From Arcicella aurantiaca (GTDB taxonomy: Bacteria > Bacteroidota > Bacteroidia > Cytophagales > Spirosomataceae): a stretch of DNA of 64,000 nucleotides. The position numbers and the translations under genes were made by a program. Under the pieces are notes generated by a model. That model was not told the origin of the DNA. It was given only the letters and a program-made list of their open reading frames with translations, and did no database searches. The first letter of the stretch is position 1, and the number at the start of each line of letters is the position of its first letter. Shown in pieces: positions 1 to 64,000 of the stretch. The DNA is taken from positions 1 through 64,000 of the forward strand of contig NZ_QGGO01000018.1 of assembly GCF_003148625.1 (NCBI RefSeq). Reading direction: 5' to 3'.

Positions 1-1
1 A

Positions 2-115
2 ATCAATGGAAAATTCAGTAAAAAAACGCTGAATCCTGCGAAGATTTGTACACGTTTCTCGGTTGTTAAGGGTTACCGCATTTTTACTGTAACTAATGTT
101 TCTGTTACGAATTAG
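2..115 (+). CDS. 3' end of an unidentified gene, cut by the window edge
   Basis: The second frame is open from the first base to a TAG at 113-115 and encodes 37 C-terminal residues ending FTVTNVSVTN. The alternating hydrophobic/polar pattern (YRIFTVTNVSV) suggests a final beta-strand. This is too little to name a family. The 230 bases that follow hold no recognisable gene. Confidence 0.4.
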   Translation: MNGKFSKKTLNPAKICTRFSVVKGYRIFTVTNVSVTN

Positions 116-347
116 AGAAACAATAAATAAATTAAGAAACTTTAAACGGGCTTTATGCCACGGTAAATAGTTTTGTAATTGTAAATCAATGGTTGTATTT
201 TTATCCTCCATGAGCCAGTGCAATCTGTTTTATGTGTCTTGGTAAACCCATATTACAAATTGCTTGGCTCTTTTCAAAGTTTTGACATATACTCAGTAGA
301 TTAATTACAGATAATTGATGTAAGAAATCTAATTTTAAAACAAAAAC

Positions 348-491
348 ATGAAACAACACAGAGCAATTTTCCAACAAAATAATTGGAGAGAATTTCAGCG
401 TAAAAGAAACGTAAGACCGTTATCAACTCGAAAAGAAAAAGAAAGTATCAATCCAGAATTTGACCGAGCGTCTTTCGATTGGATAAACTAA
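348..491 (+). CDS. small basic protein, 47 aa, unknown
   Basis: An ATG at 348 opens a 47-codon frame ending at TAA 489-491. The product is hydrophilic and rich in Arg/Lys, starting MKQHRAIFQQNNWREFQRKR and ending FDRASFDWIN. It has no signal peptide, cysteines or membrane segment. It is followed at once by a strong terminator whose stem begins in the stop codon, which supports a real transcribed unit. I do not recognise the family. The charged N-terminus could bind nucleic acid, but that is a guess. Confidence 0.5.
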   Translation: MKQHRAIFQQNNWREFQRKRNVRPLSTRKEKESINPEFDRASFDWIN

Positions 492-527
492 AAAAGCCAT
501 CTCAAGCATATTGAAGATGGCTTTTTT
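490..527. terminator. bidirectional intrinsic terminator
   Basis: An A-run, a stem of about 16 bp (GCCATCTCAA against TTGAAGATGGC) with a 5-base loop and a T-run of six. It lies between the 47-aa gene on the plus strand and the converging TauE gene, so it can serve both. Confidence 0.85.
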
Positions 528-540
528 GATTTTATCAGAA

Positions 541-1278
541 CTATGTAAATATCAATTTGGCAGAAGCAATGACTAAACCAATTGCCAATAAATAACGAAG
601 CGTTGGTAAATTGAATTTTTGGCTACCAAAATATGAACCCAATAAACCACCAATGATTGTTGCAAAAATCGCCCATTGTAGATTTTCGGGAATTTGAAAA
701 CCGCCTTTCATTATTTGCCCATATAACCCAGATAGAGAATTTACAAAGATAAAAAGTGCCGAAACCGCAGCCGTTTCTTTGAGTTTTGCCCACTTCATCA
801 AAAGCATCAGCGGACTTAAAATAATACCTCCACCAATACCAATCATACCTGATAATAAGCCAATTACGCCACCAGCTGTCAGCCCAGCCCACACAGGAAC
901 GTCTTTATTACGGCTTTCTTCTTGTTTGAATTGATAAAGCAAACGAGCAATGGAGATAAGAATACAAACCGCCAATATTTTTTTATAGATAGAATCAGAA
1001 AGCGTCATCGTTCCACCGATGTATGCCAGTGGAATACTTGCAGCCGCAAATGGCCAGAAAAGTTTCCATTTAAAGAATCCTGCTCGATAAAATCCCAAAA
1101 AAGAAAATAATGAAACTGCAAGATTCATAATTAATGCAGAGGATTTCATGAGAGGAGGAGCGATGCCCACAATTGCCATAACCGCTAAATATCCACTTGC
1201 TCCGCCATGTCCAACCGACGAATACAAAAATGCAACAATTGCTAAAATTGGGAGTAACAGAAAAAGATTTGAGTCCAT
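541..1278 (-). CDS. TauE/SafE family membrane transporter
   Basis: A 245-residue hydrophobic protein of the TauE/SafE (formerly DUF81) family, predicted anion or organosulfonate/sulfite exporters of the inner membrane. The family signature SSVGHGGASGYLAVMA lies near the N-terminus, and its second-half repeat GMIGIGGGIILSPLM lies mid-protein. About eight membrane segments are visible. I start it at ATG 1278 (MDSNLFLLLP) because the extra 21 codons upstream are polar, cover a TATATTTG promoter element and read through repeat DNA. The substrate is not known. Identity of the family is well supported, specificity is not. Confidence 0.85.
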   Translation of the reverse strand: MDSNLFLLLPILAIVAFLYSSVGHGGASGYLAVMAIVGIAPPLMKSSALIMNLAVSLFSFLGFYRAGFFKWKLFWPFAAASIPLAYIGGTMTLSDSIYKKILAVCILISIARLLYQFKQEESRNKDVPVWAGLTAGGVIGLLSGMIGIGGGIILSPLMLLMKWAKLKETAAVSALFIFVNSLSGLYGQIMKGGFQIPENLQWAIFATIIGGLLGSYFGSQKFNLPTLRYLLAIGLVIASAKLIFT

Positions 1279-1297
1279 TAAATTCGTTGTGTTTTTG

Positions 1298-1305
1298 CAA
1301 ATATA
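1298..1305 (-). promoter_or_regulatory. -7 promoter element for the TauE gene
   Basis: Minus strand reads TATATTTG, matching the Bacteroidota TAnnTTTG element, 20 bases before the chosen ATG. No good -33 TTG is seen at the usual distance, so the call is weak. Confidence 0.4.
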
Positions 1306-1316
1306 ACGAATAGTAA

Positions 1317-1390
1317 AACAGGTTTGTAACCTGTTTGTCAAATTTGTAATCTATTTTTTGTGTATTGACAGATTTGAAACCTGTCCTACT
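1317..1390. repeat. REP-like palindrome pair, ACAGGTTT type
   Basis: Two palindromic cores, AACAGGTTTGTAACCTGTT and GACAGATTTGAAACCTGTC, stand in inverted arrangement about 35 bases apart. On the minus strand the right one reads GTAGGACAGG, that is a GTAG head plus hairpin, as in other elements of this window. The TAG of that head is the stop codon of the regulator gene at 1386-1388. Confidence 0.7.
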
Positions 1391-1748
1391 TGAAACATTG
1401 ATTTTCTTGTAAAAGAAATGCTTTGAAGCGAGCTTGGAGGGCTTTATAATCTGTAATGGCTTGAAGACCTTCTTCTGTTACAATTGTTCCGCCGCCACTT
1501 TTTCCTCCTGTTTGGGTGATAACGAAAGGTTTTTGTGCTTGTGAGTTCATGGAGTTGACTAAGTCCCAAGCTCTTTTATACGACATTTCCATGGCTTTGG
1601 CGGCTTTGGAAATAGAACCATGTTCGATGATGAGTTCTAATAATTGAATTCTGCCTTTTCCCAAAAAGCGTTCTGAGCCATCTTGGCGTTCAATCCAGAT
1701 AGCACCTGTAATAACTACGTCAGAAGATGATGGGAGTAGGTTTTTCAT
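1386..1748 (-). CDS. ModE-type winged-helix transcriptional regulator
   Basis: A 120-residue protein resembling the N-terminal DNA-binding domain of ModE, the molybdate regulator. The recognition region GSISKAAKAMEMSYKRAWDL (residues about 45-64) and the basic wing TQTGGKSGGGTIVTEEG are typical. The C-terminal molybdate-binding domains of full-length ModE are absent, so this is the short form that is common in Bacteroidota, and its effector cannot be inferred. It is the next gene before TauE on the same strand, separated by a palindromic repeat. Its TAG stop is provided by the GTAG head of that repeat. Confidence 0.8.
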   Translation of the reverse strand: MKNLLPSSSDVVITGAIWIERQDGSERFLGKGRIQLLELIIEHGSISKAAKAMEMSYKRAWDLVNSMNSQAQKPFVITQTGGKSGGGTIVTEEGLQAITDYKALQARFKAFLLQENQCFK

Positions 1749-1764
1749 GAAATGATAAAATTGT

Positions 1765-1820
1765 GTAACACAGACTTCAGTCTGTAAATAATGATTACTT
1801 ACAGACTGAAGTCTGTGCTA
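1765..1820. repeat. REP-like inverted pair, ACAGACTTCAGTCTGT type
   Basis: Two copies of the core ACAGACTTCAGTCTGT face each other about 20 bases apart. Heads are GTAAC on the left and ATAGC on the right. The same core recurs at 18584-18639 and 52529-52589. The element begins one base after the TAA of the PurM-type gene. Confidence 0.85.
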
Positions 1821-1821
1821 T

Positions 1822-2985
1822 TTAATAAACAAATTCTCCAAATTCAGATTTGATGGTCACTTGCTTACTTTCCGAACCTTCAACACGACCAATAATTTGA
1901 GCATTGATACCAAATGACTGAGCAATATCAATAACCGTTTGAGCATATTGAGGATTAAGATAAACCTCCAAACGATGTCCCATGTTGAAAACTTTATACA
2001 TTTCTTTATAATCTGTACCGCTTTCCGCTTGAATCATTTTGAAAAGAGGAGGCAATGCAAACATATTATCTTTAATGATATGAACATTATCGACAAAATG
2101 TAAAACCTTCGTTTGAGCTCCACCTGAGCAGTGAACCATTCCGTGAATAACTGGGCGAAGTTCATTTAAAAGTGCTTTTACCACAGGAGCATACGTGCGA
2201 GTAGGAGAGAGGATTAATTGTCCTACGTTTAAAGGAGTTCCTTCAACGCTATCCGTTAAACTTTTTGAACCGCTATAAACCAAACTTTCAGGAACAGCAG
2301 GGTCAAAACTTTCGGAATATTTGGTAGCTAAATAATGTCCTAAAACATCATGACGAGCCGAAGTTAGTCCATTTGAACCCATTCCACCGTTATATTTAGT
2401 TTCGTAATTTGCTTGTCCGTCAGACGCTAAACCAACAATTACATCACCTGCTTGAATGGTATGATTTGAGATAACATCAGCACGTTTCATTCTCGCAATG
2501 ACCGTTGAATCCACGATGATAGTACGAACTAAATCTCCAACATCAGCAGTTTCTCCACCTGTACTCCAAATACCAATTCCATTATCACGGAGCATTTCTA
2601 AAACCTCTTCCGTTCCGTTGATAATTTCAGCGATAACTTCTCCGGGAATGAGGTTTTTATTACGCCCAATCGTGCTTGAAAGGAGCATATTATCAGTTGC
2701 ACCTACACAAATTAAATCGTCGGTATTCATCACAACGGCATCTTGAGCGATTCCACGCCAAACTGAAATATCGCCTGTTTCCTTCCAATAAAGGTAAGCT
2801 AATGATGATTTTGTACCTGCACCATCGGCGTGCATAATATTGCAGAAAGCATCATCACCGCCCAACATATCGGGAGAGATTTTACAAAATGCTTTCGGGA
2901 AAAGCCCTTTGTCAAGTTTTTCGATGGCTTTGTGGACATCTTCTTTGGAGGCAGAAACGCCTCTTTGCATATAACGGTCGGTCAT
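1822..2985 (-). CDS. purM: phosphoribosylformylglycinamidine cyclo-ligase (AIR synthase), PurM type
   Basis: A 387-residue protein of the AIR synthase (PurM) family, which makes aminoimidazole ribonucleotide from FGAM with ATP in purine synthesis. It starts MTDRYMQRGVSASKEDV. The N-terminal ATP/metal part includes HADGAGTKSSLAYLYWK and MNTDDLICVGA. The region IWSTGGETADVGDL corresponds to the glycine-rich substrate motif (GGETAEMP in enterobacterial PurM), and the C-terminal domain has VHCSGGAQTKVLHF. The sequence is of the divergent Bacteroidota type and longer than the roughly 345-residue classical enzyme. Another AIR-synthase-like role is possible. Confidence 0.8.
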   Translation of the reverse strand: MTDRYMQRGVSASKEDVHKAIEKLDKGLFPKAFCKISPDMLGGDDAFCNIMHADGAGTKSSLAYLYWKETGDISVWRGIAQDAVVMNTDDLICVGATDNMLLSSTIGRNKNLIPGEVIAEIINGTEEVLEMLRDNGIGIWSTGGETADVGDLVRTIIVDSTVIARMKRADVISNHTIQAGDVIVGLASDGQANYETKYNGGMGSNGLTSARHDVLGHYLATKYSESFDPAVPESLVYSGSKSLTDSVEGTPLNVGQLILSPTRTYAPVVKALLNELRPVIHGMVHCSGGAQTKVLHFVDNVHIIKDNMFALPPLFKMIQAESGTDYKEMYKVFNMGHRLEVYLNPQYAQTVIDIAQSFGINAQIIGRVEGSESKQVTIKSEFGEFVY

Positions 2986-3061
2986 TTTTGGTAGTTGCTG
3001 GTTATTAGTTACTGGAGATTAGTTTTCGACCATAATTTCTAATAACAGGGTTTTTAAAAGT

Positions 3062-3086
3062 AAAGTCCTCTTATTTGGAGGACTTT
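3062..3086 (-). terminator. terminator of the MNT/HEPN operon
   Basis: Stem AAAGTCCTC/GAGGACTTT with a 7-base loop, 3 bases past the stop codon of the last HEPN gene. On the minus strand it runs into TACTTTTAAAAA, a weak T-tract. Confidence 0.65.
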
Positions 3087-3089
3087 GTA

Positions 3090-3470
3090 TTACAAATTTT
3101 CTATATTTTCTTTAACAAAAGCTAAAAAATCTTCTGTCCAACTAATCATTGTGTTTACTTCTTCTTCCGAGAAACTACTTTCTAAATCATAATCTGCATC
3201 TTGTCTATAATCCATTAATTGAGCTAAGTGTTTACCATATATTTCAGGAATAATATCTGTTTTGATATATAATTCACTAAACTTACTTTTTACTCCATTA
3301 TGAGTCTTTACGAATATATCTTTCTTAAAAAGTAATGTTTTGGCTAACCAGAAATAAGCATAATAACAACGATTTACAGCTGCTAAAATATGATTGGATT
3401 TTAAGTCGTCTTTACCCGTTTCTAAAAAGTCTTCTGACTTTAATATTGCCAATTCTATATTCCTATCCAT
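3090..3470 (-). CDS. HEPN-domain protein, copy B
   Basis: A 126-residue all-helical HEPN protein of the UPF0332-like type: NRCYYAYFWLAKTLL at residues about 33-47, then a KTHNGVKSKF helix and YRQDADYD. Proteins of this type form toxin-antitoxin pairs with MNT nucleotidyltransferases, the HEPN part usually being an RNase toxin. A clear R-x4-6-H catalytic motif is not visible in this copy, so it may belong to the non-RNase branch. It overlaps the MNT gene upstream by 8 bases. The last 54 coding bases match those of HEPN copy A. Confidence 0.8.
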   Translation of the reverse strand: MDRNIELAILKSEDFLETGKDDLKSNHILAAVNRCYYAYFWLAKTLLFKKDIFVKTHNGVKSKFSELYIKTDIIPEIYGKHLAQLMDYRQDADYDLESSFSEEEVNTMISWTEDFLAFVKENIENL

Positions 3471-3789
3471 AAATTAGTTTCCCGTCTTTTCTGATGAATT
3501 TGAATAAATATTCCTCTGAATGCTCGTATCGAGCATTCGTTGTTGGAATTACGGATAAATCTATTAGATATTTTAGAAAAAGTCTCCATAACATCTCACG
3601 AATAGAGTCTCTTTCTTGGCGAGTTTTTACCTCTTCATCATTCAAAACTACTAATAAATCCACATCCGATTCGTCATGAGCTTCACCACGTGCATACGAA
3701 CCAAAGAGAATTATCTTTGCTAAACGGTCGCCATAATGTGCTTTGGCTTGTTCCGTAAATTCTGCTATGATGGGCTGAATGTCTTTCAC
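3463..3789 (-). CDS. MNT-type minimal nucleotidyltransferase, copy B
   Basis: A 108-residue nucleotidyltransferase with the family signature GSYARGEAHDESDVDL at residues about 30-45 and a second acidic strand (IDLSVIP) where the third carboxylate is expected. MNT proteins of this family inactivate their HEPN partner by AMPylation in characterised systems. It starts at GTG 3789, inside a GTGA overlap with the stop of HEPN copy A. The first 44 residues are the same as in MNT copy A, after which the two diverge sharply. The C-terminal half may set partner specificity (inference). Confidence 0.85.
   Translation of the reverse strand: MKDIQPIIAEFTEQAKAHYGDRLAKIILFGSYARGEAHDESDVDLLVVLNDEEVKTRQERDSIREMLWRLFLKYLIDLSVIPTTNARYEHSEEYLFKFIRKDGKLIYG
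3655..3788. repeat. near-identical 134-bp duplicate of 4351-4484
   Basis: The 5' parts of the two MNT genes match over about 134 bases with only two differences (at the TAAATC/TAAATCT boundary and in CTTCACC/CTTCGCC). The start codons differ, GTG here and ATG in the other copy. A second identical stretch of 54 bases joins the 3' ends of the two HEPN genes (3097-3150 and 3796-3849). Confidence 0.9.
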
Positions 3790-4166
3790 AACAATTTTTC
3801 TATATTTTCTTTAACAAAAGCTAAAAAATCTTCTGTCCAACTAATCATTTCTTTTACTTCTTCTTTGGTGAAATCATTAATGGCTTCATAATCAGCCAAT
3901 GTTCTTTTATCTTCTAATCTACCAAGATACTTTCCGTATTTTTCTGGAATAATACCTGTTTTGATATATGTTTCAGCAAATTTCGTTTGTGTGCCTGTAT
4001 GAGATTTGACAAAAATATCTTTCTGTGATAATAACCCTCTCACAGCCCAAAAATAAGCATAATAAATTCTGTTGACAGCACCAGACTCAAAGCCTGTTTC
4101 TAAAAGAATTTTTGCAGATTCTAATGTATCATAAGCTTTTAAAAATCCTTCTTCTAAATCATTCAT
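3786..4166 (-). CDS. HEPN-domain protein, copy A
   Basis: A 126-residue HEPN protein paralogous to copy B, with NRIYYAYFWAVRGLLSQKD and a SHTGTQTKF helix, then DKRTLADYEA. The middle is only moderately similar to copy B, while the C-terminus (MISWTEDFLAFVKENIE) is the same. It overlaps MNT copy A by 8 bases and MNT copy B by 4, so all four genes form one tightly coupled operon read 4485 to 3090. Family membership is secure, but whether it is a toxin is inferred from partners. Confidence 0.8.
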   Translation of the reverse strand: MNDLEEGFLKAYDTLESAKILLETGFESGAVNRIYYAYFWAVRGLLSQKDIFVKSHTGTQTKFAETYIKTGIIPEKYGKYLGRLEDKRTLADYEAINDFTKEEVKEMISWTEDFLAFVKENIEKLL

Positions 4167-4485
4167 ATAAATAAATGCCTTCTTTTTTTACAAAACGATA
4201 AAGTGCTTTATTCGTTGAAATAAACTTTTTAAATGAAATTGGTAGGGCTGAAATAATGATACTATATTTCATGAATAAAGACCAAGTTATATCAAAAATC
4301 TGGGTTTTTTCATTGTTTGCGGAAACTTCATCATCATTTAAGAGTAACATTAAATCTACATCCGATTCGTCATGAGCTTCGCCACGTGCATACGAACCAA
4401 AGAGAATTATCTTTGCTAAACGGTCGCCATAATGTGCTTTGGCTTGTTCCGTAAATTCTGCTATGATGGGCTGAATGTCTTTCAT
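4159..4485 (-). CDS. MNT-type minimal nucleotidyltransferase, copy A
   Basis: First gene of the four-gene MNT/HEPN operon, 108 residues, starting at ATG 4485. The GSYARGEAHDESDVDL nucleotidyltransferase motif is intact. After residue 45 the sequence (MLLLNDDEVSANNEK...) departs from copy B, ending KEGIYLYE. As in related modules, the protein is expected to bind or AMPylate the HEPN protein encoded next. About 45 bases separate it from the end of the giant gene upstream. Confidence 0.85.
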   Translation of the reverse strand: MKDIQPIIAEFTEQAKAHYGDRLAKIILFGSYARGEAHDESDVDLMLLLNDDEVSANNEKTQIFDITWSLFMKYSIIISALPISFKKFISTNKALYRFVKKEGIYLYE

Positions 4486-4531
4486 GAATTGTGTTACGAT
4501 TTTGGAAAATCGTGGTACATTTTCTACAAAA

Positions 4532-7500
4532 TTAAAAACCTTCTTTGACTTCCTCCTTCTTTTTCTCTTCTTTTTTCACCTCTTCCTTTTTTGTAACTTT
4601 TTTACCTTTTTCGGTTTTGGTTCTGAATGAATCATTGAAACGGTCTGTGAAAGCAAATTTCTCTTCTGCTCCAACACCCAAGAATGTGTAAGCATTTTTA
4701 CCACTTCCTTTTTTCACACCTTTTGATTTGGCAGTTACGGCATTGTTAAATTCACCATCTGATGAAATTACACCCATTTCGTTTTTCAAATATCCCATAA
4801 AATACCAAACATCTGTTGAAGGTTCTAAATACAAGTAAAACTCGTCACCTTCGGTAGTTTTCTTGATTTCTACCATGCCTTCAATTTCTGAATTAATATC
4901 TGTTCCTCCGATACTGGCTATACTCAATTTCCCAACTGAATAAAAAGATGAGGTTTGGTCTGAATATCTCAAATTAGCTTTTGAAATCACCATCGTCGTA
5001 TTCAGTTTTGAATTGATACTATGCAAAGGTACGTGTTCATTTTTCAAACGTCTTTCAAATGATTCCACTGTTTTTCCTCCTAATAAATTGGCTAATTTAG
5101 ACAATAAACGTTCTTTATCTTCTGGTTCATCAGCACTTGCATTGTCTCGACTATCTAAATTGGTTTTTACAATTTTATCTGCCATTGCTTTCAAAACTTC
5201 CGCAGGCATCGGAAAATTTAAAACTAACATTTGGTCAAATTTATATTTTCCACTATCCACTCGCATTTCAGCAAAACCTGAGGATTGAACATAATTTGAA
5301 GGATTAAAGAAATTAAAATTCCCTTCTAAATTGAGCGTTTTCTTTGCATCATCATAAATATAACGACTTGCTTCGTAAGATTTATTCTTGTCGTCTGGAC
5401 CAATTTCAAAGCGAGCTGTTTTGGGAATATCTTTTAATTGACCATTAACCCCAAAAATATCTTCATCTTTTACATCTTCTTTACTGGTTAAGAAAGTCGT
5501 ATATAAACCCGTAGAGGCAGTTCTGGCGTGCAAACCTGCATAAATTGGAGCATTCAAATCTCCTTTCATATTGGGTTGAATTTGGATATTTACGTCGTCG
5601 GTACTATTTCCTTTATAAGCTACCCAATTTATGACATCAGCTCTGTTTTTATATTCTGGACGAACGAAACCATTGAGTGTCAGGTTTTTATCCGTAGCGA
5701 CCATCGTTATATCTCCACGATAAAGAATTTTAGGTGAAAGATGAAATTTATCGGTTTGTTCAACCGTTGCTTTTGCCGTAGTGGTGTATCCTTTAGTTTT
5801 TTTACGATTATCAACAATGGATTCTTTAAACTCAAAATTTCCCATTTTAATGTTCATCGTATCTCCTGCAAGGTTCGGGAATCTGTACGTTGCATCGCCT
5901 TCAAATTTCACTCTTGAAATAATTCTGATATTTCCGTTTACCAAATTATGGTATCCATTAACGGTGTCAATTTGCAATTTGGCATTATAAAAACCACGCA
6001 TTTCAGCATCTCTACGGATTGAAACTGCTCCTTTGTCTGGAATAATTTTCGCATCAGCCGACTTAATAAATGGCACGCCGTTGATATTAAGAGATTGCTT
6101 GTCGATTTCGTATAATGCTTCAGAACCGTTAAATGACAGTCCTTCTTGTGAGGGTTCAAGCGAAGTAAAAGTTGTGTTTCTTACATCACCTTTCATGGAA
6201 ATAATTTTCTTGTTAATGTCCCATTCTGCATTATTGATAGACGTTTTGTAAGCCGTGTAAGGGAAATACAAACTGGTAGAATCTTCAATTTTTAGATTAG
6301 TTGGCGTTTTGATGCTCACTAAACCTGTTGCCAAATTGAAACTTACATTCATTTTATTACCCAAAAGAGCAGGTTTTGAAACCTTCAAGTTATTTCCAAC
6401 CGAAAGATTTGCCATGTCAGCCGTGAAAGCCTCTTTTCCAAATTTGATATTATCCGAAACCGTCTCAGAATCTTGTCTTTTTACTTTACCAAAACCAAAT
6501 AGACCTGTTTGACGAACCAACAGTTTCCCTTCTAATTTTGAACTGGCAGCATAAAAATCAAAAGAATTTCCTTTGGTTTCAATCAACATACTGTCGGCTT
6601 TGGGTTGCCATTTCAAAGAGTAGTTTTTAATGTCAACCTTCGTAAAATACGCTTGTCCGACCGTTCCTTCATTAATTATCCCCGTTGTTCCGTAAGCCGT
6701 TACCGAATCGGCGGTGAAAAGAGCATCTTTCGCTTGAATTTGTGCCGTTAAGTGATTGATTTCACTTTCAGCATGAAGCCCTTGTCTGTCCATCAATAAA
6801 GGTTTGGTAAACTTCACAAAGGTTTTACTGTTGTAAACATTGTATTTTCCTTCAATAACTTTGTGGCTAAAACCTAAAGTATTATCAGGCATTGAAATCA
6901 AGGTTTCTTTGAACGGAGGGAAGATTCCATCTGAATTAAATGTTCCGACAAAGTCAATGTCTTTAATATTTAAACTATCAAAATCAATACTTGGCACTTT
7001 GAAAAATATCTTTTTACTATACGCTCCATTGGCACGATAAGGGTGGTCGAAATACGCCGTTACGCCCGTAGGAACAACCAAACGGGGGTATTCCACCAAA
7101 CGCTGACGACCTGATTTGTTATCAGGTTTATTGATGTAAATTACCCCTGCTTCGTATTTTAAATCACCTCCAATTTCTGTTCGTCCTTTTTTGGCTAATT
7201 CTTTTTGTGGAATGAAAGTAATCGAATCAATTTTGTTCAATTTTACGCTAAATTCACCGTAATTAAAGGATAAATCTTTTCCTCTAAAACGAAAATTACC
7301 CGTTTTCAACTCACCACTAATTCCAAAGTTTCGGTCTTTATTTACTCTGATGACATTATCGTAAGGAGCCATATATACATTCAGTGAATCTGAAAGGTAA
7401 AATTGCTTTACCCCTCTGACAATCAATTGATTATCCTTTAAGTTTAAAGAAGCATTCGACGTTGTATCTTTTGTGCTTGAAGAATAAAACGAAGGAATCA

Positions 7501-9256
7501 AGAAGTTGTCATAATCTTTTTTTGCACCAAAAACCGCTAAATTGTGCATTCCTTTTCTGGATAACTTTAAAACTTCAACATCGGGGTCATAATCAAAATA
7601 CCCTTTTTGCATCATCTCTAAAAATACTGGTCTTAGTGTATTAGCATCTTTTTGGAAAGCCCTTGCCAATTCTGAAAGAGTGGTAAAAGGAAGATTATTT
7701 TTCTTGATATAATTTGAAACAACCAAAAGCGGATTAAAACTATAATTAGCAGAAATTTGGGCAAATCGTTCTGGATTATAGTAATCAAAAGATTCAAAAA
7801 GAGCAGGAACAACATTTTTAGCGGTAAGAATAGAAAAATCCATTCTTTGGTCATTGAGTCCCCAACGCATAGCATCGGCAGTAATATCTAATTTATGGTA
7901 ACTGTCGGAATAAGCCGTTTCTCTAAATCCACCATTATCAACCTTATTTAAACGTAAAGTGAAGTTTTTACGATTATAATTTAGTTTTACCGAAGGGTGA
8001 TACAAAGAATCTTGTCCAGCAAAATACCCTGTAAAAATGGCAGAAGGAGAAGTAATTAATGAATCGCCCACTTCAAAACGTTTACTAATTACTCTAAACG
8101 CCACCTTTCCATCTTTTTTCACGACAATAGTTGCCAATTTTGACTGTAAAGAAGAACTTGAAATTCTATTGCCAACCATCGTAAAACCGCCTTTGTATTC
8201 GATGTCATTACTGTTTTTCAGAACAACATTGTTTTCCATAGACATAAATCTCGGATAAGTTGTTAGGGCATTTTTTGCTCTTTTCTTGCTCTGAAATTCA
8301 AAAATCCCTTTGATTGGGCTATTCAGTCGTTGATTATGGGTAATAACCGCCAATTCCGAAACAATTTTTGGGTTTCTAATTTCCATGCTGTAATTATTCA
8401 GCGTTACGAAAACGTCAGGTAAACCTACATTTTCCCAAGAAAAAGTTCCGCCTGTACCCAAAATAATACCATCTTTCAAACTCAAAATAGAAGACGTATT
8501 TTTTAGCATTACAGAATCATTGGCAGTAGTAATGGTTAAATCAATACCCTTAAATTCCATAATTGGGCCGGGATTTAAAACCTGTGGAATTGGCTCTTCT
8601 ACTGGAGCTGGCGTTGCAGTATTGTTTGTATTTGCCGTTGGGAGAGGAGCGTCCCAATCTTCCCAAGCATTAGTTTTAGCAGCAGGTTCGGGAGCAGTAT
8701 TTGTGGGCTGATTACTCACAGGAGGCTTTTCAGCTTTGTTGATTTCTATTTTTTGCTCATTAAACTTAAATGAAACTGAGCCATTTAAAGCATACAAACG
8801 GTTGAAATTTGTAAAATATATCGCCCGATTATTGAAGAACAAACGGCTTACATCAATATATCGTAAAGTCGTTTTGGTATCTCCTGTTTCTACGGATTTT
8901 CTGAGTGTCTCTAAATAATTATCAACAGAAGTTTGAGGCATCAAAGCACTATTTACTCCTAAAATTACGGCATCAAAAAAACCAACAAAGTGAGGCGGTT
9001 TATAGCCTTTTTTAAACATGAAGTTAGAAACGTTTGCCAATTTTGATTTCTGAGCTTCGGTGAGTTTTCCTGAATTCCAGAGTTTATCAAAATTAGTAGC
9101 AATCGTTTCTGCTTGTGGATTGCCAGAGAGAGCCAAAAAGTTTTTAGCATCTGCCAAAAACTCTTCGGGTTTATCAGATAGTTTTAAACCTTGTGCGTTT
9201 GAAAACGAGTAAACCAGTACGAGTGTTAGACTAATTAAAAATGATTTGATGTTCAT
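4532..9256 (-). CDS. giant secreted protein of unknown function, 1574 aa
   Basis: The product starts MNIKSFLISLTLVLVYSFSN followed by AQ, a signal peptide with cleavage near residue 22. I prefer ATG 9256 to the GTG three codons earlier. A Pro/Thr/Asn-rich linker containing NAWEDWDAPLP lies near residues 185-220. The long middle is rich in beta-strand pattern and repeats phrases such as GKLSIASI, MKGDVRN and VDIKNYSLKW, reminiscent of translocation or LptD/AsmA-like beta-solenoids, though I cannot assign a family. The C-terminus is an almost pure Lys/Glu tail (KKEEVKKEEKKKEE). Probably periplasmic or outer-membrane linked. Proteins of this size and layout are conserved hypotheticals in Cytophagales. 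Confidence 0.75.
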   Translation of the reverse strand: MNIKSFLISLTLVLVYSFSNAQGLKLSDKPEEFLADAKNFLALSGNPQAETIATNFDKLWNSGKLTEAQKSKLANVSNFMFKKGYKPPHFVGFFDAVILGVNSALMPQTSVDNYLETLRKSVETGDTKTTLRYIDVSRLFFNNRAIYFTNFNRLYALNGSVSFKFNEQKIEINKAEKPPVSNQPTNTAPEPAAKTNAWEDWDAPLPTANTNNTATPAPVEEPIPQVLNPGPIMEFKGIDLTITTANDSVMLKNTSSILSLKDGIILGTGGTFSWENVGLPDVFVTLNNYSMEIRNPKIVSELAVITHNQRLNSPIKGIFEFQSKKRAKNALTTYPRFMSMENNVVLKNSNDIEYKGGFTMVGNRISSSSLQSKLATIVVKKDGKVAFRVISKRFEVGDSLITSPSAIFTGYFAGQDSLYHPSVKLNYNRKNFTLRLNKVDNGGFRETAYSDSYHKLDITADAMRWGLNDQRMDFSILTAKNVVPALFESFDYYNPERFAQISANYSFNPLLVVSNYIKKNNLPFTTLSELARAFQKDANTLRPVFLEMMQKGYFDYDPDVEVLKLSRKGMHNLAVFGAKKDYDNFLIPSFYSSSTKDTTSNASLNLKDNQLIVRGVKQFYLSDSLNVYMAPYDNVIRVNKDRNFGISGELKTGNFRFRGKDLSFNYGEFSVKLNKIDSITFIPQKELAKKGRTEIGGDLKYEAGVIYINKPDNKSGRQRLVEYPRLVVPTGVTAYFDHPYRANGAYSKKIFFKVPSIDFDSLNIKDIDFVGTFNSDGIFPPFKETLISMPDNTLGFSHKVIEGKYNVYNSKTFVKFTKPLLMDRQGLHAESEINHLTAQIQAKDALFTADSVTAYGTTGIINEGTVGQAYFTKVDIKNYSLKWQPKADSMLIETKGNSFDFYAASSKLEGKLLVRQTGLFGFGKVKRQDSETVSDNIKFGKEAFTADMANLSVGNNLKVSKPALLGNKMNVSFNLATGLVSIKTPTNLKIEDSTSLYFPYTAYKTSINNAEWDINKKIISMKGDVRNTTFTSLEPSQEGLSFNGSEALYEIDKQSLNINGVPFIKSADAKIIPDKGAVSIRRDAEMRGFYNAKLQIDTVNGYHNLVNGNIRIISRVKFEGDATYRFPNLAGDTMNIKMGNFEFKESIVDNRKKTKGYTTTAKATVEQTDKFHLSPKILYRGDITMVATDKNLTLNGFVRPEYKNRADVINWVAYKGNSTDDVNIQIQPNMKGDLNAPIYAGLHARTASTGLYTTFLTSKEDVKDEDIFGVNGQLKDIPKTARFEIGPDDKNKSYEASRYIYDDAKKTLNLEGNFNFFNPSNYVQSSGFAEMRVDSGKYKFDQMLVLNFPMPAEVLKAMADKIVKTNLDSRDNASADEPEDKERLLSKLANLLGGKTVESFERRLKNEHVPLHSINSKLNTTMVISKANLRYSDQTSSFYSVGKLSIASIGGTDINSEIEGMVEIKKTTEGDEFYLYLEPSTDVWYFMGYLKNEMGVISSDGEFNNAVTAKSKGVKKGSGKNAYTFLGVGAEEKFAFTDRFNDSFRTKTEKGKKVTKKEEVKKEEKKKEEVKEGF

Positions 9257-9346
9257 AGATTTCACGTATTATCTTATGTAAAATTAACGAATGTTTTGGT
9301 TTGGTATTTTGTTAAGTTGAATAGTTATGCTTAGAATATTGATTAA

Positions 9347-9370
9347 AAGAAAAAAGCCCTAAATAGGGCT
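9347..9370 (-). terminator. terminator of the RelE-type module
   Basis: Minus strand: AGCCCTATTTAGGGCT then a T-run (TTTTTCTTTT), one base after the toxin stop codon. Confidence 0.75.
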
Positions 9371-9628
9371 TCATTCATAAATATCTTTTCTATGTCCTAA
9401 TGTGATTACATCAATGACTAATTCTGAATCATACACATCGTAAATTACCCGATAATTTCCGATACGAATTCTGTACCCATCTCTACCTTGAAGTTTTTTG
9501 CAACCACTTGGTCGAGGCTCGAACTCAAGCAGTGCGATGGCTTCAAAAATAGGCTCAGCAATATTATCTGGAAGTTTATCTAATTGTTTCTGTGCCTTTT
9601 TAGATAATAAAATGGAGTATTTAGGCAT
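9371..9628 (-). CDS. RelE/ParE-family toxin
   Basis: An 85-residue protein of the RelE superfamily: PKYSILLSKKAQKQLDKLP at the start, a PRPSGCKKLQGRDGYRIRIG core and the end GNYRVIYDVYDSELVIDVIT followed by LGHRKDIYE. RelE proteins are mRNA interferases acting at the ribosome. The basic residues and terminal GHRKDIY match the typical active form. It overlaps the antitoxin gene by 8 bases, in the antitoxin-first order. Confidence 0.9.
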   Translation of the reverse strand: MPKYSILLSKKAQKQLDKLPDNIAEPIFEAIALLEFEPRPSGCKKLQGRDGYRIRIGNYRVIYDVYDSELVIDVITLGHRKDIYE

Positions 9629-9824
9629 TTTTAGCTTTCCGATTTTTTAAGTAATCACTAAAAAGTACTCTTTCTCCATTATCCTCTTTTTTAGCTTTAT
9701 CATACATTTTGATGTCTTCTAACTCTTCTAGTTCTTCAATCATTGCATCAAATTCTTGTATTGAAAGAACCACGAGTTTTTGACCAACGGTATCAGTAAT
9801 GTATTGAGGATGTATAGCTGTCAT
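9621..9824 (-). CDS. antitoxin of the RelE-type module
   Basis: A 67-residue acidic protein starting MTAIHPQYITDTVGQKLVVL. The first half resembles the Phd/YefM-like fold used to bind DNA, and the second half (EELEELEDIKMYDKAKKE) is a helix that would cover the toxin. I use ATG 9824, because the longer reading from 9887 would run into the prmA coding region. Its N-terminal motif QYITDTxGxKLV recurs in the antitoxin at 40184-40399. Confidence 0.8.
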   Translation of the reverse strand: MTAIHPQYITDTVGQKLVVLSIQEFDAMIEELEELEDIKMYDKAKKEDNGERVLFSDYLKNRKAKNA

Positions 9825-9873
9825 AACATGACTATTTTGATTTACTGTAACCAAATTACAAAAAAATATTGAT

Positions 9874-10707
9874 TTACACTCGCTCAAAAACCACCGCAGC
9901 CCAATTATTTTTATTTTCTGTTTGAATTTTCTTTAAACCGACCTCTTTGGCTACGTTTTCAATATCCTCAATGTCATGTTGATAAAAACCACTTACTACC
10001 AATTGAGCAGGAGCTGGTTTCATAAATTCTACATACTTTGGAATATCTCGCATTAAAATATTTCGGTTAATGTTAGCCAAAATGATGTCATATTGTTCGG
10101 CAGGCTCATCTTCAATCGTTCCTTGACGAATAACGATATTGTCACAATTATTCAATTGACAGTTTTCACGTGAATTTTCAGCCGCCCATTCTTCAATATC
10201 AAACCCTGCTACGTAAGATGCTCCTAATTTTGAAGCAAAAATGGCTAAGATTCCCGTTCCACAACCCACATCAAGCACTTTTTTGTCTTCGTGATTAACG
10301 TTCATTTGCAAACTCAAAACCATAGAAGTCGTTTCGTGATGACCTGTTCCAAACGACATTTTTGGATTTATCAGTAAATCATAAGGAATATTTGAGTCAG
10401 CTTCGTGGAAACTCGCACGTACACGTACACGACCATTTGCTGCTAAAATGGGTTCATAATTTTTTTCCCATTCTTCGTTCCAATTCTTTTTTTCAAGCGT
10501 TTTGTATGAATAACTGATTGGAGTCATGCCCAAATAACGCTCCATGATTTCATCCACTGCATTTTCAGAAAACAAATCTTCGGTAATGTAAGCGTTTAAT
10601 CCGTCGTTTTCTTCTGTGAATGTTTCGTATCCAATTTCACCTAATTCAGCCATGAAAATATCGGAAAATTCAGGATTGATGGTCAGTTTTAATTCTATAT
10701 AATTCAT
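9874..10707 (-). CDS. prmA: ribosomal protein L11 methyltransferase
   Basis: A 277-residue class I SAM methyltransferase. Motif I is VLDVGCGTGILAIFASKLGA at residues about 146-165, and NPKMSFGTGHHETT just before it is the hallmark of PrmA. The motif ILANINRNIL is the NPPY-like substrate motif. The N-terminal part (residues 1-90) corresponds to the L11-binding domain. PrmA trimethylates L11 in the cytoplasm. A TATCTTTG promoter element lies about 32 bases upstream. Confidence 0.92.
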   Translation of the reverse strand: MNYIELKLTINPEFSDIFMAELGEIGYETFTEENDGLNAYITEDLFSENAVDEIMERYLGMTPISYSYKTLEKKNWNEEWEKNYEPILAANGRVRVRASFHEADSNIPYDLLINPKMSFGTGHHETTSMVLSLQMNVNHEDKKVLDVGCGTGILAIFASKLGASYVAGFDIEEWAAENSRENCQLNNCDNIVIRQGTIEDEPAEQYDIILANINRNILMRDIPKYVEFMKPAPAQLVVSGFYQHDIEDIENVAKEVGLKKIQTENKNNWAAVVFERV

Positions 10708-10738
10708 GGTTGAATCTGTATGTTAATTTTTGAATCCT

Positions 10739-10772
10739 CAAAGATAGGAAGTTTTATATGATTCAGAATCAA
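10739..10772 (-). promoter_or_regulatory. putative prmA promoter
   Basis: Minus strand TATCTTTG at 10746-10739 matches TAnnTTTG. A TTTG-type -33 lies at 10772-10770 with a slightly long 23-base spacer. Confidence 0.5.
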
Positions 10773-10846
10773 ATAAAAAAAGGAATGGATACATTTTGGC
10801 ACAGCTTTTTCGTTAAAGTAATTCAAGTATGATTAAATTTGAACTT

Positions 10847-11044
10847 ATGAAAAAGCTAATTCTTTTAACAGCAATAATTGCTTCTTTTCAAGTAGAAACA
10901 GAAGCATTCAATACTATCTCTTCAACAAAAACGATTCTTACCGCTACTTCTTCAGAAGCAAAAGTGGTCGTGAAACGTCGTCGTAAAAAAGGTTTTCTCT
11001 GGGGAATCTTCAAGAAGAAAGATTGTGGTTGTCCAAAACATTAA
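10847..11044 (+). CDS. small secreted basic protein, 65 aa
   Basis: Starting at ATG 10847 (MKKLILLTAIIASFQVETEA) gives a clean signal peptide, so I drop the six codons before it. The mature part is short, with a basic block VVKRRRKKGFLWGIFKKK and a terminal CGCP motif that could bind metal or form a disulfide. It is closed by a strong terminator. I do not recognise the family. Confidence 0.6.
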   Translation: MKKLILLTAIIASFQVETEAFNTISSTKTILTATSSEAKVVVKRRRKKGFLWGIFKKKDCGCPKH

Positions 11045-11076
11045 ATAAAGCACAGGTTTTTCCCTGTGCTTTATTT
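11043..11076 (+). terminator. intrinsic terminator
   Basis: Perfect 14-bp stem AAATAAAGCACAGG/CCTGTGCTTTATTT with a 6-base loop, starting in the stop codon of the small secreted protein gene. Confidence 0.85.
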
Positions 11077-11084
11077 ATTTATAG

Positions 11085-11104
11085 AGGTTATAAACCTGTG
11101 CTAC
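11085..11104 (-). repeat. single REP-like element
   Basis: Minus strand GTAGCACAGGTTTATAACCT: a GTAG head followed by a palindrome, the same layout as the elements at 1317-1390 and 18584-18639 but with a different stem. Confidence 0.65.
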
Positions 11105-11233
11105 ATGATGAAGGAAATTCAAAAATTGAGTAATTCAACAAATTTCATAAGCATTTTATAGTTTTTTGCTAAAAATTGTGCATTTTTACCATAACTACTT
11201 TGTTTTCAATCAATTTGATGAATTTTTCCGCAA

Positions 11234-12094
11234 ATGAAAGCCTCCCCCGAACAATTAGATAACGCTAAGGACGGTTCTTTTTTATTCCGCCAATTTACGC
11301 TCCCTTATTTTGATGCTCCTTATCATTTTCATCCTGAATTTGAGCTAACCCTTATACTGAAAAGTGAAGGAAAGCGTTTTGTTGGAAATCAGGTTGCTGA
11401 TTTTCAGGAAGGAGATTTGGTTTTATTAGGACCCAATGTTCCCCATTGTTGGAAAAATGACGGGATAGGAGTGGAGAACTCTGCTCGTTCAATCGTTGTT
11501 CAATTTAAGGATGATTTTTTAGGAGAAGCATTTTTTAAAAATCCAGAGACTCAGCCTGTAAAAATGCTGTTGGAAAAAGCAAAAGCAGGAATCCATATAA
11601 CTGGCAAAACCCGTGATAGAGTAGCCAGAGAAATGATTTTCTTATTAACTGTTCCGCCTTTTCAGAAACTTTTGGGTTTGTTGGATTTGCTGAACACAGT
11701 GGCAATATCAAAAGATTATGAAATTATAGATAGTCATTCGGAGAAATATGATTTATCGCCCATTGATTTAGACCGTATCAATAAGGTTTATGCCTACGTG
11801 ATTGAACATTATACACAGGAAGTTCATTTGGAAACGGCAGCTCATTTAGCCAATATGACTGAAACGGCTTTTTGTAGATATTTTAAGAAAATTACACAAA
11901 AGACGTTTTTAGATTTGGTTACTGAATTTAGAATTAAACACGCCTGTAATTTGTTAACCAGTACCGACAAACAAGTGGCAGAAGTTTGTTTTGAAAGTGG
12001 GTTTGGAAATATCTCACATTTTAACAAGCAATTTAAAGTTGTAACAGGGTACAGTCCTTTACATTATAGAAAGATGTTTTTAGCCACGATTTGA
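11234..12094 (+). CDS. AraC-family transcriptional regulator
   Basis: A 286-residue regulator. Residues about 20-110 form a cupin with the pattern PYHFHPEFELTLIL and GDLVLLGPNVPHCWKN, which would sense a small ligand. Residues about 185-284 carry two helix-turn-helix units, the second with the typical ending EVCFESGFGNISHFNKQFK followed by GYSPLHYRK. The ligand and targets are unknown. It is not adjacent to an obvious catabolic operon. Confidence 0.9.
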   Translation: MKASPEQLDNAKDGSFLFRQFTLPYFDAPYHFHPEFELTLILKSEGKRFVGNQVADFQEGDLVLLGPNVPHCWKNDGIGVENSARSIVVQFKDDFLGEAFFKNPETQPVKMLLEKAKAGIHITGKTRDRVAREMIFLLTVPPFQKLLGLLDLLNTVAISKDYEIIDSHSEKYDLSPIDLDRINKVYAYVIEHYTQEVHLETAAHLANMTETAFCRYFKKITQKTFLDLVTEFRIKHACNLLTSTDKQVAEVCFESGFGNISHFNKQFKVVTGYSPLHYRKMFLATI

Positions 12095-12120
12095 GGATGT
12101 TTTAATATTTTGTAGTTTTG
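12090..12120 (+). promoter_or_regulatory. promoter of the small-protein/DUF6169 operon
   Basis: TTTG at 12090-12093 (overlapping the end of the AraC gene), a 19-base spacer and TAGTTTTG at 12113-12120, a close match to the Bacteroidota housekeeping promoter. The first ATG follows 22 bases later. Confidence 0.65.
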
Positions 12121-12142
12121 TATAAATCAAAGAAATATAGCC

Positions 12143-12319
12143 ATGATAGAAATTACAGTTTCACCCAATGATAGACCAAGTAGCAAAAGGGCTATTGCTT
12201 TTGCGAAAGAATTGATGGCGATTAAGCTGCAAACGCAAAAAGAAATGAGAGATTCTTTCAGAACAGATGATAGGATAAAAAAAATAGTTAAAGACCTTTT
12301 AGATAAAAATGATAAATAA
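12143..12319 (+). CDS. small protein, 58 aa, possibly antitoxin-like
   Basis: A short frame from ATG 12143 to TAA 12317, product starting MIEITVSPNDRPSSKRAIAF and ending KIVKDLLDKNDK. The layout, a short beta-strand then two charged helices, resembles small ribbon-helix-helix-like or DUF2683-like proteins found before toxin-like genes. It overlaps the next gene by 11 bases, so the two are translationally coupled, and it has its own good promoter. The antitoxin idea rests only on size and context. Confidence 0.6.
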   Translation: MIEITVSPNDRPSSKRAIAFAKELMAIKLQTQKEMRDSFRTDDRIKKIVKDLLDKNDK

Positions 12320-12824
12320 TTTAATGAGTTCTACACAAACGTATGAGTTTACTTTTGCAGGAGGAGAACATAATTCTTTTTTCTTTGCAACTGATGCTCG
12401 GATAGTCTATCATGTAAAGTTTAGAAATACATCTTATATTTTTGATGGACATTTAGATTTTGAGGTTTCAGCTTTTGAGTTAATTATTCAAGTTGAATAT
12501 AATCCCACAGGGAAAAATCCACCACTTGATGCTAAAATACCTTTTACAATTGCTTCCATTTTTATGGACTTTTTCCAGAGAATCCCAGAACAAGTAATTA
12601 TTTATATTTGTGATTCTGCTGATACCAGACAATCTGCTCGTAAAAGGAAATTTGACCAATGGGTTGAGTTTTTTAAAGGAAATGAATTTGTAAAAGTAAA
12701 TACAACTATTATTGATATAGACGGGACTCGTTACCACAATGCCTTGATTATAAGAAAAGATAATCCCAATCGTTTAGCCATTACCGAAGCATTCATTAAT
12801 CTTGCTGAAGAGCAGGATAAATGA
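12309..12824 (+). CDS. DUF6169-like protein
   Basis: A 171-residue protein with YEFTFAGGEHNSFFFATDAR and a conserved-looking ICDSADTRQSARKRKFDQW core near residues 98-116, then FINLAEEQDK at the end. This reminds me of DUF6169, a Bacteroidota family of unknown function. It has no signal peptide. ATG 12309 or 12324 (MSSTQTYEF) could be the start, and the first overlaps the upstream small gene. The Arg/Lys-rich KRKF block might bind nucleic acid. Function unknown. Confidence 0.65.
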   Translation: MINNLMSSTQTYEFTFAGGEHNSFFFATDARIVYHVKFRNTSYIFDGHLDFEVSAFELIIQVEYNPTGKNPPLDAKIPFTIASIFMDFFQRIPEQVIIYICDSADTRQSARKRKFDQWVEFFKGNEFVKVNTTIIDIDGTRYHNALIIRKDNPNRLAITEAFINLAEEQDK

Positions 12825-12855
12825 TTTTAACAAAAATAATAAAGCATATCAACCC

Positions 12856-13401
12856 ATGAAATCATTAAGTATTACGATTCTTCTTGCCCTTTTTATCTCA
12901 ATTACTTTATCTTCTTTTAAATCTCTCAATAATAATTTTGATGATGAAGATTACGATACACTCAATTATCATTCTATGAATATTTCAGGGGTGAAGTTGG
13001 GTACTAATTACGGTATTATTTTGGAAAAATTTGGTTCGCCAGATTCTGTACGTAAAGAAGAAACACCTGATGCCCAAAATGCAAATCATTTTGAAATGTA
13101 TCGTTATGGAAAAGATGCTTTTTATGTAATGGACGATAATGTAAGTGGATTTGAGTTGGAAACCGCCCGTTTTAGCCTTGAAAACTTAGGAGGTTTAAAG
13201 GTGGGGGACCCTATGTCAAAAGTAAAAAAACGCTTCCCGAAATCTTATAAACTTCGTGATGTAGATAATACAGAAGAAGATTGGGTGACAATTATAAGTG
13301 TGCAGTTTGGTACAAGTGATTCTTTTTTAGAAATTACCGTTCAGAATGATAAAATTGTAGGTTTAGCAACCGTAACAGATGACGGAACTGACGAACAGTA
13401 A
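12856..13401 (+). CDS. secreted protein of unknown function, 181 aa
   Basis: Start at ATG 12856 gives MKSLSITILLALFISITLSS, a signal peptide, and I reject the upstream codons that overlap the preceding gene. The mature protein is acidic (DDEDYDTLNYHSMN) and has two similar halves, GVKLGTNYGIILEKFGSP and GGLKVGDPMSKVKKRFPKS, the pattern of two SmpA/BamE-like or PASTA-sized alpha-beta repeats. Probably periplasmic. No catalytic residues stand out. Confidence 0.65.
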   Translation: MKSLSITILLALFISITLSSFKSLNNNFDDEDYDTLNYHSMNISGVKLGTNYGIILEKFGSPDSVRKEETPDAQNANHFEMYRYGKDAFYVMDDNVSGFELETARFSLENLGGLKVGDPMSKVKKRFPKSYKLRDVDNTEEDWVTIISVQFGTSDSFLEITVQNDKIVGLATVTDDGTDEQ

Positions 13402-13452
13402 GATAAGGTTGTAGGAGTTAGGTAACTTTTTCTATTACCTGACTCTCAATAC

Positions 13453-13890
13453 CTAAAACCTATTTTTAAAATCAAAAGCAAATTCACTTGCCCCGCTTTG
13501 CTGAAAAAACTCCAATCGTTCACGAGCCTCTTGTGTAGTTGGAATATGACCTTCGTCAATATACCAAAGCACCATTGATGGTTTCCCAAATTTTTCAAAC
13601 CACTTCCCACGGTCTTTCATAACCAGTGCATGAGCAGATTTGTAAGCGTACTCCATCAAATCTTCGATTGATTCCCAAACCGACATATTTACGATAACTC
13701 GTTCATCATCAAAAGGGTGTATGTTGGTAGCATTTCCTTCATCGTCTTTCAGTCTCCAAACAAAGCCCTTACTACTTTCAGCTAAAGCATTGATGGTATC
13801 AATTTGTGAAACAAAGTCAGCCATTAATGGGTCATCGATGGAATTTGATTGCATTCTTGCAATGTTTAATTGAGCTAAAAGTTTTTTCAT
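13453..13890 (-). CDS. DUF3291 family protein
   Basis: A 145-residue protein starting MKKLLAQLNIARMQSNSIDD. The pattern NIHPFDDERVIVNMSVWESI, then FEKFGKPSMVLWYIDEGHIP, is characteristic of DUF3291, a ferredoxin-like (dimeric alpha-beta barrel) family related to antibiotic biosynthesis monooxygenases. No function is established. I use ATG 13890 because the nine codons before it are not conserved in style. Confidence 0.8.
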   Translation of the reverse strand: MKKLLAQLNIARMQSNSIDDPLMADFVSQIDTINALAESSKGFVWRLKDDEGNATNIHPFDDERVIVNMSVWESIEDLMEYAYKSAHALVMKDRGKWFEKFGKPSMVLWYIDEGHIPTTQEARERLEFFQQSGASEFAFDFKNRF

Positions 13891-13954
13891 AATGCTAATT
13901 TTACGTACTTCGTACAAGATAGTAAATGTTTTGAGATAAATTTATAATCACGAT

Positions 13955-14449
13955 ATGATGGATATTCTTTTGTTAATTGCTTCAATTTTTTGCTTGTTTG
14001 TCGGCTTGGCAGGTGCTGTACTTCCTTTACCCGGTCCACCCATAAGTTTGATTGGACTTTTCTTTTTAAATGCTTCAAAATATGCAGATTACGACCGCAA
14101 AACATTGACAATTTTCACCCTGCTGACTATCATAATGAGTGTATTTGACTATTATGCTCCAATTTGGGGAACAAAGAAATTTGGTGGTACAAAATATGGT
14201 TCTTGGGGTTCAACAATTGGGCTTTTGGCAGGACTTTTCTTTACGCCAATCGGAATGTTTTTGGGTGCTTTCCTTGGTGCATTTTTAGGGGAAATAGTCG
14301 GAAAAACCGAACCCGATAAAGCATTAAAAGCAGCAATTGGTTCAATGATTGGACTGATTACGGGAATTATCGGAAAAGTGATTTTATGCTTAATAATGAT
14401 GATTTACGCAGGAATGGCAATAGGAGAGTATTTTATGATGATGAGTTAG
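13955..14449 (+). CDS. DUF456 family membrane protein
   Basis: A 164-residue integral membrane protein with four to five hydrophobic segments. The motif LPLPGPPISLIGLF at residues 28-41 and the glycine-rich GAFLGAFLGEIVG are typical of DUF456. Function unknown. It diverges from the DUF3291 gene with 64 bases between start codons. Confidence 0.8.
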   Translation: MMDILLLIASIFCLFVGLAGAVLPLPGPPISLIGLFFLNASKYADYDRKTLTIFTLLTIIMSVFDYYAPIWGTKKFGGTKYGSWGSTIGLLAGLFFTPIGMFLGAFLGAFLGEIVGKTEPDKALKAAIGSMIGLITGIIGKVILCLIMMIYAGMAIGEYFMMMS

Positions 14450-14451
14450 AT

Positions 14452-14574
14452 TTTAGAGAATAGATGATAAGTTAGATTATAGAGAATAGATGATAGAGTA
14501 GCTTACATTTAGGGAAAAATTCTCTATTCTCTATTCTCTATTCTCTATTCTCTATTTCTCTATTCTCTATTTCT
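14452..14574. repeat. heptameric tandem repeat and its inverted copies
   Basis: Seven units of roughly TCTCTAT stand at 14518-14574, two of them with an extra T. Inverted copies (AGAGAATAGATGATA) are at 14452-14500. The TAG stop of rlmN at 14567-14569 lies inside the repeat. Length changes downstream of the stop would not alter the protein. Confidence 0.8.
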
Positions 14575-15613
14575 TCTTGCCTGCCAATTGTCCACAAGCA
14601 GCATCAATATCCTTTCCACGTGAACGACGCACATTTACTACCATATTTTTGCCTTCTAAATAGGTCGCAAATTTAGATAAAGTCTGTGGGTCTGTATTGG
14701 TATAATTTGCTTCAGCGATAGGGTTGTATTCAATGATATTGATTTTGCATGGAAACTGTTTGGCAAATTCCCAAAGTTCTTTTGCATCGTCTAAAGTATC
14801 ATTAAACTTGTAAAATAAAATATATTCTAAGGTAATTCTGCTACCTGTTTTTTTGTAAAAATGTAATAAGGCTTCTTTCAATGCCTCCAAAGTATTCGAC
14901 TCATTGATTGGCATAATTTGATTACGCTTTTCATCATTGGCAGCGTGCAACGAAAGTGCTAAATTGAACTTTACTTCATCATCACCCAATTTTGTAATCA
15001 TCTTAGCAATACCCGCCGTAGAAACCGTAATACGCTTTGGCGACATTCCCAAGCCTTCGGGAGATGTAATATAATTGACCGACTCAATAACATTAGCATA
15101 ATTCAACAAAGGCTCGCCCATGCCCATATACACAATGTTGGTAAGTGGCGTTTGGTAATGTGATTCAGCTTGGTCACGAATACGAACTACTTGGTCGTAG
15201 ATTTCGGCAGGGTCGAGGTTACGCTTTCTGTCCATATAACCCGTTGCACAAAATTTACAAGTCAAAGAGCAACCCACTTGCGAAGAAACACAAGCCGTCA
15301 TACGGTCGTCGGCAGGAATCAGAACACCTTCTACCAAATTTTTATCGTATAATTCAAAGGAAGACTTAATGGTGCGGTCGGAGCTAACTTGTTTTTCAGC
15401 CACTTTTACTGCACGAATTTCAAAATGTTCGGCTAATAATTCACGAGTTTTTAAAGAAAGGTTCGTCATTTCCTCAAAACTTTGAACGGACTTTTTCCAA
15501 AGCCATTCATACACTTGTTTTGCTCTGAATGCTTGTTCTTTATGTTCAGCCAAAAAATCTTTAATTTGAGCAATTGACTGTTTGCGTATATCTTTTTTAA
15601 CGATGGTTTCCAT
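14567..15613 (-). CDS. rlmN: 23S rRNA (adenine2503-C2)-methyltransferase
   Basis: A 348-residue radical SAM enzyme that methylates A2503 of 23S rRNA (and A37 of some tRNAs). The iron-sulfur motif is GCSLTCKFCATGYM, with the catalytic Cys expected at the conserved C-terminal RSRGKDIDAACGQL. The N-terminal helical domain covers residues 1-90. I start at METIVKKD (15613), since upstream codons cover a hairpin and promoter. The leader is described separately. Confidence 0.95.
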   Translation of the reverse strand: METIVKKDIRKQSIAQIKDFLAEHKEQAFRAKQVYEWLWKKSVQSFEEMTNLSLKTRELLAEHFEIRAVKVAEKQVSSDRTIKSSFELYDKNLVEGVLIPADDRMTACVSSQVGCSLTCKFCATGYMDRKRNLDPAEIYDQVVRIRDQAESHYQTPLTNIVYMGMGEPLLNYANVIESVNYITSPEGLGMSPKRITVSTAGIAKMITKLGDDEVKFNLALSLHAANDEKRNQIMPINESNTLEALKEALLHFYKKTGSRITLEYILFYKFNDTLDDAKELWEFAKQFPCKINIIEYNPIAEANYTNTDPQTLSKFATYLEGKNMVVNVRRSRGKDIDAACGQLAGKKK

Positions 15614-15619
15614 GATGAC

Positions 15620-15654
15620 AAAAAAAGAGCAAAGATTTTCGTCTTTACTCTTTT
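15620..15654 (-). promoter_or_regulatory. terminator-like hairpin in the rlmN leader
   Basis: Minus strand reads AAAAGAGTAAAGAC, loop GAAA, ATCTTTGCTCTTTTTT. It ends 7 bases before the rlmN ATG and begins a few bases after the expected transcription start. It could be an attenuator, or simply the terminator of the operon upstream. Confidence 0.7.
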
Positions 15655-15666
15655 GGTTTATTTTTA

Positions 15667-15697
15667 CAAAATTACGAAGAAATGTCTGTGGAATCAA
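15667..15697 (-). promoter_or_regulatory. rlmN promoter
   Basis: TTG at 15697-15695, 20-base spacer, TAATTTTG at 15674-15667 on the minus strand. The start of transcription would be near 15660, putting the hairpin in the leader. Confidence 0.6.
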
Positions 15698-15790
15698 TAA
15701 ATGTTGTATTTTATTGATAATCAATTATTTATGTTTTGTAAAGCCTTTGATTTCTACATGACCTATCTTTTCTATGTAGTTCAACGCTTA

Positions 15791-16585
15791 TTACATAGCT
15801 TCCAACAACAATTCCGCCAAGTCATAAACCTTCACAGAATCTTCTTTTTCTTTATTTTTTACACCGTCCGACATCATTACCATACAAAACGGACAAGCCA
15901 CAGCAATGGTTGACGCTCCCGTTTCAAGAGCATCTTCGATACGTTCAACGTTAATATCTTTATTGCCTTTTTCAGGTTCTTTAAACATTTGAGCTCCACC
16001 TGCTCCACAACAAAGCCCTTTGGTTTTGCAACGCTTCATTTCTACCAAATCAGCGTCTAAGGCTTCTAAAACTGCTCGTGGAGCTTCATAAACATCATTG
16101 GCACGCCCCAAATAGCAAGAGTCATGGTAAGTGATTTTTTTGCCCTTGAATTCTCCGCCACCTGCTAATTTTACTTTTCCAGCATCAATTAATTCCTGCA
16201 AAAAAGTAGAATGGTGAATCACGTCATAATTTCCGCCTAAAGCTGGATATTCATTTTTTAAGGTATTGAAGCAGTGTGGACAAGCCGTCACGATTTTTTT
16301 TACGCCATAGCCATCTAATACTTGAATATTCATAGTTGCCTGCATTTGGAACAAAAACTCGTTTCCTGCTCTACGTGCAGGGTCGCCAGTACATGATTCT
16401 TCTGTACCTAAAACGGCAAATTTTATTCCTACTTTATTTAATATTTTACAGAAAGCAATGGTTACTTTTTTATAACGGTCGTCGAATGAACCAGCACAAC
16501 CTACCCAAAAAAGTATTTCGGGCGTTTCGCCAGAAGCCATCATTTCAGCCATAGTTGGCACTTTATATTCTATTTCTTGTGTCAT
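15791..16585 (-). CDS. CCG-domain Fe-S oxidoreductase subunit
   Basis: A 264-residue protein with two cysteine-rich (CCG) domains as in heterodisulfide reductase subunit B, GlpC and LutA. The first carries VGCAGSFDDRYKK and ACPHCFNTL, the second YHDSCYLGR, LCCGAGGAQMF and VACPFCMVMM, matching the Cx~35CCGx~35CxxC pattern for a noncubane [4Fe-4S] cluster. It is the last gene of a run that begins with the membrane Fe-S protein at 18636-19964, so the two probably work as one oxidoreductase. The electron donor is unknown. Confidence 0.85.
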   Translation of the reverse strand: MTQEIEYKVPTMAEMMASGETPEILFWVGCAGSFDDRYKKVTIAFCKILNKVGIKFAVLGTEESCTGDPARRAGNEFLFQMQATMNIQVLDGYGVKKIVTACPHCFNTLKNEYPALGGNYDVIHHSTFLQELIDAGKVKLAGGGEFKGKKITYHDSCYLGRANDVYEAPRAVLEALDADLVEMKRCKTKGLCCGAGGAQMFKEPEKGNKDINVERIEDALETGASTIAVACPFCMVMMSDGVKNKEKEDSVKVYDLAELLLEAM

Positions 16586-16597
16586 GTTATTGTTGAT

Positions 16598-17458
16598 TTA
16601 AATCTCCTTTTTCATTTCAGTTGCCGTCTTCCTTGAGCCATCGTGACTCCAACCGGGTCTTCCAAAAATATAGCCTAAAGCATATTTAGGGTTGGCTAAA
16701 ACGTCTTTTCCAATGGCAATCCATTCGCCAAAAGCAATTTTTACGGGATTAGAAGTATTGACATTTTCAACTAATCCATATTTAGGGCGATGCGTTTCCT
16801 CGACAAATGTGCCAAACATTCTATCCCAAATAATCAAAATTCCTGCGTAGTTACAATCCAAATATTCAACGTCCGAGCCATGATGAACCCTGTGGTGCGA
16901 AGGCGTATTAAAAATATATTCAAACGGTCGCCACATTTTGCCAATCGTTTCGGTATGAATCCAATATTGATACAATAAACTAATTTGTTGCATCACAATA
17001 ATTACTACTGGGTGAAAGCCTACAATGGGCATCCAAAGATGAAAAACGTAGGAAAAAGTAATATTGCCCGTCCAAGTTTGACGCAAAGCCGAAGCTAAAT
17101 TATACTTTTCAGATGAATGATGCACTTTATGAGATGCCCAAAAATAACGAATCAAATGTGCTTCACGATGAAACCAATAATAACTTAAATCATCTGCAAA
17201 AAATGCCAAAACCCACATCCACCAAGCCGAGCCATCAAGCGTAAAAATGTGAAAGTTATCGTACAAATACCAAAATATCCCTGCCGAAATAGTTTTGGTA
17301 AGCAAGCCCGAAGCTAAATTGCCAAAACCCAGAGCAATCGAAGTAAAAGAATCTTTAAGTTCAATTCTATCACGTTGCTCACGATACAAAAAATAGCCCT
17401 CTATCAATACAGAAATGACAAAGAATGGCACTGCGTAAAGGATTAAATTTGGTGGCAT
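16598..17458 (-). CDS. sterol desaturase / fatty acid hydroxylase family enzyme
   Basis: A 286-residue membrane di-iron enzyme with the histidine clusters HREAH, HKVHH and, further on, HRVHH (in NTPSHHRVHHGSDVEYLD). These bind two irons in the fatty acid hydroxylase superfamily. Three to four membrane segments precede and surround them. Substrate likely a lipid. It lies 12 bases upstream of the CCG-domain gene and probably shares its transcript. Confidence 0.9.
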   Translation of the reverse strand: MPPNLILYAVPFFVISVLIEGYFLYREQRDRIELKDSFTSIALGFGNLASGLLTKTISAGIFWYLYDNFHIFTLDGSAWWMWVLAFFADDLSYYWFHREAHLIRYFWASHKVHHSSEKYNLASALRQTWTGNITFSYVFHLWMPIVGFHPVVIIVMQQISLLYQYWIHTETIGKMWRPFEYIFNTPSHHRVHHGSDVEYLDCNYAGILIIWDRMFGTFVEETHRPKYGLVENVNTSNPVKIAFGEWIAIGKDVLANPKYALGYIFGRPGWSHDGSRKTATEMKKEI

Positions 17459-17469
17459 GGGAATACAGT

Positions 17470-17515
17470 TTAAGTAGGGGTTGGGATTTAGGTATTAGGA
17501 TTTAGTGAAATAATC
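17470..17515. repeat. intergenic repeat, GGATTTAGGTATTAGG type
   Basis: GGGGTTGGGATTTAGGTATT followed by AGGATTTAG. The same phrases appear inverted at 32221-32320, and related ones occur in frame inside the helicase gene at 56261-56415. Confidence 0.5.
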
Positions 17516-17579
17516 CATTGCTAATCAAATGCTTACTCAAAAAGAAGTGTGGATTTAATTGAACAGATTACTTAACAAT

Positions 17580-18569
17580 TCACTCAATTAATACCTTATC
17601 CAAAAACTTCTCTGTCTCTTTTTGAATATTTTCAACATCTTTTGATAAAATTGGTGAAGCTAACACGTGGTTTCCTGCATTGGGAAATGCCATTTTTTGC
17701 TTATTCGTTGAACCTAATTCATCAAACATTTTCAACATCGCAGGCACAGAAACCACTTTGTCTTGCTCTTCTTCGTTTTTATAATAGTAGCCCATAAAAA
17801 CGGGGCATTTTACTTTCGCAAAAGTTTCAGGTTTCATGGCGTGCGTTAAGAAATTCTGTAAAGCAATTACCCCATTTAAGTGATAATGACGACACCAATA
17901 TTTGGCGTGTTCTGGATTGGCAGGCGGAAAATCTCTAATTTCAGTGCCTGTGACTGCTTTTCCTAAAGCTAAGCCCCAGTGATTATCTAACAACTCAGCA
18001 TTATCGTCATAAATCTTGATACATGGCGAATAAATAACGATTGCCTTAATTTCGGGATGTTGTGATGCTAAATAAGTAGTCAAAGCACCGCCAAAAGACG
18101 TTGCAACGACAACTACTTCGTCGCCCAAAGTTTTAGCAATTGCCAAAGCCTTTTCAGCCGAAAGTACAAAATCGTCAGCCGTAACTTTCGCCATTGTTGA
18201 ATCTCCCAAATCAACGCCATGCCCAGCCAAACGAGCTAAATACAGATTTGCTCCGTACTTCTTTGCTAAATTTCTATGAACAGGATTTCCTTCCTCTTGG
18301 GTAGCCGAAAAACCGTGAATGTAAAGAATTGCTAATTTTGTTTTCTCTTTTTTGGTAGAGTCAGCCCAAACAATACGTGCTTGACAGTTTGGACGAAGTC
18401 CTTTTTCAGCGGTTTCGCCTTCATTAATTTGTTGTTCCAACGTTGGTAAATCTCCCGTGAGTTTAAACATAGGAACTTCTAATTTCGGAGCTTCTGGTTT
18501 TGGACCTGATAAATAACCTACTGTTCCTACTCCAATTATTGCGAGGAGGATTTTTAAGAATGTTTTCAT
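17580..18569 (-). CDS. alpha/beta hydrolase, exported or membrane-anchored
   Basis: A 329-residue serine hydrolase. The N-terminus (MKTFLKILLAIIGVGTVGYL) is a signal anchor. LYIHGFSATQEEGNPVHRN gives the oxyanion loop, VATSFGGALTTYL the nucleophile elbow with Ser in a TSFGG context, and PNAGNHVLASPI the catalytic His. Such carboxylesterase-like proteins cleave acyl esters. It is in the same operon as the desaturase-like gene, which would suit lipid handling. Confidence 0.85.
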   Translation of the reverse strand: MKTFLKILLAIIGVGTVGYLSGPKPEAPKLEVPMFKLTGDLPTLEQQINEGETAEKGLRPNCQARIVWADSTKKEKTKLAILYIHGFSATQEEGNPVHRNLAKKYGANLYLARLAGHGVDLGDSTMAKVTADDFVLSAEKALAIAKTLGDEVVVVATSFGGALTTYLASQHPEIKAIVIYSPCIKIYDDNAELLDNHWGLALGKAVTGTEIRDFPPANPEHAKYWCRHYHLNGVIALQNFLTHAMKPETFAKVKCPVFMGYYYKNEEEQDKVVSVPAMLKMFDELGSTNKQKMAFPNAGNHVLASPILSKDVENIQKETEKFLDKVLIE

Positions 18570-18583
18570 TTTGTTCTATTTTT

Positions 18584-18639
18584 GTAACACAGACTTTAGT
18601 CTGTAATTTTTAAAACGAACAGACTGAAGTCTGTGCTAC
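18584..18639. repeat. REP-like inverted pair, ACAGACTTCAGTCTGT type
   Basis: Left core ACAGACTTTAGTCTGT with head GTAAC, right core ACAGACTGAAGTCTGT followed by GCTAC, which is GTAGC on the minus strand. The TAG of this head is the stop codon of the Fe-S oxidoreductase gene (18636-18638). Confidence 0.85.
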
Positions 18640-19964
18640 TTTACCCCCTCAACCCAATTAAATCTATCGCCCTGCGAGAATTTCCAAGGAGCTTGGTTAT
18701 TTTCTAAATTCGAGAACATTGCATTCCAAGAAGCAGGAGCGTCAGATTCTTCCATAATTTGGTAGCGACGTAACTGTAAAATAATATCCAAAGGAGAAAT
18801 ATTGATTGGGCATTCCTGTACGCAGGCGTTGCACGTAGTACAAGCACGAAGTTCCTCAGCAGAAATATGGTCGCCGTAAAGTGATTTACCATCGTCCACA
18901 AAATTTCCGCCATTAGCAGCCATATTAGCCCCTACAATTTCCAAACGGTCACGAGTATCCATCATGATTTTTCTTGGCGAAAGCTGTTTTCCTGTCAGAT
19001 TTGCAGGGCAAGACGAAGTACAACGTCCACATTCAGTACAAGAATAAGCATCCATGAGATTTTTCCAAGTCAAATCCTTTACGTCTTTCGCTCCAAAACG
19101 AGCAATTTCAGCAGGTGCATTAGCATCAGGTTGAGCCATTCCCAACATAATTTGAACTTCCTTCGTTACATCAGGCATATTTGGAATTTCTCCTTTGGGT
19201 TTCAGATTAGAAAAATAGGTATTCGGAAATGCTAAGAAAATGTGCAAGTGTTTTGAATAAGTAACATACAACGCAAAAGCGAAAATACCCAAAATGTGTA
19301 ACCACCAAGTAATGCGTTCATAAGCAATTAACGAGCCTTCGCTCCACGAAGCAAATAAAGGTTTGAGAAATCCTGAAAAAGCAAATGTTCCAACTTTATG
19401 ATAATGTTCGCTTCCCAAGTCTTGCAAAACACTGTCAGCGGCATTCATGGTTAGTAAAGCCGTCATTAAAATAATTTCTGCAAAAAGAATCGTATTAGCA
19501 TCAATTACAGGAAAACCATTTAGCTCACGATGACGAGTAGGTTGCAGACGTTCAACTTTAACAATATTTCTACGAATCAAGAAAATCACACAAACTACCA
19601 ACACACCAACAGCTAAAAACTCAAAGAAATTAATGAGTACACCATAAAAATCACCCAAAATAGGAGCGAACAAACGGTGCGTACCTAAAATGCCATCTAA
19701 TACAATTTCGAGAACTTCAATATTAATCAGAAGAAATCCTGCGTAAACCACAAAGTGTAAAATTCCCACAACGGGACGGTCAAACATCTTTTTTTGTCCG
19801 AAAGCAATTCTAATCATAGTTGCCAATCTTTCAGACGGATTATCAGAACGGTCTTCTGTTCGACCTAACTGTATTGTTTTTTTGATAATACCAATACGTT
19901 TACTAATTAGAAAACCAGCTCCACCAAGTGCCAGTACAAAAAGGATTTGTTGAAGAATGTGCAT
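18636..19964 (-). CDS. membrane Fe-S oxidoreductase with 2x[4Fe-4S] domain
   Basis: A 442-residue protein. The first half has five to six membrane segments (FVVYAGFLLINIEVLE, VLVVCVIFLI, ITWWLHILGIFAFALYV), like a NarI/HdrE heme-binding membrane subunit. Residues about 300-400 carry two ferredoxin motifs, CTECGRCTSSCPANLTG and CTTCNACVQECPINISP. I choose ATG 19964 (MHILQQILFV), since the preceding ten codons read through an intergenic repeat. Probably feeds electrons to, or from, the CCG-domain subunit encoded downstream. The TAG stop lies in a REP head. Confidence 0.88.
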   Translation of the reverse strand: MHILQQILFVLALGGAGFLISKRIGIIKKTIQLGRTEDRSDNPSERLATMIRIAFGQKKMFDRPVVGILHFVVYAGFLLINIEVLEIVLDGILGTHRLFAPILGDFYGVLINFFEFLAVGVLVVCVIFLIRRNIVKVERLQPTRHRELNGFPVIDANTILFAEIILMTALLTMNAADSVLQDLGSEHYHKVGTFAFSGFLKPLFASWSEGSLIAYERITWWLHILGIFAFALYVTYSKHLHIFLAFPNTYFSNLKPKGEIPNMPDVTKEVQIMLGMAQPDANAPAEIARFGAKDVKDLTWKNLMDAYSCTECGRCTSSCPANLTGKQLSPRKIMMDTRDRLEIVGANMAANGGNFVDDGKSLYGDHISAEELRACTTCNACVQECPINISPLDIILQLRRYQIMEESDAPASWNAMFSNLENNQAPWKFSQGDRFNWVEGVK

Positions 19965-20235
19965 GATAAGTAATTGATAATTAATAATTGACAATGGATA
20001 ATTTTACAAAGGGTTAATGAAGCACCTATTCATTTGATATTCGTTTTCGACATTAAGAATGTTGCTTTGATATTCGTTATCTTAAAATGAGCATCAAATA
20101 CCAAAAACTATACATTGAAACTTTCACAATTTACAGATAAAACTAAACGATACAAAGATTGTTAATTCTAAAATGTTATGCAAGCATACTAATTTATATT
20201 TTTTTAATTTTTTTTTAAATTTTTTTCGTTTTCGT
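19965..20235. other. intergenic region without a gene
   Basis: Holds a short inverted TAATTGATAATTAATAATTG repeat next to the Fe-S gene, a second pair of TTGATATTCGTT copies at about 20036 and 20073, and a T-rich tract leading to the tRNA promoter. No open frame with coding character. Confidence 0.5.
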
Positions 20236-20266
20236 TTTGGATTAGAAAAAAAGATTCCTACCTTTG
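20236..20266 (+). promoter_or_regulatory. tRNA-Phe promoter
   Basis: TTTG at 20236-20239, 19-base spacer, TACCTTTG at 20259-20266, the textbook Bacteroidota pattern. Confidence 0.85.
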
Positions 20267-20304
20267 CAGTCCCAAATGACACATCGGGAAGTACCAAAAG
20301 TAAT

Positions 20305-20377
20305 GGTGAAATAGCTCAGTTGGTAGAGCATCGGACTGAAAATCCGTGTGTCGGCGGTTCGAGTCCGCCTTTTACCA
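20305..20377 (+). tRNA. tRNA-Phe (GAA)
   Basis: A 73-nt cloverleaf: acceptor GGTGAAA/TTTTACC with one G-U pair, D arm GCTC...GAGC, anticodon stem TCGGA/TCCGT with loop CTGAAAA (anticodon GAA), variable GTGTC, T arm GGCGG TTCGAGT CCGCC, discriminator A. CCA is not encoded. Confidence 0.97.
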
Positions 20378-20378
20378 C

Positions 20379-20415
20379 AAAAAACCCCTCATACGAAATG
20401 TATGAGGGGTTTTTT
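20379..20415 (+). terminator. tRNA-Phe terminator
   Basis: Stem AAAAAACCCCTCATAC/GTATGAGGGGTTTTTT with loop GAAAT, two bases after the tRNA. Confidence 0.92.
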
Positions 20416-20592
20416 ATTGTGTGGGATATGTAAAGGTATCGCCAATCCTTACAGTTTGGCTCAACTGAATCAAAAAAGGATAATAATGCCTTTTGGAGTA
20501 AAACATTATCCGAATATTGATAATATTCGTTGGCATCGGGATAATATTTTTAAGGGGTGAGCTTAGTTAGATGAAAGCTAAATATAGTTGTT

Positions 20593-20730
20593 CTATTCCC
20601 CCAATCCCTCCAAAATCTCTTCCCATTTAGCCTGTAACAGTTTTTTGTCAGGTAGTTTAGTTTGATAATCTGCTACTAAAGTCGGTGATAATGTCAATAT
20701 CTTACGAAAACTCGCCACAGTGTAGCGAGT
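20593..20730 (-). pseudogene. C-terminal gene remnant downstream of the DUF1016 gene
   Basis: An open frame without a start, bounded by a stop at 20731 and ending in TAG 20593, encodes LSPTLVADYQTKLPDKKLLQ followed by AKWEEILEGLGE. The amphipathic, codon-normal reading looks like the C-terminus of a real protein. The body of the gene is missing. The 5' part of this frame runs through a hairpin (20708-20732). It may be the tail of a deleted neighbour, or a tail cut off the DUF1016 gene by insertion of the hairpin. Confidence 0.4.
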
Positions 20731-20732
20731 TT
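20708..20732. repeat. small palindrome between DUF1016 gene and remnant
   Basis: AAACTCGC and GCGAGTTT, separated by nine bases, between the stop of the nuclease gene and the remnant. Confidence 0.6.
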
Positions 20733-20737
20733 AATTG

Positions 20738-21733
20738 TTATTCCCCCTTAAAGTTATCCAACTCAAAAATAACTCTGTCTTGTTCTATCAATTGTCTTAA
20801 TTCTTCTTCTTTGGGTAGGTACAAACGGTATTTACTGGCGAAAAGTTGTTCATTTTCTGCTAATACGCTGTATTTTACGATGGTATCATCTTTTTCAGTA
20901 CATAAAATTATCCCGATGGTAGGATTGTCGTCAGCACTCTTCTTTAAATCATCGTACATTCTTACATACATATCAATCTGTCCAATGTCTGCGTGCGACA
21001 GTTTGTCGGTTTTTAGGTCAATTAACACGAAACATTTGAGATAATAATTGTAAAAAACCAAATCAATGTAAAAATCCGAAGTATCTGTAACGATGTGTTG
21101 TTGGCGAGCCACAAAGGCAAAACCTTTGCCTAATTCCATTAAAAACTGCTGTATATGATTGATTAAAGCATTTTCTAACTTCTTTTCAGTGAGTATAATA
21201 TCATTAGGTAATCCGTAAAACTCAAGAATGTAGGGGTCTTTGATAATATTTTTCGGGTGCGTCACCAATGTTGTTGCTGATGATAAGATTCTACCGACAT
21301 ATTGCGTTTTTATATTTCTTTGGAGGGTGCGAGTGTCCCAATTTCCTTCAATTGATAAGTCAATGTATTGTAGTCGTTGAGTTTCATTTTTGATTCTACT
21401 AATCATTCTGTAATGCGTCCAACTCAATTCGGTACGCACTGCGTTCCAAATTGGAAAAGCAGTGTAAAAAGCCCTCATATTGTTTAGATTACGTTCATCA
21501 AATCCTGTTCCAAATTCTAAGGTTAAAGATTTTGATAGATTTTTCAAGGTTGCGTTTCCGTAAATAGCCTTTGATTTTCCGTTTTGTTCATCTTCTACAA
21601 TCAATTGCCCAACCTCCCAATACATATTCAACATGATGGCATTACTTGAACGGTATGCAAGTTTTTTAGCTTTTAGTACAACCTCTTTGACGGTCTGAAA
21701 TAGGGTATTTGTATTTTCTAATTGGTTCATCAT
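20738..21733 (-). CDS. DUF1016 (YhcG-like) PD-(D/E)XK nuclease family protein
   Basis: A 331-residue protein. The N-terminal DUF1016_N part has the helices SSNAIMLNMYWEVGQLIVED and LSWTHYRMISRIKNE. The C-terminal PD-(D/E)XK part (about residues 165-320) has the core TSDFYIDLVFYNYYLKCFVL then IDLKTDKLSHADIGQIDMYV, giving the D...D-x-K nuclease residues. Such genes are often mobile and linked to restriction-modification islands. I start at ATG 21733, not the TTG two codons upstream. Gene remnants flank it on both sides. Confidence 0.9.
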   Translation of the reverse strand: MMNQLENTNTLFQTVKEVVLKAKKLAYRSSNAIMLNMYWEVGQLIVEDEQNGKSKAIYGNATLKNLSKSLTLEFGTGFDERNLNNMRAFYTAFPIWNAVRTELSWTHYRMISRIKNETQRLQYIDLSIEGNWDTRTLQRNIKTQYVGRILSSATTLVTHPKNIIKDPYILEFYGLPNDIILTEKKLENALINHIQQFLMELGKGFAFVARQQHIVTDTSDFYIDLVFYNYYLKCFVLIDLKTDKLSHADIGQIDMYVRMYDDLKKSADDNPTIGIILCTEKDDTIVKYSVLAENEQLFASKYRLYLPKEEELRQLIEQDRVIFELDNFKGE

Positions 21734-21758
21734 AAACAAATTTATAAAATTATAGGGT

Positions 21759-21854
21759 CTAAAAAACTATTGCACGTAATTTATCAACCACCTCTTTTAC
21801 AGCTTTCACCACCACAGGTATTTCTTCCGCTTTATTGAATCGTCCAAAATTAAA
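21759..21854 (-). pseudogene. remnant resembling the C-terminus of a cysteine desulfurase
   Basis: A start-less frame ending TAG at 21759 reads FGRFNKAEEIPVVVKAVKEV followed by VDKLRA. The FGRFNKxEEI phrase followed by an amphipathic helix is how NifS/IscS-type cysteine desulfurases commonly end. A stop at 21855 closes it upstream. The assignment is from memory of the family and is tentative. Confidence 0.35.
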
Positions 21855-21874
21855 TCAGCCCTGCTTATACTTCT

Positions 21875-21901
21875 AATTTGTGACGCATTGCGTCACAAAT
21901 T
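21875..21901. repeat. perfect palindrome at the edge of the accessory patch
   Basis: A 27-base palindrome, AATTTGTGACGCA on one arm and its complement on the other around a single central T. It could act as a terminator or be a mobile palindrome. It stands 16 bases from the end of the dienelactone hydrolase gene. Confidence 0.7.
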
Positions 21902-21916
21902 ATTAAGAAAAAAAAC

Positions 21917-22765
21917 TTAAAACTTACTTTTCAAATAAGTAATAGCTAAATTATAAGCATCTTCTGAGGCTACTTTGTCAAATTTTGGGTTTGATGGATT
22001 AGCGAAAGCGTGTTCTGCGTCATAATTTTTTACTTTTATTTTCTTTCCTGCTGAAGCCATGTCTTTTTCAAATTGTGAAACGATTGCTGGAGAAATCCAT
22101 TGTTCTTTGGCTGCAAAAAGTCCTAATACGTCACAATTAAGTGTTTTTAGCTTTTCAACGTCTTTTTCTGGCATTCCGTAATACATTACGCAACCAACGG
22201 CTTGTTTTCCTTCAAGAAGTGCTGATTTCAACGATAAACCACCGCCAAAACACCAACCTACTGAAGCAATTTTTGCTTTTGGACCTACATAGGCTACCGC
22301 TCCTTGAATGATTGATTGTAAACGCTTAGGGTCTGCTCCCGACATATACTTTCCTGCATCTTCTGCCGTAGTTGCTATTTTGCCATCATACATATCAATG
22401 GCAATTACGTTTACGTCTTTCTGCTTTAAATCATTGTAGAAAACCTCTGCTTGCTTTTTGATATGGTCGTTAAGTCCCCACCATTCTTGATATACAAATA
22501 GATATTTATTAGATTTTTTCACTGCATTAATCAAATACGCATTTGCAGTTTGTCCGTCTGGTGTTTTGAATTGTATCATTTCTCCGCCTACCATACTTAC
22601 GTGTGTGTAAGGAAGTGGTTCGGCGTGGGCTTTTTGGAATTCTTTTGTGGAAGCCATCAACTGCATATCATCTTTTTTGAGACTGCTTGTTGGGGAACAG
22701 CAAGTTTGTGAAAAAACAAAATGGCTTACGGTTGATACGAGAAGGGTTAAAAGTAATTTTTTCAT
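21917..22765 (-). CDS. dienelactone hydrolase family protein, secreted
   Basis: A 282-residue protein starting MKKLLLTLLVSTVSHFVFSQ, a signal peptide. The fold shows YQEWWGLNDHIKKQAEVFYN, VGWCFGGGLSLKSAL with the Cys nucleophile in the G-x-C-x-G setting of dienelactone hydrolases, an Asp region, and AEHAFANP with the catalytic His. ATG 22765 is chosen to place the signal peptide at the N-terminus. Substrate unknown. A periplasmic location is implied. Confidence 0.88.
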   Translation of the reverse strand: MKKLLLTLLVSTVSHFVFSQTCCSPTSSLKKDDMQLMASTKEFQKAHAEPLPYTHVSMVGGEMIQFKTPDGQTANAYLINAVKKSNKYLFVYQEWWGLNDHIKKQAEVFYNDLKQKDVNVIAIDMYDGKIATTAEDAGKYMSGADPKRLQSIIQGAVAYVGPKAKIASVGWCFGGGLSLKSALLEGKQAVGCVMYYGMPEKDVEKLKTLNCDVLGLFAAKEQWISPAIVSQFEKDMASAGKKIKVKNYDAEHAFANPSNPKFDKVASEDAYNLAITYLKSKF

Positions 22766-22834
22766 GATATTTATTAAATGTTTATACATTGATGATAACC
22801 AAATGGATTACTTAAAAGTTTTTGGCAGTAAAAC

Positions 22835-22861
22835 AAAAAAGAGGCATGAAGCCTCTTTTTT
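22835..22861 (-). terminator. terminator of the TonB receptor gene
   Basis: AAAAAAGAGGC ATGAA GCCTCTTTTTT, 24 bases past the receptor's stop codon. Confidence 0.88.
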
Positions 22862-22885
22862 GAAGTGATAATAAATCTATGAATG

Positions 22886-25800
22886 TTATTTATTCAACAA
22901 TTCATCAAAAACAATTGAAACGTAATATGACGAACCAACAGAAGCACTTCCGTATGCTTGAATGTAAGGATTGCCAAATAAGTTTGTTCCACCTACCTTG
23001 ATAATTGATTTTATGCTTGGCACTTTATAGCTAAACTGAGCATCAAAGTTGTTGATAGCAGGTACTTCTGTATTGCTAAACAAAGCTACCCCTGAGGTTG
23101 TAGGCACTGGAAAACTCGACTCCCAAGTGAAGGCATCTTGATGGCGAAATGATACGTTATATCCCCAATTGCTACCAGAAATTATACGTTTTCCAAAACT
23201 GAATTTATAAGTGTATTTTGGAGAGTTGAAACCAGCATAAGGTACTTCTGAGCTTACTTTAAAGTCACTCAAAGTATTGTTTGTGATGTTTGCTCCTACG
23301 TTATACCCTTTTGCTAAAGCATACGTTAAACCTAAGCCCCATCCTGAAATAGTAATATTTTCAGTAGAATTGGCAGGTCTTTGATAGCCTTCACGAGTAG
23401 TTGCACTTGCCAAGCCTGATTCTATTGGTAAACCAGGAGCTAAAGCCGCCGTAGGTACAACGATTGATGTACCGCCAAGGAAGTTTTTATAAATACTCAT
23501 ATAATATGAAGCATCAACAAATAAGCGTTTAGCTATTAATGTTTTGTATCCTATCTCATACGATTGTATTTTCTCTGGCTGTAATGCTTTGGCTTGGTAC
23601 TTTGGTAATGTTGCTAAAGCATAGGCAGGAGCTACTTGTGTTGTTGTTTCTGTGATTTTTTGAGTAAGCGTAGCGGTTACATTGCTACTAATAGTTGCTT
23701 GGATTGCTGGAGAAGCCATTGTTGTTGCTACGCCTTGACTAATAGCTGCTGCGGCATTGGCAGCAGGAATTTGTCCAGCCGCAACTGCTGCATTAACTTG
23801 TGCCGTAACGCCTGCTGTAACTTGTGCCGTAACTGCTGCCAAAACTCCCGCTTGAATAGCAGGTAATTGAGCTGTAACTGCCGCTGTTGCGTATGCTTTG
23901 GCTTTTGCAAGTACATCGGCCGTTACATATTTAGCAGGGTTTTTTGAGAAATCTTCTAATACATCACGAGTTACACCTGTTGCCAAATTATATCTTGCAT
24001 CGAATTCAGGAAGTCCACCAATAAGTGTTCCTGAAGGAGTTCTTAGGTCGATGTATTGGTTTTGGGTTGTTGGAATACGGAAACCTGTTTGATAAGACAA
24101 TCTAATATTGTGTTCTCCAAAAGTAGTAACTGCTGAAATACGTGGCGTAAACTGTCCTTCAAAATTTTGGTTTTTGTCATATCTCAATGAACCTGATAGT
24201 TTTACATGATTATCAAATAAAGATTTTGAGACTTGGGCAAATGCTCCATATTCTTCAATACCGATAGTTCCTGTACGAGCGTATTTAGGGTCAGTTGTTG
24301 CGGTTTTACTATTTGGTGTATCAGCAAATAGCGTTCCGTTTGAACGTAACTGATAATTACGATAGTTGGCACCTACAATAAAATCTACAAATTTAATTTG
24401 GTTTTTAAAGTTGTAAATACCTTCTAAATGATACATATTACTGGCATCACCAAAAAGTCCACCGCCATTTGTAATCGTTGTTGACCTATATTTTTCGAGT
24501 AAGCTGTTAAATGCTGTCGAACCCGGTGCTGGCATATTAGCATCAGCTACTTTACGAGCTGCCAAATCTGCTTGTTCCTGTGTTGAACCTGTTGCTAAGG
24601 CTGCTCCAAAAGTTCCTGCATATTCAGTAAACCATTGTTTGTTAGACTTTATTTCTTGAAGCATTCCTACGGCAGTTAAGCCCGCTACGTATGAATCTCC
24701 TGAACGTTCTTGTGTTGTATATCCACGAATCGTAAAATTATCTCCACGTAGTTCCAGTTTTGCCTGAGTAATAGAGAAGTTTCTCAAAGAATATTTACCT
24801 GTACCAGTATATACCGTAGTTCCTTCGCCATAATTCAATTGTGCAATCGCTTCTACTTTTTCAGACAAACGATAGTGCAATGCCGCATTAAATTTTAAAC
24901 TTTTAGTATTATAATCAACTAAATCTTTTTCTAAATAACCTGTACGGCTAACATTAACTTTTGGTAATGCTGCATTCAATGAATTTAAGTTTGCTTGGAT
25001 TTCATCACCGTAAGAGTTCATCCCGTCGTAGTCAGTATTTGTACCAAGTCCACGAGTAGGGTCAGCTTTTCCTCCAAGGTTTAAGTTGGTATAATTGGTA
25101 GATTGCCAATCGGTTGCTTTTACATAAGAGAAGTTCAGTTTAAATGCCAATTTGTTATTGAAAGCTTTGGCGTATCTGATGGCAAAATCTCCCAAAGGGG
25201 TTGTTGCTTCTGTACGATTACTCGCTGACATAACGCCTGCTTTTACAGAAGCACTTAACCCTTGATATAAAAATGGACTTTTTGAGTTCATCAAAACCAA
25301 ACCATTAATAGCATTAGGACCATAAAGGGCAGAAGCTGCCCCTGGAAGAACCTCTACGTTTTCAACGTCCAATTCTGGCATACCAATAATATTATCAACT
25401 GCAAAGTTCAAACCCGGTGCTTGATTGTCCATTCCATCAATCATTTGTACAATACGTGGATTACCCGTTGAGCCAAAACCACGCATATTGATAGATTTGA
25501 ATAATAAGCCTTGAGTAGTCATGTCAATTCCTTTTAAATTAGCTAAGCCATCGTAAAAAGAAGCTGATGGCGTGCTTTGAATGGCACGAATATCCATTTT
25601 CTCAACAGAAACAGGAGATTTCATTACACTTTCTTCAATACGAGATGCAGACACGACAACTTCTTGACCTAAAATTGTTTGTTCCGCCAATTTAATGTCA
25701 AAATCAGTTTTACTTTCCGTAATCGTTAATTCTTGACTTTGGTAGCCTACACTCGAAACCAAAATAACAAATGGAGGAGGCGTTGTGGTAGAAAGAGAGA

Positions 25801-25990
25801 AATTACCTTTGGAGTCTGTGATTGTCCCGATAACCTTTCCTTTAACCGCAATACTCACGCCAATGAGGGTTTCTTTCGTTCCTCCGTCGCTGACTTTACC
25901 CGCAATTTTTGTTTGGGCAAACGTAGATGCCGCAAGTAACATGATTGAAGCAATGAAGCCTAATCGTAGTTTTGTGAAAAAATTCTTCAT
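22886..25990 (-). CDS. TonB-dependent outer-membrane receptor with Ala-rich insert
   Basis: A 1034-residue receptor. Residues 1-26 are a signal peptide (MKNFFTKLRLGFIASIMLLA). Residues about 27-110 form a carboxypeptidase-like regulatory domain (GKVSDGGTKETLIGVSIAVK). The plug follows with VVVSASRIEESVMKSPVSVE and NVEVLPGAASALYGPNAING, then a long barrel ending YYVSIVFDELLNK. Residues about 680-785 are a low-complexity stretch of Ala/Val/Thr/Gln (VTAQVTAGVTAQVNAAVAAG), not usual in a barrel and perhaps an extracellular or helical loop. Ligand unknown. There is no SusD neighbour, and the next gene is a hydrolase. ATG 25990 chosen over an upstream start that lacks a signal peptide. Confidence 0.92.
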   Translation of the reverse strand: MKNFFTKLRLGFIASIMLLAASTFAQTKIAGKVSDGGTKETLIGVSIAVKGKVIGTITDSKGNFSLSTTTPPPFVILVSSVGYQSQELTITESKTDFDIKLAEQTILGQEVVVSASRIEESVMKSPVSVEKMDIRAIQSTPSASFYDGLANLKGIDMTTQGLLFKSINMRGFGSTGNPRIVQMIDGMDNQAPGLNFAVDNIIGMPELDVENVEVLPGAASALYGPNAINGLVLMNSKSPFLYQGLSASVKAGVMSASNRTEATTPLGDFAIRYAKAFNNKLAFKLNFSYVKATDWQSTNYTNLNLGGKADPTRGLGTNTDYDGMNSYGDEIQANLNSLNAALPKVNVSRTGYLEKDLVDYNTKSLKFNAALHYRLSEKVEAIAQLNYGEGTTVYTGTGKYSLRNFSITQAKLELRGDNFTIRGYTTQERSGDSYVAGLTAVGMLQEIKSNKQWFTEYAGTFGAALATGSTQEQADLAARKVADANMPAPGSTAFNSLLEKYRSTTITNGGGLFGDASNMYHLEGIYNFKNQIKFVDFIVGANYRNYQLRSNGTLFADTPNSKTATTDPKYARTGTIGIEEYGAFAQVSKSLFDNHVKLSGSLRYDKNQNFEGQFTPRISAVTTFGEHNIRLSYQTGFRIPTTQNQYIDLRTPSGTLIGGLPEFDARYNLATGVTRDVLEDFSKNPAKYVTADVLAKAKAYATAAVTAQLPAIQAGVLAAVTAQVTAGVTAQVNAAVAAGQIPAANAAAAISQGVATTMASPAIQATISSNVTATLTQKITETTTQVAPAYALATLPKYQAKALQPEKIQSYEIGYKTLIAKRLFVDASYYMSIYKNFLGGTSIVVPTAALAPGLPIESGLASATTREGYQRPANSTENITISGWGLGLTYALAKGYNVGANITNNTLSDFKVSSEVPYAGFNSPKYTYKFSFGKRIISGSNWGYNVSFRHQDAFTWESSFPVPTTSGVALFSNTEVPAINNFDAQFSYKVPSIKSIIKVGGTNLFGNPYIQAYGSASVGSSYYVSIVFDELLNK

Positions 25991-26528
25991 ACAATGCCTT
26001 TTTAGTGAATTAAGGTTAAAATATAGTAATTTTGTAATACAAAATTGCAAATTATTATGCAAAAATTGGGATTAATTTTGAATTTATTATGCAAGCAGAG
26101 TAAATATTTTACAATTTTTTAATAAAATTATCCAAATAGTAGTGTTGTGCTTCTTAAAAAAGGTATATTTTTTGTTCTAATTGTCTCATTTTCAAGTTAT
26201 AATAAGATATCGTTCAAATTGGGTCGTCATTTTCCTGAAAACTTAATTCCTGTTAAGTTAGATTACTCAAAACCAGAATATTAGTCTGCTTTACTAAATA
26301 AAATATATAAAGCTGATGACGTTCTATAAAGTCAAATTTAAAAGATGGGCAAACTGAGGTAGTGGTAGATGTATTTTTCTTGCATCCAGCTATCTTTACA
26401 GACAAATCAGAAAATAAACAAAGATTTGGCACTGTGCCAAGATTAATTTTTTCTATACAAATATTTATCAAAAAGTAAGTGAGTGTAACAATTATTTTTA
26501 TTCTCAAAGCCTTACAAACAAGACAAAT
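25991..26528. other. long intergenic region, regulatory only
   Basis: No credible gene. AATTTTGTAATACAAAATT at 26028-26046 is a palindrome close to the receptor start, and two near copies of ATTTATTATGCAA stand at about 26050-26095. TTGGCACTGTGCCAA at 26426-26440 is a perfect 15-base palindrome that looks like an operator for the guanylyltransferase gene. Confidence 0.45.
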
Positions 26529-27599
26529 ATGAAAAATAACAATTATGTAGTGATTATGGCGGGAGGCGTTGGAACTCGTTTCTGGCCTTTTAGTAGAACC
26601 AATAATCCAAAACAATTTCACGATGTTCTTGGAACGGGAAGAACACTTCTACAACAAACAGCCGACCGTTTTGAGGATATTTGTCCAAAAGAAAATATCT
26701 ATATCGTAACCAGTAGCGATTATATTGGTTTGATAAAAGAGCAATTGCCTTTTCTTTCGGATAGCCAGATTTTAGCAGAACCTTCACGTAGAAATACCGC
26801 ACCTTGTGTAGCGTATGCTTGCTATAAAATTGCTACGCAAAATCCAGAAGCGAATGTTGTAGTAGCTCCTGCCGACCATATCATTCTCAAGGAAAAAGAA
26901 TTTGAGAAAAGAATCAACCTTGCTTTGGAAGCATCTGCCAAAGACGATATTTTAGTTACTTTAGGAATTACGCCAACACGTCCTGATACTGGTTATGGAT
27001 ATATTCAGTACGAAAAGTCAAATGATGATGTTAAAAAAGTAAAAACCTTCCGTGAAAAACCAAATTTAGAGTTAGCCAAATTGTTTGTAACAAGCGGTGA
27101 ATATGTTTGGAATGCAGGTATTTTTATTTGGAATGCACAAGCCATCAAAAAAGCATTTGCCACAAATAGTCCTAAACTACATGATATTTTCTGTGCTGGA
27201 GAAAGTGCCTATTTTACCGAAAAAGAAGGTGATTTTATCAATGAAGTTTACCAAACTTGTGAAAGTATTTCCATTGATTATGCCGTGATGGAAAAAGCCG
27301 ACAATGTTCATATCGTTCTTGGAGATATTGGTTGGTCAGATTTAGGAACTTGGAAATCTTTGTATGAAGTTTCGGAAAAAGATGAAAATGAAAACGTGAT
27401 TGATGGCTCAACGATGCTTTATGGAGTGACCAATAGTATCATCAAAACGCCAAAAGATAGATTGGTTGTAGTACAAGGACTTGACGGCTATATCATTGCA
27501 GAATATGATAACGTGTTAATGATTTGTGAAAAAGAACAAGAACAATTTGTGAAAAACTTCGTAGCTGATGCGGGGAAAAAAGATAACAAATTTGTGTAA
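26529..27599 (+). CDS. manC: mannose-1-phosphate guanylyltransferase
   Basis: A 356-residue nucleotidyltransferase that makes GDP-mannose from mannose-1-phosphate and GTP. The nucleotide-binding signature VIMAGGVGTRFWPFSRTNNP followed by KQF is at residues 8-30, then APADHIILKE, FREKPNL, WNAGIFIWNAQ and WSDLGTW. It ends with a short beta-helix start and lacks the phosphomannose isomerase domain of bifunctional enzymes. GDP-mannose would feed the GDP-fucose synthase encoded at the right end of the window and glycosyltransferases. Confidence 0.93.
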   Translation: MKNNNYVVIMAGGVGTRFWPFSRTNNPKQFHDVLGTGRTLLQQTADRFEDICPKENIYIVTSSDYIGLIKEQLPFLSDSQILAEPSRRNTAPCVAYACYKIATQNPEANVVVAPADHIILKEKEFEKRINLALEASAKDDILVTLGITPTRPDTGYGYIQYEKSNDDVKKVKTFREKPNLELAKLFVTSGEYVWNAGIFIWNAQAIKKAFATNSPKLHDIFCAGESAYFTEKEGDFINEVYQTCESISIDYAVMEKADNVHIVLGDIGWSDLGTWKSLYEVSEKDENENVIDGSTMLYGVTNSIIKTPKDRLVVVQGLDGYIIAEYDNVLMICEKEQEQFVKNFVADAGKKDNKFV

Positions 27600-27601
27600 A
27601 T

Positions 27602-27634
27602 TTTTAGAGCCGAAGCATTGCCTCGGCTCTAAAA
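27602..27634. terminator. bidirectional terminator between converging genes
   Basis: TTTTAGAGCCGA and TCGGCTCTAAAA with a 9-base loop, between the guanylyltransferase stop and the CarH-like gene stop. Confidence 0.88.
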
Positions 27635-27636
27635 TA

Positions 27637-28515
27637 TTATGCTGATGCAATTTCCATCAGATGCTTAATTTGCGTTATTATTTCTACATTATCAGGACAA
27701 TCAATGTCTTGCCCCACTATTTGATAACCCGTCAGTAAAATTCTCGAATCTGGAAACTCTTTTCCCAGTTTATAAACATACTTTTGAATTTCATTTTGAC
27801 TTGGCACTGAAGTTATCACTGTGAAAATAACATCAGGTTTATGAACACCATAAGCAAAGGCAAGTTCATTGAAAGGTAAACTTTGTCCCAAATAAATAAC
27901 TTTATTCTGTCTCGAACGAATAATATAATTAGCGAAAAGCAGACTGATTTCGTGCATTTCTCCTTCTGGTAAGTACAAAAGATATTTCTTTGCCCCTTGT
28001 CTCAATGATGGCAACTGCCCATCAATAGCCACAATCAATTTCTGACGAATTAAGTTCGAAATAAAATGCTCTTGGGCAGGTCCAATAGAACCTGTAATCC
28101 ATAAAGTGCCAATTCTGCTCAAAAAAGGATAAATGATGTTTGTCATCATGTTTTCAAAGCCAAATTGTAATGTATTGGTACTGACGATTTTTTCAAAACG
28201 CTCTTCGTCCAAATCAAGCATGGCGATTGTCAAAGCATGAATTTGGTCGGGATAATTCAGTTGCTTATCAGAAATTATCATGACCTCTTTTGACATTTCG
28301 TCAGAGGACATTTTGGAAATTTCTGAAATTTTATACCCGTGGTCTTTTAGCAAGGAAATATTTAAAACCAATTTTAAATCCTTGTCATCATACGTGCGAA
28401 TATTTGTATCAGTACGGTCTGGCTTCAGGATATCGTATCGCTGTTCCCAAATTCGAAGCGTATGAGCCTTAATGCCCGAAAGCTGTTCAAGGTCTTTTAT
28501 TGAATAATTGCTCAT
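27637..28515 (-). CDS. carH: MerR-type regulator with B12-binding light-sensor domain (CarH-like)
   Basis: A 292-residue regulator. Residues 1-70 are a MerR helix-turn-helix (YSIKDLEQLSGIKAHTLRIW). Residues about 90-165 form a helical domain with W139 followed nine residues later by E149-H150, the Wx9EH motif known from CarH photoreceptors, where it covers adenosylcobalamin. Residues about 178-290 form a Rossmann B12 domain, with E186-M-H188 in place of the ExHxxG motif, so the His ligand is present though the Gly is Ser. CarH binds DNA in the dark and releases it in light, repressing carotenoid genes. A carotenoid gene lies next upstream. Function inferred from motif plus neighbour. Confidence 0.82.
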   Translation of the reverse strand: MSNYSIKDLEQLSGIKAHTLRIWEQRYDILKPDRTDTNIRTYDDKDLKLVLNISLLKDHGYKISEISKMSSDEMSKEVMIISDKQLNYPDQIHALTIAMLDLDEERFEKIVSTNTLQFGFENMMTNIIYPFLSRIGTLWITGSIGPAQEHFISNLIRQKLIVAIDGQLPSLRQGAKKYLLYLPEGEMHEISLLFANYIIRSRQNKVIYLGQSLPFNELAFAYGVHKPDVIFTVITSVPSQNEIQKYVYKLGKEFPDSRILLTGYQIVGQDIDCPDNVEIITQIKHLMEIASA

Positions 28516-28606
28516 GGTTTGTTTCTATCGTCAGATTTCTCCACAGGTCTTTTTTTAATCAAGCTTCTCAATAAAACTTAAAATCGTTATCGTCTGAATA
28601 AACTTC

Positions 28607-28657
28607 TAACACAATATAGTGTTAACTAATAACTTAACAAAAAAATGTTCAAATTTA
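28607..28657 (-). promoter_or_regulatory. overlapping operator-like palindromes before carH
   Basis: TAACAC AATATA GTGTTA at 28607-28624 overlaps TGTTAA CTAATAAC TTAACA at 28620-28639. Just upstream on the minus strand TAAATTTG at 28657-28650 fits the -7 element, so the palindromes would sit over the transcription start. A fitting -33 is not clear (a TTG is 15 bases away). Confidence 0.55.
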
Positions 28658-28714
28658 TGCTCTTTAAGTTGACAACATTATGTTCAATAAAAAGTTTTAA
28701 AAATTAAACAAATT

Positions 28715-29431
28715 TTATGTTGTTCCCAAAGTTGAGTAATATAAATAAAGAAAAATAAAAAAAAGCAGTTGTAGCGTAAAAAGTAAGGGGGCTAACAAGT
28801 TGTTTTTCAGAAAATTAGCTTTTAAAAAAATAAATGTTAACAAAAAAGCAATCAAAAACCATGCTTGGAAGTTTTGAAGAGGTATTTGTTCATTTTGCCA
28901 ATGCCAAAAATCTAAACGAATGGCTACGGGTTCAATGAGAAAATCTAAAGAAACCATTAAACTCGCCGCTAAAAAAGCCTTGAAAAATGTAAATGAGAAT
29001 AGGGGATTAGTTGGGAATATTTTTTTTAAACGCACACATATATTTTGTGTAACGCTACTTGAACAATAAACCAATAATAACCAATTGGCTCCAATTACTA
29101 ATGGAACGTTGAATAACTGAGTGCCTAATGTTTTACCGTACCGATATTCTCCAAAAATTATTCCTGTATGAACTCCAATGACTTCTACTAAAAATCCTGC
29201 TAAAAAAATAACGACTGCAATGAAAATAAACTTTATACTAAAATCTTGATGGAAGAGGAGGAGTAAAATTAAAGAAATCCAAAGATTGAGTGGGGATAAA
29301 AGCTTAAAGTATGGTTGTGTGAGAGGATAAATTAAACCAATTGTTCCTGCAAGATACATAAGTACAATAATCGTGAAGGTAATTGTACGATAACGTTCTG
29401 AAACAGATGATTTGATTTGAGCAAGAGTCAT
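28715..29431 (-). CDS. carotenoid biosynthesis membrane protein (DUF422/CruF-like)
   Basis: A 238-residue protein with about seven membrane segments. GVHTGIIFGEYRYGKTLGTQ at mid-protein and DFLIEPVAIRLDFWHW near residue 170 are the conserved features of the DUF422 family, which contains CruF (gamma-carotene 1',2'-hydratase) and haloarchaeal bisanhydrobacterioruberin hydratase. Acts on carotenoid psi ends in the inner membrane. Other carotenoid genes are not in the window. The next gene on the same strand is the CarH-like regulator, 199 bases on. Confidence 0.78.
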   Translation of the reverse strand: MTLAQIKSSVSERYRTITFTIIVLMYLAGTIGLIYPLTQPYFKLLSPLNLWISLILLLLFHQDFSIKFIFIAVVIFLAGFLVEVIGVHTGIIFGEYRYGKTLGTQLFNVPLVIGANWLLLVYCSSSVTQNICVRLKKIFPTNPLFSFTFFKAFLAASLMVSLDFLIEPVAIRLDFWHWQNEQIPLQNFQAWFLIAFLLTFIFLKANFLKNNLLAPLLFTLQLLFFIFLYLYYSTLGTT

Positions 29432-29472
29432 ATATTTAAAACGGAATAAAAACTATTAGGTTTGAAAATACA

Positions 29473-29503
29473 TAAAAAAAGCCTTGTCTATTCGACAAGG
29501 CTT
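29473..29503 (-). terminator. tRNA-His terminator
   Basis: Minus strand AAAGCCTTGTC GAATA GACAAGGCTTT followed by a T-run, 2 bases after the tRNA. Confidence 0.9.
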
Positions 29504-29505
29504 TG

Positions 29506-29580
29506 GCAGGAAGATGGGGCTCGAACCCACGACCCTCGGCACCACAAACCGATGCTCTAACCAACTGAGCTACATCCTGC
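29506..29580 (-). tRNA. tRNA-His (GTG)
   Basis: Minus strand begins G(-1) CAGGATG TA GCTC, with anticodon loop around GTG in CGGTTTGTGGTGCCG and T arm GTGGG TTCGAGC CCCAT, ending ...CTTCCTG C. The extra 5' G opposite C73 is the histidine identity element. One T-T mismatch stands at pair 6-67 of the acceptor stem. CCA is not encoded. Confidence 0.95.
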
Positions 29581-29601
29581 ATGATGTGTGTTTTGGGACT
29601 G

Positions 29602-29631
29602 CAAAAGTAGTGAATAATTGATAATTAACAA
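29602..29631 (-). promoter_or_regulatory. tRNA-His promoter
   Basis: TTG at 29631-29629, 19-base spacer, TACTTTTG at 29609-29602 on the minus strand. Confidence 0.8.
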
Positions 29632-29690
29632 TAGATAGTGTAGTTTTTTTTTGAAAAATCTGCATTACGCTATCAATTGTTAATTATCAA
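29617..29690. repeat. intergenic inverted repeat, ATTGATAATTAACAAT type
   Basis: ATTGATAATTAACAATAGAT on the left, and CTATCAATTGTTAATTATCA near 29670 on the right, form an imperfect inverted pair. The left arm overlaps the -33 of the tRNA-His promoter. The same phrase is seen beside 19964. Confidence 0.6.
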
Positions 29691-29701
29691 CGGTCAATTA
29701 C

Positions 29702-30310
29702 TTACTTTGCAGCAGCATAACGAGCTTCTGCTCCGTTCCAATCAACTACGTTCCAGAATGCGTCGATGAAGTCTGGGCGTTTATTTTGATATTTCAAATA
29801 GTATGCGTGTTCCCAAACGTCCAAAGCAAGAATTGGTGTTCCTTTTGCTTCTGCTACATCCATCAAAGGGTTATCTTGATTTGGAGTTGAAGTTACCGCC
29901 AAAGAACCATCTTCTTTTACGATTAACCATGCCCAACCCGAACCAAAACGTCCAATACCTGCTTTTTTGAATTCAGCTTTCAAGTTGTCGAAAGAACCGA
30001 AAGTAGCATCAATTGCCGCAGCCAAAGTCCCTACTGGAGCTCCACCTGCATTTGGTGCAAGGATATTCCAGAAGAAAGTATGATTCCAATGTCCACCACC
30101 ATTATTACGAACTGGAGCAGGAAGTTTACTGATTCCAGCCAATAATTCTTCAATAGTTTTTCCCTCTAAATCTGTACCAGCCACTGCTGCGTTAAGATTT
30201 GTTACATAAGCATTATGATGACGGTCATGGTGGATTTCCATTGTTAGTGCATCAAAATGTGGTTCTAACGCATCATTTGCGTATGGTAATGGGTCTAATA
30301 CGAATGCCAT
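29702..30310 (-). CDS. sodB: Fe/Mn superoxide dismutase
   Basis: A 202-residue dismutase converting superoxide to peroxide and oxygen. Metal ligands are His in [17 protein letters not shown], His in HWNHTFFW, and Asp/His in [31 protein letters not shown] and FGSGWAWL follow the Fe/Mn family pattern. Whether Fe or Mn is preferred cannot be told from motifs alone. No export signal. Confidence 0.95.
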
Positions 30311-30476
30311 TTTTCTAAAGTTTTAAATTGCTATGAGCTATAAGCATTAGGCTTAAAGCTTTTTTAAGTTAAATATGATAACGTTTATCAGTTAAGATAC
30401 TGAATCTGACAGAAATTGAATGAGTCTATTGCTGAGAGCAAAAAGCCTATCGCAAAAAAAACTACAAAAACGGTAA

Positions 30477-30914
30477 TTAAGTTCTAAGTCGAGCGAAAAA
30501 ACGTTTTAAAATTTCTTCACAATCTTCTTGTAAGATGCCAAATGAAATTTGAGTTTTAGGATGTAAGATTTTACTTTGAATTTTCTGAAATCCCCGTTTT
30601 TCATCTGACGCTCCCCAAACAATTCTCCCAATCTGTGACCAAAAAATCGCACCAGCACACATGACACAAGGTTCAAGAGTAACATATAAGGTACAATCTT
30701 TCAAATATTTTGCTCCTAATTTCTGACTTGCAGCCGTAAGAGCCAACATTTCGGCATGAGCCGTTACATCTTTGAGCTTCTCTGTTTGGTTGTATCCTTT
30801 GGCAATAATTTGATTCTGACAAACTACAATTGCCCCAACTGGAATTTCTTCCTCATCAAAAGCATTTTCAGCTTGTTGAAGAGCGAGTTGCATAAAGTAT
30901 TCGTCAGAAAACAT
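30477..30914 (-). CDS. tadA: tRNA-specific adenosine deaminase
   Basis: A 145-residue zinc deaminase that makes inosine at the wobble base of tRNA-Arg(ACG). Zinc ligands and catalytic Glu are in TAHAEMLAL (HAE) and LEPCVMCAGAI (PCxxC). The start MFSDEYFMQLALQQAENAFD is typical for TadA rather than other cytidine deaminases. Confidence 0.95.
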   Translation of the reverse strand: MFSDEYFMQLALQQAENAFDEEEIPVGAIVVCQNQIIAKGYNQTEKLKDVTAHAEMLALTAASQKLGAKYLKDCTLYVTLEPCVMCAGAIFWSQIGRIVWGASDEKRGFQKIQSKILHPKTQISFGILQEDCEEILKRFFARLRT

Positions 30915-31022
30915 GGTTATAAATTTATATTAGGGCTCAAAGTCACAAAGTTTTATTATTGGAATCTTTACTGTACTGTAAAAATACAATTAGACCGTTC
31001 GTGTCTTTGTGGCAAAATCAAT

Positions 31023-32102
31023 TTACTTTGAATAAGCCTTATTTCTCAAATAAAAATCCACTAAAACCAAAGCTGCCATTGCTTCTACGATAGGTACAGC
31101 TCTTGGCACAACACATGGGTCGTGGCGGCCTTTCCCCGAAACGATGACCGAATTTCCCTCTGCATCAACACTTTCTTGGTCTTGCATAATGGTTGCCACA
31201 GGTTTGAAGGCTACTCTGAAATAAATATCTTCACCATTTGAAATACCTCCTTGAATTCCACCCGAATAATTGGTTTTTGTTCTAACCTTTCCGTTTTCAT
31301 CAACATACATTTCGTCATTATGTTCCGAACCGTACATTTCCACACCGTCAAAACCACTACCGTACTCAAAACCTTTCACGGCATTGATGCTCAACATGGC
31401 TTTGCCTAATTCAGCATGAAGTTTGTCAAAAACAGGTTCTCCTAAGCCTACGGGCGTTCCTGTGATAACACAATTTACGACACCACCGATTGAATCCCCT
31501 TTTTTACGAGTTTCATCAATTAAATCGAACATTTGTTGAGCCATTGCTTGGTCTGGACAACGAACGGCATTTTCTTCTGCTTCAGCAATGTTTAACTGTT
31601 GGTAAGGTGTTGTTAATTTCAACTTTCCAACTTGCGAAACGTAGGATTGAATTTCAACACCAAATTGTTTCAACACCAACTTTGCAATTGCTCCAGCCGC
31701 AACACGAGCGATAGTTTCACGAGCGGAACTACGCCCACCACCACGATAATCACGATTTCCGTATTTTGCGGTGTAAGTATAGTCAGCGTGTGAAGGACGA
31801 AATTGTTGAGCAATATGTGAATAATCTTTTGAGCGTTGGTCGCCATTTCTTACAATTAATGAAATAGGCGTTCCTGTTGTTTTTCCTTCAAAAATTCCAG
31901 AAAGTACCTCAAACTCGTCAGCTTCTCGGCGTTGTGTTGTGATACGAGATTGCCCAGGTTTGCGACGGTCTAATTCTGATTGAATAAAAGACGAATCAAA
32001 GTCGATTCCTGACGGACAACCATCTATAATTACACCCACGCCAACTCCGTGAGATTCCCCAAATGTGCTGATTTTGAATAATTTACCGTATGTACTGCTC
32101 AT
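31023..32102 (-). CDS. aroC: chorismate synthase
   Basis: A 359-residue enzyme converting EPSP to chorismate with reduced FMN, the last step of the shikimate pathway. Signatures: [20 protein letters not shown] near the start, [20 protein letters not shown] in the middle, and [20 protein letters not shown] near the end. Confidence 0.97.
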
Positions 32103-32224
32103 GCTGTTTTTGAGTGGCGAGTTTTGAATTATATCAACCCAACCCCAACGTTCACTTTATTTGAATGAATAAAAATTATATTTAACCTTCAATGGAAGGC
32201 TTTTCTGAAATCGACTTTATTGTG

Positions 32225-32320
32225 CTAAGTCGGCGTTAGGATTTAGCATCATCATAAACCATTGATAATCAAACTCACGGCAATACTAAATCCTAATGCC
32301 TAAACCCAACACCTATTTAA
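32225..32320. repeat. intergenic inverted repeat, TTAGGATTTAG type
   Basis: GGCGTTAGGATTTAGCATC at about 32233 and its inverted partner ACTAAATCCTAATGCC at about 32286 flank a short spacer. AAACCCAACACC follows. Related to the element at 17470-17515. The gap 32103-32320 otherwise shows only a weak AACCTTCAATGGAAGGCTT hairpin. Confidence 0.6.
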
Positions 32321-33805
32321 TTACTTTTTATTATTGAGATTAGGTATGAAAATGTAAATAAGTCCAATCAACATAATGACAATCAGGATGTTCGCTTCAT
32401 CCTTTAAGATTTTTTTGAAATCACTTGCTTCTTCAGAAGAATCAGTGTTTTCAAGTCCATCATAAACGGATGTTTGCGTTAGGGGAGAGTCTGCCGTTTG
32501 AATAGCTTGCCCCGAAACCTCTAATTTTAAAACTGATTTTAATGTATCATATTTTTCAGTTTTGGTATTAAAATATACCCACTGAAAATATTTATCCAGT
32601 ACAAAGTTACCAGCCCGCTTTGGAATAATCTGAAAAGTGAATGATTTTGTACTAATAATTTTATTGTTTTGAGGCGTATTGATGGCATCTACTTCGGGAG
32701 GGAAGAAATCAAAAATGCTGTCATTCTTGATTTGAGGTAATTTTACATTATATCCATCTCCCATAATTTGAAGACTGTATTCTACTGATTTTCCTGTAAT
32801 GACCTTGTGTTTGTTCAGGGTTTCTCGCCATGTAAATTCCCCTACCGAAACTTCATTTTTTAACGGATGTGGAGGCAATTCTTTAGCTTTTACAGTAAAT
32901 GAACCCGTTTGAAAAGTAACATAAGTTGATTTTTTACCACCGTTTTTTTCTGGTAAAAATTTTAACAAGCGTAAACTAACAGACGGGAAAATAATCTTTT
33001 TATCATTCAAAGGATAAAATGTTGATTGGTAAAGTTTGTATTGGGTATATTGTTTCCCATTGATACTCACCTGTGCTTCTTGCACCTCAGTTATTCCGAA
33101 TGACTCCTCCCAACAGTTTTCTGGCTTGATTTTTTTGGTAATGATGGGAATTTGTGTGCTATTTTGGTCAAACTCGATTTCAGCAGTATTACTTTTTGCT
33201 ACATAAAATGCCAAAGTAACAGTGAAACCCTGACCAACATAAGGGGTAGATTTTGAAGAACTCAATGATAAAAACGCATCTTCTTTTGTGTTTAAATTGG
33301 CTAATTCTGGGCTATTTCCTTCAATAAAGTCAGTAAAATCTTCTTGATTATCGGTTGGCTTGGCAGAATTTGATTCAGTATTGTTTGCGTCTTTTTTTCC
33401 AGAAGTGACTGTTTTGCTGACTTTTATCGATAAAGCTTCTTGTTTTAAGTCTGTCCCGTTAACATTTACTTTAAAAGCAGGAATTTTAAAAACACCTTCT
33501 TTTTTTGCGGCATAATTTTGGGTAATAGTACAAGTAGCAACGGGCTGACCACTTACATACGAACGTGCAATTGATTTAGAAACACCTCTTTTTGTAAAAT
33601 TGGGAAGCTCTGGAAATTTGTATTCGGGATTGGGAGATTCACCCACAAACTTTAAAACCACTGTAACAACAAAGGGGTCTTCAAGCAAAATGTTTTTCTC
33701 TCCAATAATCAAAGAGACATCGCTGTTTTGTTGTGCTTTCGTCGATAAACACGCCAAAAGACAAAAAAATATTAAAATATTTATGTAATAATTTCTAAAT
33801 TTCAC
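32321..33805 (-). CDS. batD: BatD-like protein
   Basis: A 494-residue protein. It starts at GTG with signal peptide MKFRNYYINILIFFCLLACL and ends in a C-terminal membrane helix (EANILIVIMLIGLIYIFIPN). Two to three beta-sandwich repeats fill the rest, with the typical openings DVSLIIGEKNILLEDPFVVT and FLSLSSSKSTPYVGQGFTVT. This is the layout of BatD of the Bat (Bacteroides aerotolerance) operon. BatA-C are not in the window, so it is a stand-alone copy. Confidence 0.82.
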   Translation of the reverse strand: MKFRNYYINILIFFCLLACLSTKAQQNSDVSLIIGEKNILLEDPFVVTVVLKFVGESPNPEYKFPELPNFTKRGVSKSIARSYVSGQPVATCTITQNYAAKKEGVFKIPAFKVNVNGTDLKQEALSIKVSKTVTSGKKDANNTESNSAKPTDNQEDFTDFIEGNSPELANLNTKEDAFLSLSSSKSTPYVGQGFTVTLAFYVAKSNTAEIEFDQNSTQIPIITKKIKPENCWEESFGITEVQEAQVSINGKQYTQYKLYQSTFYPLNDKKIIFPSVSLRLLKFLPEKNGGKKSTYVTFQTGSFTVKAKELPPHPLKNEVSVGEFTWRETLNKHKVITGKSVEYSLQIMGDGYNVKLPQIKNDSIFDFFPPEVDAINTPQNNKIISTKSFTFQIIPKRAGNFVLDKYFQWVYFNTKTEKYDTLKSVLKLEVSGQAIQTADSPLTQTSVYDGLENTDSSEEASDFKKILKDEANILIVIMLIGLIYIFIPNLNNKK

Positions 33806-33983
33806 CGTTGTTTCTGATGTTCATTCAAATAGAGTAAATACGTTTGTTTAATTTATCGGAAATGGATTTATGAAAAATTAACACTGAATTATCTATTAGT
33901 GCTTGATAATCAGAATTTTATCTTTTATTTTTAAACCGTTAAACAAAATTAATCCTTCCCCTCTTAAAAACACATTTAAAGCT

Positions 33984-34208
33984 ATGACAACTTTAAATTA
34001 CGTCAAAGTTATATTGGAAAAAGTTAGCTTCGATGCAAAATTATTCGAGAAAGAGTTAAGAAAAGCAATTAAGACCTTAGTAGTTGAAGAAATTAAAGAA
34101 TTAAGGGCTTGGTGTTCGGAACAATTTGGCAAAATGTACAATCAAGTGATTGATAAATGTTTTAGTCGAATTCGTAGAAAAAAGGTTGACGTCGCAATTG
34201 CCAGTTAG
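33984..34208 (+). CDS. small conserved helical protein, 74 aa
   Basis: Start at ATG 33984 gives MTTLNYVKVILEKVSFDAKL and ends RIRRKKVDVAIAS. Charged helical segments (FEKELRKAIKTLVVEEIKEL) and a Cys pair separated by 18 residues. I recognise the type as a short conserved Bacteroidota protein without known function. The upstream 27 codons are unlike coding sequence. A terminator follows. Confidence 0.7.
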   Translation: MTTLNYVKVILEKVSFDAKLFEKELRKAIKTLVVEEIKELRAWCSEQFGKMYNQVIDKCFSRIRRKKVDVAIAS

Positions 34209-34256
34209 AGATTTTCTTTCTCCACAAAATTTATTTTAATCATTAAGAATACCTTG

Positions 34257-34288
34257 AAAGACCTTCATTTGTGTGAAGGTCTTTTTTT
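34257..34288 (+). terminator. intrinsic terminator
   Basis: AAAGACCTTCA TTTGTG TGAAGGTCTTT and a T-run of seven. Between here and the HNH gene (34289-34519) no gene is seen. Confidence 0.88.
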
Positions 34289-34519
34289 ATGGACTTTTAA
34301 ATATAAAATGACCTTGTTGCTATTTTATAAGTGATTCTATAAACTTCTGATTAACAAAATATTAAGGAAAACAAAAATGTTTAATCTTGCGTTATTCTTA
34401 AAAGATTTATCAGTAATTTAGTTAGACAATAAAAAGGAATATTTTGAAACGATTTGAGAAAAAGGAATAATGATTTAGTGTAACGTTAAACTGTGCATTG
34501 GCACTTAAATTACTACATT

Positions 34520-35041
34520 ATGAGTCGGAAAGTTTTAGTTTTAAATCAAGATTATAGTGCCTTAACGGTTTGTTCTATTCCCAAAGCATTTTTATTAGTC
34601 TTTCTGAAAAAAGCTGATTTAGTTGCCGAATCTGCTACGGAGCAATTGCGTAGCGTTTCCCAATCCTTTCCGATGCCTTCTGTCATTCGTCTTCATCGTT
34701 ATGTTTATTTGCCGTACAAAGGGGTGATGTTGTCTCGACAAAATATTTTTAGACGAGACGGAGGACAATGTCAATATTGTGGAAAAACCGAAGATTTAAC
34801 GCTCGACCATGTTTTGCCGAAATCAAGAGGAGGGAGGACTTCTTGGGATAACCTCACAACGGCTTGTAAACGCTGTAATTCTCGTAAAGGCGACCTTACT
34901 CCAGAAGAAGCAAATATGCCTTTAAATGTGAAACCTTATAAACCTTCTTTCGTGATGTTTTTGAGAGATTTTGGAGGAAGTATAGAAAATAGTTGGGTGC
35001 CGTTTTTGGGCAAAAAGAAGGAGAAAACTTTGGTAGAATAA
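34520..35041 (+). CDS. HNH endonuclease
   Basis: A 173-residue protein. Residues 1-70 (MSRKVLVLNQDYSALTVCSI) form the N-terminal domain usual in this widespread family. Residues about 85-135 hold the HNH finger: CQYCGK, LDHVLPKSRGG, DNLTTACKRCNSRKG, with zinc Cys pairs and the catalytic DH. It is a chromosomally conserved HNH protein in Bacteroidota rather than a homing enzyme, and its role is unknown. Confidence 0.9.
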   Translation: MSRKVLVLNQDYSALTVCSIPKAFLLVFLKKADLVAESATEQLRSVSQSFPMPSVIRLHRYVYLPYKGVMLSRQNIFRRDGGQCQYCGKTEDLTLDHVLPKSRGGRTSWDNLTTACKRCNSRKGDLTPEEANMPLNVKPYKPSFVMFLRDFGGSIENSWVPFLGKKKEKTLVE

Positions 35042-35048
35042 TGGTTTA

Positions 35049-35106
35049 GTAGTGGCGAATAGCATTCGCCAGATTTATACCAAAGGCGAATGCTATTCGT
35101 CACTAC
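35049..35106. repeat. REP-like inverted pair, GGCGAATAGC type
   Basis: GTAGTGGCGAATAGCATTCG followed by CC on the plus strand, and on the minus strand GTAGTGACGAATAGCATTCG followed by CC. Both arms carry the GTAG head, with 16 bases between. Confidence 0.85.
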
Positions 35107-35129
35107 TTTGCCATCACAAATTATCAAAT

Positions 35130-35642
35130 CTAAATTTTCTTTTTATATAAAGGAACAGTGCTGCATGGCTCGCCAAACATTAATGATTGCACGACGGGCT
35201 GTAAAAGTCTTGTGATTTCAACATAAGCTGCCGTTGGAACGGGTACTTTTGAACATCCTTTCACTACAACTCTTGCTCCACGATAATCTTCTATGTTTAC
35301 TTTTTGAAGAGCGTCAAAAAACAATTTGTTTTCTAATTCTTCTAACGACCCAAAAACTACGGAATTTGCCACAGGTTGAAGTTTCGTAGTCAAAAGCATA
35401 TATGCCCATGTGGGAACAATGGCATCTTCTGAACAGGTAATGGCAATGTTTTTCCCTGCGTATTGCGACCAGTCATGAGTTTTGAGGAAATCTCTAAAGT
35501 CTTTTTCTTTCAAAATCATTCCCATGAACAAATTATCTTTTAGGTCATAAACAATTCGTTCTCCTTTGTCGTAAAGGTCTTCTAAATCAAAAGTGATAAG
35601 TCCGCTATTAGCGACTTTATTGATGATTAATTCTTCTTCCAT
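35130..35642 (-). CDS. DUF2480 family protein
   Basis: A 170-residue cytoplasmic protein of a family found nearly only in Bacteroidota. Conserved pieces: GLITFDLEDLYDKGERIVYD, CSEDAIVPTWAYMLL and VKGCSKVPVPTAAYVEITRL. Function unknown. It is 3 bases from the end of the toxin gene upstream on the same strand. Confidence 0.85.
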   Translation of the reverse strand: MEEELIINKVANSGLITFDLEDLYDKGERIVYDLKDNLFMGMILKEKDFRDFLKTHDWSQYAGKNIAITCSEDAIVPTWAYMLLTTKLQPVANSVVFGSLEELENKLFFDALQKVNIEDYRGARVVVKGCSKVPVPTAAYVEITRLLQPVVQSLMFGEPCSTVPLYKKKI

Positions 35643-35645
35643 TTT

Positions 35646-35975
35646 TTAAGCCTCAATAGCTTCTAATAATTCTTCGAGTTCTCCATTTTCAAGGCTTTCT
35701 CTATCCGATTTGTCATAAACAGTAAGTAGATAAACATCTTCTTGACTGATATGAACATAAGTAATTACCCTTGCACCTCCTGATTTGCCTTTTTTCTTGG
35801 ACTCGATTTTAAGTCGAATTTTATAGCATGATTTTCCTAAATTATCGCCTTGCATTGGATTTTCCTCCAAATCTTCAATTAACTTTATTAAATCCGTTTT
35901 GAATGAAGCATATCTTTTGGAGAGCCGTTTTGCATCTTTTTGGAATCTATCCGATAATGAAATATTATAACTCAT
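35646..35975 (-). CDS. RelE/HigB-like toxin, long type
   Basis: A 109-residue RelE superfamily protein of the longer subtype: FQKDAKRLSKRYASFKTDLI, then SCYKIRLKIESKKKGKSGGA and the end YVHISQEDVYLLTVYDKSD. The module at 39856-40191 encodes a clear relative sharing KSGGARxITYV. It lies downstream of its antitoxin and overlaps it by 11 bases. Confidence 0.85.
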   Translation of the reverse strand: MSYNISLSDRFQKDAKRLSKRYASFKTDLIKLIEDLEENPMQGDNLGKSCYKIRLKIESKKKGKSGGARVITYVHISQEDVYLLTVYDKSDRESLENGELEELLEAIEA

Positions 35976-36195
35976 TGATAAATTCTCGTGCAGATTTAAG
36001 CTTTATTTTTCTTTTTTTAGCTAAGTTTACTTCTTCAATTGCCTCTTTTAGACCTTTTAAAATTTGTTCTTTTGAAGGTTCATCATCCATTAAAATTGAG
36101 GCAAGTTCAGCCCGTTCTTTTTTAGGGAGTTGTCTCGCTAATTCTACCAATTGATAGAATGATAGTGATAAATTGACATTTAATGATGTTTGCAT
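35965..36195 (-). CDS. antitoxin of the long RelE-like module
   Basis: A 76-residue protein with a helical N-terminus (LNVNLSLSFYQLVELARQLP) and a Lys-rich C-terminus (KKRKIKLKSAREFINEL). Fits antitoxins partnering the YoeB/RelE-like long toxins. It is unrelated in its N-terminus to the antitoxin at 40184-40399, though the toxins are related. Confidence 0.75.
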   Translation of the reverse strand: MQTSLNVNLSLSFYQLVELARQLPKKERAELASILMDDEPSKEQILKGLKEAIEEVNLAKKRKIKLKSAREFINEL

Positions 36196-36251
36196 GGCAA
36201 TAATTTTTTATTCAATATTACAAAAAATAAAACGAAATAATTACCTTAATT

Positions 36252-36935
36252 CTACGCTTTTTTAGGCTGTGTTCCCACAAAATCTTTCAAATAAAAAGGC
36301 TCGAAAGTCACAACGTTTTCAAATAACGATTTTTCAAACGAATTGGTTGCCAAAACACCCACCGTTTTTGCCGAAGGCGTAATGTCCGTTTTTAAGAAAA
36401 TAGCATTTTTATGGGTTATTTTCTCTTGACATTTAGCTGCTCCATCACCAAAGAAAACAATTTTCTTTTGTTCAAAAATGTCACTAAAAGAATCTTCATC
36501 AATAATTTTCGCCTCCGTTTCTGAAATGGTATTCATTTGGTTATCAATAATTTGACAATAAACTTCCATTCTCCGTGCGTCAATCATTGGACAAAGTAAA
36601 TGCGATTCATCATAAAAATTTTTTACTTGCAATGCCATCGCCTCCAAAGTGTTTACAGAAATTAGTGGTTTGTCGAGAGCAAAGCAAAAACCTTTTGCAG
36701 TGGATACGCCAATGCGTAAACCTGTGTAAGAACCAGGACCTTTAGCAACGGCAATGGCATCTAATTGATTAAGTGAAAAACCTCCATGATTTACGACATT
36801 TTCGCATAAAGTCGTGAGCATTCCAGAATGTGATTTTTCTGCAAATAATTCGCTAATAGCCAGTAAGTTACCATCTTGATGAAGAGCTACTGAACAAACT
36901 TTTGTGGAGGTATCTATACTAAGAATTAAAGACAT
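36252..36935 (-). CDS. tsaB: tRNA threonylcarbamoyladenosine biosynthesis protein TsaB
   Basis: A 227-residue protein of the ASKHA fold: SLILSIDTSTKVCSVAL at the start and AVAKGPGSYTGLRIGVSTAK at residues 64-83, the TsaB signature. Works with TsaC, TsaD and TsaE to make t6A37 in tRNA. It lacks the catalytic metal site of TsaD, as expected. Confidence 0.95.
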   Translation of the reverse strand: MSLILSIDTSTKVCSVALHQDGNLLAISELFAEKSHSGMLTTLCENVVNHGGFSLNQLDAIAVAKGPGSYTGLRIGVSTAKGFCFALDKPLISVNTLEAMALQVKNFYDESHLLCPMIDARRMEVYCQIIDNQMNTISETEAKIIDEDSFSDIFEQKKIVFFGDGAAKCQEKITHKNAIFLKTDITPSAKTVGVLATNSFEKSLFENVVTFEPFYLKDFVGTQPKKA

Positions 36936-36984
36936 ATTTTAATTTCGTATTGTTGGTAAGATTTTCGTCTGAATTTGGATTCGT

Positions 36985-37070
36985 AGTATTAGAGGATTTT
37001 AGGATTGAATTTGAAAAGACATAATCCTAAAAATCCCTTAATCTCATTAATCCAAGTTCAGACAAAAATA
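36985..37070. repeat. intergenic inverted repeat, GTCTGAAT type
   Basis: GTCTGAATTTGGATTCG at 36991 and, at the other end, ATTAATCCAAGTTCAGAC, with inner phrases AGGATTTTAGGATT and AATCCTAAAAATCC. A palindromic element between tsaB and the protease gene. Confidence 0.7.
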
Positions 37071-37096
37071 TTTCACAAAATTACACCCAAAGCCAT

Positions 37097-37140
37097 CAAA
37101 TAAAAATAGCGACCGATTTCTCAGTCGCTATTTTTATTTG
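37097..37140 (-). terminator. strong terminator of the protease gene
   Basis: Perfect 17-bp stem CAAATAAAAATAGCGAC with a 10-base loop, starting 11 bases past the stop codon. Confidence 0.88.
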
Positions 37141-37151
37141 ATATTCATCTT

Positions 37152-38819
37152 TTACTTATTTCCTTTCAAAATAGCATTGTAGCGATTCATATCTCCAAAC
37201 AATTTTAATGCTGCTTGAATTTCTGGGTCTTTTGCAAAAGATTGCTCACGAGTGCCTTTTTGTAAGTAATAATGAACGATAATTTCTTGCTCCAAAGCAG
37301 TCTTGATTTCATCCTTAAATTTCATCATATCCGCTTCTTTATTATGTGATAATTTTGAACGGAGTGCCTTCAATTGCTCCGAAACATTATCGTAATATCG
37401 TTCCTTCTTAGCAGATGCTTCTAAAAGATTTAAGTCTTTTTCTGCTTGCGTTGTATAGTCAAATTCTTGAGAAGATGCCCATTTTACAAACTCATTATAC
37501 TCAGCATCTGAAATTTCAAAATCCTTTGCTGCCTTAATAGTTGGATGGTCAAAGTGATATTTGATAGCATAGTCAAATAATACATATTTGTTTGACAATG
37601 AAAGTGTTACTGCTGCTGGGGCAGGTTTGTCAACCTCAATGTCTGGTAAAACGCCACCGCCATCATAAACCGTTCTTCCGCTCTTTTTAGTTTTAAAAGG
37701 ACGCTTCAATGAATCTGGTAATTTACCAACGCTACCGTCTGGATTACGATGTGCATAATCAATCGCTTGAATACATCGTCCGCTTGGAATATAGTATTTT
37801 GCGGTGGTAACTTTTAGCTTAGTATTATACGTTAGGTCACGAGTAACTTGTACCAAACCTTTACCATAAGTACGTTGTCCAATCAAAACGCCACGGTCAT
37901 AATCTTGAATTACACCCGAGACAATTTCCGCCGCCGAAGCACTACGAGAGTTAGTTAAAACAGTAATTGGCATTTCGGTATCCATTGCAGGATTTAGTCC
38001 TGTGTAAGTCTTATTCCATTCTTGAACCTTTCCCTTTGTCGAAACAATTTCTGACTCTTTTGGTAAGAAAACATTACAAATATCAACCGCCATGTTCAAT
38101 AATCCACCTGGATTTTCACGAAGGTCAAGCACCAATTTCTTCATGCCTTTTGCTTTTAAATCAGTAAAAGCCTGACGCACTTCTTTGGATGCCGTTCCCG
38201 TAAAATCCTTCAAATCAATGTAGCCAACTTCGTCGTTAATCATGCCATAGTAAGGAACATTTTTCATTTTTACGACATCACGAGTAACTGAAATATCTTC
38301 TAATTTATCCGTTCCGTAACGTTTTACGGTCAATTTTACGGAAGTTCCTGTTTGCCCTTTAATCAATTTTCCGGGGTCGATACCTTTTTTAGATTTCAAA
38401 TCAACGCCATCAACTTTCACGATTTCATCGCCAATTTTCAAACCTGATTTTTCGGCAGGTGTTCCTTCGTCAATTAGCATCACCACGATACGTCCGTTAC
38501 GGTTGCCTGTTACGATACCGATACCGTTGTATTTGCCCGTTGTCATGGTCATATAATCCTCAATATCGTCTTCGGCATAATAGACGGTATAAGGGTCAAA
38601 CGACTTCAACATCGCATCAATAGACGTTTTGATGGTCTTATTCGGGTTAATTTCATCTACATAATAACGATTCAATTCCTTGAAAAGCGTAGCGTAAATA
38701 TCCAAATTTTTAGCAATATCAAAGAAACGTTCCCCTGGGTCAGAGAAGGATGCCAACGATAGTCCCACAACCGTTATTCCAGTGACTATTAGGGTTTTAG
38801 TGTATTTTTTTATATTCAT
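37152..38819 (-). CDS. C-terminal processing peptidase, S41 family
   Basis: A 555-residue secreted protease with signal anchor MNIKKYTKTLIVTGITVVGL. PDZ domain at residues about 85-165 (GIGIVTGNRNGRIVVMLIDE). The catalytic Ser is in LTNSRSASAAEIVSG and the Lys in GQRTYGKGLVQVTRD, the Ser/Lys dyad of CtpA/Prc proteases. A C-terminal helical region of about 200 residues is long for CtpA and closer to Prc-type enzymes. It begins 4 bases after a 51-aa gene. Confidence 0.93.
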   Translation of the reverse strand: MNIKKYTKTLIVTGITVVGLSLASFSDPGERFFDIAKNLDIYATLFKELNRYYVDEINPNKTIKTSIDAMLKSFDPYTVYYAEDDIEDYMTMTTGKYNGIGIVTGNRNGRIVVMLIDEGTPAEKSGLKIGDEIVKVDGVDLKSKKGIDPGKLIKGQTGTSVKLTVKRYGTDKLEDISVTRDVVKMKNVPYYGMINDEVGYIDLKDFTGTASKEVRQAFTDLKAKGMKKLVLDLRENPGGLLNMAVDICNVFLPKESEIVSTKGKVQEWNKTYTGLNPAMDTEMPITVLTNSRSASAAEIVSGVIQDYDRGVLIGQRTYGKGLVQVTRDLTYNTKLKVTTAKYYIPSGRCIQAIDYAHRNPDGSVGKLPDSLKRPFKTKKSGRTVYDGGGVLPDIEVDKPAPAAVTLSLSNKYVLFDYAIKYHFDHPTIKAAKDFEISDAEYNEFVKWASSQEFDYTTQAEKDLNLLEASAKKERYYDNVSEQLKALRSKLSHNKEADMMKFKDEIKTALEQEIIVHYYLQKGTREQSFAKDPEIQAALKLFGDMNRYNAILKGNK

Positions 38820-38823
38820 TTTA

Positions 38824-38979
38824 TTACGCTTTAAGCATTGATACCATTTTGTTCATGTCAACTTTTTTAAGAAATTCTTTGGCAACATTGTGTTTTGCAT
38901 CAAAGGCTTCTTCGACCGTTTTATAAGTCTTAATATCTTTGTCTTTTTTATTAATTGCTGTTGTTTTCATCATTTTCAT
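38824..38979 (-). CDS. small protein upstream of the protease gene, 51 aa
   Basis: ATG 38979 to TAA 38824, product MKMMKTTAINKKDKDIKTYK ... FLKKVDMNKMVSMLKA. Hydrophilic, mostly helical, Lys-rich, no signal. Ends 4 bases before the protease start, so the two are probably co-translated. Too short to be listed by length cut-offs. Family unknown. Confidence 0.6.
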   Translation of the reverse strand: MKMMKTTAINKKDKDIKTYKTVEEAFDAKHNVAKEFLKKVDMNKMVSMLKA

Positions 38980-38999
38980 TAACCTCAAAACCCCGAATT

Positions 39000-39572
39000 T
39001 CAAATTTCAGTTTCCTGACAATCAACCAGATTTCTCACAAACTCTTCAAAATTCTTAGCTAAAAAAATGGTTTCATTTACCTCTGGATCAAAATATACAA
39101 CTTCTGGCTCTCCATTATTATCACATTTTGAATAATCAAACATAACTACTTCAAATCCTCCTGATGTTTCACAAAAATAAATACCTGTATTTGGAAGATG
39201 CCATTCACTAATTCTGTATTTTGCTCCCATTGGACCACAAATAGAACAATTTTTCTCTCTGCCAATTGCAGCAAAATCAGAAACAAGTATGTGACTACTT
39301 ACCCACGTCGTTGATTTTTCAATTGGGTAACAACATTTTTGAAGGCTACCTCCATTTTGAACTCTCATAAATTCAATGTAAGATTCAGGAAGTTTATAGC
39401 CAAGTTCTTGTTCGATTGATTCAATTAGTTCATTTGTTGGGTATTCTTCTGTATATGTTTCAATCAAAAAAATATCACTCCAAAAATTTTCAAAATCAAA
39501 ATCTTTAAAAATTTGTAACCCGTTGTTGGACATAGAGTTTTGATACATTTCTTCTTTGTTAATGTTATCCAT
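39000..39572 (-). CDS. SMI1/KNR4 (SUKH) family immunity-like protein
   Basis: A 190-residue protein starting MDNINKEEMYQNS. Conserved SUKH features: LIESIEQELGYKLPESYIEF followed by MRVQNGG, and near the C-terminus IFLAKNFEEFVRNLVD. SUKH proteins neutralise nuclease toxins of contact-dependent systems, and the two Cys (SLQKCC, KNCSICG) are extra. No toxin gene is next to it, so it may be an orphan immunity gene. ATG 39572 chosen, as upstream codons look non-coding. Confidence 0.82.
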   Translation of the reverse strand: MDNINKEEMYQNSMSNNGLQIFKDFDFENFWSDIFLIETYTEEYPTNELIESIEQELGYKLPESYIEFMRVQNGGSLQKCCYPIEKSTTWVSSHILVSDFAAIGREKNCSICGPMGAKYRISEWHLPNTGIYFCETSGGFEVVMFDYSKCDNNGEPEVVYFDPEVNETIFLAKNFEEFVRNLVDCQETEI

Positions 39573-39670
39573 CCCGCCGTCGTTTGGTATTTTCACCAAC
39601 CACACTATTGCCGTTGATTTCTATGACAAAATCAAGGAGAAGTTATCGGAATTTTCATATTTTTCTATTT

Positions 39671-39762
39671 CCTCGGCTGGTAGCTCCCCGTCCTTTGGTC
39701 GTGTGTCGTCCTATTTACTCGGCTGGTAGGTAGCTCTCCGTCCCGTGGTCGTATGTCCTCAC
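39671..39762. repeat. GC-rich tandem repeat, two imperfect copies
   Basis: CTCGGCTGGTAGCTCCCCGT followed by CCTTTGGTCGTGTGTCG is repeated as CTCGGCTGGTAGGTAGCTCT then CCGTCCCGTGGTCGTATGTC about 47 bases later. The block is clearly more GC-rich than its surroundings. No gene fits the gap 39606-39855. Confidence 0.7.
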
Positions 39763-39855
39763 CAACTACTCTTGCGTAAGCAACTCGCTAATTAGGTTTT
39801 GTTGTAATTTATTGGTATTCAAGTGTTTATGTTTGTTGCGTGTCTAAAAAACATT

Positions 39856-40191
39856 TTACTCCAAATCATCTCTAACTTCTTTTACCAATTTTTTAATATC
39901 ATTATCTTTAATGGTCGATATTTCCGATTTATCATAAATACTTACAAGATAAACTTCTTTTTGTTCGGTAACAACGTAGGTGATTATCCTTGCACCACCA
40001 CTTTTACCACTATTTTTACTTTCAATAGCAAGTCTAATTTTGTAGGTGTTGTTACCCAAATCTGTTCCCTGAGAAGGGTTTTCTGATAAAGAACTTTCAA
40101 ATTCAATTAGTTCGCTAACCAAAGATTTGTATTTCTTTTTGAGTTTTTTAACTTGTCGTAAAAACCTTGGTGTAGGGATAACATCAAACAT
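39856..40191 (-). CDS. RelE/HigB-like toxin, long type
   Basis: A 111-residue relative of the toxin at 35646-35975: PTPRFLRQVKKLKKKYKSLV, NNTYKIRLAIESKNSGKSGG and RIITYVVTEQKEVYLVSIYD. It overlaps its antitoxin by 8 bases. The strand order (antitoxin first) is the usual one. Confidence 0.85.
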   Translation of the reverse strand: MFDVIPTPRFLRQVKKLKKKYKSLVSELIEFESSLSENPSQGTDLGNNTYKIRLAIESKNSGKSGGARIITYVVTEQKEVYLVSIYDKSEISTIKDNDIKKLVKEVRDDLE

Positions 40192-40399
40192 TAAACGCTT
40201 CTTTTAAAGATATTTTCTTTAATTTTCCTTGTTGCATTTTTTTTATTTCACCAAATGATGCTTTTAAGTCTCGTTTTACCTTTAAAAGTTGCTCGTATTT
40301 ACTGAATTTTTCTTGTAGAGAATTCCAATCTTCTATTGGTATTTGGACTAATTTACGTCCTGTGGTATCTGTAATATATTGAATATGTGATGTAAGCAT
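40184..40399 (-). CDS. antitoxin of the 39.9 kb module
   Basis: A 71-residue protein, MLTSHIQYITDTTGRKLVQI followed by PIEDWNSLQEKFSKYEQLLK. The start is related to the antitoxin at 9621-9824, whose toxin is of the short RelE type. The C-terminal helix differs. Confidence 0.78.
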   Translation of the reverse strand: MLTSHIQYITDTTGRKLVQIPIEDWNSLQEKFSKYEQLLKVKRDLKASFGEIKKMQQGKLKKISLKEAFNV

Positions 40400-40454
40400 T
40401 TTCTTGTTTTTATAATATTTAACGCAAAATCAAATACGATATTTCAATCAAAAA

Positions 40455-40913
40455 CTAAACCATTTTCTTAAAAATCGCTTTCATTGATTTTTCTATCTTG
40501 GCATAATCTTCAATTGTCTTTGCAATATACACAAAAGCAATGTAAGCAGGAATCTGATTGGAGGGTTTTTGCATCAAAAGATGCTTATTGAGGCGGTATG
40601 CCTCACGAGTGCGGCGTTTTACCAAGTTTCTATCAACGGCGTGTTTGAATGAACGCTTAGAAACGGAGATTAGGATTTGGGGAGGCGTAGTCGTAAGTGG
40701 TAAATTTTCAAGAGTCGTAAGTTCTCCTGATTCAGTCACATTCAAGTCTTCGCTTATGACTTGTGACTTATCACTTAATATTTCGTGAATATAAGTAACA
40801 CGAAAAGGGTAGAGAAAAACCGATGGGTTTGTTTCTCTACCCTTTTTATCAAAGAGTTGTTCAATAACTTTTTTGGAATTGAGTCTTTCTGACTTTTTAA
40901 AAGTAAATTTCAC
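40455..40913 (-). CDS. rnpA: ribonuclease P protein component with an insert
   Basis: A 152-residue RnpA, against about 110-130 for the family. It binds RNase P RNA and helps process tRNA 5' ends. It starts at GTG 40913 with MKFTFKKSERLNSKKVIEQL, and the signature ILISVSKRSFKHAVDRNLVK followed by RRTREAYRLNKHLL is intact at residues about 80-114. Between the first strands (VTYIHE) and PPQILIS stand about 34 extra residues, 44-77, whose DNA (40683-40784) looks like an intergenic repeat. It lies downstream of rpmH in the usual order. Confidence 0.92.
   Translation of the reverse strand: MKFTFKKSERLNSKKVIEQLFDKKGRETNPSVFLYPFRVTYIHEILSDKSQVISEDLNVTESGELTTLENLPLTTTPPQILISVSKRSFKHAVDRNLVKRRTREAYRLNKHLLMQKPSNQIPAYIAFVYIAKTIEDYAKIEKSMKAIFKKMV
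40683..40784. repeat. intergenic-type repeat in frame within rnpA
   Basis: Minus strand AGTGATAAGTCACAAGTCAT followed by AAGCGAAGACTTG, then ACTTACGACTCTTG and CCACTTACGACTACG. AGTGATAAGTCACAAGTC-type strings are of the kind usually seen between genes. Here they encode residues 44-77 of RnpA. Confidence 0.65.
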
Positions 40914-40994
40914 GATATTCAGTTAATAGTTAAAATTTAATAAGTAATAATTGAACTAACTATTCTCTATTAAGAATCAACTATTCTCTAAAAT

Positions 40995-41150
40995 CTATTT
41001 ACCTCTTTTCTCGTCTGAAACTGTCAATTTATGTCTTCCTCTTGCACGACGAGCCGCTAATACACGACGACCGTTTGGAGTTGACATTCTCTCACGGAAA
41101 CCGTGCTTATTTTTTCTCTTTCTTACCGATGGTTGAAACGTTCTTTTCAT
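40995..41150 (-). CDS. rpmH: 50S ribosomal protein L34
   Basis: A 51-residue ribosomal protein: [20 protein letters not shown], then [20 protein letters not shown] and a short tail. Missing from length-filtered gene lists. It has a clear promoter and is followed by rnpA after 81 bases. Confidence 0.97.
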
Positions 41151-41194
41151 GACTATATCTTAATAAAAATCTTTGAGTTCTAAAAACAGGACTG

Positions 41195-41224
41195 CAAAGG
41201 TACTGAAGTTTTTTTTAATTGCAA
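41195..41224 (-). promoter_or_regulatory. rpmH-rnpA promoter
   Basis: TTG at 41224-41222, 19-base spacer, TACCTTTG at 41202-41195 on the minus strand, 45 bases before the rpmH ATG. Confidence 0.8.
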
Positions 41225-41378
41225 ATTGTTTTAAAAAAGTTTCTGGTTTTATATGATTGATTATGAGTAAATTGGATGCTCAATAATACCAAATACATAG
41301 TTGAGACGCTATGAAAATTGGATTTTTGTAGAATAAAAACATAATCTAAACGTAAGATTTTAAGTTAGTCAATACTAT

Positions 41379-42812
41379 ATGATAAAGTATAAAATTTCAT
41401 CTGAAAACCCACAAAGTCACTACCTAAATATTGAGATGGTGATTGATAATATTAGTGCAGAAACAATTGAGTTGCAGTTGCCTGCTTGGCGACCAGGGCG
41501 TTATGAATTACAACATTTCGCTAAAAATATTCAACGATTTGAAGTAGAATCTTCTCAAGAAAATGTACCTTTTTATAAGATAACAAAAGACAGATGGGTT
41601 TTGGAAGTTTCTGGATTACAGGAGGTTAATGTTAAATTTACTTATTTTGCAAATCTCCAAAATGCAGGAAGTTCCTTTGTAGATGAGTCGGTGATGTATG
41701 TGAATTTTGTCAATTGTTTACCTTATATTGAAGGACGAATGGAAGAGCCTTGTGAGGTGGAAGTCGTGCTGCCCGATGACTATAAAATTGCTTGTGGAAT
41801 GGCTCATGAGAATTTTGTTTTCTCACCCAAAGACTATCATCAATTGGTGGATTCGCCGATGCTTGCAAGTCCGTATTTGCAATGTCAAAAATATCAAGTT
41901 GAGGATGTTGATTTTTATGTTTGGTTTTTAGGAAATTATATTCCGAATTGGGAGAAATTATTATCAGATTTTCAGAAATTTTCCGAAAAACAAGTAAAAG
42001 TGATGGGCGATTTTCCCGAAAAAGACTATCATTTTATCAATTGGATTTTGCCAACTTCATTTTATCATGGCGTGGAACATCGTAATTCAACCATGATTGT
42101 ATTAGGGCCAGACTCGGAGGGCGATGGACTTTATACTGACCTTTTGGGTGTGTCTTCGCACGAGTTGTATCACGCTTGGAATATTTGTAAAATTCGTCCC
42201 GTTGAAATGATGCCTTATGATTTTACGAAGGAAAACTATTTTCCAACGGGTTTTGTGGCGGAAGGCGTTACGACTTATTACGGAGATTTATTCTTGGTAC
42301 AATCGGGTGTTTTTACGCAAGAACAATATTTTAAAGAATTAGAAACCGTCTTGAAACGTCATTTTGAGCAAGATGGGAAGGCGTTTCAGTCGTTGGTAGA
42401 ATCTTCGTTTGATTTGTGGTTGGATGGTTACGTGCAGGCTATTCCGCACCGCAGAGTTTCGATTTATCAGAAAGGGGCAGTTGTCGCTTTGGTTTTGGAT
42501 TTGATGATTCGCTTGCGTTTTGGACACCGAAAATCATTAGAAACCGTCATGCAAATTTTGTGGGAACGCTTCGGAAAAACGGCTGTTGGTTACTCATTAG
42601 AAGATTATCAGCGAGTTTGTGAAGAAGTGTACGGACGCTCATTATCAACCTATTTTGTGGATTGTATTCATGGAAATATTCCACTTGAAAGTATGGTTAA
42701 TGAGTTATTAGATGCTTTTGGTTTGCAGATGCAGTGGAATGAGGAAGGAAAGATTCATTTGGAAATAATGGAAGCAGAGAATGAGAATCTGAAATTGTGG
42801 TTAAATTTGTAG
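41379..42812 (+). CDS. M61 family metallopeptidase
   Basis: A 477-residue peptidase of the M61 (glycyl aminopeptidase) family. The zinc motif is SSHELYHAWNICKIRP at about residues 257-272, with the third ligand Glu in GFVAEGVTTYYGDLFLVQSG. The N-terminal beta domain has LQLPAWRPGRYELQHFAKNI. The PDZ domain that usually follows is largely absent, because the protein ends soon after the peptidase helical part. No signal peptide, so cytoplasmic. Confidence 0.92.
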   Translation: MIKYKISSENPQSHYLNIEMVIDNISAETIELQLPAWRPGRYELQHFAKNIQRFEVESSQENVPFYKITKDRWVLEVSGLQEVNVKFTYFANLQNAGSSFVDESVMYVNFVNCLPYIEGRMEEPCEVEVVLPDDYKIACGMAHENFVFSPKDYHQLVDSPMLASPYLQCQKYQVEDVDFYVWFLGNYIPNWEKLLSDFQKFSEKQVKVMGDFPEKDYHFINWILPTSFYHGVEHRNSTMIVLGPDSEGDGLYTDLLGVSSHELYHAWNICKIRPVEMMPYDFTKENYFPTGFVAEGVTTYYGDLFLVQSGVFTQEQYFKELETVLKRHFEQDGKAFQSLVESSFDLWLDGYVQAIPHRRVSIYQKGAVVALVLDLMIRLRFGHRKSLETVMQILWERFGKTAVGYSLEDYQRVCEEVYGRSLSTYFVDCIHGNIPLESMVNELLDAFGLQMQWNEEGKIHLEIMEAENENLKLWLNL

Positions 42813-42837
42813 AGAAATAAGCTAAACATTGGTTTTA

Positions 42838-42990
42838 AGGTTGAGCATCTTCGATGCTCCCTTTTCAAAATTTTACTTTTTCTACAAAGGTTATACTTCT
42901 CCGAAGTAATTACCAACTATGCTACTTCGGAGAAGTAAAACCTTTGTAGAAACTAATAATTTCCTACGGTGAGGGCTTCGGAGAAGCCAA
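42838..42990. repeat. cluster of hairpins in a gene-poor gap
   Basis: Three palindromes follow the M61 gene: GAGCATCTTCGATGCTC at 42843-42859, a 74-base nested hairpin at 42879-42952 with arms TTTCTACAAAGGTTATACTT and CTCCGAAGTA, and GGCTTCGGAGAAGCC at 42977-42991. The middle and right ones share CTTCGGAGAAG. The rest of the gap (42813-43203) holds a short gene fragment. Confidence 0.7.
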
Positions 42991-43070
42991 ACCTTAAATT
43001 TTGATACAGAATTTAGCTCGAAATGAAAAGAAGCTCCAACGAATTTTGATAAGATAGAAACAAGGAATAA

Positions 43071-43178
43071 AACAGAAATAAGCCTTCAAAATCTGAATAT
43101 TTCATCACAGAAAAGAGAGAGTATTTTGGGGGCTATGATGGCGTAGATTTGAATCATTTGCTTGCATATTTCAAGTAA
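43071..43178 (+). pseudogene. short C-terminal gene fragment upstream of the immunity-like gene
   Basis: Start-less frame ending TAA 43176-43178, reading SEYFITEKREYFGGYDGVDL followed by NHLLAYFK. It resembles a real protein end and ends 25 bases before the next gene, as expected for the end of a toxin that was lost next to its immunity gene. This is a guess from position only. Confidence 0.3.
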
Positions 43179-43203
43179 CCGCAATTGAGAAATAAATATA
43201 GTA

Positions 43204-43860
43204 ATGGAGAATACTACTTTTGAATTACGAGAAATTATAGATAGTCATCACGGAATGGTTTGGGAATTACCAATGACACAAGACTTAGGGTTTGCTTATG
43301 TACAAACTATTTCAATGTCATCTTTTAGTCAGTTGGGAACATTAGTCAAAATTCTAAATTATCGTTCTAATGAACCATTTAAAGGAAAAAGTATAGATTT
43401 TTTCAAGCAATTTGACTTTTTAACCAGTCCAATTTTAGGGATAAATCCACCATCACAGAGAGGAGATAATAAGTGGAAAAAGATAGGATATTTACCTTTG
43501 TTAGAAGAAGATTTGATTAGTCCAGAATTTAAATCAGAATTTATAAAGATTGAAGGTAAAAATCCAAATGAATTTACTTGGTATGTTTTTTATGGAATTT
43601 CAGCTTCCAATACATTAGAAGAACAATTCACCTACGAACAAGTTAAACATCTAAGTTTTTTTGGCTTTACCAACTTACGATTTATGCGACATAGAATAAC
43701 TATGGAATGGATGAAATATTTAGATATGAATTATGATAATTATGAAACAATAGATTCTCCATCGTATATAAATATTGAAGACCAAAAGTATTTTGTAAAG
43801 TGTGGTGTAAACTATTCTGAGGTAGATAAATCAATAAGAGGTAGAGCAATTCGAGTATGA
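43204..43860 (+). CDS. Imm26-like immunity protein
   Basis: A 218-residue protein. The opening HHGMVWELPMTQDLGFAYVQ followed by a strand-rich half resembles the Imm26 immunity family of polymorphic toxin systems (G-x-V/I-x-x-L/I-P then GFAYVQ). The C-terminal third is less clear. No toxin is next to it except a possible fragment upstream. Low codon bias and high AT content agree with an accessory gene. Confidence 0.5.
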   Translation: MENTTFELREIIDSHHGMVWELPMTQDLGFAYVQTISMSSFSQLGTLVKILNYRSNEPFKGKSIDFFKQFDFLTSPILGINPPSQRGDNKWKKIGYLPLLEEDLISPEFKSEFIKIEGKNPNEFTWYVFYGISASNTLEEQFTYEQVKHLSFFGFTNLRFMRHRITMEWMKYLDMNYDNYETIDSPSYINIEDQKYFVKCGVNYSEVDKSIRGRAIRV

Positions 43861-43920
43861 TATTTTCTTCAATTCAATGAATGAAGACATCATAAAAAGA
43901 GTACCAATTTTAAAACATAA

Positions 43921-45102
43921 ATGAAAGAAAAAATAAAACAATTAGCCCACGCCCATGCAGGTGAATTTGTGGCTAACCGCAGACATTTACATCAAAATCC
44001 TGAGTTGTCGTATCAGGAATATAATACGCAGAAATACGTTGCAGAACGCCTGAAAGAAATTGGTATTACGCCAACGTCAATCGCCAATACTGGTTTGGTG
44101 GCTACCATTGAAGGGAGAAATCCATCTTCAAAAGTGGTGGCATTACGTGCAGACATGGACGCTTTGCCAATTGTGGAGGCAAACGATGTTTCGTATAAAT
44201 CTCTAAATGAGGGAGTTATGCACGCTTGTGGGCATGATGTTCACACGGCTTCGTTGTTGGGTGTTTCTAAGATTTTACATAACTTACGCAACGAATTTGA
44301 AGGAACGGTAAAATTGGTTTTCCAACCTGCCGAAGAAAAAGCCCCTGGTGGTGCCTCAGTAATGATTGCGGAAGGTGCTTTGTTGAACCCAACGCCTCAT
44401 AAAATGTTAGGTCAGCACGTGGCTCCGAATATTCCCGTGGGTAAAATTGGTTTCCGTGAGGGAATGTATATGGCAAGTGCCGACGAATTGTATTTTACCG
44501 TAAAAGGTAAGGGCGGACACGGTGCCATGCCCGAATTAGGCATCGACCCTGTGTTAATTACTTCGCACATCATTGTGGCTTTACAGCAAATTATCAGTCG
44601 TAATCGTAACCCACGTTATCCGTCGGTATTGACTTTCGGAAAGGTAATTGCAAATGGTGCAACCAACGTAATTCCCAATGAAGTTTATGTAGAAGGGACT
44701 TTCCGTGCGATGGACGAAGAATGGCGTGCCGATGCTTTGGGACGCATCAAGAAAATGGCAGAAGGCATTGCCGAATCAATGGGAGGTACTTGTGAAGTTT
44801 TTATTCAGAAGGGTTATCCATTCTTGAAAAATGAACCAGAATTGACTCGCAGAATGAAAAATGCAGCCGTTGATTTTATGGGTCAGGAAAATGTGATTGA
44901 TTTGGATATTTGGCTCGCTGCCGAAGATTTTGCCTATTATACACACCACGTTGATTCATGTTTTTATCGTCTCGGAACACGTAATGAAGAAAGAGGGATT
45001 ATCTCAGGCGTGCATACCCCAACGTTTGATATTGACGAAAGTGCTTTGGAAATCGGAGCGGGATTGATGTCTTGGTTGGCAGTTAGTGAGTTGAAAATGT
45101 AG
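43921..45102 (+). CDS. M20 family amidohydrolase / N-acyl amino acid deacylase
   Basis: A 393-residue metallohydrolase, cytoplasmic. Metal ligands are in ALRADMDALPIVE (Asp), HACGHDVHTASLL (His), PAEEKAPGGASVM (Glu) and near the C-terminus SGVHTPTFDIDE. KGKGGHGAMPELGIDPV marks the dimerisation domain of M20D (HipO-type) enzymes, which deacylate N-acyl amino acids or hippurate. Its TAG stop is in a GTAG repeat head. Confidence 0.93.
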   Translation: MKEKIKQLAHAHAGEFVANRRHLHQNPELSYQEYNTQKYVAERLKEIGITPTSIANTGLVATIEGRNPSSKVVALRADMDALPIVEANDVSYKSLNEGVMHACGHDVHTASLLGVSKILHNLRNEFEGTVKLVFQPAEEKAPGGASVMIAEGALLNPTPHKMLGQHVAPNIPVGKIGFREGMYMASADELYFTVKGKGGHGAMPELGIDPVLITSHIIVALQQIISRNRNPRYPSVLTFGKVIANGATNVIPNEVYVEGTFRAMDEEWRADALGRIKKMAEGIAESMGGTCEVFIQKGYPFLKNEPELTRRMKNAAVDFMGQENVIDLDIWLAAEDFAYYTHHVDSCFYRLGTRNEERGIISGVHTPTFDIDESALEIGAGLMSWLAVSELKM

Positions 45103-45167
45103 TACGGACAGCCTTGTCCGTTGTGATAAAATAAATTACCCTCTACGGACAAGGCTGTCCGTGTTAC
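45099..45167. repeat. REP-like inverted pair, ACGGACAGCCTTGTCCGT type
   Basis: GTAGTACGGACAGCCTTGTC followed by CG on the plus strand, and its partner CGGACAAGGCTGTCCG ending GTGTTAC. The TAG in the GTAG head is the stop codon of the M20 gene (45100-45102). Confidence 0.85.
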
Positions 45168-45172
45168 AAAAT

Positions 45173-45571
45173 ATGAAAAGAATATTTACCTTCTTGCTTT
45201 TGACATTTATGATAAGTTGTAAATCTGTTCCAGAAAATCAACAAATTACCGTTGCTTCGGGCGGTGGTTTTACAGGCGTTTGGCATGAATACACACTTAA
45301 ACCCGACGGACAAATTCTCCATAAAGCCAGCAATGTGGATTCGGTGGAGGTGGTAAAAACACTTTCAAAATCGAAAACGAAGAAGTTTTTCAAGGAAATA
45401 GAAGCCTTGAAATTGGACGAAAAGAAAATGGACGAAGCTGGAAATATGTCGTATTACGTACAGTTTTCAGAACGTAAAAAGTTTAGCCACAAAGTACAAT
45501 GGGCAGACAAAACCATGCCTGCCGACTCAGTAAAGACCTTTTATAATACTTTTATGGAGTTGTTGAAGTAG
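45173..45571 (+). CDS. lipoprotein of unknown function, 132 aa
   Basis: Starting at ATG 45173 (MKRIFTFLLLTFMISCKSVP) gives a lipobox with Cys at residue 16, so an outer-membrane lipoprotein is likely. The mature part is beta-rich: TVASGGGFTGVWHEYTLKPD, then FKKIEALK-type helices. Four upstream codons belong to the REP element. Function unknown. Confidence 0.7.
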   Translation: MKRIFTFLLLTFMISCKSVPENQQITVASGGGFTGVWHEYTLKPDGQILHKASNVDSVEVVKTLSKSKTKKFFKEIEALKLDEKKMDEAGNMSYYVQFSERKKFSHKVQWADKTMPADSVKTFYNTFMELLK

Positions 45572-45579
45572 GTTTCGTT

Positions 45580-45678
45580 TGAGCATGAACGCTCAAGGTG
45601 ATTCAAGTCTTGAGACTTGAACCAGTACAAATGCTGTTAAGATTCGAGAATTACCAACTTTTAAAAAGTTGGTAATTC
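45580..45678. repeat. three hairpins after the lipoprotein gene
   Basis: TTGAGCATGAACGCTCAA, TTCAAGTCTTGAGACTTGAA and, at 45648-45678, GAATTACCAACTTTTAAAAA followed by GTTGGTAATTC, which may terminate transcription. Confidence 0.7.
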
Positions 45679-45699
45679 TTTAACCCTATTTAAAACTTT

Positions 45700-46575
45700 A
45701 TGGAAAACTCTACGGAAGAAAATCTTGACCAAAAGAAAAAGGAACTTGAAATAGTTAAGTTAGAGAGGGAAATCACTAAACTTGAATGTGAGGGGACTGA
45801 ACTAAAATGGCGAAAATATAGTAATTGGGGACCTGCAATAATAGCAATTTTTTCTGTTGCAATTGTTGGGTTCAATGGATACTTAACAGACTCAAAATCA
45901 AAATTAGTTGCTGAAGAAACCAAGAATCAGCAAGTTAAGAATGACAAATCAAGAGATATTTTTCGCAGAGACAGCTTAATTCTAATAGCACAAAAGAATA
46001 AAATTCAGAGGCAACTTGATAGTTTAGGGCAAAAGTTTATTGATGACAAACAAAAATTTGATAAAGAAAGAGCAAAATATGGTTATGTAATTTCGAAAAA
46101 AGAAATTGAAATAGGGGCGTTAAAAAATGAGAAAACGCTACTTTCTTCTGAAATTTCAAAAGTTGAAAACTGTTTTCCAAAAGCAAAAGAGTTTTTGTTA
46201 GAATATTGTGTAAAAACTAATGTAAAAGGGTTATCGTATGATTCTCTTATTAATCAAATAACTCCACCCCCATATAAAACAAGATTTAATAGACCATTAG
46301 AAGAAATTGCAAAATTAGATATTTCAAAAATGAATTACAGTGAATTTTTGCAAAGAACAGCCAATTTTAAACTTAGAGATGATACTTTTAAAGTAAATGC
46401 AGTTTCAGAAGACGGTTCCATTAATATTGTTGTATATGCTATTAGGGGTAATTTAACAGTAAGGCAAGCTCCACAAATGATAGCTAATATTAAATCTAAA
46501 TTTGAATGTTACAAGGATTTAAGCATAAGCCAGAAATTGAAATTATTAAATGAAGTTATTGTAAGAAAAAATTAA
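45700..46575 (+). CDS. coiled-coil protein with one membrane helix, 291 aa
   Basis: The N-terminus is a charged coiled coil (KKKELEIVKLEREITKLECE, residues 10-30), then a single membrane span near residues 45-65 (WGPAIIAIFSVAIVGFNGYL), then more coiled coil (LAEKNKIQRQLDSL-like) and a C-terminal globular part with a Cys (FECYKDLSISQKLKLLNEVI). Family not recognised. Similar architectures occur in accessory genes near phage defence islands. Confidence 0.65.
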   Translation: MENSTEENLDQKKKELEIVKLEREITKLECEGTELKWRKYSNWGPAIIAIFSVAIVGFNGYLTDSKSKLVAEETKNQQVKNDKSRDIFRRDSLILIAQKNKIQRQLDSLGQKFIDDKQKFDKERAKYGYVISKKEIEIGALKNEKTLLSSEISKVENCFPKAKEFLLEYCVKTNVKGLSYDSLINQITPPPYKTRFNRPLEEIAKLDISKMNYSEFLQRTANFKLRDDTFKVNAVSEDGSINIVVYAIRGNLTVRQAPQMIANIKSKFECYKDLSISQKLKLLNEVIVRKN

Positions 46576-46602
46576 CCATCCAATAACCAACTCGCCACGC
46601 CC

Positions 46603-46755
46603 AAAGACAATTTCTCAGCCCAAGCACATTTATACGCAAAATTTCGTTCGAAATACCCAAAAGCATTGTACGAATTTGTGTTAGATAAAGTTGAAAATAA
46701 AAATCTTGCTTGGGATTGTGCTACGGGAAATGTAAAGTGTTCAGAAATATATTAA
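46603..46755 (+). pseudogene. N-terminal fragment of a SAM methyltransferase gene
   Basis: A 50-codon frame ending in TAA at 46753 encodes KDNFSAQAHLYAKFRSKYPK followed by ALYEFVLDKVENKNLAWDCA and TGN. In class I methyltransferases of this group the phrase runs DCGTGNGQ; here it runs straight into unrelated sequence, so the gene has lost most of its catalytic domain. Confidence 0.6.
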
Positions 46756-46885
46756 AATCCACGACCGAAATCCTGTTAGCCAGTTTATTATTGACCTAAA
46801 AGCTAATAATGAACACCATGAAAAACTAAAAATTTGCTTTCCGATTTTCCTGAAAATGGGACGAGTAAATACCTTGAAAAAATAA
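46736..46885 (+). pseudogene. second gene fragment behind the methyltransferase remnant
   Basis: A start-less frame ends TAA 46883-46885 and reads RNPVSQFIIDLKANNEHHEK followed by LKICFPIFLKMG. It has coding character but no start, and is not in frame with the methyltransferase remnant. I cannot name its family. Confidence 0.35.
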
Positions 46886-46933
46886 TCGCAACTAATTGAA
46901 AGTGAACTTACAAGTCGCTTTTAGCTTACTATT

Positions 46934-49900
46934 ATGAAAAAACTATTCCTTCTTGCAATTACCGTTATTTGTGGAAACACAGTGATGGCTCAAAACAAGT
47001 TCAAAACCATTAAAAGGTCTAACGTTGAGGTTGAAAATTCTTCAAAATCTGCGATAGAAGTCATTGATAATTCTGCTCAGGGAAAAACCATTTCTCGTCA
47101 GATGTATTTGTCAAAACCAACCGACAGCCAAACGTATTTGAATTTAATCGCTAAAAAATCTGGCGTAAGAGTTATTACCGATGAAAACGGTATGCCCTCG
47201 ATGATTGAAGGTGTGCCTACCAATCTGAAAACCAGCACTACTCGAAATAGCAGAATGAGTGCCGTAGCTGCCGCAGCTTACAACTATTTAGATGCAGTAA
47301 AGCCACTTTTAAAATTGGCAAGTCCCGACGATGAACTAAATATCCTCAAAAGTGAAGAAGACGAAGTGGATATTACTCACGTGCGTATGCAACAAATGTA
47401 CAAGGGCGTGCCTGTGTATGGTGGCGAGATGATTTTACACCAAAAATCAGGAGAAGGCGTGTCTTTGCTAAATGGGCATATTTATCCAACACCAACTTTG
47501 GAAGACGTAACGCCTGCATTAACGGCTGAAAATGTTGGAACAATCGCTTTGAGCGACGTTGGTAAAGTTTCTATCGTAAAAACAATGACGGCTACCGAGC
47601 GAGTAATGTTGAAATACGAAAAACCTAAAACTGACCTTGTTATTTATCACCAAAACGAAAAAGCTGATGCTGAACGTTTGGCGTATCAGGTTGTGGTTCG
47701 TCCCAATTTCTTGGAACGTTGGGTGTATGTAATTGACGCAAAATCTGGGGAAATTTTAGATAAATACAATCATACCTGCACACTTGATGGCGTTGCAAAA
47801 GCTACTGCAACCGACCTAAATGGACTTAGCAGAAGTATCAATACGTATCAGTCGGGAAATACCTATAATTTGATTGATGCAACAAAATCAATGTTTAAGG
47901 GCGGAACGGTAAAAGCAGATGACCCACAAGGAGTGATTTGGACAATTGATGCGACAAATTCTAAAGTAAATGAAGATTTGACGGTTAGACAAATTTCTTC
48001 AACTAATAATACATGGAGTAATGCCAATGGGGTTTCGGCACACTTTAATGCGGGAAAGGCGTATGATTATTACACACAATATCATGGAAGACTTTCTTTA
48101 AATGGTAAAGGTGGAACAATTGTTTCTATCATTAACATTACTGATGAAAATGGAAAAGGTTTTGACAATGCTTTCTGGAATGGTGAATACATGGGATATG
48201 GTAGCGGAGGAACGTACTTTAAACCCTTAGCAGGTGGTTTGGACGTAGCAGGTCACGAAATGACACATGGTGTGGTTGAAAACACGGCTAACTTAGACTA
48301 TAACGGACAATCAGGAGCGATTAACGAATCAATGGCTGACTGTTTCGGGGCAATGGTGGAACGTAAAACAGGAGCAGATTTATGGCGTTTGGGTGAAGAC
48401 GTAATGAAAGGAAGTTATTACCCAACAGGAGCGTTGAGAGATTTATCTAATCCAAATAATGGAGGGAAAAATCTAAATGACGATGGTTATCAACCCGCTA
48501 ATATGAGCCAATATTATACAGGTTCGCAAGATAATTATGGCGTGCATATCAACTCTGGAATTCCTAATAACGCATTTTATCGTTTTGCTACGGCAAGTGG
48601 AATGACCAAAGAAAAAGCCGAAATTGTGTATTATCGTGCTTTAACAATTTACTTAACTCGTACTTCTAAATTCCTTGACCTTCGTCGTGCTGTTATTCAA
48701 TCAGCCACAGATTTGAAATCAAAAGGAATTACAGATTCTGATATTGCTGCCGCAAAAGCCGCTTTTGAAGCCGTAGGAGTTACTGACCCGAATGCTCCAA
48801 ACCCTTCAACAACGCCAGCGACAACGCCAACCACAACACCCAAAGCCGATGTTCCAGTAAATACAGGTACAGAAGGTTTATTGACTTATGACCCCGTTGC
48901 TAAAAAACTTTATCGTTCAAGTGTAAAAGGTGAAGCTGAACAAACGAGCTTTGTTGAATTGGCAACCAATGTGGTGATTGACCATAAACCGTCTGTGCCA
49001 GATGATGGTTCTTATGCGTATTTCGTAGCAGGAGATGGCTTTATTAAAAGAGTAAATTTAGCGGGAAGTCCAAAAGTAGAAAATGTTTCATCTTCTGGTG
49101 TTTGGAGAAACGTGTCAGTATCGAAAGATGGTAAAAAATTAGCGGCTTTAAGAACGTTAGGAAAAACCGTTGCTGCAACAGACAAACAAATTACGGTGTT
49201 TGATTTAGTGGGAAATAAAAGTGTTGCCTTTACGCTTTATAATCCTACTTATACGCAAGGTGTAAACACAGGACAAGTACAAAATGCAGATGCTTTAGAA
49301 TGGGATTATCAGAGTGAAAACATTGTATATGATGCCTATAACATCATTAAAAGTGCCACAGGAACAGAATCTGATTATTGGGACGTAGGTTTTATCAATG
49401 TATGGAGTACCGCAAAAAATACCTTCGGAACTGGAAGTATTAGTAAATTATTTACCAGTTTGGAACAAGGAGAAAACATCGGTAATCCATCATTTTCAAA
49501 AACCTCAACAAACATTATTGCCTTCGATTATTTCATCCAAACAGATGATATTTATTACGTAATTGGAGTAAACACAGAGCGTACCGACGGTCTGGACTTT
49601 ATCTATGAAAATAATACGCTTGGTTATCCAGAATATTCAAGAACGGACGAATTGGTACTTTATAATTGGGAGGATTCTAAAAAAGTGTTGAATACTTACC
49701 AAATTACAATGGATAAAAGTCGTATTAAAAGTGTGAAAAATTCAGAGAAATATTTAGTTGGAAATTCCGCTTATGCCGTTTGGTACACCGTCGGAACACG
49801 TGCTTTACCGACTAAAACAACTCAAACAATTAGTCTGTCTAAAACGCCTGATAAAAACCTGACTGACCCAGCTTTTGACGTAACTGCAACGGCAAGTTCT

Positions 49901-50557
49901 GGTCTGGCAGTTGTGGTAAATATTGCCTCTGGTCCAGCAACCGTGTCAGGAAAACGTATTACACTGAAAGGAACTGCAGGACGTGTAAAAGTATTAGCTG
50001 ACCAAGTGGGAAATTCAACTTATTATGCTATTTCAGCGGTTGATTCTTTCTGTGTAAATCCTGCAAAACCAACGATTTCAGTCGTTAAAAAGACAGATGC
50101 TAACGGAGATTATTGGGAATATACCTCAAGTTCGGCAACGGGCAATGTTTGGTATAAAGATGGCGTAATTTTAGAGTCTTTACGTGGAGCTCAAATTGTA
50201 CAAATTGTATCAGGAGCAAAATTTAATGTGCAGGTTGTTACAACTGACGGTTGTGCAAGTGCTTTATCGAACACTCGTCAAGACCCGTCATTAATATTGG
50301 CAACTGAGCCAAGATTAGAGGAATCTATCCATATTTCTCCAAATCCATCGAGTGATGTAGTAACGATTGTAACACCTAAAAATGTAAAAATTGAATCTGC
50401 TTCGCTATCGTCAATGTCAGGAAGTCAAGTTGTTGAAAAACAAGGAGATAAGACCAATGTAATGACTATTGATATTCGTAATTTGAACCAAGGGACGTAC
50501 ATTTTGCAGATAAAAACCAATGAAGGTACGGTAGGAAAGAAGGTGATTAAGCTATAA
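46934..50557 (+). CDS. secreted M4 (thermolysin-like) metalloprotease with T9SS sorting domain
   Basis: A 1207-residue secreted protease. Residues 1-19 are a signal peptide (MKKLFLLAITVICGNTVMAQ). A FTP/PepSY propeptide follows to about residue 280. The M4 catalytic domain has VAGHEMTHGVVENTA (HExxH near 441-445) and NESMADCFGAMVE (third zinc ligand Glu). GVHINSGIPNNAFYRFA carries the active-site His. A middle region is beta-propeller/WD-like. The last 75 residues (HISPNPSSDVVTIVTP ... GTYILQIKTNEG) are a type A type IX secretion sorting domain. Confidence 0.93.
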   Translation: MKKLFLLAITVICGNTVMAQNKFKTIKRSNVEVENSSKSAIEVIDNSAQGKTISRQMYLSKPTDSQTYLNLIAKKSGVRVITDENGMPSMIEGVPTNLKTSTTRNSRMSAVAAAAYNYLDAVKPLLKLASPDDELNILKSEEDEVDITHVRMQQMYKGVPVYGGEMILHQKSGEGVSLLNGHIYPTPTLEDVTPALTAENVGTIALSDVGKVSIVKTMTATERVMLKYEKPKTDLVIYHQNEKADAERLAYQVVVRPNFLERWVYVIDAKSGEILDKYNHTCTLDGVAKATATDLNGLSRSINTYQSGNTYNLIDATKSMFKGGTVKADDPQGVIWTIDATNSKVNEDLTVRQISSTNNTWSNANGVSAHFNAGKAYDYYTQYHGRLSLNGKGGTIVSIINITDENGKGFDNAFWNGEYMGYGSGGTYFKPLAGGLDVAGHEMTHGVVENTANLDYNGQSGAINESMADCFGAMVERKTGADLWRLGEDVMKGSYYPTGALRDLSNPNNGGKNLNDDGYQPANMSQYYTGSQDNYGVHINSGIPNNAFYRFATASGMTKEKAEIVYYRALTIYLTRTSKFLDLRRAVIQSATDLKSKGITDSDIAAAKAAFEAVGVTDPNAPNPSTTPATTPTTTPKADVPVNTGTEGLLTYDPVAKKLYRSSVKGEAEQTSFVELATNVVIDHKPSVPDDGSYAYFVAGDGFIKRVNLAGSPKVENVSSSGVWRNVSVSKDGKKLAALRTLGKTVAATDKQITVFDLVGNKSVAFTLYNPTYTQGVNTGQVQNADALEWDYQSENIVYDAYNIIKSATGTESDYWDVGFINVWSTAKNTFGTGSISKLFTSLEQGENIGNPSFSKTSTNIIAFDYFIQTDDIYYVIGVNTERTDGLDFIYENNTLGYPEYSRTDELVLYNWEDSKKVLNTYQITMDKSRIKSVKNSEKYLVGNSAYAVWYTVGTRALPTKTTQTISLSKTPDKNLTDPAFDVTATASSGLAVVVNIASGPATVSGKRITLKGTAGRVKVLADQVGNSTYYAISAVDSFCVNPAKPTISVVKKTDANGDYWEYTSSSATGNVWYKDGVILESLRGAQIVQIVSGAKFNVQVVTTDGCASALSNTRQDPSLILATEPRLEESIHISPNPSSDVVTIVTPKNVKIESASLSSMSGSQVVEKQGDKTNVMTIDIRNLNQGTYILQIKTNEGTVGKKVIKL

Positions 50558-50570
50558 GGTTTAGTGCTGT

Positions 50571-50671
50571 CATTGCGAGCATAGAGAAGCAATTTGTTTG
50601 AATAGATGAAGAAGAGTTTAAATACTGTTTCTTCATAAGCTAATAGATTGCTTCGCTATGCTCGCAATGAC
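50571..50671. repeat. long inverted repeat after the M4 gene
   Basis: TGTCATTGCGAGCATAGAGA followed by AGCAAT on the left, and ATTGCTTCGCTATGCTCGCA followed by ATGACA on the right, with about 50 bases between. Confidence 0.85.
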
Positions 50672-50676
50672 ATCAC

Positions 50677-52479
50677 TTACATTTCAATACCAATGCCTTT
50701 CATTAATAAACTGGCATTGAAACTATGACAAACGCCAGCTCGAAGTTTATAATCAAAAACTAAATCTCCGTTTACAACCTCCGAAGAAAAGCTATAATTC
50801 TCTACAAAACCTTGCTTTTCAAATTCATCCCCCAATTCCACATCATGCGTTGAAATAAAACCAGAAGCCCTTGTTTTGTGTAATTGTAACATTAAAGCTT
50901 TTGCTCCATCATGGCGGTCTTTGGAGTTTGTCCCCTTCAATATTTCATCTAAAAAGTAAAAAATAGGTAACTGATAACTGTTTACTGCTAACTGTTTACT
51001 GTTAATTGCTTGAATTAATGTTTTCAACCGCTTCAATTCTGCATAAAAAGAGGAGGTATCTTCTTCCAAAGAATCTTGGGTTCGCATACTCGTAAAAATC
51101 TGCATACACGAACACGTAAATGCCTCTGCACAAACCACCGAACCCGCTAAAGCCAAAACAATATTTACGCCCACAGTACGTTGAAAGGTACTTTTGCCCG
51201 ACATATTTGAGCCTGTAATGATAACGGTTTTTCCTTCGCCTTCTATCTCAATACTATTCGTAATTCGCTTCATTTTTCGTATCATCGGATGTCCCAAACT
51301 CGTTACTTTTAAAGCAATAGAATCATCTGAAATTTCGGGTTTTACAAAGTCTGGATTGGCAAAATGTAAACCTGCAAAACTGTTCAATGTCTCAAATTGA
51401 GCAATAATCAAAAGCCATTTTGAAAGATTATCTCGGTGTTGGCGTTTCCAATTTTCCAGTTTAATAAAATATTGAATATCCCATAAAGTAGGAATCCCCA
51501 CAATAAACATGAAAAATGGATTGGCTCGGTTGCCCAATTTATTCAAAATGTCTTCTAAAGCCTTAATCGCAGGACTTGCTTCTGATAATTCTGATTGTAA
51601 TTGCAGCAGTTGCGGGTGCGTAAATGGCTCATTTACAACAGTCTCAGAAAGGCTTGCGTATGCTTTTAATGCACCCGTCAATCGAAGCGTTTGCTCGAGA
51701 GCATTAGAAACTGTTTCGTAGATTTGTTTGCCAATAAACCCATGAATTACCAACATGACAAGCGGATAACCGATGGGTAGAAAATCAAAAGCCCAAGCTA
51801 AAATTAATGGAATAGTAAGGTAAGGAAGATATTTTCCGTACTGAAAAATAGGCTTTTTAATTTCCTCATTTTCAGGCGAATTACTCCATTGAAATAATTT
51901 GTGTGTCGGTTCGGCAACTTCTTCAATCAAGAGGGCGGAGGCTTCTAAATTTTGTCTAAAATCAATTTTAGAAGACAATTCTGCAACCATTTCTTGGCGG
52001 ACTAAAATCTCTGATTTTGTCGCAGGAAATTTCAACCATTCCGCCAACATGGCAGAACCTGTAAAAGTATGCGTGCGGTTAAGAAGTTTGAAAATAGATT
52101 GTTTTCCGAAAATATCTAAATCTGAACTATAAAAATGATTGCTTTCGGCAAATTGTTCACCTGTTTCCGCACGAGTAAAAATGTTTTCTAAACGTTTTAA
52201 TTCGTCTTCATTAAGCCTTGTTAAAGCTCTGTTTTTATCACGTAAATATTTTATTTTCAGATGTTTAGAAACAGAAAATAAAAATACCGAAATGCCAATG
52301 ATAACAACAGGAATGACATAGTTTCCACCCCAAAACAGATTGGTAGCATAACTAACGGCAATGGTAGCAAGAAATAAAATAGCTCTAAAAATCGCCCATT
52401 GATTATACTGTTTTTGGAAATTATCAGCGAGATTTTGGAAGGTGTCTTGTCTATTTTGAAAGGTTTGTTGAGGAGACAT
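50677..52479 (-). CDS. MutS-like DNA mismatch-repair-family ATPase with repeat insert
   Basis: A protein of about 600 residues with the MutS C-terminal ATPase: Walker A GSNMSGKSTFQRTVGVN near residue 419, Walker B FYFLDEILKGTNS near residue 505, the D-loop TSSFYAEL and switch STHDVELG. Two membrane-like segments stand near residues 45-85 and another at about 210-235, so it belongs to the membrane-associated MutS family of Bacteroidota. Between the helix and Walker B is AINSKQLAVNSYQLPI, encoded by a repeat (50967-51008). The start may be ATG 52479 or GTG 52497. Confidence 0.85.
   Translation of the reverse strand: MSPQQTFQNRQDTFQNLADNFQKQYNQWAIFRAILFLATIAVSYATNLFWGGNYVIPVVIIGISVFLFSVSKHLKIKYLRDKNRALTRLNEDELKRLENIFTRAETGEQFAESNHFYSSDLDIFGKQSIFKLLNRTHTFTGSAMLAEWLKFPATKSEILVRQEMVAELSSKIDFRQNLEASALLIEEVAEPTHKLFQWSNSPENEEIKKPIFQYGKYLPYLTIPLILAWAFDFLPIGYPLVMLVIHGFIGKQIYETVSNALEQTLRLTGALKAYASLSETVVNEPFTHPQLLQLQSELSEASPAIKALEDILNKLGNRANPFFMFIVGIPTLWDIQYFIKLENWKRQHRDNLSKWLLIIAQFETLNSFAGLHFANPDFVKPEISDDSIALKVTSLGHPMIRKMKRITNSIEIEGEGKTVIITGSNMSGKSTFQRTVGVNIVLALAGSVVCAEAFTCSCMQIFTSMRTQDSLEEDTSSFYAELKRLKTLIQAINSKQLAVNSYQLPIFYFLDEILKGTNSKDRHDGAKALMLQLHKTRASGFISTHDVELGDEFEKQGFVENYSFSSEVVNGDLVFDYKLRAGVCHSFNASLLMKGIGIEM
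50967..51008. repeat. intergenic-type repeat in frame within the MutS-like gene
   Basis: Minus strand AACAGTAAACAGTTAGCAGT followed by AAACAGTTATCAGTTACC. Repeating AACAGT(T/A) units encode NSKQLAVNSYQLP just before the Walker B strand. Confidence 0.65.
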
Positions 52480-52528
52480 TTGATTGGATATTGCCACTAT
52501 TTTACTATGAATTAATTTGAGATTTTGT

Positions 52529-52589
52529 GTAACACAGACTTCAGTCTGTAAGTTTTGATAATATTTACAGACTAAAGTCTGTGTTCCTA
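52529..52589. repeat. REP-like inverted pair, ACAGACTTCAGTCTGT type
   Basis: Left core ACAGACTTCAGTCTGT with GTAAC head, right core ACAGACTAAAGTCTGT and then GTTCCTA. The stop codon TAG (52587-52589) of the reductase gene abuts the element as a variant of the GTAG head. Confidence 0.8.
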
Positions 52590-53222
52590 AATTTTATCAG
52601 ATTCAACAAAGTGAACACCTAAAAGTCCTTGATTTGCCAGTTTTTGCATGGATTTTGCCACTTTTGAGGCTTCAATTCCACGATATTTTTTGAGTCCACC
52701 AAGTAATAAAGGACTAATGATTTTTGCTAAAAAAATGCCAATTTTTTCACCTAAACGAAACTCTTTTCTATCACCTAAGAGGAAAGAAGGACGAAGACTT
52801 ACAAAGTTTTCAAAGCCTAAATCTTGAATTTTCTGTTCTAAATCACCTTTTGTTTTTAGGTAAAAATTAGAAGAATTAGCATCTGCCCCGATTGATGAAA
52901 CCAAAATATATTGTTTTACGCCATTGGCTTTGGCAATTTTTCCAATTTCGTAAGGATAAGTACAATCAATTTTATATTGAGCTTCTTTTGAACCAGCCTT
53001 TGCCAAAGTTGTTCCGATGGCACAAAACAAATCGTCTCCGACAATCTTTGAAGCGTCAGGTTTATCAAAATTAATAACTTCTTGAATAAGTTTTGGATGA
53101 TTGATTCCCAGAGGTTTACGCAAAAGTAAAACCACTTTTGAATAATCGGGATTCTCTAAAATTTGCTCAACTAACTCCCCACCAATAAGTCCAGTTGCTC
53201 CAATAATAATGGCTGTTTTCAT
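52587..53222 (-). CDS. NAD(P)-binding oxidoreductase, atypical short-chain type
   Basis: A 211-residue Rossmann protein with nucleotide motif IIGATGLIGGELVEQI at the start, LVSSIGADANSSNF (active Ser region) and FYLKTKGDLEQ (YxxxK). Resembles HTATIP2/NmrA-like reductases, whose substrates are unknown. The gene starts 3 bases after the GT2 gene on the same strand, so they likely form an operon. Confidence 0.85.
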   Translation of the reverse strand: MKTAIIIGATGLIGGELVEQILENPDYSKVVLLLRKPLGINHPKLIQEVINFDKPDASKIVGDDLFCAIGTTLAKAGSKEAQYKIDCTYPYEIGKIAKANGVKQYILVSSIGADANSSNFYLKTKGDLEQKIQDLGFENFVSLRPSFLLGDRKEFRLGEKIGIFLAKIISPLLLGGLKKYRGIEASKVAKSMQKLANQGLLGVHFVESDKI

Positions 53223-53225
53223 AGA

Positions 53226-53960
53226 TTACAATATATTCCAGCTAATTCCCATTTTTGCCAAGCGATAACGCAAAGAGACTCTCAATACACCCAAGCCGTA
53301 TTTAGAACTTCTTACGAAATTGATAGAAGATGCTTCATCAAAATATTTGGTTGGGCAAGTAACTTCTGCTATGTCAAAGCCTTTCCAGAAAATCTGAGCA
53401 ATCATTTCATTATCGAAAACAAAATCGTCATCGCATTTCATAAAAGGTACTTTTTCTAATACTTCTCTTGAAAATGCACGATAGCCTGTATGATATTCTG
53501 ATAATTTCTGAGAAAGCATAATGTTTTGGAAAAGCGTCAAGAAACGGTTTGCGATATACTTATACATCGGCATTCCGCCTTTCAAAGCACCTTTTCCCAA
53601 AATACGTGAGCCAAAAACCACAGGGTAAAGGTCGTTGCCAATAATGGTAATCATGGCAGGCAATAGGAGGGGCGTATATTGGTAGTCGGGGTGAACCATA
53701 ATAACAATATCAGCACCCAATTCAAGAGCTTTTGTATAACAAGTTTTTTGATTTCCGCCATAACCCTTATTTTTATCGTGGCGAATAACGTGCTTGATTC
53801 CTAATGATTTAGCCACATCAGAAGTATTGTCAGGGCTATGGTCATCCACTAAAATGACATCATCAACAAGGTCGAATGGAATTTCACGGTAAGTTTTTTC
53901 AAGCGTGAGAGCAGCCTTATAAGCAGGCATTACAACGATAACTTTTTTATTATTATACAT
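53226..53960 (-). CDS. family 2 glycosyltransferase (polyprenyl-phosphate type)
   Basis: A 244-residue GT-A glycosyltransferase, no membrane segments. KVIVVMPAYKAALTLEKTYR at the start, DVILVDDHSPDNTSDVAKSL for nucleotide binding, and MVHPDYQYTPLLLPAM with the metal-binding D-x-D-like site (HPDY). Resembles dolichyl/undecaprenyl-phosphate mannosyl or glucosyl transferases and DPM1-like enzymes. The diverging neighbour is a membrane glycosyltransferase that may use its lipid-linked sugar. Confidence 0.9.
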   Translation of the reverse strand: MYNNKKVIVVMPAYKAALTLEKTYREIPFDLVDDVILVDDHSPDNTSDVAKSLGIKHVIRHDKNKGYGGNQKTCYTKALELGADIVIMVHPDYQYTPLLLPAMITIIGNDLYPVVFGSRILGKGALKGGMPMYKYIANRFLTLFQNIMLSQKLSEYHTGYRAFSREVLEKVPFMKCDDDFVFDNEMIAQIFWKGFDIAEVTCPTKYFDEASSINFVRSSKYGLGVLRVSLRYRLAKMGISWNIL

Positions 53961-54098
53961 TTAAGGAATTGATTTCTATGGTTTTCTAATGCTAAGTAAT
54001 TATATTACAATGACCTACACAAAATAGATGCCATTTATAATTGATAGACGATTAATATTATTTGTTGGTAAATTAGATTACGCAAATCATTGAAAATA

Positions 54099-55484
54099 AT
54101 GAAAATCCTAAATTTTTTCAATAGAGAATCGTCCCTTATGACAATTCTTTGGACTGGTATAGTGCTAAGAGTCTTGATTTTTATTGTGATGAATCCACAA
54201 AATCCAGACCCACACCACGAGGTTTTGGAATTTATGGTTAAAAGTAACCGTTTGCCTTTTTCTAATGAACTTTTTTTGGCTTGTCACCCGCCACTTTATT
54301 ATTTATTGGCACTACCTTTTTATATTCTTGGAGGGTTGAAATGTGTAGAGTTTTTCGGCTTAATAACTTCGTGTATAAACCTTTGGCTGATGTCAAAGTT
54401 GTTGAAGTTGACCATTGAAGATGTCTTAATTCGAAACGTCAGTTTTTTGTTAGCTACTTTTTTAGGTACTTACGTCATTTATTCACTATTTGTTTCCAAT
54501 GATACCCTTTCTGTATTGATGGGAACTTGGTTTTTTTATAACCTTGCCAAATATCTTAAAAATCAAGAACTAAAATACGAAATAATTCTCTCATTGTCAG
54601 CAGGTTTGTCGCTTTTGACAAAATTAACTTTTTTGCCTTTTATCCCTGTAACTTTAGTGGTAATGTTCTTGGTGAGAGTTCGAGGGTCGTTTATTAAAAT
54701 GTTTTATACGATGGCTCTGTGTGGAACAATTATAGTAGTAACTGGCACGTACAAACAATATCAAAACTATCGCTCACAACACCAGTTTTTTATTCATAAT
54801 CTTGATATTTTTCCACTTCCGAGCAATTCGATATTTTATCAAGGACCTAAAAGTTGGTACGATGTCAATATTTTTACACTGATAAAAGACCCCAATTTAT
54901 CATCTCGAAATCCCAGCATTCATTCTGCTCCATTATTGATGTATGGTACATTTTGGTACAAACATATTTATTTTGAAAATAACCTAACCTTCGGTAATTA
55001 CTCGGGTTTTCGGTATATCGGTAGTTTGTTTTTTATCGTCGGAATATTGCCTACACTCTTGATTTTGATAGGTTTAGCATTAATGATTCGGCAAATTTTT
55101 GTTTTATTATTTACTTGGTTCAAAAACTTTGGTACGGAAATGTTTTGGCAAAATCTCTTTAAAACAACTTGTATAATTTTGTTATTAGGAAGTGTCGGAA
55201 CAATGTTTACAGGTATCATCAAGTACAATGACTGGGCGTTTATGCACGTTAGATTGTTGGTTCATGTTTTTTATCCCATTGTTTTGTTGTTAGCCACAGG
55301 ATTAAGTTTTGTGAAAGCCCATTTACCAAAATTGTTACAATATGCAGTGCTAAATCTTACCATTTTCGCAGGATTAACAATTGTGTATTTTTCAGTAGAA
55401 AGTGGTGTTTTGCTGTGGAATTACCTAAATTATGGCAATAAAGACGAAATTCAGTGGTATGTGAACAGGAGCTTAGGATTATAA
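54099..55484 (+). CDS. polytopic GT39/ArnT-like membrane glycosyltransferase
   Basis: A 461-residue protein with about 11 membrane segments. The first loop has VMNPQNPDPHHEVLEFMVKS, an acidic/His-rich loop like the catalytic loop of GT-C enzymes. LFLACHPPLYYLLALPFYIL follows. The last segments resemble those of dolichyl-phosphate mannosyltransferases. I use ATG 54099, not the TTG at 54090. The helicase gene begins 12 bases after its stop. Confidence 0.8.
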   Translation: MKILNFFNRESSLMTILWTGIVLRVLIFIVMNPQNPDPHHEVLEFMVKSNRLPFSNELFLACHPPLYYLLALPFYILGGLKCVEFFGLITSCINLWLMSKLLKLTIEDVLIRNVSFLLATFLGTYVIYSLFVSNDTLSVLMGTWFFYNLAKYLKNQELKYEIILSLSAGLSLLTKLTFLPFIPVTLVVMFLVRVRGSFIKMFYTMALCGTIIVVTGTYKQYQNYRSQHQFFIHNLDIFPLPSNSIFYQGPKSWYDVNIFTLIKDPNLSSRNPSIHSAPLLMYGTFWYKHIYFENNLTFGNYSGFRYIGSLFFIVGILPTLLILIGLALMIRQIFVLLFTWFKNFGTEMFWQNLFKTTCIILLLGSVGTMFTGIIKYNDWAFMHVRLLVHVFYPIVLLLATGLSFVKAHLPKLLQYAVLNLTIFAGLTIVYFSVESGVLLWNYLNYGNKDEIQWYVNRSLGL

Positions 55485-55496
55485 ACAATACCCAAA

Positions 55497-58400
55497 TTGG
55501 CAGAAAATACATTACAAACTATTCTAAAATCGTATCAAAAAAGACTAACCAATCTGACTTCGAGAAATAAGTCATTATTATTACTTAGTCTTTCTTCGGA
55601 ACAGTTTTTAGACATCAACGAACTTGATTTTTTACAAAATAAATCTTCATTCAACGTCATTGAGCAACTAATTGCTCAAAAAAATACCATTTCTCTTTGC
55701 GACACTCACGACCCCCGTTACGAGCGTGTCAATGAGGTAAGTAAACGCCTACGGAAGATTTCGAGAACCGAAAAATTTATAGAGGAAGAAAGAGGTTCGG
55801 AGGATTTATACGTAGGTTTTCCTATCGTGAAAGGCAAGTTTTCAGACGGAACGGTGGTTCGTTGTCCGCTGATGTTTTTTCCTGTTCATCTCACGCAAAA
55901 AAATGAAACGTGGCAACTCAAAACTCGTGAGGAAGCCGTTACGCTCAATCGGAGTTTTTTGTTGGCGTATTCTCATTTCAATCAAGTACAGATTTCGGAT
56001 GAATTTTTGGAGCAGAGTTTTGAAGATTATTCCAAAGATTCGCTTGAATTTAGAACCCAACTTTACGAATATTTACGAGATTCCCCTTTAAAAATTGATT
56101 TCAACAAAGACTTGTTTGTCAGTCAATTAAGCTATTTTGAGAAACTCGTAAAAGCTGATTTGGAATTAACGGAACGCAACGGCGAATTAAAATTATTCCC
56201 TCAGGCAGTTTTAGGAATTTTCCCACAAGCAGGCTCATTTTTAGTACCAGATTATGAGGAGTTAGTGATTAGGAGTTTGGGGTTAGGGGATAGAGGTTTT
56301 GCAGACGTTGAGGGATTAATCACTCCTCCCGAAAATTCTAATAAATATGAAAATAATTTAGAATGCTTATTCCCTAAACCTCTAATCTCCAATTCCCAAC
56401 CCCTAACCCCTATTAAAGAAGAAAACCTTTTAACGCCCTTTGCCGTTGATGCTACCCAAGAATTAGCTTTGCAACAAGTCAAATTGGGGGCTTCGTTGGT
56501 GGTTCAAGGTCCTCCCGGAACGGGTAAATCTCAACTGATTTGTAATTTGGTGGCAGATTTTACCGCAAGGGGTAAAAAAGTGTTGGTCGTTTGTCAGAAA
56601 CGTGCCGCCCTTGATGTGGTGCAAGAACGCCTTTCGCAAGCGGGTATGCGTGCCTTCGTGGGCAATGTGCATGATTTTAAAAATGACCGAAAAGATTTGT
56701 ACGAACAAATTTTGTCTCAAATAGAACAAATCGAAGAATATCAAAAACTGAATAATAACCTTGATTCCATTTTTTTAGACCGTAATTATACCCAAGAAAG
56801 TCGCCAAATAGACAAGATTTCGGAGGTTTTACAAGAGTTTAAAGACACACTTTTTGATAGTTCAGAATGTGGAATTTCAGTAAAAGAATTATACCTGACA
56901 AGTTCGCCCAATCAGGCAAGTTTGAATGTAGAAAATGAATATAAAAGGTTTAAATTAAGCGAGATAGAAGGTTTTGTTAGAATGTTCAGTCAGTATTTGA
57001 ATTATCAGAAGAGGCTATCTTTTCCAACTGATAATGAAAATGTTGAACCCAATGTTTTTTGGCAAAATAGGCTTTCATTTCAAAATCATAAATACTCAAA
57101 TGTCGCATCAATAAATCAAATAATTGACGATGTTTTCAGTTTTGTACAAAACCTTGAAAGCTTTTCTTCTAAAAAGCGAGATGACTTTGAAGATTTGAAG
57201 GCAATTTCTTCTGAAAAAGAGACTTTACAAGTCATTTTGAATCTCTTGAAAAATGAAAAATCGTATGAACTTTTCAAAAGATTAATTAACGAAAAATCAA
57301 AAATAAATGCTTCAAAATTAGGAGAATTAGAAGCACAAGTCGGGGCTTTTTTTGCAGGACAAGGCATTGAAATTACGTTGCCAAGTGCCAAATTATTACC
57401 AATTCTATCAAAAATTAACGGAGCGATTGATACAAAATCTAATGCTTTGGGAGGATTATTTTGGGGCTTTTTCTCAAAAGAAAAGGCTGAAATCCAAGAT
57501 GTTACAACGGCAAATGGTTTGAGCCTTTCGTTAGATGATTTACAAAAACTACGAGAAAGAATCCAAAATAGAGTTGGCTTAGAAAAATGGTGGAGTGAAT
57601 GGACTGATTTATTCGAGAATAAGCAAAATAACGTTGACGACGAACCTGTTTGGTTGCGAAAAGGCTACCGTTGGTTTGAGCGTAATTTTCAGCAATTATA
57701 TCAAGTTGTTGATGCAATTAAGCATTGGAAATCAGCAATAAAAAAGGTGAAAAACAACCATGAATTATCGGTTCAAGTTCTGACAAATTCTCTTGATTTA
57801 TCATTTTCTGATTTTCAAAAACGGCTTAATTGTTTTATTCAAAAATCGAATCAATTGTCTGAAAATCAGATTGTTTGGAAGCAAAACTTATCGTCAAAAC
57901 AAATAGATTTATTGGCAAATTCTACCAATATAGAGCGTATTAAAACGTACCTGAAAGAGAATTTTGAATTACTCCAAGAATCCGATGAATTGAAAGCGTC
58001 GTTTAGTCGTAGCGAATGGAAAATTGTGGAGAAATTTTTACCAGAAAACGAGCCTGTTGATACATTTTTGAACAGTTTAAAATTAGCTTGGATTGAACAC
58101 ATTGAAGGAAAATATCCAATTCTTCGGAGTGTCAGTTCTTTGAAAATCAGTCAATTGGAAAGTGATTTGCAAACATCTGTTCAGAAAAAACAAGCTTTTA
58201 GTCAAGAGATTTTATTGTTGAAATTACGGGAAGAAACATACCGAAATTTAGAAAAAAATCGACTTCAAAATGTGGTAACTTACCGAGATTTAAAGCACCA
58301 AGTTTCTAAAAAACGCAAACTTTGGTCGGTCAGAAAATTGATTTCTGAATATTCCGAAGAAGTTTTTAAACTTGTTCCGTGTTGGTTGGCTTCTCCCGAA

Positions 58401-59546
58401 ACTGTCTCCGCAATTTTTCCTTTGCAGACGAACGACAATCAACCTTTTTTTGATTTAATAATCTTCGATGAAGCCTCACAATGCTTTGCCGAACAAGGTA
58501 TTCCTGCTTTGTTTAGAGGAAAGCAAATTGTCATTGCGGGCGACTCTAAACAATTGCAACCGAATGATTTATACCGAGTTCGCTTTGAAAATGAAACCGA
58601 CGATTTACCCGAATTAGAAATTGATTCGCTCTTGGATTTGGCTTGCCAATACCTTCCACAAACGCAATTGAAAGGGCATTATCGTAGTCGTTCTTTAGAT
58701 TTAATTGATTTTTCTAACCGATATTTTTACAAAAATACTTTGTCGCTATTGCCTGATTTTGAGGATATTAATCTTCAAAAGCCTGCAATTCAGTATCTTA
58801 AAGTTGATGGCGTTTGGGAAAATAATACAAACCCAATAGAGGCAGAATCCGTGATTAGTTTAGTTGAAAAATTGTCTAAAGAATCACCCGAAAAGTCAAT
58901 TGGAATTGTTACCTTCAATGCCAAGCAACAAAGTTTGATTCAAGATTTAATAGAAGCAAAAACTCGAATTTTCAAGCATCCGCTTTTTATCAAAAATATT
59001 GAAAATGTACAGGGCGATGAGCGAGATTTCATTATTTTTTCGGTAGGTTACGCACCCGATTCGAAGGGAAAAATGAGTATGCAATTTGGCTCTTTAAACG
59101 CACAAGGAGGCGAAAATCGGCTAAATGTTGCCGTAACCAGAGCCAAAGAAAAAGTATTTGTGGTGAGTAGTATTTTGCCAAATCAATTACGAGTTGAAGA
59201 TGCACAAAATGAAGGTCCGAAACTGTTGAAAAGCTATTTAGAATATGCACTTATGGTTTCGGAAGGAAAGTATGAATCCAAACCTTTTCGTTCTGAAAAA
59301 TATCAGACAAATTGGTTGTTGAAAGAGCAATTATTATGTACAAATGATTTATATTTCAAAGAATTGCCATTCGCAGATTTAACGGTAAAAAACGCTCAAC
59401 GATACGAATCTTTAGTGCTTACCGACGATGATTTATATTACGAAAGTCTATCGCCAAAAGAAACTTTTGCGTACATTCCTGCGGGTTTAAGAGCCAAAGG
59501 TTGGGCTTTTGAAAGGATTTTTAGCCGACAATTTTGGAAGAAGTAA
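55497..59546 (+). CDS. DUF4011/SF1 helicase (DNA2/NAM7-like)
   Basis: A 1349-residue protein. It begins at TTG, with no ATG in frame since the preceding stop. The N-terminus AENTLQTILKSYQKRLTNLT followed by SRNKSLLLL is a DUF4011-type start. Helicase motifs: Walker A VVQGPPGTGKSQLICNLV near residue 337, Walker B LIIFDEASQCFAEQG near 990, motif III ALFRGKQIVIAGDSKQLQPN, motif V/VI ENVQGDERDFIIFSVGY and NVAVTRAKEKVFVVSS. It belongs to the SF1B/UPF1-like helicases, often linked to phage defence. The usual C-terminal Vsr/PLD nuclease is missing. A repeat-derived insert lies near residues 255-306. Confidence 0.88.
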   Translation: MAENTLQTILKSYQKRLTNLTSRNKSLLLLSLSSEQFLDINELDFLQNKSSFNVIEQLIAQKNTISLCDTHDPRYERVNEVSKRLRKISRTEKFIEEERGSEDLYVGFPIVKGKFSDGTVVRCPLMFFPVHLTQKNETWQLKTREEAVTLNRSFLLAYSHFNQVQISDEFLEQSFEDYSKDSLEFRTQLYEYLRDSPLKIDFNKDLFVSQLSYFEKLVKADLELTERNGELKLFPQAVLGIFPQAGSFLVPDYEELVIRSLGLGDRGFADVEGLITPPENSNKYENNLECLFPKPLISNSQPLTPIKEENLLTPFAVDATQELALQQVKLGASLVVQGPPGTGKSQLICNLVADFTARGKKVLVVCQKRAALDVVQERLSQAGMRAFVGNVHDFKNDRKDLYEQILSQIEQIEEYQKLNNNLDSIFLDRNYTQESRQIDKISEVLQEFKDTLFDSSECGISVKELYLTSSPNQASLNVENEYKRFKLSEIEGFVRMFSQYLNYQKRLSFPTDNENVEPNVFWQNRLSFQNHKYSNVASINQIIDDVFSFVQNLESFSSKKRDDFEDLKAISSEKETLQVILNLLKNEKSYELFKRLINEKSKINASKLGELEAQVGAFFAGQGIEITLPSAKLLPILSKINGAIDTKSNALGGLFWGFFSKEKAEIQDVTTANGLSLSLDDLQKLRERIQNRVGLEKWWSEWTDLFENKQNNVDDEPVWLRKGYRWFERNFQQLYQVVDAIKHWKSAIKKVKNNHELSVQVLTNSLDLSFSDFQKRLNCFIQKSNQLSENQIVWKQNLSSKQIDLLANSTNIERIKTYLKENFELLQESDELKASFSRSEWKIVEKFLPENEPVDTFLNSLKLAWIEHIEGKYPILRSVSSLKISQLESDLQTSVQKKQAFSQEILLLKLREETYRNLEKNRLQNVVTYRDLKHQVSKKRKLWSVRKLISEYSEEVFKLVPCWLASPETVSAIFPLQTNDNQPFFDLIIFDEASQCFAEQGIPALFRGKQIVIAGDSKQLQPNDLYRVRFENETDDLPELEIDSLLDLACQYLPQTQLKGHYRSRSLDLIDFSNRYFYKNTLSLLPDFEDINLQKPAIQYLKVDGVWENNTNPIEAESVISLVEKLSKESPEKSIGIVTFNAKQQSLIQDLIEAKTRIFKHPLFIKNIENVQGDERDFIIFSVGYAPDSKGKMSMQFGSLNAQGGENRLNVAVTRAKEKVFVVSSILPNQLRVEDAQNEGPKLLKSYLEYALMVSEGKYESKPFRSEKYQTNWLLKEQLLCTNDLYFKELPFADLTVKNAQRYESLVLTDDDLYYESLSPKETFAYIPAGLRAKGWAFERIFSRQFWKK
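56261..56415. repeat. inverted repeat in frame within the helicase gene
   Basis: Left arm GATTAGGAGTTTGGGGTTAG followed by GGGATAGAGG, right arm CCTCTAATCTCCAATTCCCA followed by ACCCCTAACCCC. The two are imperfect inverted copies of the GGGGTTAGGG(G)TT type common between genes here (17470-17515). They encode VIRSLGLGDRGF and FPKPLISNSQPLTPI. Confidence 0.6.
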
Positions 59547-59550
59547 ATTT

Positions 59551-59712
59551 TTGGCACGCAGATGACACAGATACTACGTAACGCAGATTTTCACAGATTT
59601 CAAAAAGAAATGATTGTTTATTGGATATAATTTTAAATGAATATTTTTACAGCAGTTATAAAAATCTGTATAAATCTGCGTTGCGAAGCATCTGCGTTAT
59701 CTGCGTGCCATA
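59551..59712. repeat. CAGAT-type inverted repeat before the UbiA gene
   Basis: TTGGCACGCAGATGACACAG and CGCAGATTTTCACAGATTTC on the left are mirrored by AAATCTGTATAAATCTGCGT and ATCTGCGTTATCTGCGTGCC on the right. The right arm is open in the frame of the UbiA gene, so it can mislead start choice. Confidence 0.85.
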
Positions 59713-59723
59713 CTTACAATAAA

Positions 59724-60587
59724 ATGAAAAACATCGTCCTCCATCTCCGTATTCCATTTTCCTTCTTTTTAATGCCCGTATTTTGGTTTGCGTTGAGCCA
59801 AAGTCAACATCCTTCGTGGAGTGTTGCGGTTGGTGTTTTTATCTTGTTGCATTTGTTTATTTATCCCGCTTCAAACGCTTACAATAGTTATTACGACAAA
59901 GATGAAGGGGCAATTGGCGGTTTAGAAAATCCCCCACCTGTGAGTCGTGAGTTGTATTATGTGGCTTGGGTTTTAGATATTTTGGCAATAGTGATAGCTT
60001 ATTTTTTGAGTGGTTGGGTTTTGAGTGTTGCTTTATTTGTGTACAGTAGCATTTCCAAAGCGTATTCAAATGATAAAATTAGGCTTAAAAAATATCCCAT
60101 TTTAAGCTGGCTGACCGTTGGGGTTTTTCAAGGAGCATTTACCTATTTAACCGTAATTCAAGCGGTTGAAAATATTGATTTGTTGGATTTATGGCAAGAA
60201 AAGTACCTTTTTCCTTCGGCGTTGAGTAGCTTAAATCTTTTAGGTTTTTATCCGATGACGCAAATTTATCAGCATGAAGAAGATGCCAAAAGAGGTGATT
60301 TGACCATGAGTAGATTATTGGGAATCAAGGGAACATTTCTTTTTACGGCGAGTATATTTTTGTTGGTTACAATTGGCTTTTTTATTTATTTCCAAAATGT
60401 ACAAATCTTCAATATTCAAGCCTTTTTTGTCTATTTAGCAGTAATGTCTCCTGTTTTGATATATTTTAATTTATGGTTTTTGAAGGTGTTAAAAAACGAA
60501 AACCAAGCCGATTTTCACCACACAATGCGGTTAAATATGCTTGGTTCTGTTTGTTTAAATCTGTTTTTTATGCTTTTGTTGGTGTAA
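59724..60587 (+). CDS. UbiA-family prenyltransferase
   Basis: A 287-residue protein with about eight membrane segments. The first Asp-rich motif is NAYNSYYDKDEGAIGG (residues about 51-66), the second YQHEEDAKRGDLTMSRLLG. UbiA enzymes attach prenyl chains to aromatic or other acceptors, and the acceptor here is not known. I start at ATG 59724 (MKNIVLHLRIPF). The earlier in-frame codons read through an intergenic repeat. Confidence 0.88.
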   Translation: MKNIVLHLRIPFSFFLMPVFWFALSQSQHPSWSVAVGVFILLHLFIYPASNAYNSYYDKDEGAIGGLENPPPVSRELYYVAWVLDILAIVIAYFLSGWVLSVALFVYSSISKAYSNDKIRLKKYPILSWLTVGVFQGAFTYLTVIQAVENIDLLDLWQEKYLFPSALSSLNLLGFYPMTQIYQHEEDAKRGDLTMSRLLGIKGTFLFTASIFLLVTIGFFIYFQNVQIFNIQAFFVYLAVMSPVLIYFNLWFLKVLKNENQADFHHTMRLNMLGSVCLNLFFMLLLV

Positions 60588-60615
60588 TGTCTGTTCTTTT
60601 AAACTAACCCCTATA

Positions 60616-61200
60616 TCACTTCTTCTGAAACTTAAAAAACAACTCATTTCCAGCTCGTTTGCTGATAGAATTATAGCAAGTTTCTAAAATTTTAATATCG
60701 AATTTCTCAGAAAATAATCCTTCGTATTCTGTTTTACTTCCTCCAAATGGTGGATTTTCTGGAAATTGCACATTGAAAAGTAATCCTGCCAAAATTCCCG
60801 AAGGGTTTAATAATTCATACATTTTTTCAACATATCGTGGTCTTAACGAAGGGGCGATGGCACAAAAAAAGGTTTGTTCCAAAATCAAATCATATTTGCC
60901 TTCGTGTTTAAAGAAATCATCACAAACGATTTGAACACTTTGTAAATGTTTCATTTTTTCCTTCATATTTTCCACTACCGAAGGAGCAAAATCCACAACG
61001 GTAATATTCGAAAAGCCTTCTTGAGCTAAATATTCCGCTTCGTAACCACTTCCACAACCAGGAATCAAAATGCGGATGTCTTTATTGGTCAGTTGGTCAA
61101 CGTAGGCTTTTAAAGGCGGAGAAACCATGCGTAAATCCCAGCCTGTTTGCTCTGTTTCGTAGCGGTTGTTCCAATAATCTTTGGTCAAAAAATCACTCAT
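60616..61200 (-). CDS. TPMT-like SAM methyltransferase
   Basis: A 194-residue methyltransferase with YWNNRYETEQTGWDLRMVSP at the start and motif I RILIPGCGSGYEAEYLAQEG. Resembles the thiopurine methyltransferase family, found in bacteria for detoxifying thiol or metalloid compounds (Te, Se). It converges on the UbiA gene with 28 bases between. Substrate not known. Confidence 0.88.
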   Translation of the reverse strand: MSDFLTKDYWNNRYETEQTGWDLRMVSPPLKAYVDQLTNKDIRILIPGCGSGYEAEYLAQEGFSNITVVDFAPSVVENMKEKMKHLQSVQIVCDDFFKHEGKYDLILEQTFFCAIAPSLRPRYVEKMYELLNPSGILAGLLFNVQFPENPPFGGSKTEYEGLFSEKFDIKILETCYNSISKRAGNELFFKFQKK

Positions 61201-61210
61201 GTTTTTTAAT

Positions 61211-61314
61211 AGACTTTCTGCGAAAGTGTTTTATGGTTGAAAAATGATATATTTTCTCTATTTGTAGCCGAAAAGATGTTGTTTTACGACTTAAAACATT
61301 TTCGCAGGAAGTCT
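61211..61314. repeat. long palindromic element, GACTTTCTGCGAAA type
   Basis: AGACTTTCTGCGAAAGTGTT followed by TTA on the left is mirrored by TAAAACATTTTCGCAGGAAG followed by TCT on the right. The ArsR gene's TAG stop (61313-61315) is at the right edge. Confidence 0.8.
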
Positions 61315-61621
61315 AATAATTACAGTCACAATGTTCGATACATTCAATCAATTTAATGACTTCACGTTCTTTCAACGAATAAAACACGTTTAAGCCGTCT
61401 TTTTCAGAACGCAAAATTCCCTTCAATTTCATGTTGATTAAATGATGTGAAAGAAGTGATTGCTCACAATTCAAAACCTCACAAATTTCATTGACAGACA
61501 GTTTTTCATTTTGCGAAAGTAAATCTACAATCGCCAAACGAGTAGGGTGTGCCACCGTTTTCAAAATGAAAGCTGCTTTTTCGAGTTTATCTTTGTTAAT
61601 TTGGTAGGCTACCGTTGCCAT
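61313..61621 (-). CDS. ArsR-family metalloregulator
   Basis: A 102-residue winged-helix repressor starting MATVAYQINKDKLEKAAFIL. The core AHPTRLAIVDLLSQNEKLSV and LNCEQSLLSHHLINMKLKGI is typical of ArsR/SmtB. Cys in EVLNCEQS (helix alpha3) and the C-terminal HCDCNY pair could bind a metal such as Zn, Cu or As(III). No target resistance gene is adjacent. ATG 61621 chosen, since seven codons before it are not conserved. Confidence 0.88.
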   Translation of the reverse strand: MATVAYQINKDKLEKAAFILKTVAHPTRLAIVDLLSQNEKLSVNEICEVLNCEQSLLSHHLINMKLKGILRSEKDGLNVFYSLKEREVIKLIECIEHCDCNY

Positions 61622-61678
61622 AGTTCTAAAATTTATTTTCAATACAAAGATAGCGAGAAGGTTTCACGCATCAATTTT

Positions 61679-62542
61679 TTAAATAAAAACCTCTCGGCTA
61701 AATGCTACCGACTGATTAAATGCAGGTTTATCTAATTGTAAATCAATTGGTTCATTTTCAAAGAATTGGATTAAATCCTGTGTGTTGATATTACCAACTA
61801 ATTCGTCTTCTGCCATCGGACAACCGCCAAAACCGCCAATCGCACCATCAAAACGAGTACAATTTGCTTCAAAAGCGGCTTTAATTTTACTTTTCCAATT
61901 ATCTGTTCGTGCGTGAAAATGTCCTCCAAATTCAATTGCTGGATAAGCAGGAATCAAATTCTTGAAAAGGGAAGAAATGATTTCGGGTTCAGCTACGCCA
62001 ACCGTATCAGAAAGAGCAATGATTTTTATGCCCAAATGATTCATTTTCTCTGCCCAATTTGCCACAATTTCTACATTGTAAGGGTCGCCGTAAGGATTCC
62101 CAAATCCCATTGAAAAATAGACAGCCAACGTTTTATGATGTTTTAAACAAAGATTTTGGATAGCTTCTACCGTTTTGAAAGCGTCCGCTACTGAACTATT
62201 GGTATTTCTTTGTTGAAAAGTCTCTGAAATAGAAAATGGAAATCCTAAATAAGTTATTTTTTCAAAACTCACCGCCGTTTCTGCTCCTCGAAGATTGGCA
62301 ATAATTGCCAAAAGCTTTGTTGGGGTGTTTTCTAAATCCAGAGCATCATAAACTTGGGCGGTATCTGCCATTTGTGGAATGGCTTTGGGAGAAACAAAAC
62401 TGCCAAAGTCAAGCGTATCGAATCCGACTTTTAATAATTGATTTAAGTATGAGATTTTTTTATCCGTCGGAATCCAGTTTTCCCAACCCTGCATGGCATC
62501 TCGTGGACATTCGACTAATTTTATTTTCGTTTGATGAAGCAT
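61679..62542 (-). CDS. hydroxymethylglutaryl-CoA lyase
   Basis: A 287-residue TIM barrel enzyme of leucine breakdown, splitting HMG-CoA into acetoacetate and acetyl-CoA. KLVECPRDAMQGWENWIPTD starts the barrel. DTVGVAEPEIISSLF and GGHFHARTDN give the metal and acid residues. GGFGGCPMAEDELVGNINT carries the conserved Cys. Identity as lyase over other HMGL-like enzymes is supported by this Cys motif. Confidence 0.9.
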   Translation of the reverse strand: MLHQTKIKLVECPRDAMQGWENWIPTDKKISYLNQLLKVGFDTLDFGSFVSPKAIPQMADTAQVYDALDLENTPTKLLAIIANLRGAETAVSFEKITYLGFPFSISETFQQRNTNSSVADAFKTVEAIQNLCLKHHKTLAVYFSMGFGNPYGDPYNVEIVANWAEKMNHLGIKIIALSDTVGVAEPEIISSLFKNLIPAYPAIEFGGHFHARTDNWKSKIKAAFEANCTRFDGAIGGFGGCPMAEDELVGNINTQDLIQFFENEPIDLQLDKPAFNQSVAFSREVFI

Positions 62543-62817
62543 AAATAAATGTATTAAGTTTGTTGAGTTGATAATTCGCTCAATTTATTGATTGTCAATA
62601 AACTATACAATCAAATCTTGCGTAAATACCATAAATAATCTAAAAAAAACTTACAATCGGCATAATTATTGGTTGTTGATAACCAAATAATATTTTGTGA
62701 AATAAGTATTTGCAAATGATAATTCTGAATAGTAGGTAAAAACCCCTATTCTAAGATGCCCAAACGAATAATGTATTGTTAATATTTGTTAATGGTATTA
62801 TTTTTTTTATCATTTTG
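62543..62817. other. intergenic region without a gene
   Basis: AT-rich, with TTATTGATTGTCAATAA around 62586 (a hairpin) and TGTTAATATTTGTTAATGG. No open frame or repeat of size. Confidence 0.4.
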
Positions 62818-62848
62818 TTGGGAAATATTATAACAACCACTATCTTTG
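62818..62848 (+). promoter_or_regulatory. promoter of the ECF sigma gene
   Basis: TTG at 62818-62820, 20-base spacer, TATCTTTG at 62841-62848. The leader to the ATG at 62958 is about 100 bases. Confidence 0.75.
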
Positions 62849-62957
62849 AAATAACCTTTCAGAATTACTTCAAAAAAGAACAGGAAAAGTCATTAAAAAA
62901 ATATAAACAGATACAATTTGAGGAGAAGCTTTACGTTAACTAAATAGATTTATCAGA

Positions 62958-63560
62958 ATGGAAAAAGTCCATGTTAACGACAGTGAACTTGTATCACGTT
63001 ATATCAAAAATAGTGACGAACACGCATTTGAAACTCTTGTTCGCCGTTACAAATCCAAAGTTTATACCACGATTTATTTGATTGTCAAGGATACTTTCGT
63101 AGCCGAAGATTTAATGCAAGATACTTTTATCAAAGCAGTAGATGTTCTTCGGTCTGGCAAGTACAACGATGAAGGTAAATTTTTGCCGTGGGTGCTTAGA
63201 ATCGCACATAACATGGCAATTGATTATTTTCGTCGTGATAAACGCTATCCAAATGTTGTATTTGAGGATGGAAGTAGTGTATTCAACACATTAGATTTTG
63301 CAGAAGACTCGTATGAGGATATTCAAATTCGTGAAGAATCACACGCCCATCTAAGAAGCCTGATTAAAATGCTTCCCGACACGCAGAGAGAGGTTTTAGT
63401 GATGCGTCATTACGAAGACATGAGTTTTCAGGAAATTGCTGATGCTACTGGAGTTAGCATCAACACAGCACTTGGTAGAATGCGTTATGCGTTGATAAAT
63501 CTACGCAAAATGATGAGCAAACATTCTCCAAGCTATGATACAAACCTTTACGCAGCATGA
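62958..63560 (+). CDS. RNA polymerase sigma factor, ECF type
   Basis: A 200-residue sigma-70 family factor with regions 2 (YIKNSDEHAFETLVRRYKSK, DLMQDTFIKAVDVLRSGKY) and 4 (LPDTQREVLVMRHYEDMSFQ followed by EIADATGVSINTALGRMRYA). It is the short, ECF-like type with regions 1.1 and 3 absent. The downstream small gene overlaps it by 26 bases, a place where anti-sigma factors often sit. Targets unknown. Confidence 0.93.
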   Translation: MEKVHVNDSELVSRYIKNSDEHAFETLVRRYKSKVYTTIYLIVKDTFVAEDLMQDTFIKAVDVLRSGKYNDEGKFLPWVLRIAHNMAIDYFRRDKRYPNVVFEDGSSVFNTLDFAEDSYEDIQIREESHAHLRSLIKMLPDTQREVLVMRHYEDMSFQEIADATGVSINTALGRMRYALINLRKMMSKHSPSYDTNLYAA

Positions 63561-63780
63561 CGTTATCCGTTACGTCTATCAAGAAACAACGGAAGAAGAA
63601 AACCTTTTGATTCAGGACGGATTAGTCCATGATGCCGAAATGTTAGAATTTTATTTAGATATGCTTGATGTACAAGCAGGTCTGGATAGAAGTTATCGCC
63701 AACCTTCCGAAAGAAGCATAGACAAAGTGCTTGCGTATTCGAGAAATTCACAAAAAAGCCATCAACCTATTGCTGTTTAG
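63535..63780 (+). CDS. small protein coupled to the sigma factor, 81 aa
   Basis: Starts at ATG 63535 within the sigma gene's end, in another frame. Product MIQTFTQHDVIRYVYQETTE ... DVQAGLDRSYRQPSERSIDK, acidic and helical. Short proteins of this type follow ECF sigma genes in Cytophagales, possibly as minimal anti-sigma factors (inference). Its last codons form part of a terminator stem. Confidence 0.75.
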   Translation: MIQTFTQHDVIRYVYQETTEEENLLIQDGLVHDAEMLEFYLDMLDVQAGLDRSYRQPSERSIDKVLAYSRNSQKSHQPIAV

Positions 63781-63800
63781 CATAGGTTGATGGCTTTTTT
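63752..63800 (+). terminator. terminator overlapping the 3' end of the 81-aa gene
   Basis: AAAAAAGCCATCAACCTAT, 11-base loop, ATAGGTTGATGGCTTTTTT, a perfect 19-bp stem. The left half encodes the last codons (KSHQPIAV). Confidence 0.9.
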
Positions 63801-63801
63801 A

Positions 63802-63860
63802 ATGATGAGTTATAAATTATGAATTTGTCAACTCAAGAATTTCAATTTATAACTCATCAT
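63802..63860. repeat. perfect inverted repeat
   Basis: ATGATGAGTTATAAATT at both ends as a perfect 17-bp inverted pair, 25 bases apart, right after the terminator and before the next gene's stop. Confidence 0.85.
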
Positions 63861-63873
63861 TTATAATTTGTCA

Positions 63874-64000
63874 TTACAATCTTAGTGTATCGTGATGCTC
63901 CAAGAAATCTTGGTAAGCTAATGCTATGCCTTGTTCTAAGTCAATTGTGTGTTTCCAACCTTGTGCATGGAGACGTGATACATCCATGAGTTTACGTGGC
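63874..64000 (-). CDS. fcl: GDP-L-fucose synthase, C-terminal end (cut by the window edge)
   Basis: The last 41 residues read PRKLMDVSRLHAQGWKHTID followed by LEQGIALAYQDFLEHHD. The PRKLMDVSRLxxxGW phrase is the typical C-terminal of GDP-4-keto-6-deoxymannose epimerase-reductase. It makes GDP-fucose from GDP-mannose, for which this window also encodes the GDP-mannose-forming enzyme. The gene continues beyond 64000. Confidence 0.85.
   Translation of the reverse strand, partial: PRKLMDVSRLHAQGWKHTIDLEQGIALAYQDFLEHHDTLRL

Follow-up and report, generated by a model that had tools for sequence, protein, structure and literature searches.

The rnpA gene of Arcicella aurantiaca, which encodes the protein component of RNase P, raises the question of how a protein that is essential in bacteria came to hold a segment that most of its relatives lack, and what kind of DNA that segment was made from. 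In the window, which is the whole stretch of 64,000 nucleotides that was analysed, rnpA lies at 40455-40913 on the minus strand and encodes 152 aa from a GTG start. The ORF was assigned from its match to the PF00825 profile (E 1.4e-14) and from an AF2 model built from 65 sequences (mean pLDDT 82), for which ranks 2-16 of a Foldseek search against the PDB were entries named as RNase P proteins or as chains of the holoenzyme (E 7.8e-5 to 7e-3), including five RNase P protein matches at E <=0.001. The RNA-binding signature AVDRNLVKRRTREAYRL (AVDRN..KRR.RE pattern) is intact, and residues R95, N96, R100 and E104 are invariant across 65 aligned rows. Upstream of rnpA, a 51-aa ORF at 40995-41150 on the minus strand, identified from sequence only, is by eye presumably rpmH (ribosomal protein L34), which usually lies next to rnpA.

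An earlier note on this DNA had claimed that residues 44-77 are extra against the family, that frame and RNA-binding signature are kept, and that the protein seems to carry a repeat-derived loop, in the manner of the peptides made from repeats in Rickettsia. Residues 44-77 map exactly onto window positions 40683-40784 (minus strand), and the reading frame stays open, so that frame and signature are indeed kept. In the AF2 model, the segment lies between strands at residues 37-42 and 79-84, with ten-residue pLDDT means of 67, 49, 51 and 71 and a pLDDT of about 50 over residues 51-70, showing what is predicted to be a disordered loop on an intact RnpA core.

Loop length was compared over 171 rnpA loci, the relatives being represented by 30 loci and 60 more taken from the 145 genomes with a match; four loci were not parsed (the fragment L022, L301, L305 and L307), 16 exact duplicates were removed, and 10 of the remaining 151 distinct genes, L036 among them, lack the loop-bounding motifs, leaving 141 parsed RnpA. 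Counted from PFRV to the ILISVSKR strand, the loop is 41 aa in the window and at most 19 aa in 106 of the 141, and the alignment of relatives showed that the segment is not conserved in distant ones, in agreement with the claim that it is extra. Although most relatives are without it, it is not unique to this genome: loops of 34-41 aa were found in the Arcicella group, made up of G000 (the genome of the window), of G003, G006, G002 and G001 (all four other genus genomes with rnpA found), and of G035 and G016. Genus g19, with loops of 74 and 78 aa, and some further genomes have long loops as well. Of 8 genus genomes, 5 yielded the gene (the window's own and four of seven others), as did 145 of 150 family genomes; G004, G005 and G007 had no rnpA in the search results, leaving three of the eight genus genomes silent. 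In G003, contig C418 (L022) ends 126 nt into rnpA, right at the loop, and another contig (L018) begins at rnpA and holds the whole gene, which is perhaps an assembly break or strain variation.

The window loop DNA reads AAGTGATAAGTCACAAGTCATAAGC...CTTACGACT...CCACTTACGACT, in which an imperfect array of heptamers stands opposite a partial complement. The 5' arm heptamers AAGTGATAAGTCACAAGTCATAAGC (40752-40776, minus strand) encode SDKSQVIS, and the strings AAGTGATAAGTCACAAGT at 40759-40776 and AAGTCACAAGTCATAAGC at 40752-40769 were confirmed. In the 3' arm remnant (40690-40722, minus strand), pairing is lost, and two ACTTACGAC copies flank a middle that has changed (ACTTACGACTCTTGAAAATTTACCACTTACGAC); at this place, the sister genome G003 reads ACTTATGACTTATGACTT. 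The identity of the window loop with itself at a lag of 7 bases was 0.40, a value reached by 0/300 codon shuffles, 0/300 base shuffles and 4/300 synonymous shuffles. Its hairpin energy was less distinctive (z -2.0), since 10/300 codon shuffles were equally stable, which speaks against a repeat origin of this copy by itself. The loop of G003, which is homologous to that of the window (97/126 positions identical, with flanks at 112/114 and 191/200), is an AGTCATA-type inverted repeat with 27-nt arms (z -4.5, 0/300 codon shuffles), and the window's own copy is decayed.

Hairpins of other units were found at the same site. The G002 loop is of the GGGATTG type (GGGATTGGGGATTGGG...CCAATCCCTAATCCCTAATCCCC; z -7.5) and the G035 loop of the AAGTTGA type (GTAGAGTTTAAAGTTGAAAG...CTTTCAACTTTAAACTC; z -6.5), neither being matched by any of 300 codon shuffles, and the G006 loop is related to the G035 type but weaker (z -1.8; 78/111 positions shared by the two loops). 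When the protein was held fixed by synonymous shuffles, z was -3.5 for G003, -3.8 for G002 and -2.9 for G035 (0, 1 and 5 of 300, respectively), and -2.2 for both weak loops (window and G006). In addition, pure arrays of several units, AGTCATA and GGGATTA among them, hit a stop codon in every frame; the loops stay open through variant letters and short arrays, and the window copy has CACA where CATA would stop, a pattern that would fit selection for an open frame.

The loop could alternatively be an ordinary hypervariable linker, in which the turn drifts and lengthens and resembles a repeat by chance in AT-rich genomes. The turn does span 10 to 78 aa over the 141 parsed RnpA, and several long loops showed no hairpin beyond chance, namely L035, L038 and L028 and also the loops of G001 and G016, which are of like length and for which 32 and 299 of 300 codon shuffles, respectively, attained the 7-lag identity; for the long loop L033 (G083), z was -3.3 (0/200 codon shuffles) with one choice of ends and -1.9 (17/300) with another. 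The modest repetition of the window's unit, given below, also favours this explanation. It is contradicted for G002, G003, G035, G050 and G025 by the hairpins of G003, G002 and G035, by the 88 matches to the G002 loop within that genome, and by a palindrome at 83 places per genome in g19, and we regard it as improbable. The long loops of G001 and G016 make it possible that a long non-repeat loop was colonised later. The reading we prefer, and hold to be highly probable, is that a hairpin of heptanucleotide repeats, belonging to a class common between genes in Arcicella-type genomes, sits in frame in the RnpA turn and gave rise to the loop. This agrees with the earlier proposal of a repeat-derived in-frame loop, with the amendments described here.

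The unit at this site changes between sister species. Between G006 (L019) and G002 (L020), the 5' flank is identical at 112/114 and the 3' flank at 185/200 positions, while the loops are identical at 62/114; since the loops differ between near-identical flanks, one unit has replaced another at a fixed place. No empty site was seen at the rnpA loop. The loop unit matches repeats common in the same genome clearly for G002 and G035, but the G006 unit is scarce in G006 (three matches, at one place), which speaks against a unit taken from its own genome there.

That the loop DNA resembles the repeats seen in gaps, as the earlier note held, is true of the unit but not of the whole segment. The full 102 bp had no second significant copy when searched against its own genome (15 other matches of 14-30 bp, E >=0.28), and a fixed dispersed element in this genome was rejected as the search returned the segment itself and chance-level matches. 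With at most 1 mismatch allowed, the own genome has the unit AAGTSRYAAGTSRYAAGT 10 times, 8 of them outside rnpA; 6 of these 8 places are in gaps, two of them within what by eye resemble terminator hairpins. The expectation from Markov simulation was about 1.8 (3 events in 10 Mb), but the reversed-pattern control gave 19 against 10, and the unit is thus not outstanding among the heptamers of this genome. Because the window copy has no second copy and its unit is modestly repeated, its repeat origin rests mainly on the intact sister in G003.

Whole-genome pattern searches over 10 genomes, with rnpA matches included, gave 55 occurrences of GGGATT in G002, 10 in G005, 9 in G007, 8 in G000 and 0 in the other six; 26 of AAAGTTK in G035 and at most 3 in any other; and 39 of AAGTSRY in G002, 21 in G003, 10 each in G000 and G005, 3 in G007 and 0 in five. 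The share of rnpA itself was 4 for GGGATT in G002, 1 for AAAGTTK in G035, and 0 in G002 and 3 in G003 for AAGTSRY. The simulation expectation was 0 for both GGGATT and AAAGTTK, and that AAGTSRY is commoner in G002 than in G003 counts against a tie between unit and genome. The reversed control of AAAGTTK in G035 gave 1 against 26, whereas that of GGGATT gave 38 against 8 in G000, 12 against 10 in G005, 16 against 9 in G007 and 41 against 55 in G002, though the reversals of GGGATT and AAGTSRY are not clean controls, since the former spells the same repeat (GGGATTA) and the latter another heptamer present here (TGAACAG type). These control counts slightly lower our confidence in the preferred reading. 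A strict 7-period scan was too sparse for unit comparison (12, 8, 2, 2, 0 and 3 segments in G000, G002, G035, G003, G006 and G001, respectively). The homologous G002 loop gave a clear signal, with the 88 matches in G002 counted at E <=0.001 (self included; 40 of 105 candidates scored), 8 matches in G000, 3 in G003 and 0 in G006, G001 and G035. Four of the matches in G002 span 88-97 of 102 positions at 76%, and all four are gap hairpins of the same build.

The own genome was surveyed by pattern and similarity searches and by a 464-kb sample. This sample held 22 seven-periodic segments, 18 in gaps and 4 in ORFs, and the arms of its 118 strong hairpins had a best period of 7 in 21 cases and of 8 in 6. 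Against a general preference for 7, five other genome samples gave 22/18, 9/9, 1/0, 3/1 and 5/7 hairpin arms of period 7/period 8, with no clear lead. A TAACTGA array is present in the own genome (L055), as is a very long heptamer hairpin with 130-bp arms of the CAGTTATCAGTAAACAGTTATCAATTAA type (L059:7719-8044). In the window itself, positions 14437-14571 hold a heptamer array of ATAGAGA facing TCTCTAT in a hairpin, and positions 56257-56412 an AGGGATT-type array with a short stretch of AACCCCT behind it, the latter array being picked up by the tandem finder only. By eye, AGTCATA-unit gap hairpins at L333 and L337 (G000:C3 and G000:C15) lie in the stems of terminator-like structures (CCGAAAAGT...ACTTTTCGG, with a T-run nearby).

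A further explanation is a mobile element of the MITE or RPE kind that has ends of its own and that diverged after a single insertion. Rickettsia palindromic elements (RPEs) are hairpin-forming repeats that lie between genes and in frame in conserved protein genes, and they are known too from the rickettsial RNase P RNA gene (PMC2229807). The RnpA loop is likewise an in-frame hairpin repeat in a conserved gene, of a class that is also found between genes, and such in-frame insertion is known behaviour of RPEs; the likeness of the four long G002 copies over most of the loop (76%) also favours a mobile element. However, RPEs form a family of 105-146 bp, whereas the RnpA element is made of 7-bp units that depend on the species and has the RNase P protein as its host. 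As an RPE, the loop would be expected to recur many times in the genome as a single sequence about 105-146 bp long, and the 102 bp of the window loop has no second copy in its own genome. The units differ completely at one site, a wide variety of units is seen among gap hairpins in the own genome, and no common ends, terminal inverted repeats or target-site duplication were noticed by eye in the loops and gap copies. A mobile element of this kind is therefore judged quite improbable, and the likeness to Rickettsia that had been drawn for the loop holds in kind, the difference being a heptanucleotide class whose unit is exchanged between species in place of a fixed element.

The site is also used in another genus by another repeat. 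The g19 loops (74-78 aa; L296 in G050:C5 and L298 in G025:C34) hold GGTCTGACGGTACGTCTGACC, a 21-bp near-palindrome, in both orientations. With at most 2 mismatches allowed, two g19 genomes have it at 83 places each, the rnpA copies included, and three others at 0, and the reversed control gave 0. Genus g19 uses the same RnpA turn independently, with an unrelated repeat. Because the turn tolerates very different peptides, the element can be carried as a disordered loop with the RNA-binding core intact.

Heptamer tracts were also found in AlaS and RNase R of the genus, with species-specific units. At AlaS site 1 (5 genomes comparable), the tract is of the CAGTTAT/CAGTGAA type in G000 and G003 and of the CAGTTGG/CAGTCGG type in G002, and 4 residues are missing in G001; at RNase R site 2, it is of the CCTAACC type in G000 and G007 and of the AAAGCCA type in G002, with no clear heptamer array in G003, G006 and G001. 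A coding heptamer tract lies at 50968-51003 on the minus strand of the window, at aa 493-504 of a MutS-like ORF (50677-52479; PF00488 at aa 419-585). The heptamer-encoded peptides QLSVNSEQ, SVINEQLAVISE, LTPNPQNLTPN and NSKQLAVNSYQ are seen inside AlaS, RNase R and the MutS-like protein (L048:2884-5538, L063:5672-8095 and window 50677-52479).

Another explanation for the recurring hairpin is that it is kept for mRNA structure (pausing, processing or attenuation after rpmH), the sequence changing while the pairing stays. The hairpin form does recur with three units at one site, and a separate conserved stem-loop, AAAAGGGTAGAGAAA / TTTCTCTACCCTTTT, lies in the rnpA coding region at 40803-40846 (minus strand), 18 nt upstream of the loop. 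The stem-loop is a feature of Spirosomaceae-type genomes. In the window, it has perfect 15-bp arms and is terminator-like in shape (A-tract, GGTAG/CTACC stem, T-tract). Rows were picked by protein motif out of 105 family rows, giving 45 distinct genes of one protein type and 12 of the Arcicella/Aquirufa type. In the 45 genes, 96.7% of stem cells pair, compared with 64.6% (sd 1.8, highest of 300 69.8) when synonymous codons were resampled, and in the 12 genes 99.0% pair, compared with 58.9% (sd 4.3, highest 71.9); as the rows are related by descent, these spreads are not probabilities. The 5' arm is common to both types, and the 3' arms, in alternative registers, are two codons apart. Each type has one clearly covarying stem pair (AT 24, GC 13 and GT 8; GC 6 and AT 6), whose 3' base is at a third and whose 5' base at a second codon position, so that a change of partner alters an amino acid. 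The wobbles were 32 GT/TG versus 8 AC/CA, the excess expected if the mRNA is the folded strand. Of the 105 rows assigned to the family, 79 have the strict core motif, as does 1 of the 36 remaining rows; those without it include Emticicia and Siphonobacter. The stem is carried by L036, although that gene lacks the loop-bounding motifs. Rfam held no family for the stem-loop (one match, on the other strand, 19.6 versus a gathering score of 51 bits, E 0.22), and no stem-loop in the rnpA coding region was found in the literature by title or abstract start among the matches listed. With this conserved, covarying stem, selection appears to act on the structure of the rnpA mRNA at this place.

A structural role for the loop hairpin itself is nevertheless unlikely in our estimate: it is absent in G001 and G016 and decayed in the window species and G006, 106 of the 141 RnpA have no room for it, and gaps in the own genome and in G002 often hold heptamer hairpins, so that the form needs no selection. 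An mRNA role is not needed to explain the loop, and in the window species the hairpin has decayed and is probably without a function of its own.

Under the preferred reading of a heptanucleotide hairpin in the RnpA turn, the hairpin would have entered the turn in an ancestor of Arcicella and G035. The unit may later have been overwritten, whether through slippage, through hairpin-templated correction or by copying from elsewhere in the genome, which the data do not separate, and the changes would have followed the repeats prevailing in each genome. Decay would have come after overwriting, and the survivors would be the open, in-frame versions only. The search for other copies that the earlier note had proposed gave none for the 102 bp, 8 other places for its unit and the many matches of the homologous G002 loop in G002.

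Short repeats at related places are known from other systems. STRR sequences were reportedly described by Vioque in 1997 in cyanobacterial RNase P RNA genes; these short tandem repeats, too, lie within the gene of an RNase P subunit, but of the RNA subunit, whereas RnpA is the protein. Arrays of TAACTGA and related heptamers have been described between genes in five Bacteroidetes and inside some ORFs (PMC4679880). For the most part they are direct repeats close to start codons, and those within ORFs tend to encode the ends of proteins, in contrast to the inverted arrays of species-specific units inside the core fold of RnpA. Among the literature matches listed, of which PMC4679880 alone looked relevant, there was no precedent for one heptamer class taking the place of another in frame within a conserved protein. 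In the P6b stem of the cyanobacterial trnL intron, 7-nt repeats occupy a fixed hairpin site, and Class II has repeatedly been replaced by Class I (PMC4476775). The RnpA loop is also a fixed hairpin site with its heptamer class replaced; the trnL site differs in being an untranslated stem of a self-splicing intron with two classes only.

More speculatively, heptanucleotide hairpins might be a self-overwriting class, in which genome-wide copying imposes the current unit at fixed sites including rnpA, alaS and rnr and rewrites protein segments in the repeat dialect of the genome; the RnpA turn might then be a standing landing pad, used too by the unrelated palindrome of another genus, and the adjoining conserved stem-loop might mark rnpA mRNA as structure-regulated. 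In the reading held to be highly probable, noncoding repeat DNA would supply, and then rewrite, a segment of an essential protein outside the Rickettsiales. The process by which heptanucleotide hairpins change unit was left open by the trnL intron work (PMC4476775), and one site with different units in sister species may serve as a readout of it. RnpA is small and can be assayed, so that the tolerance of its turn for such loops is open to testing.
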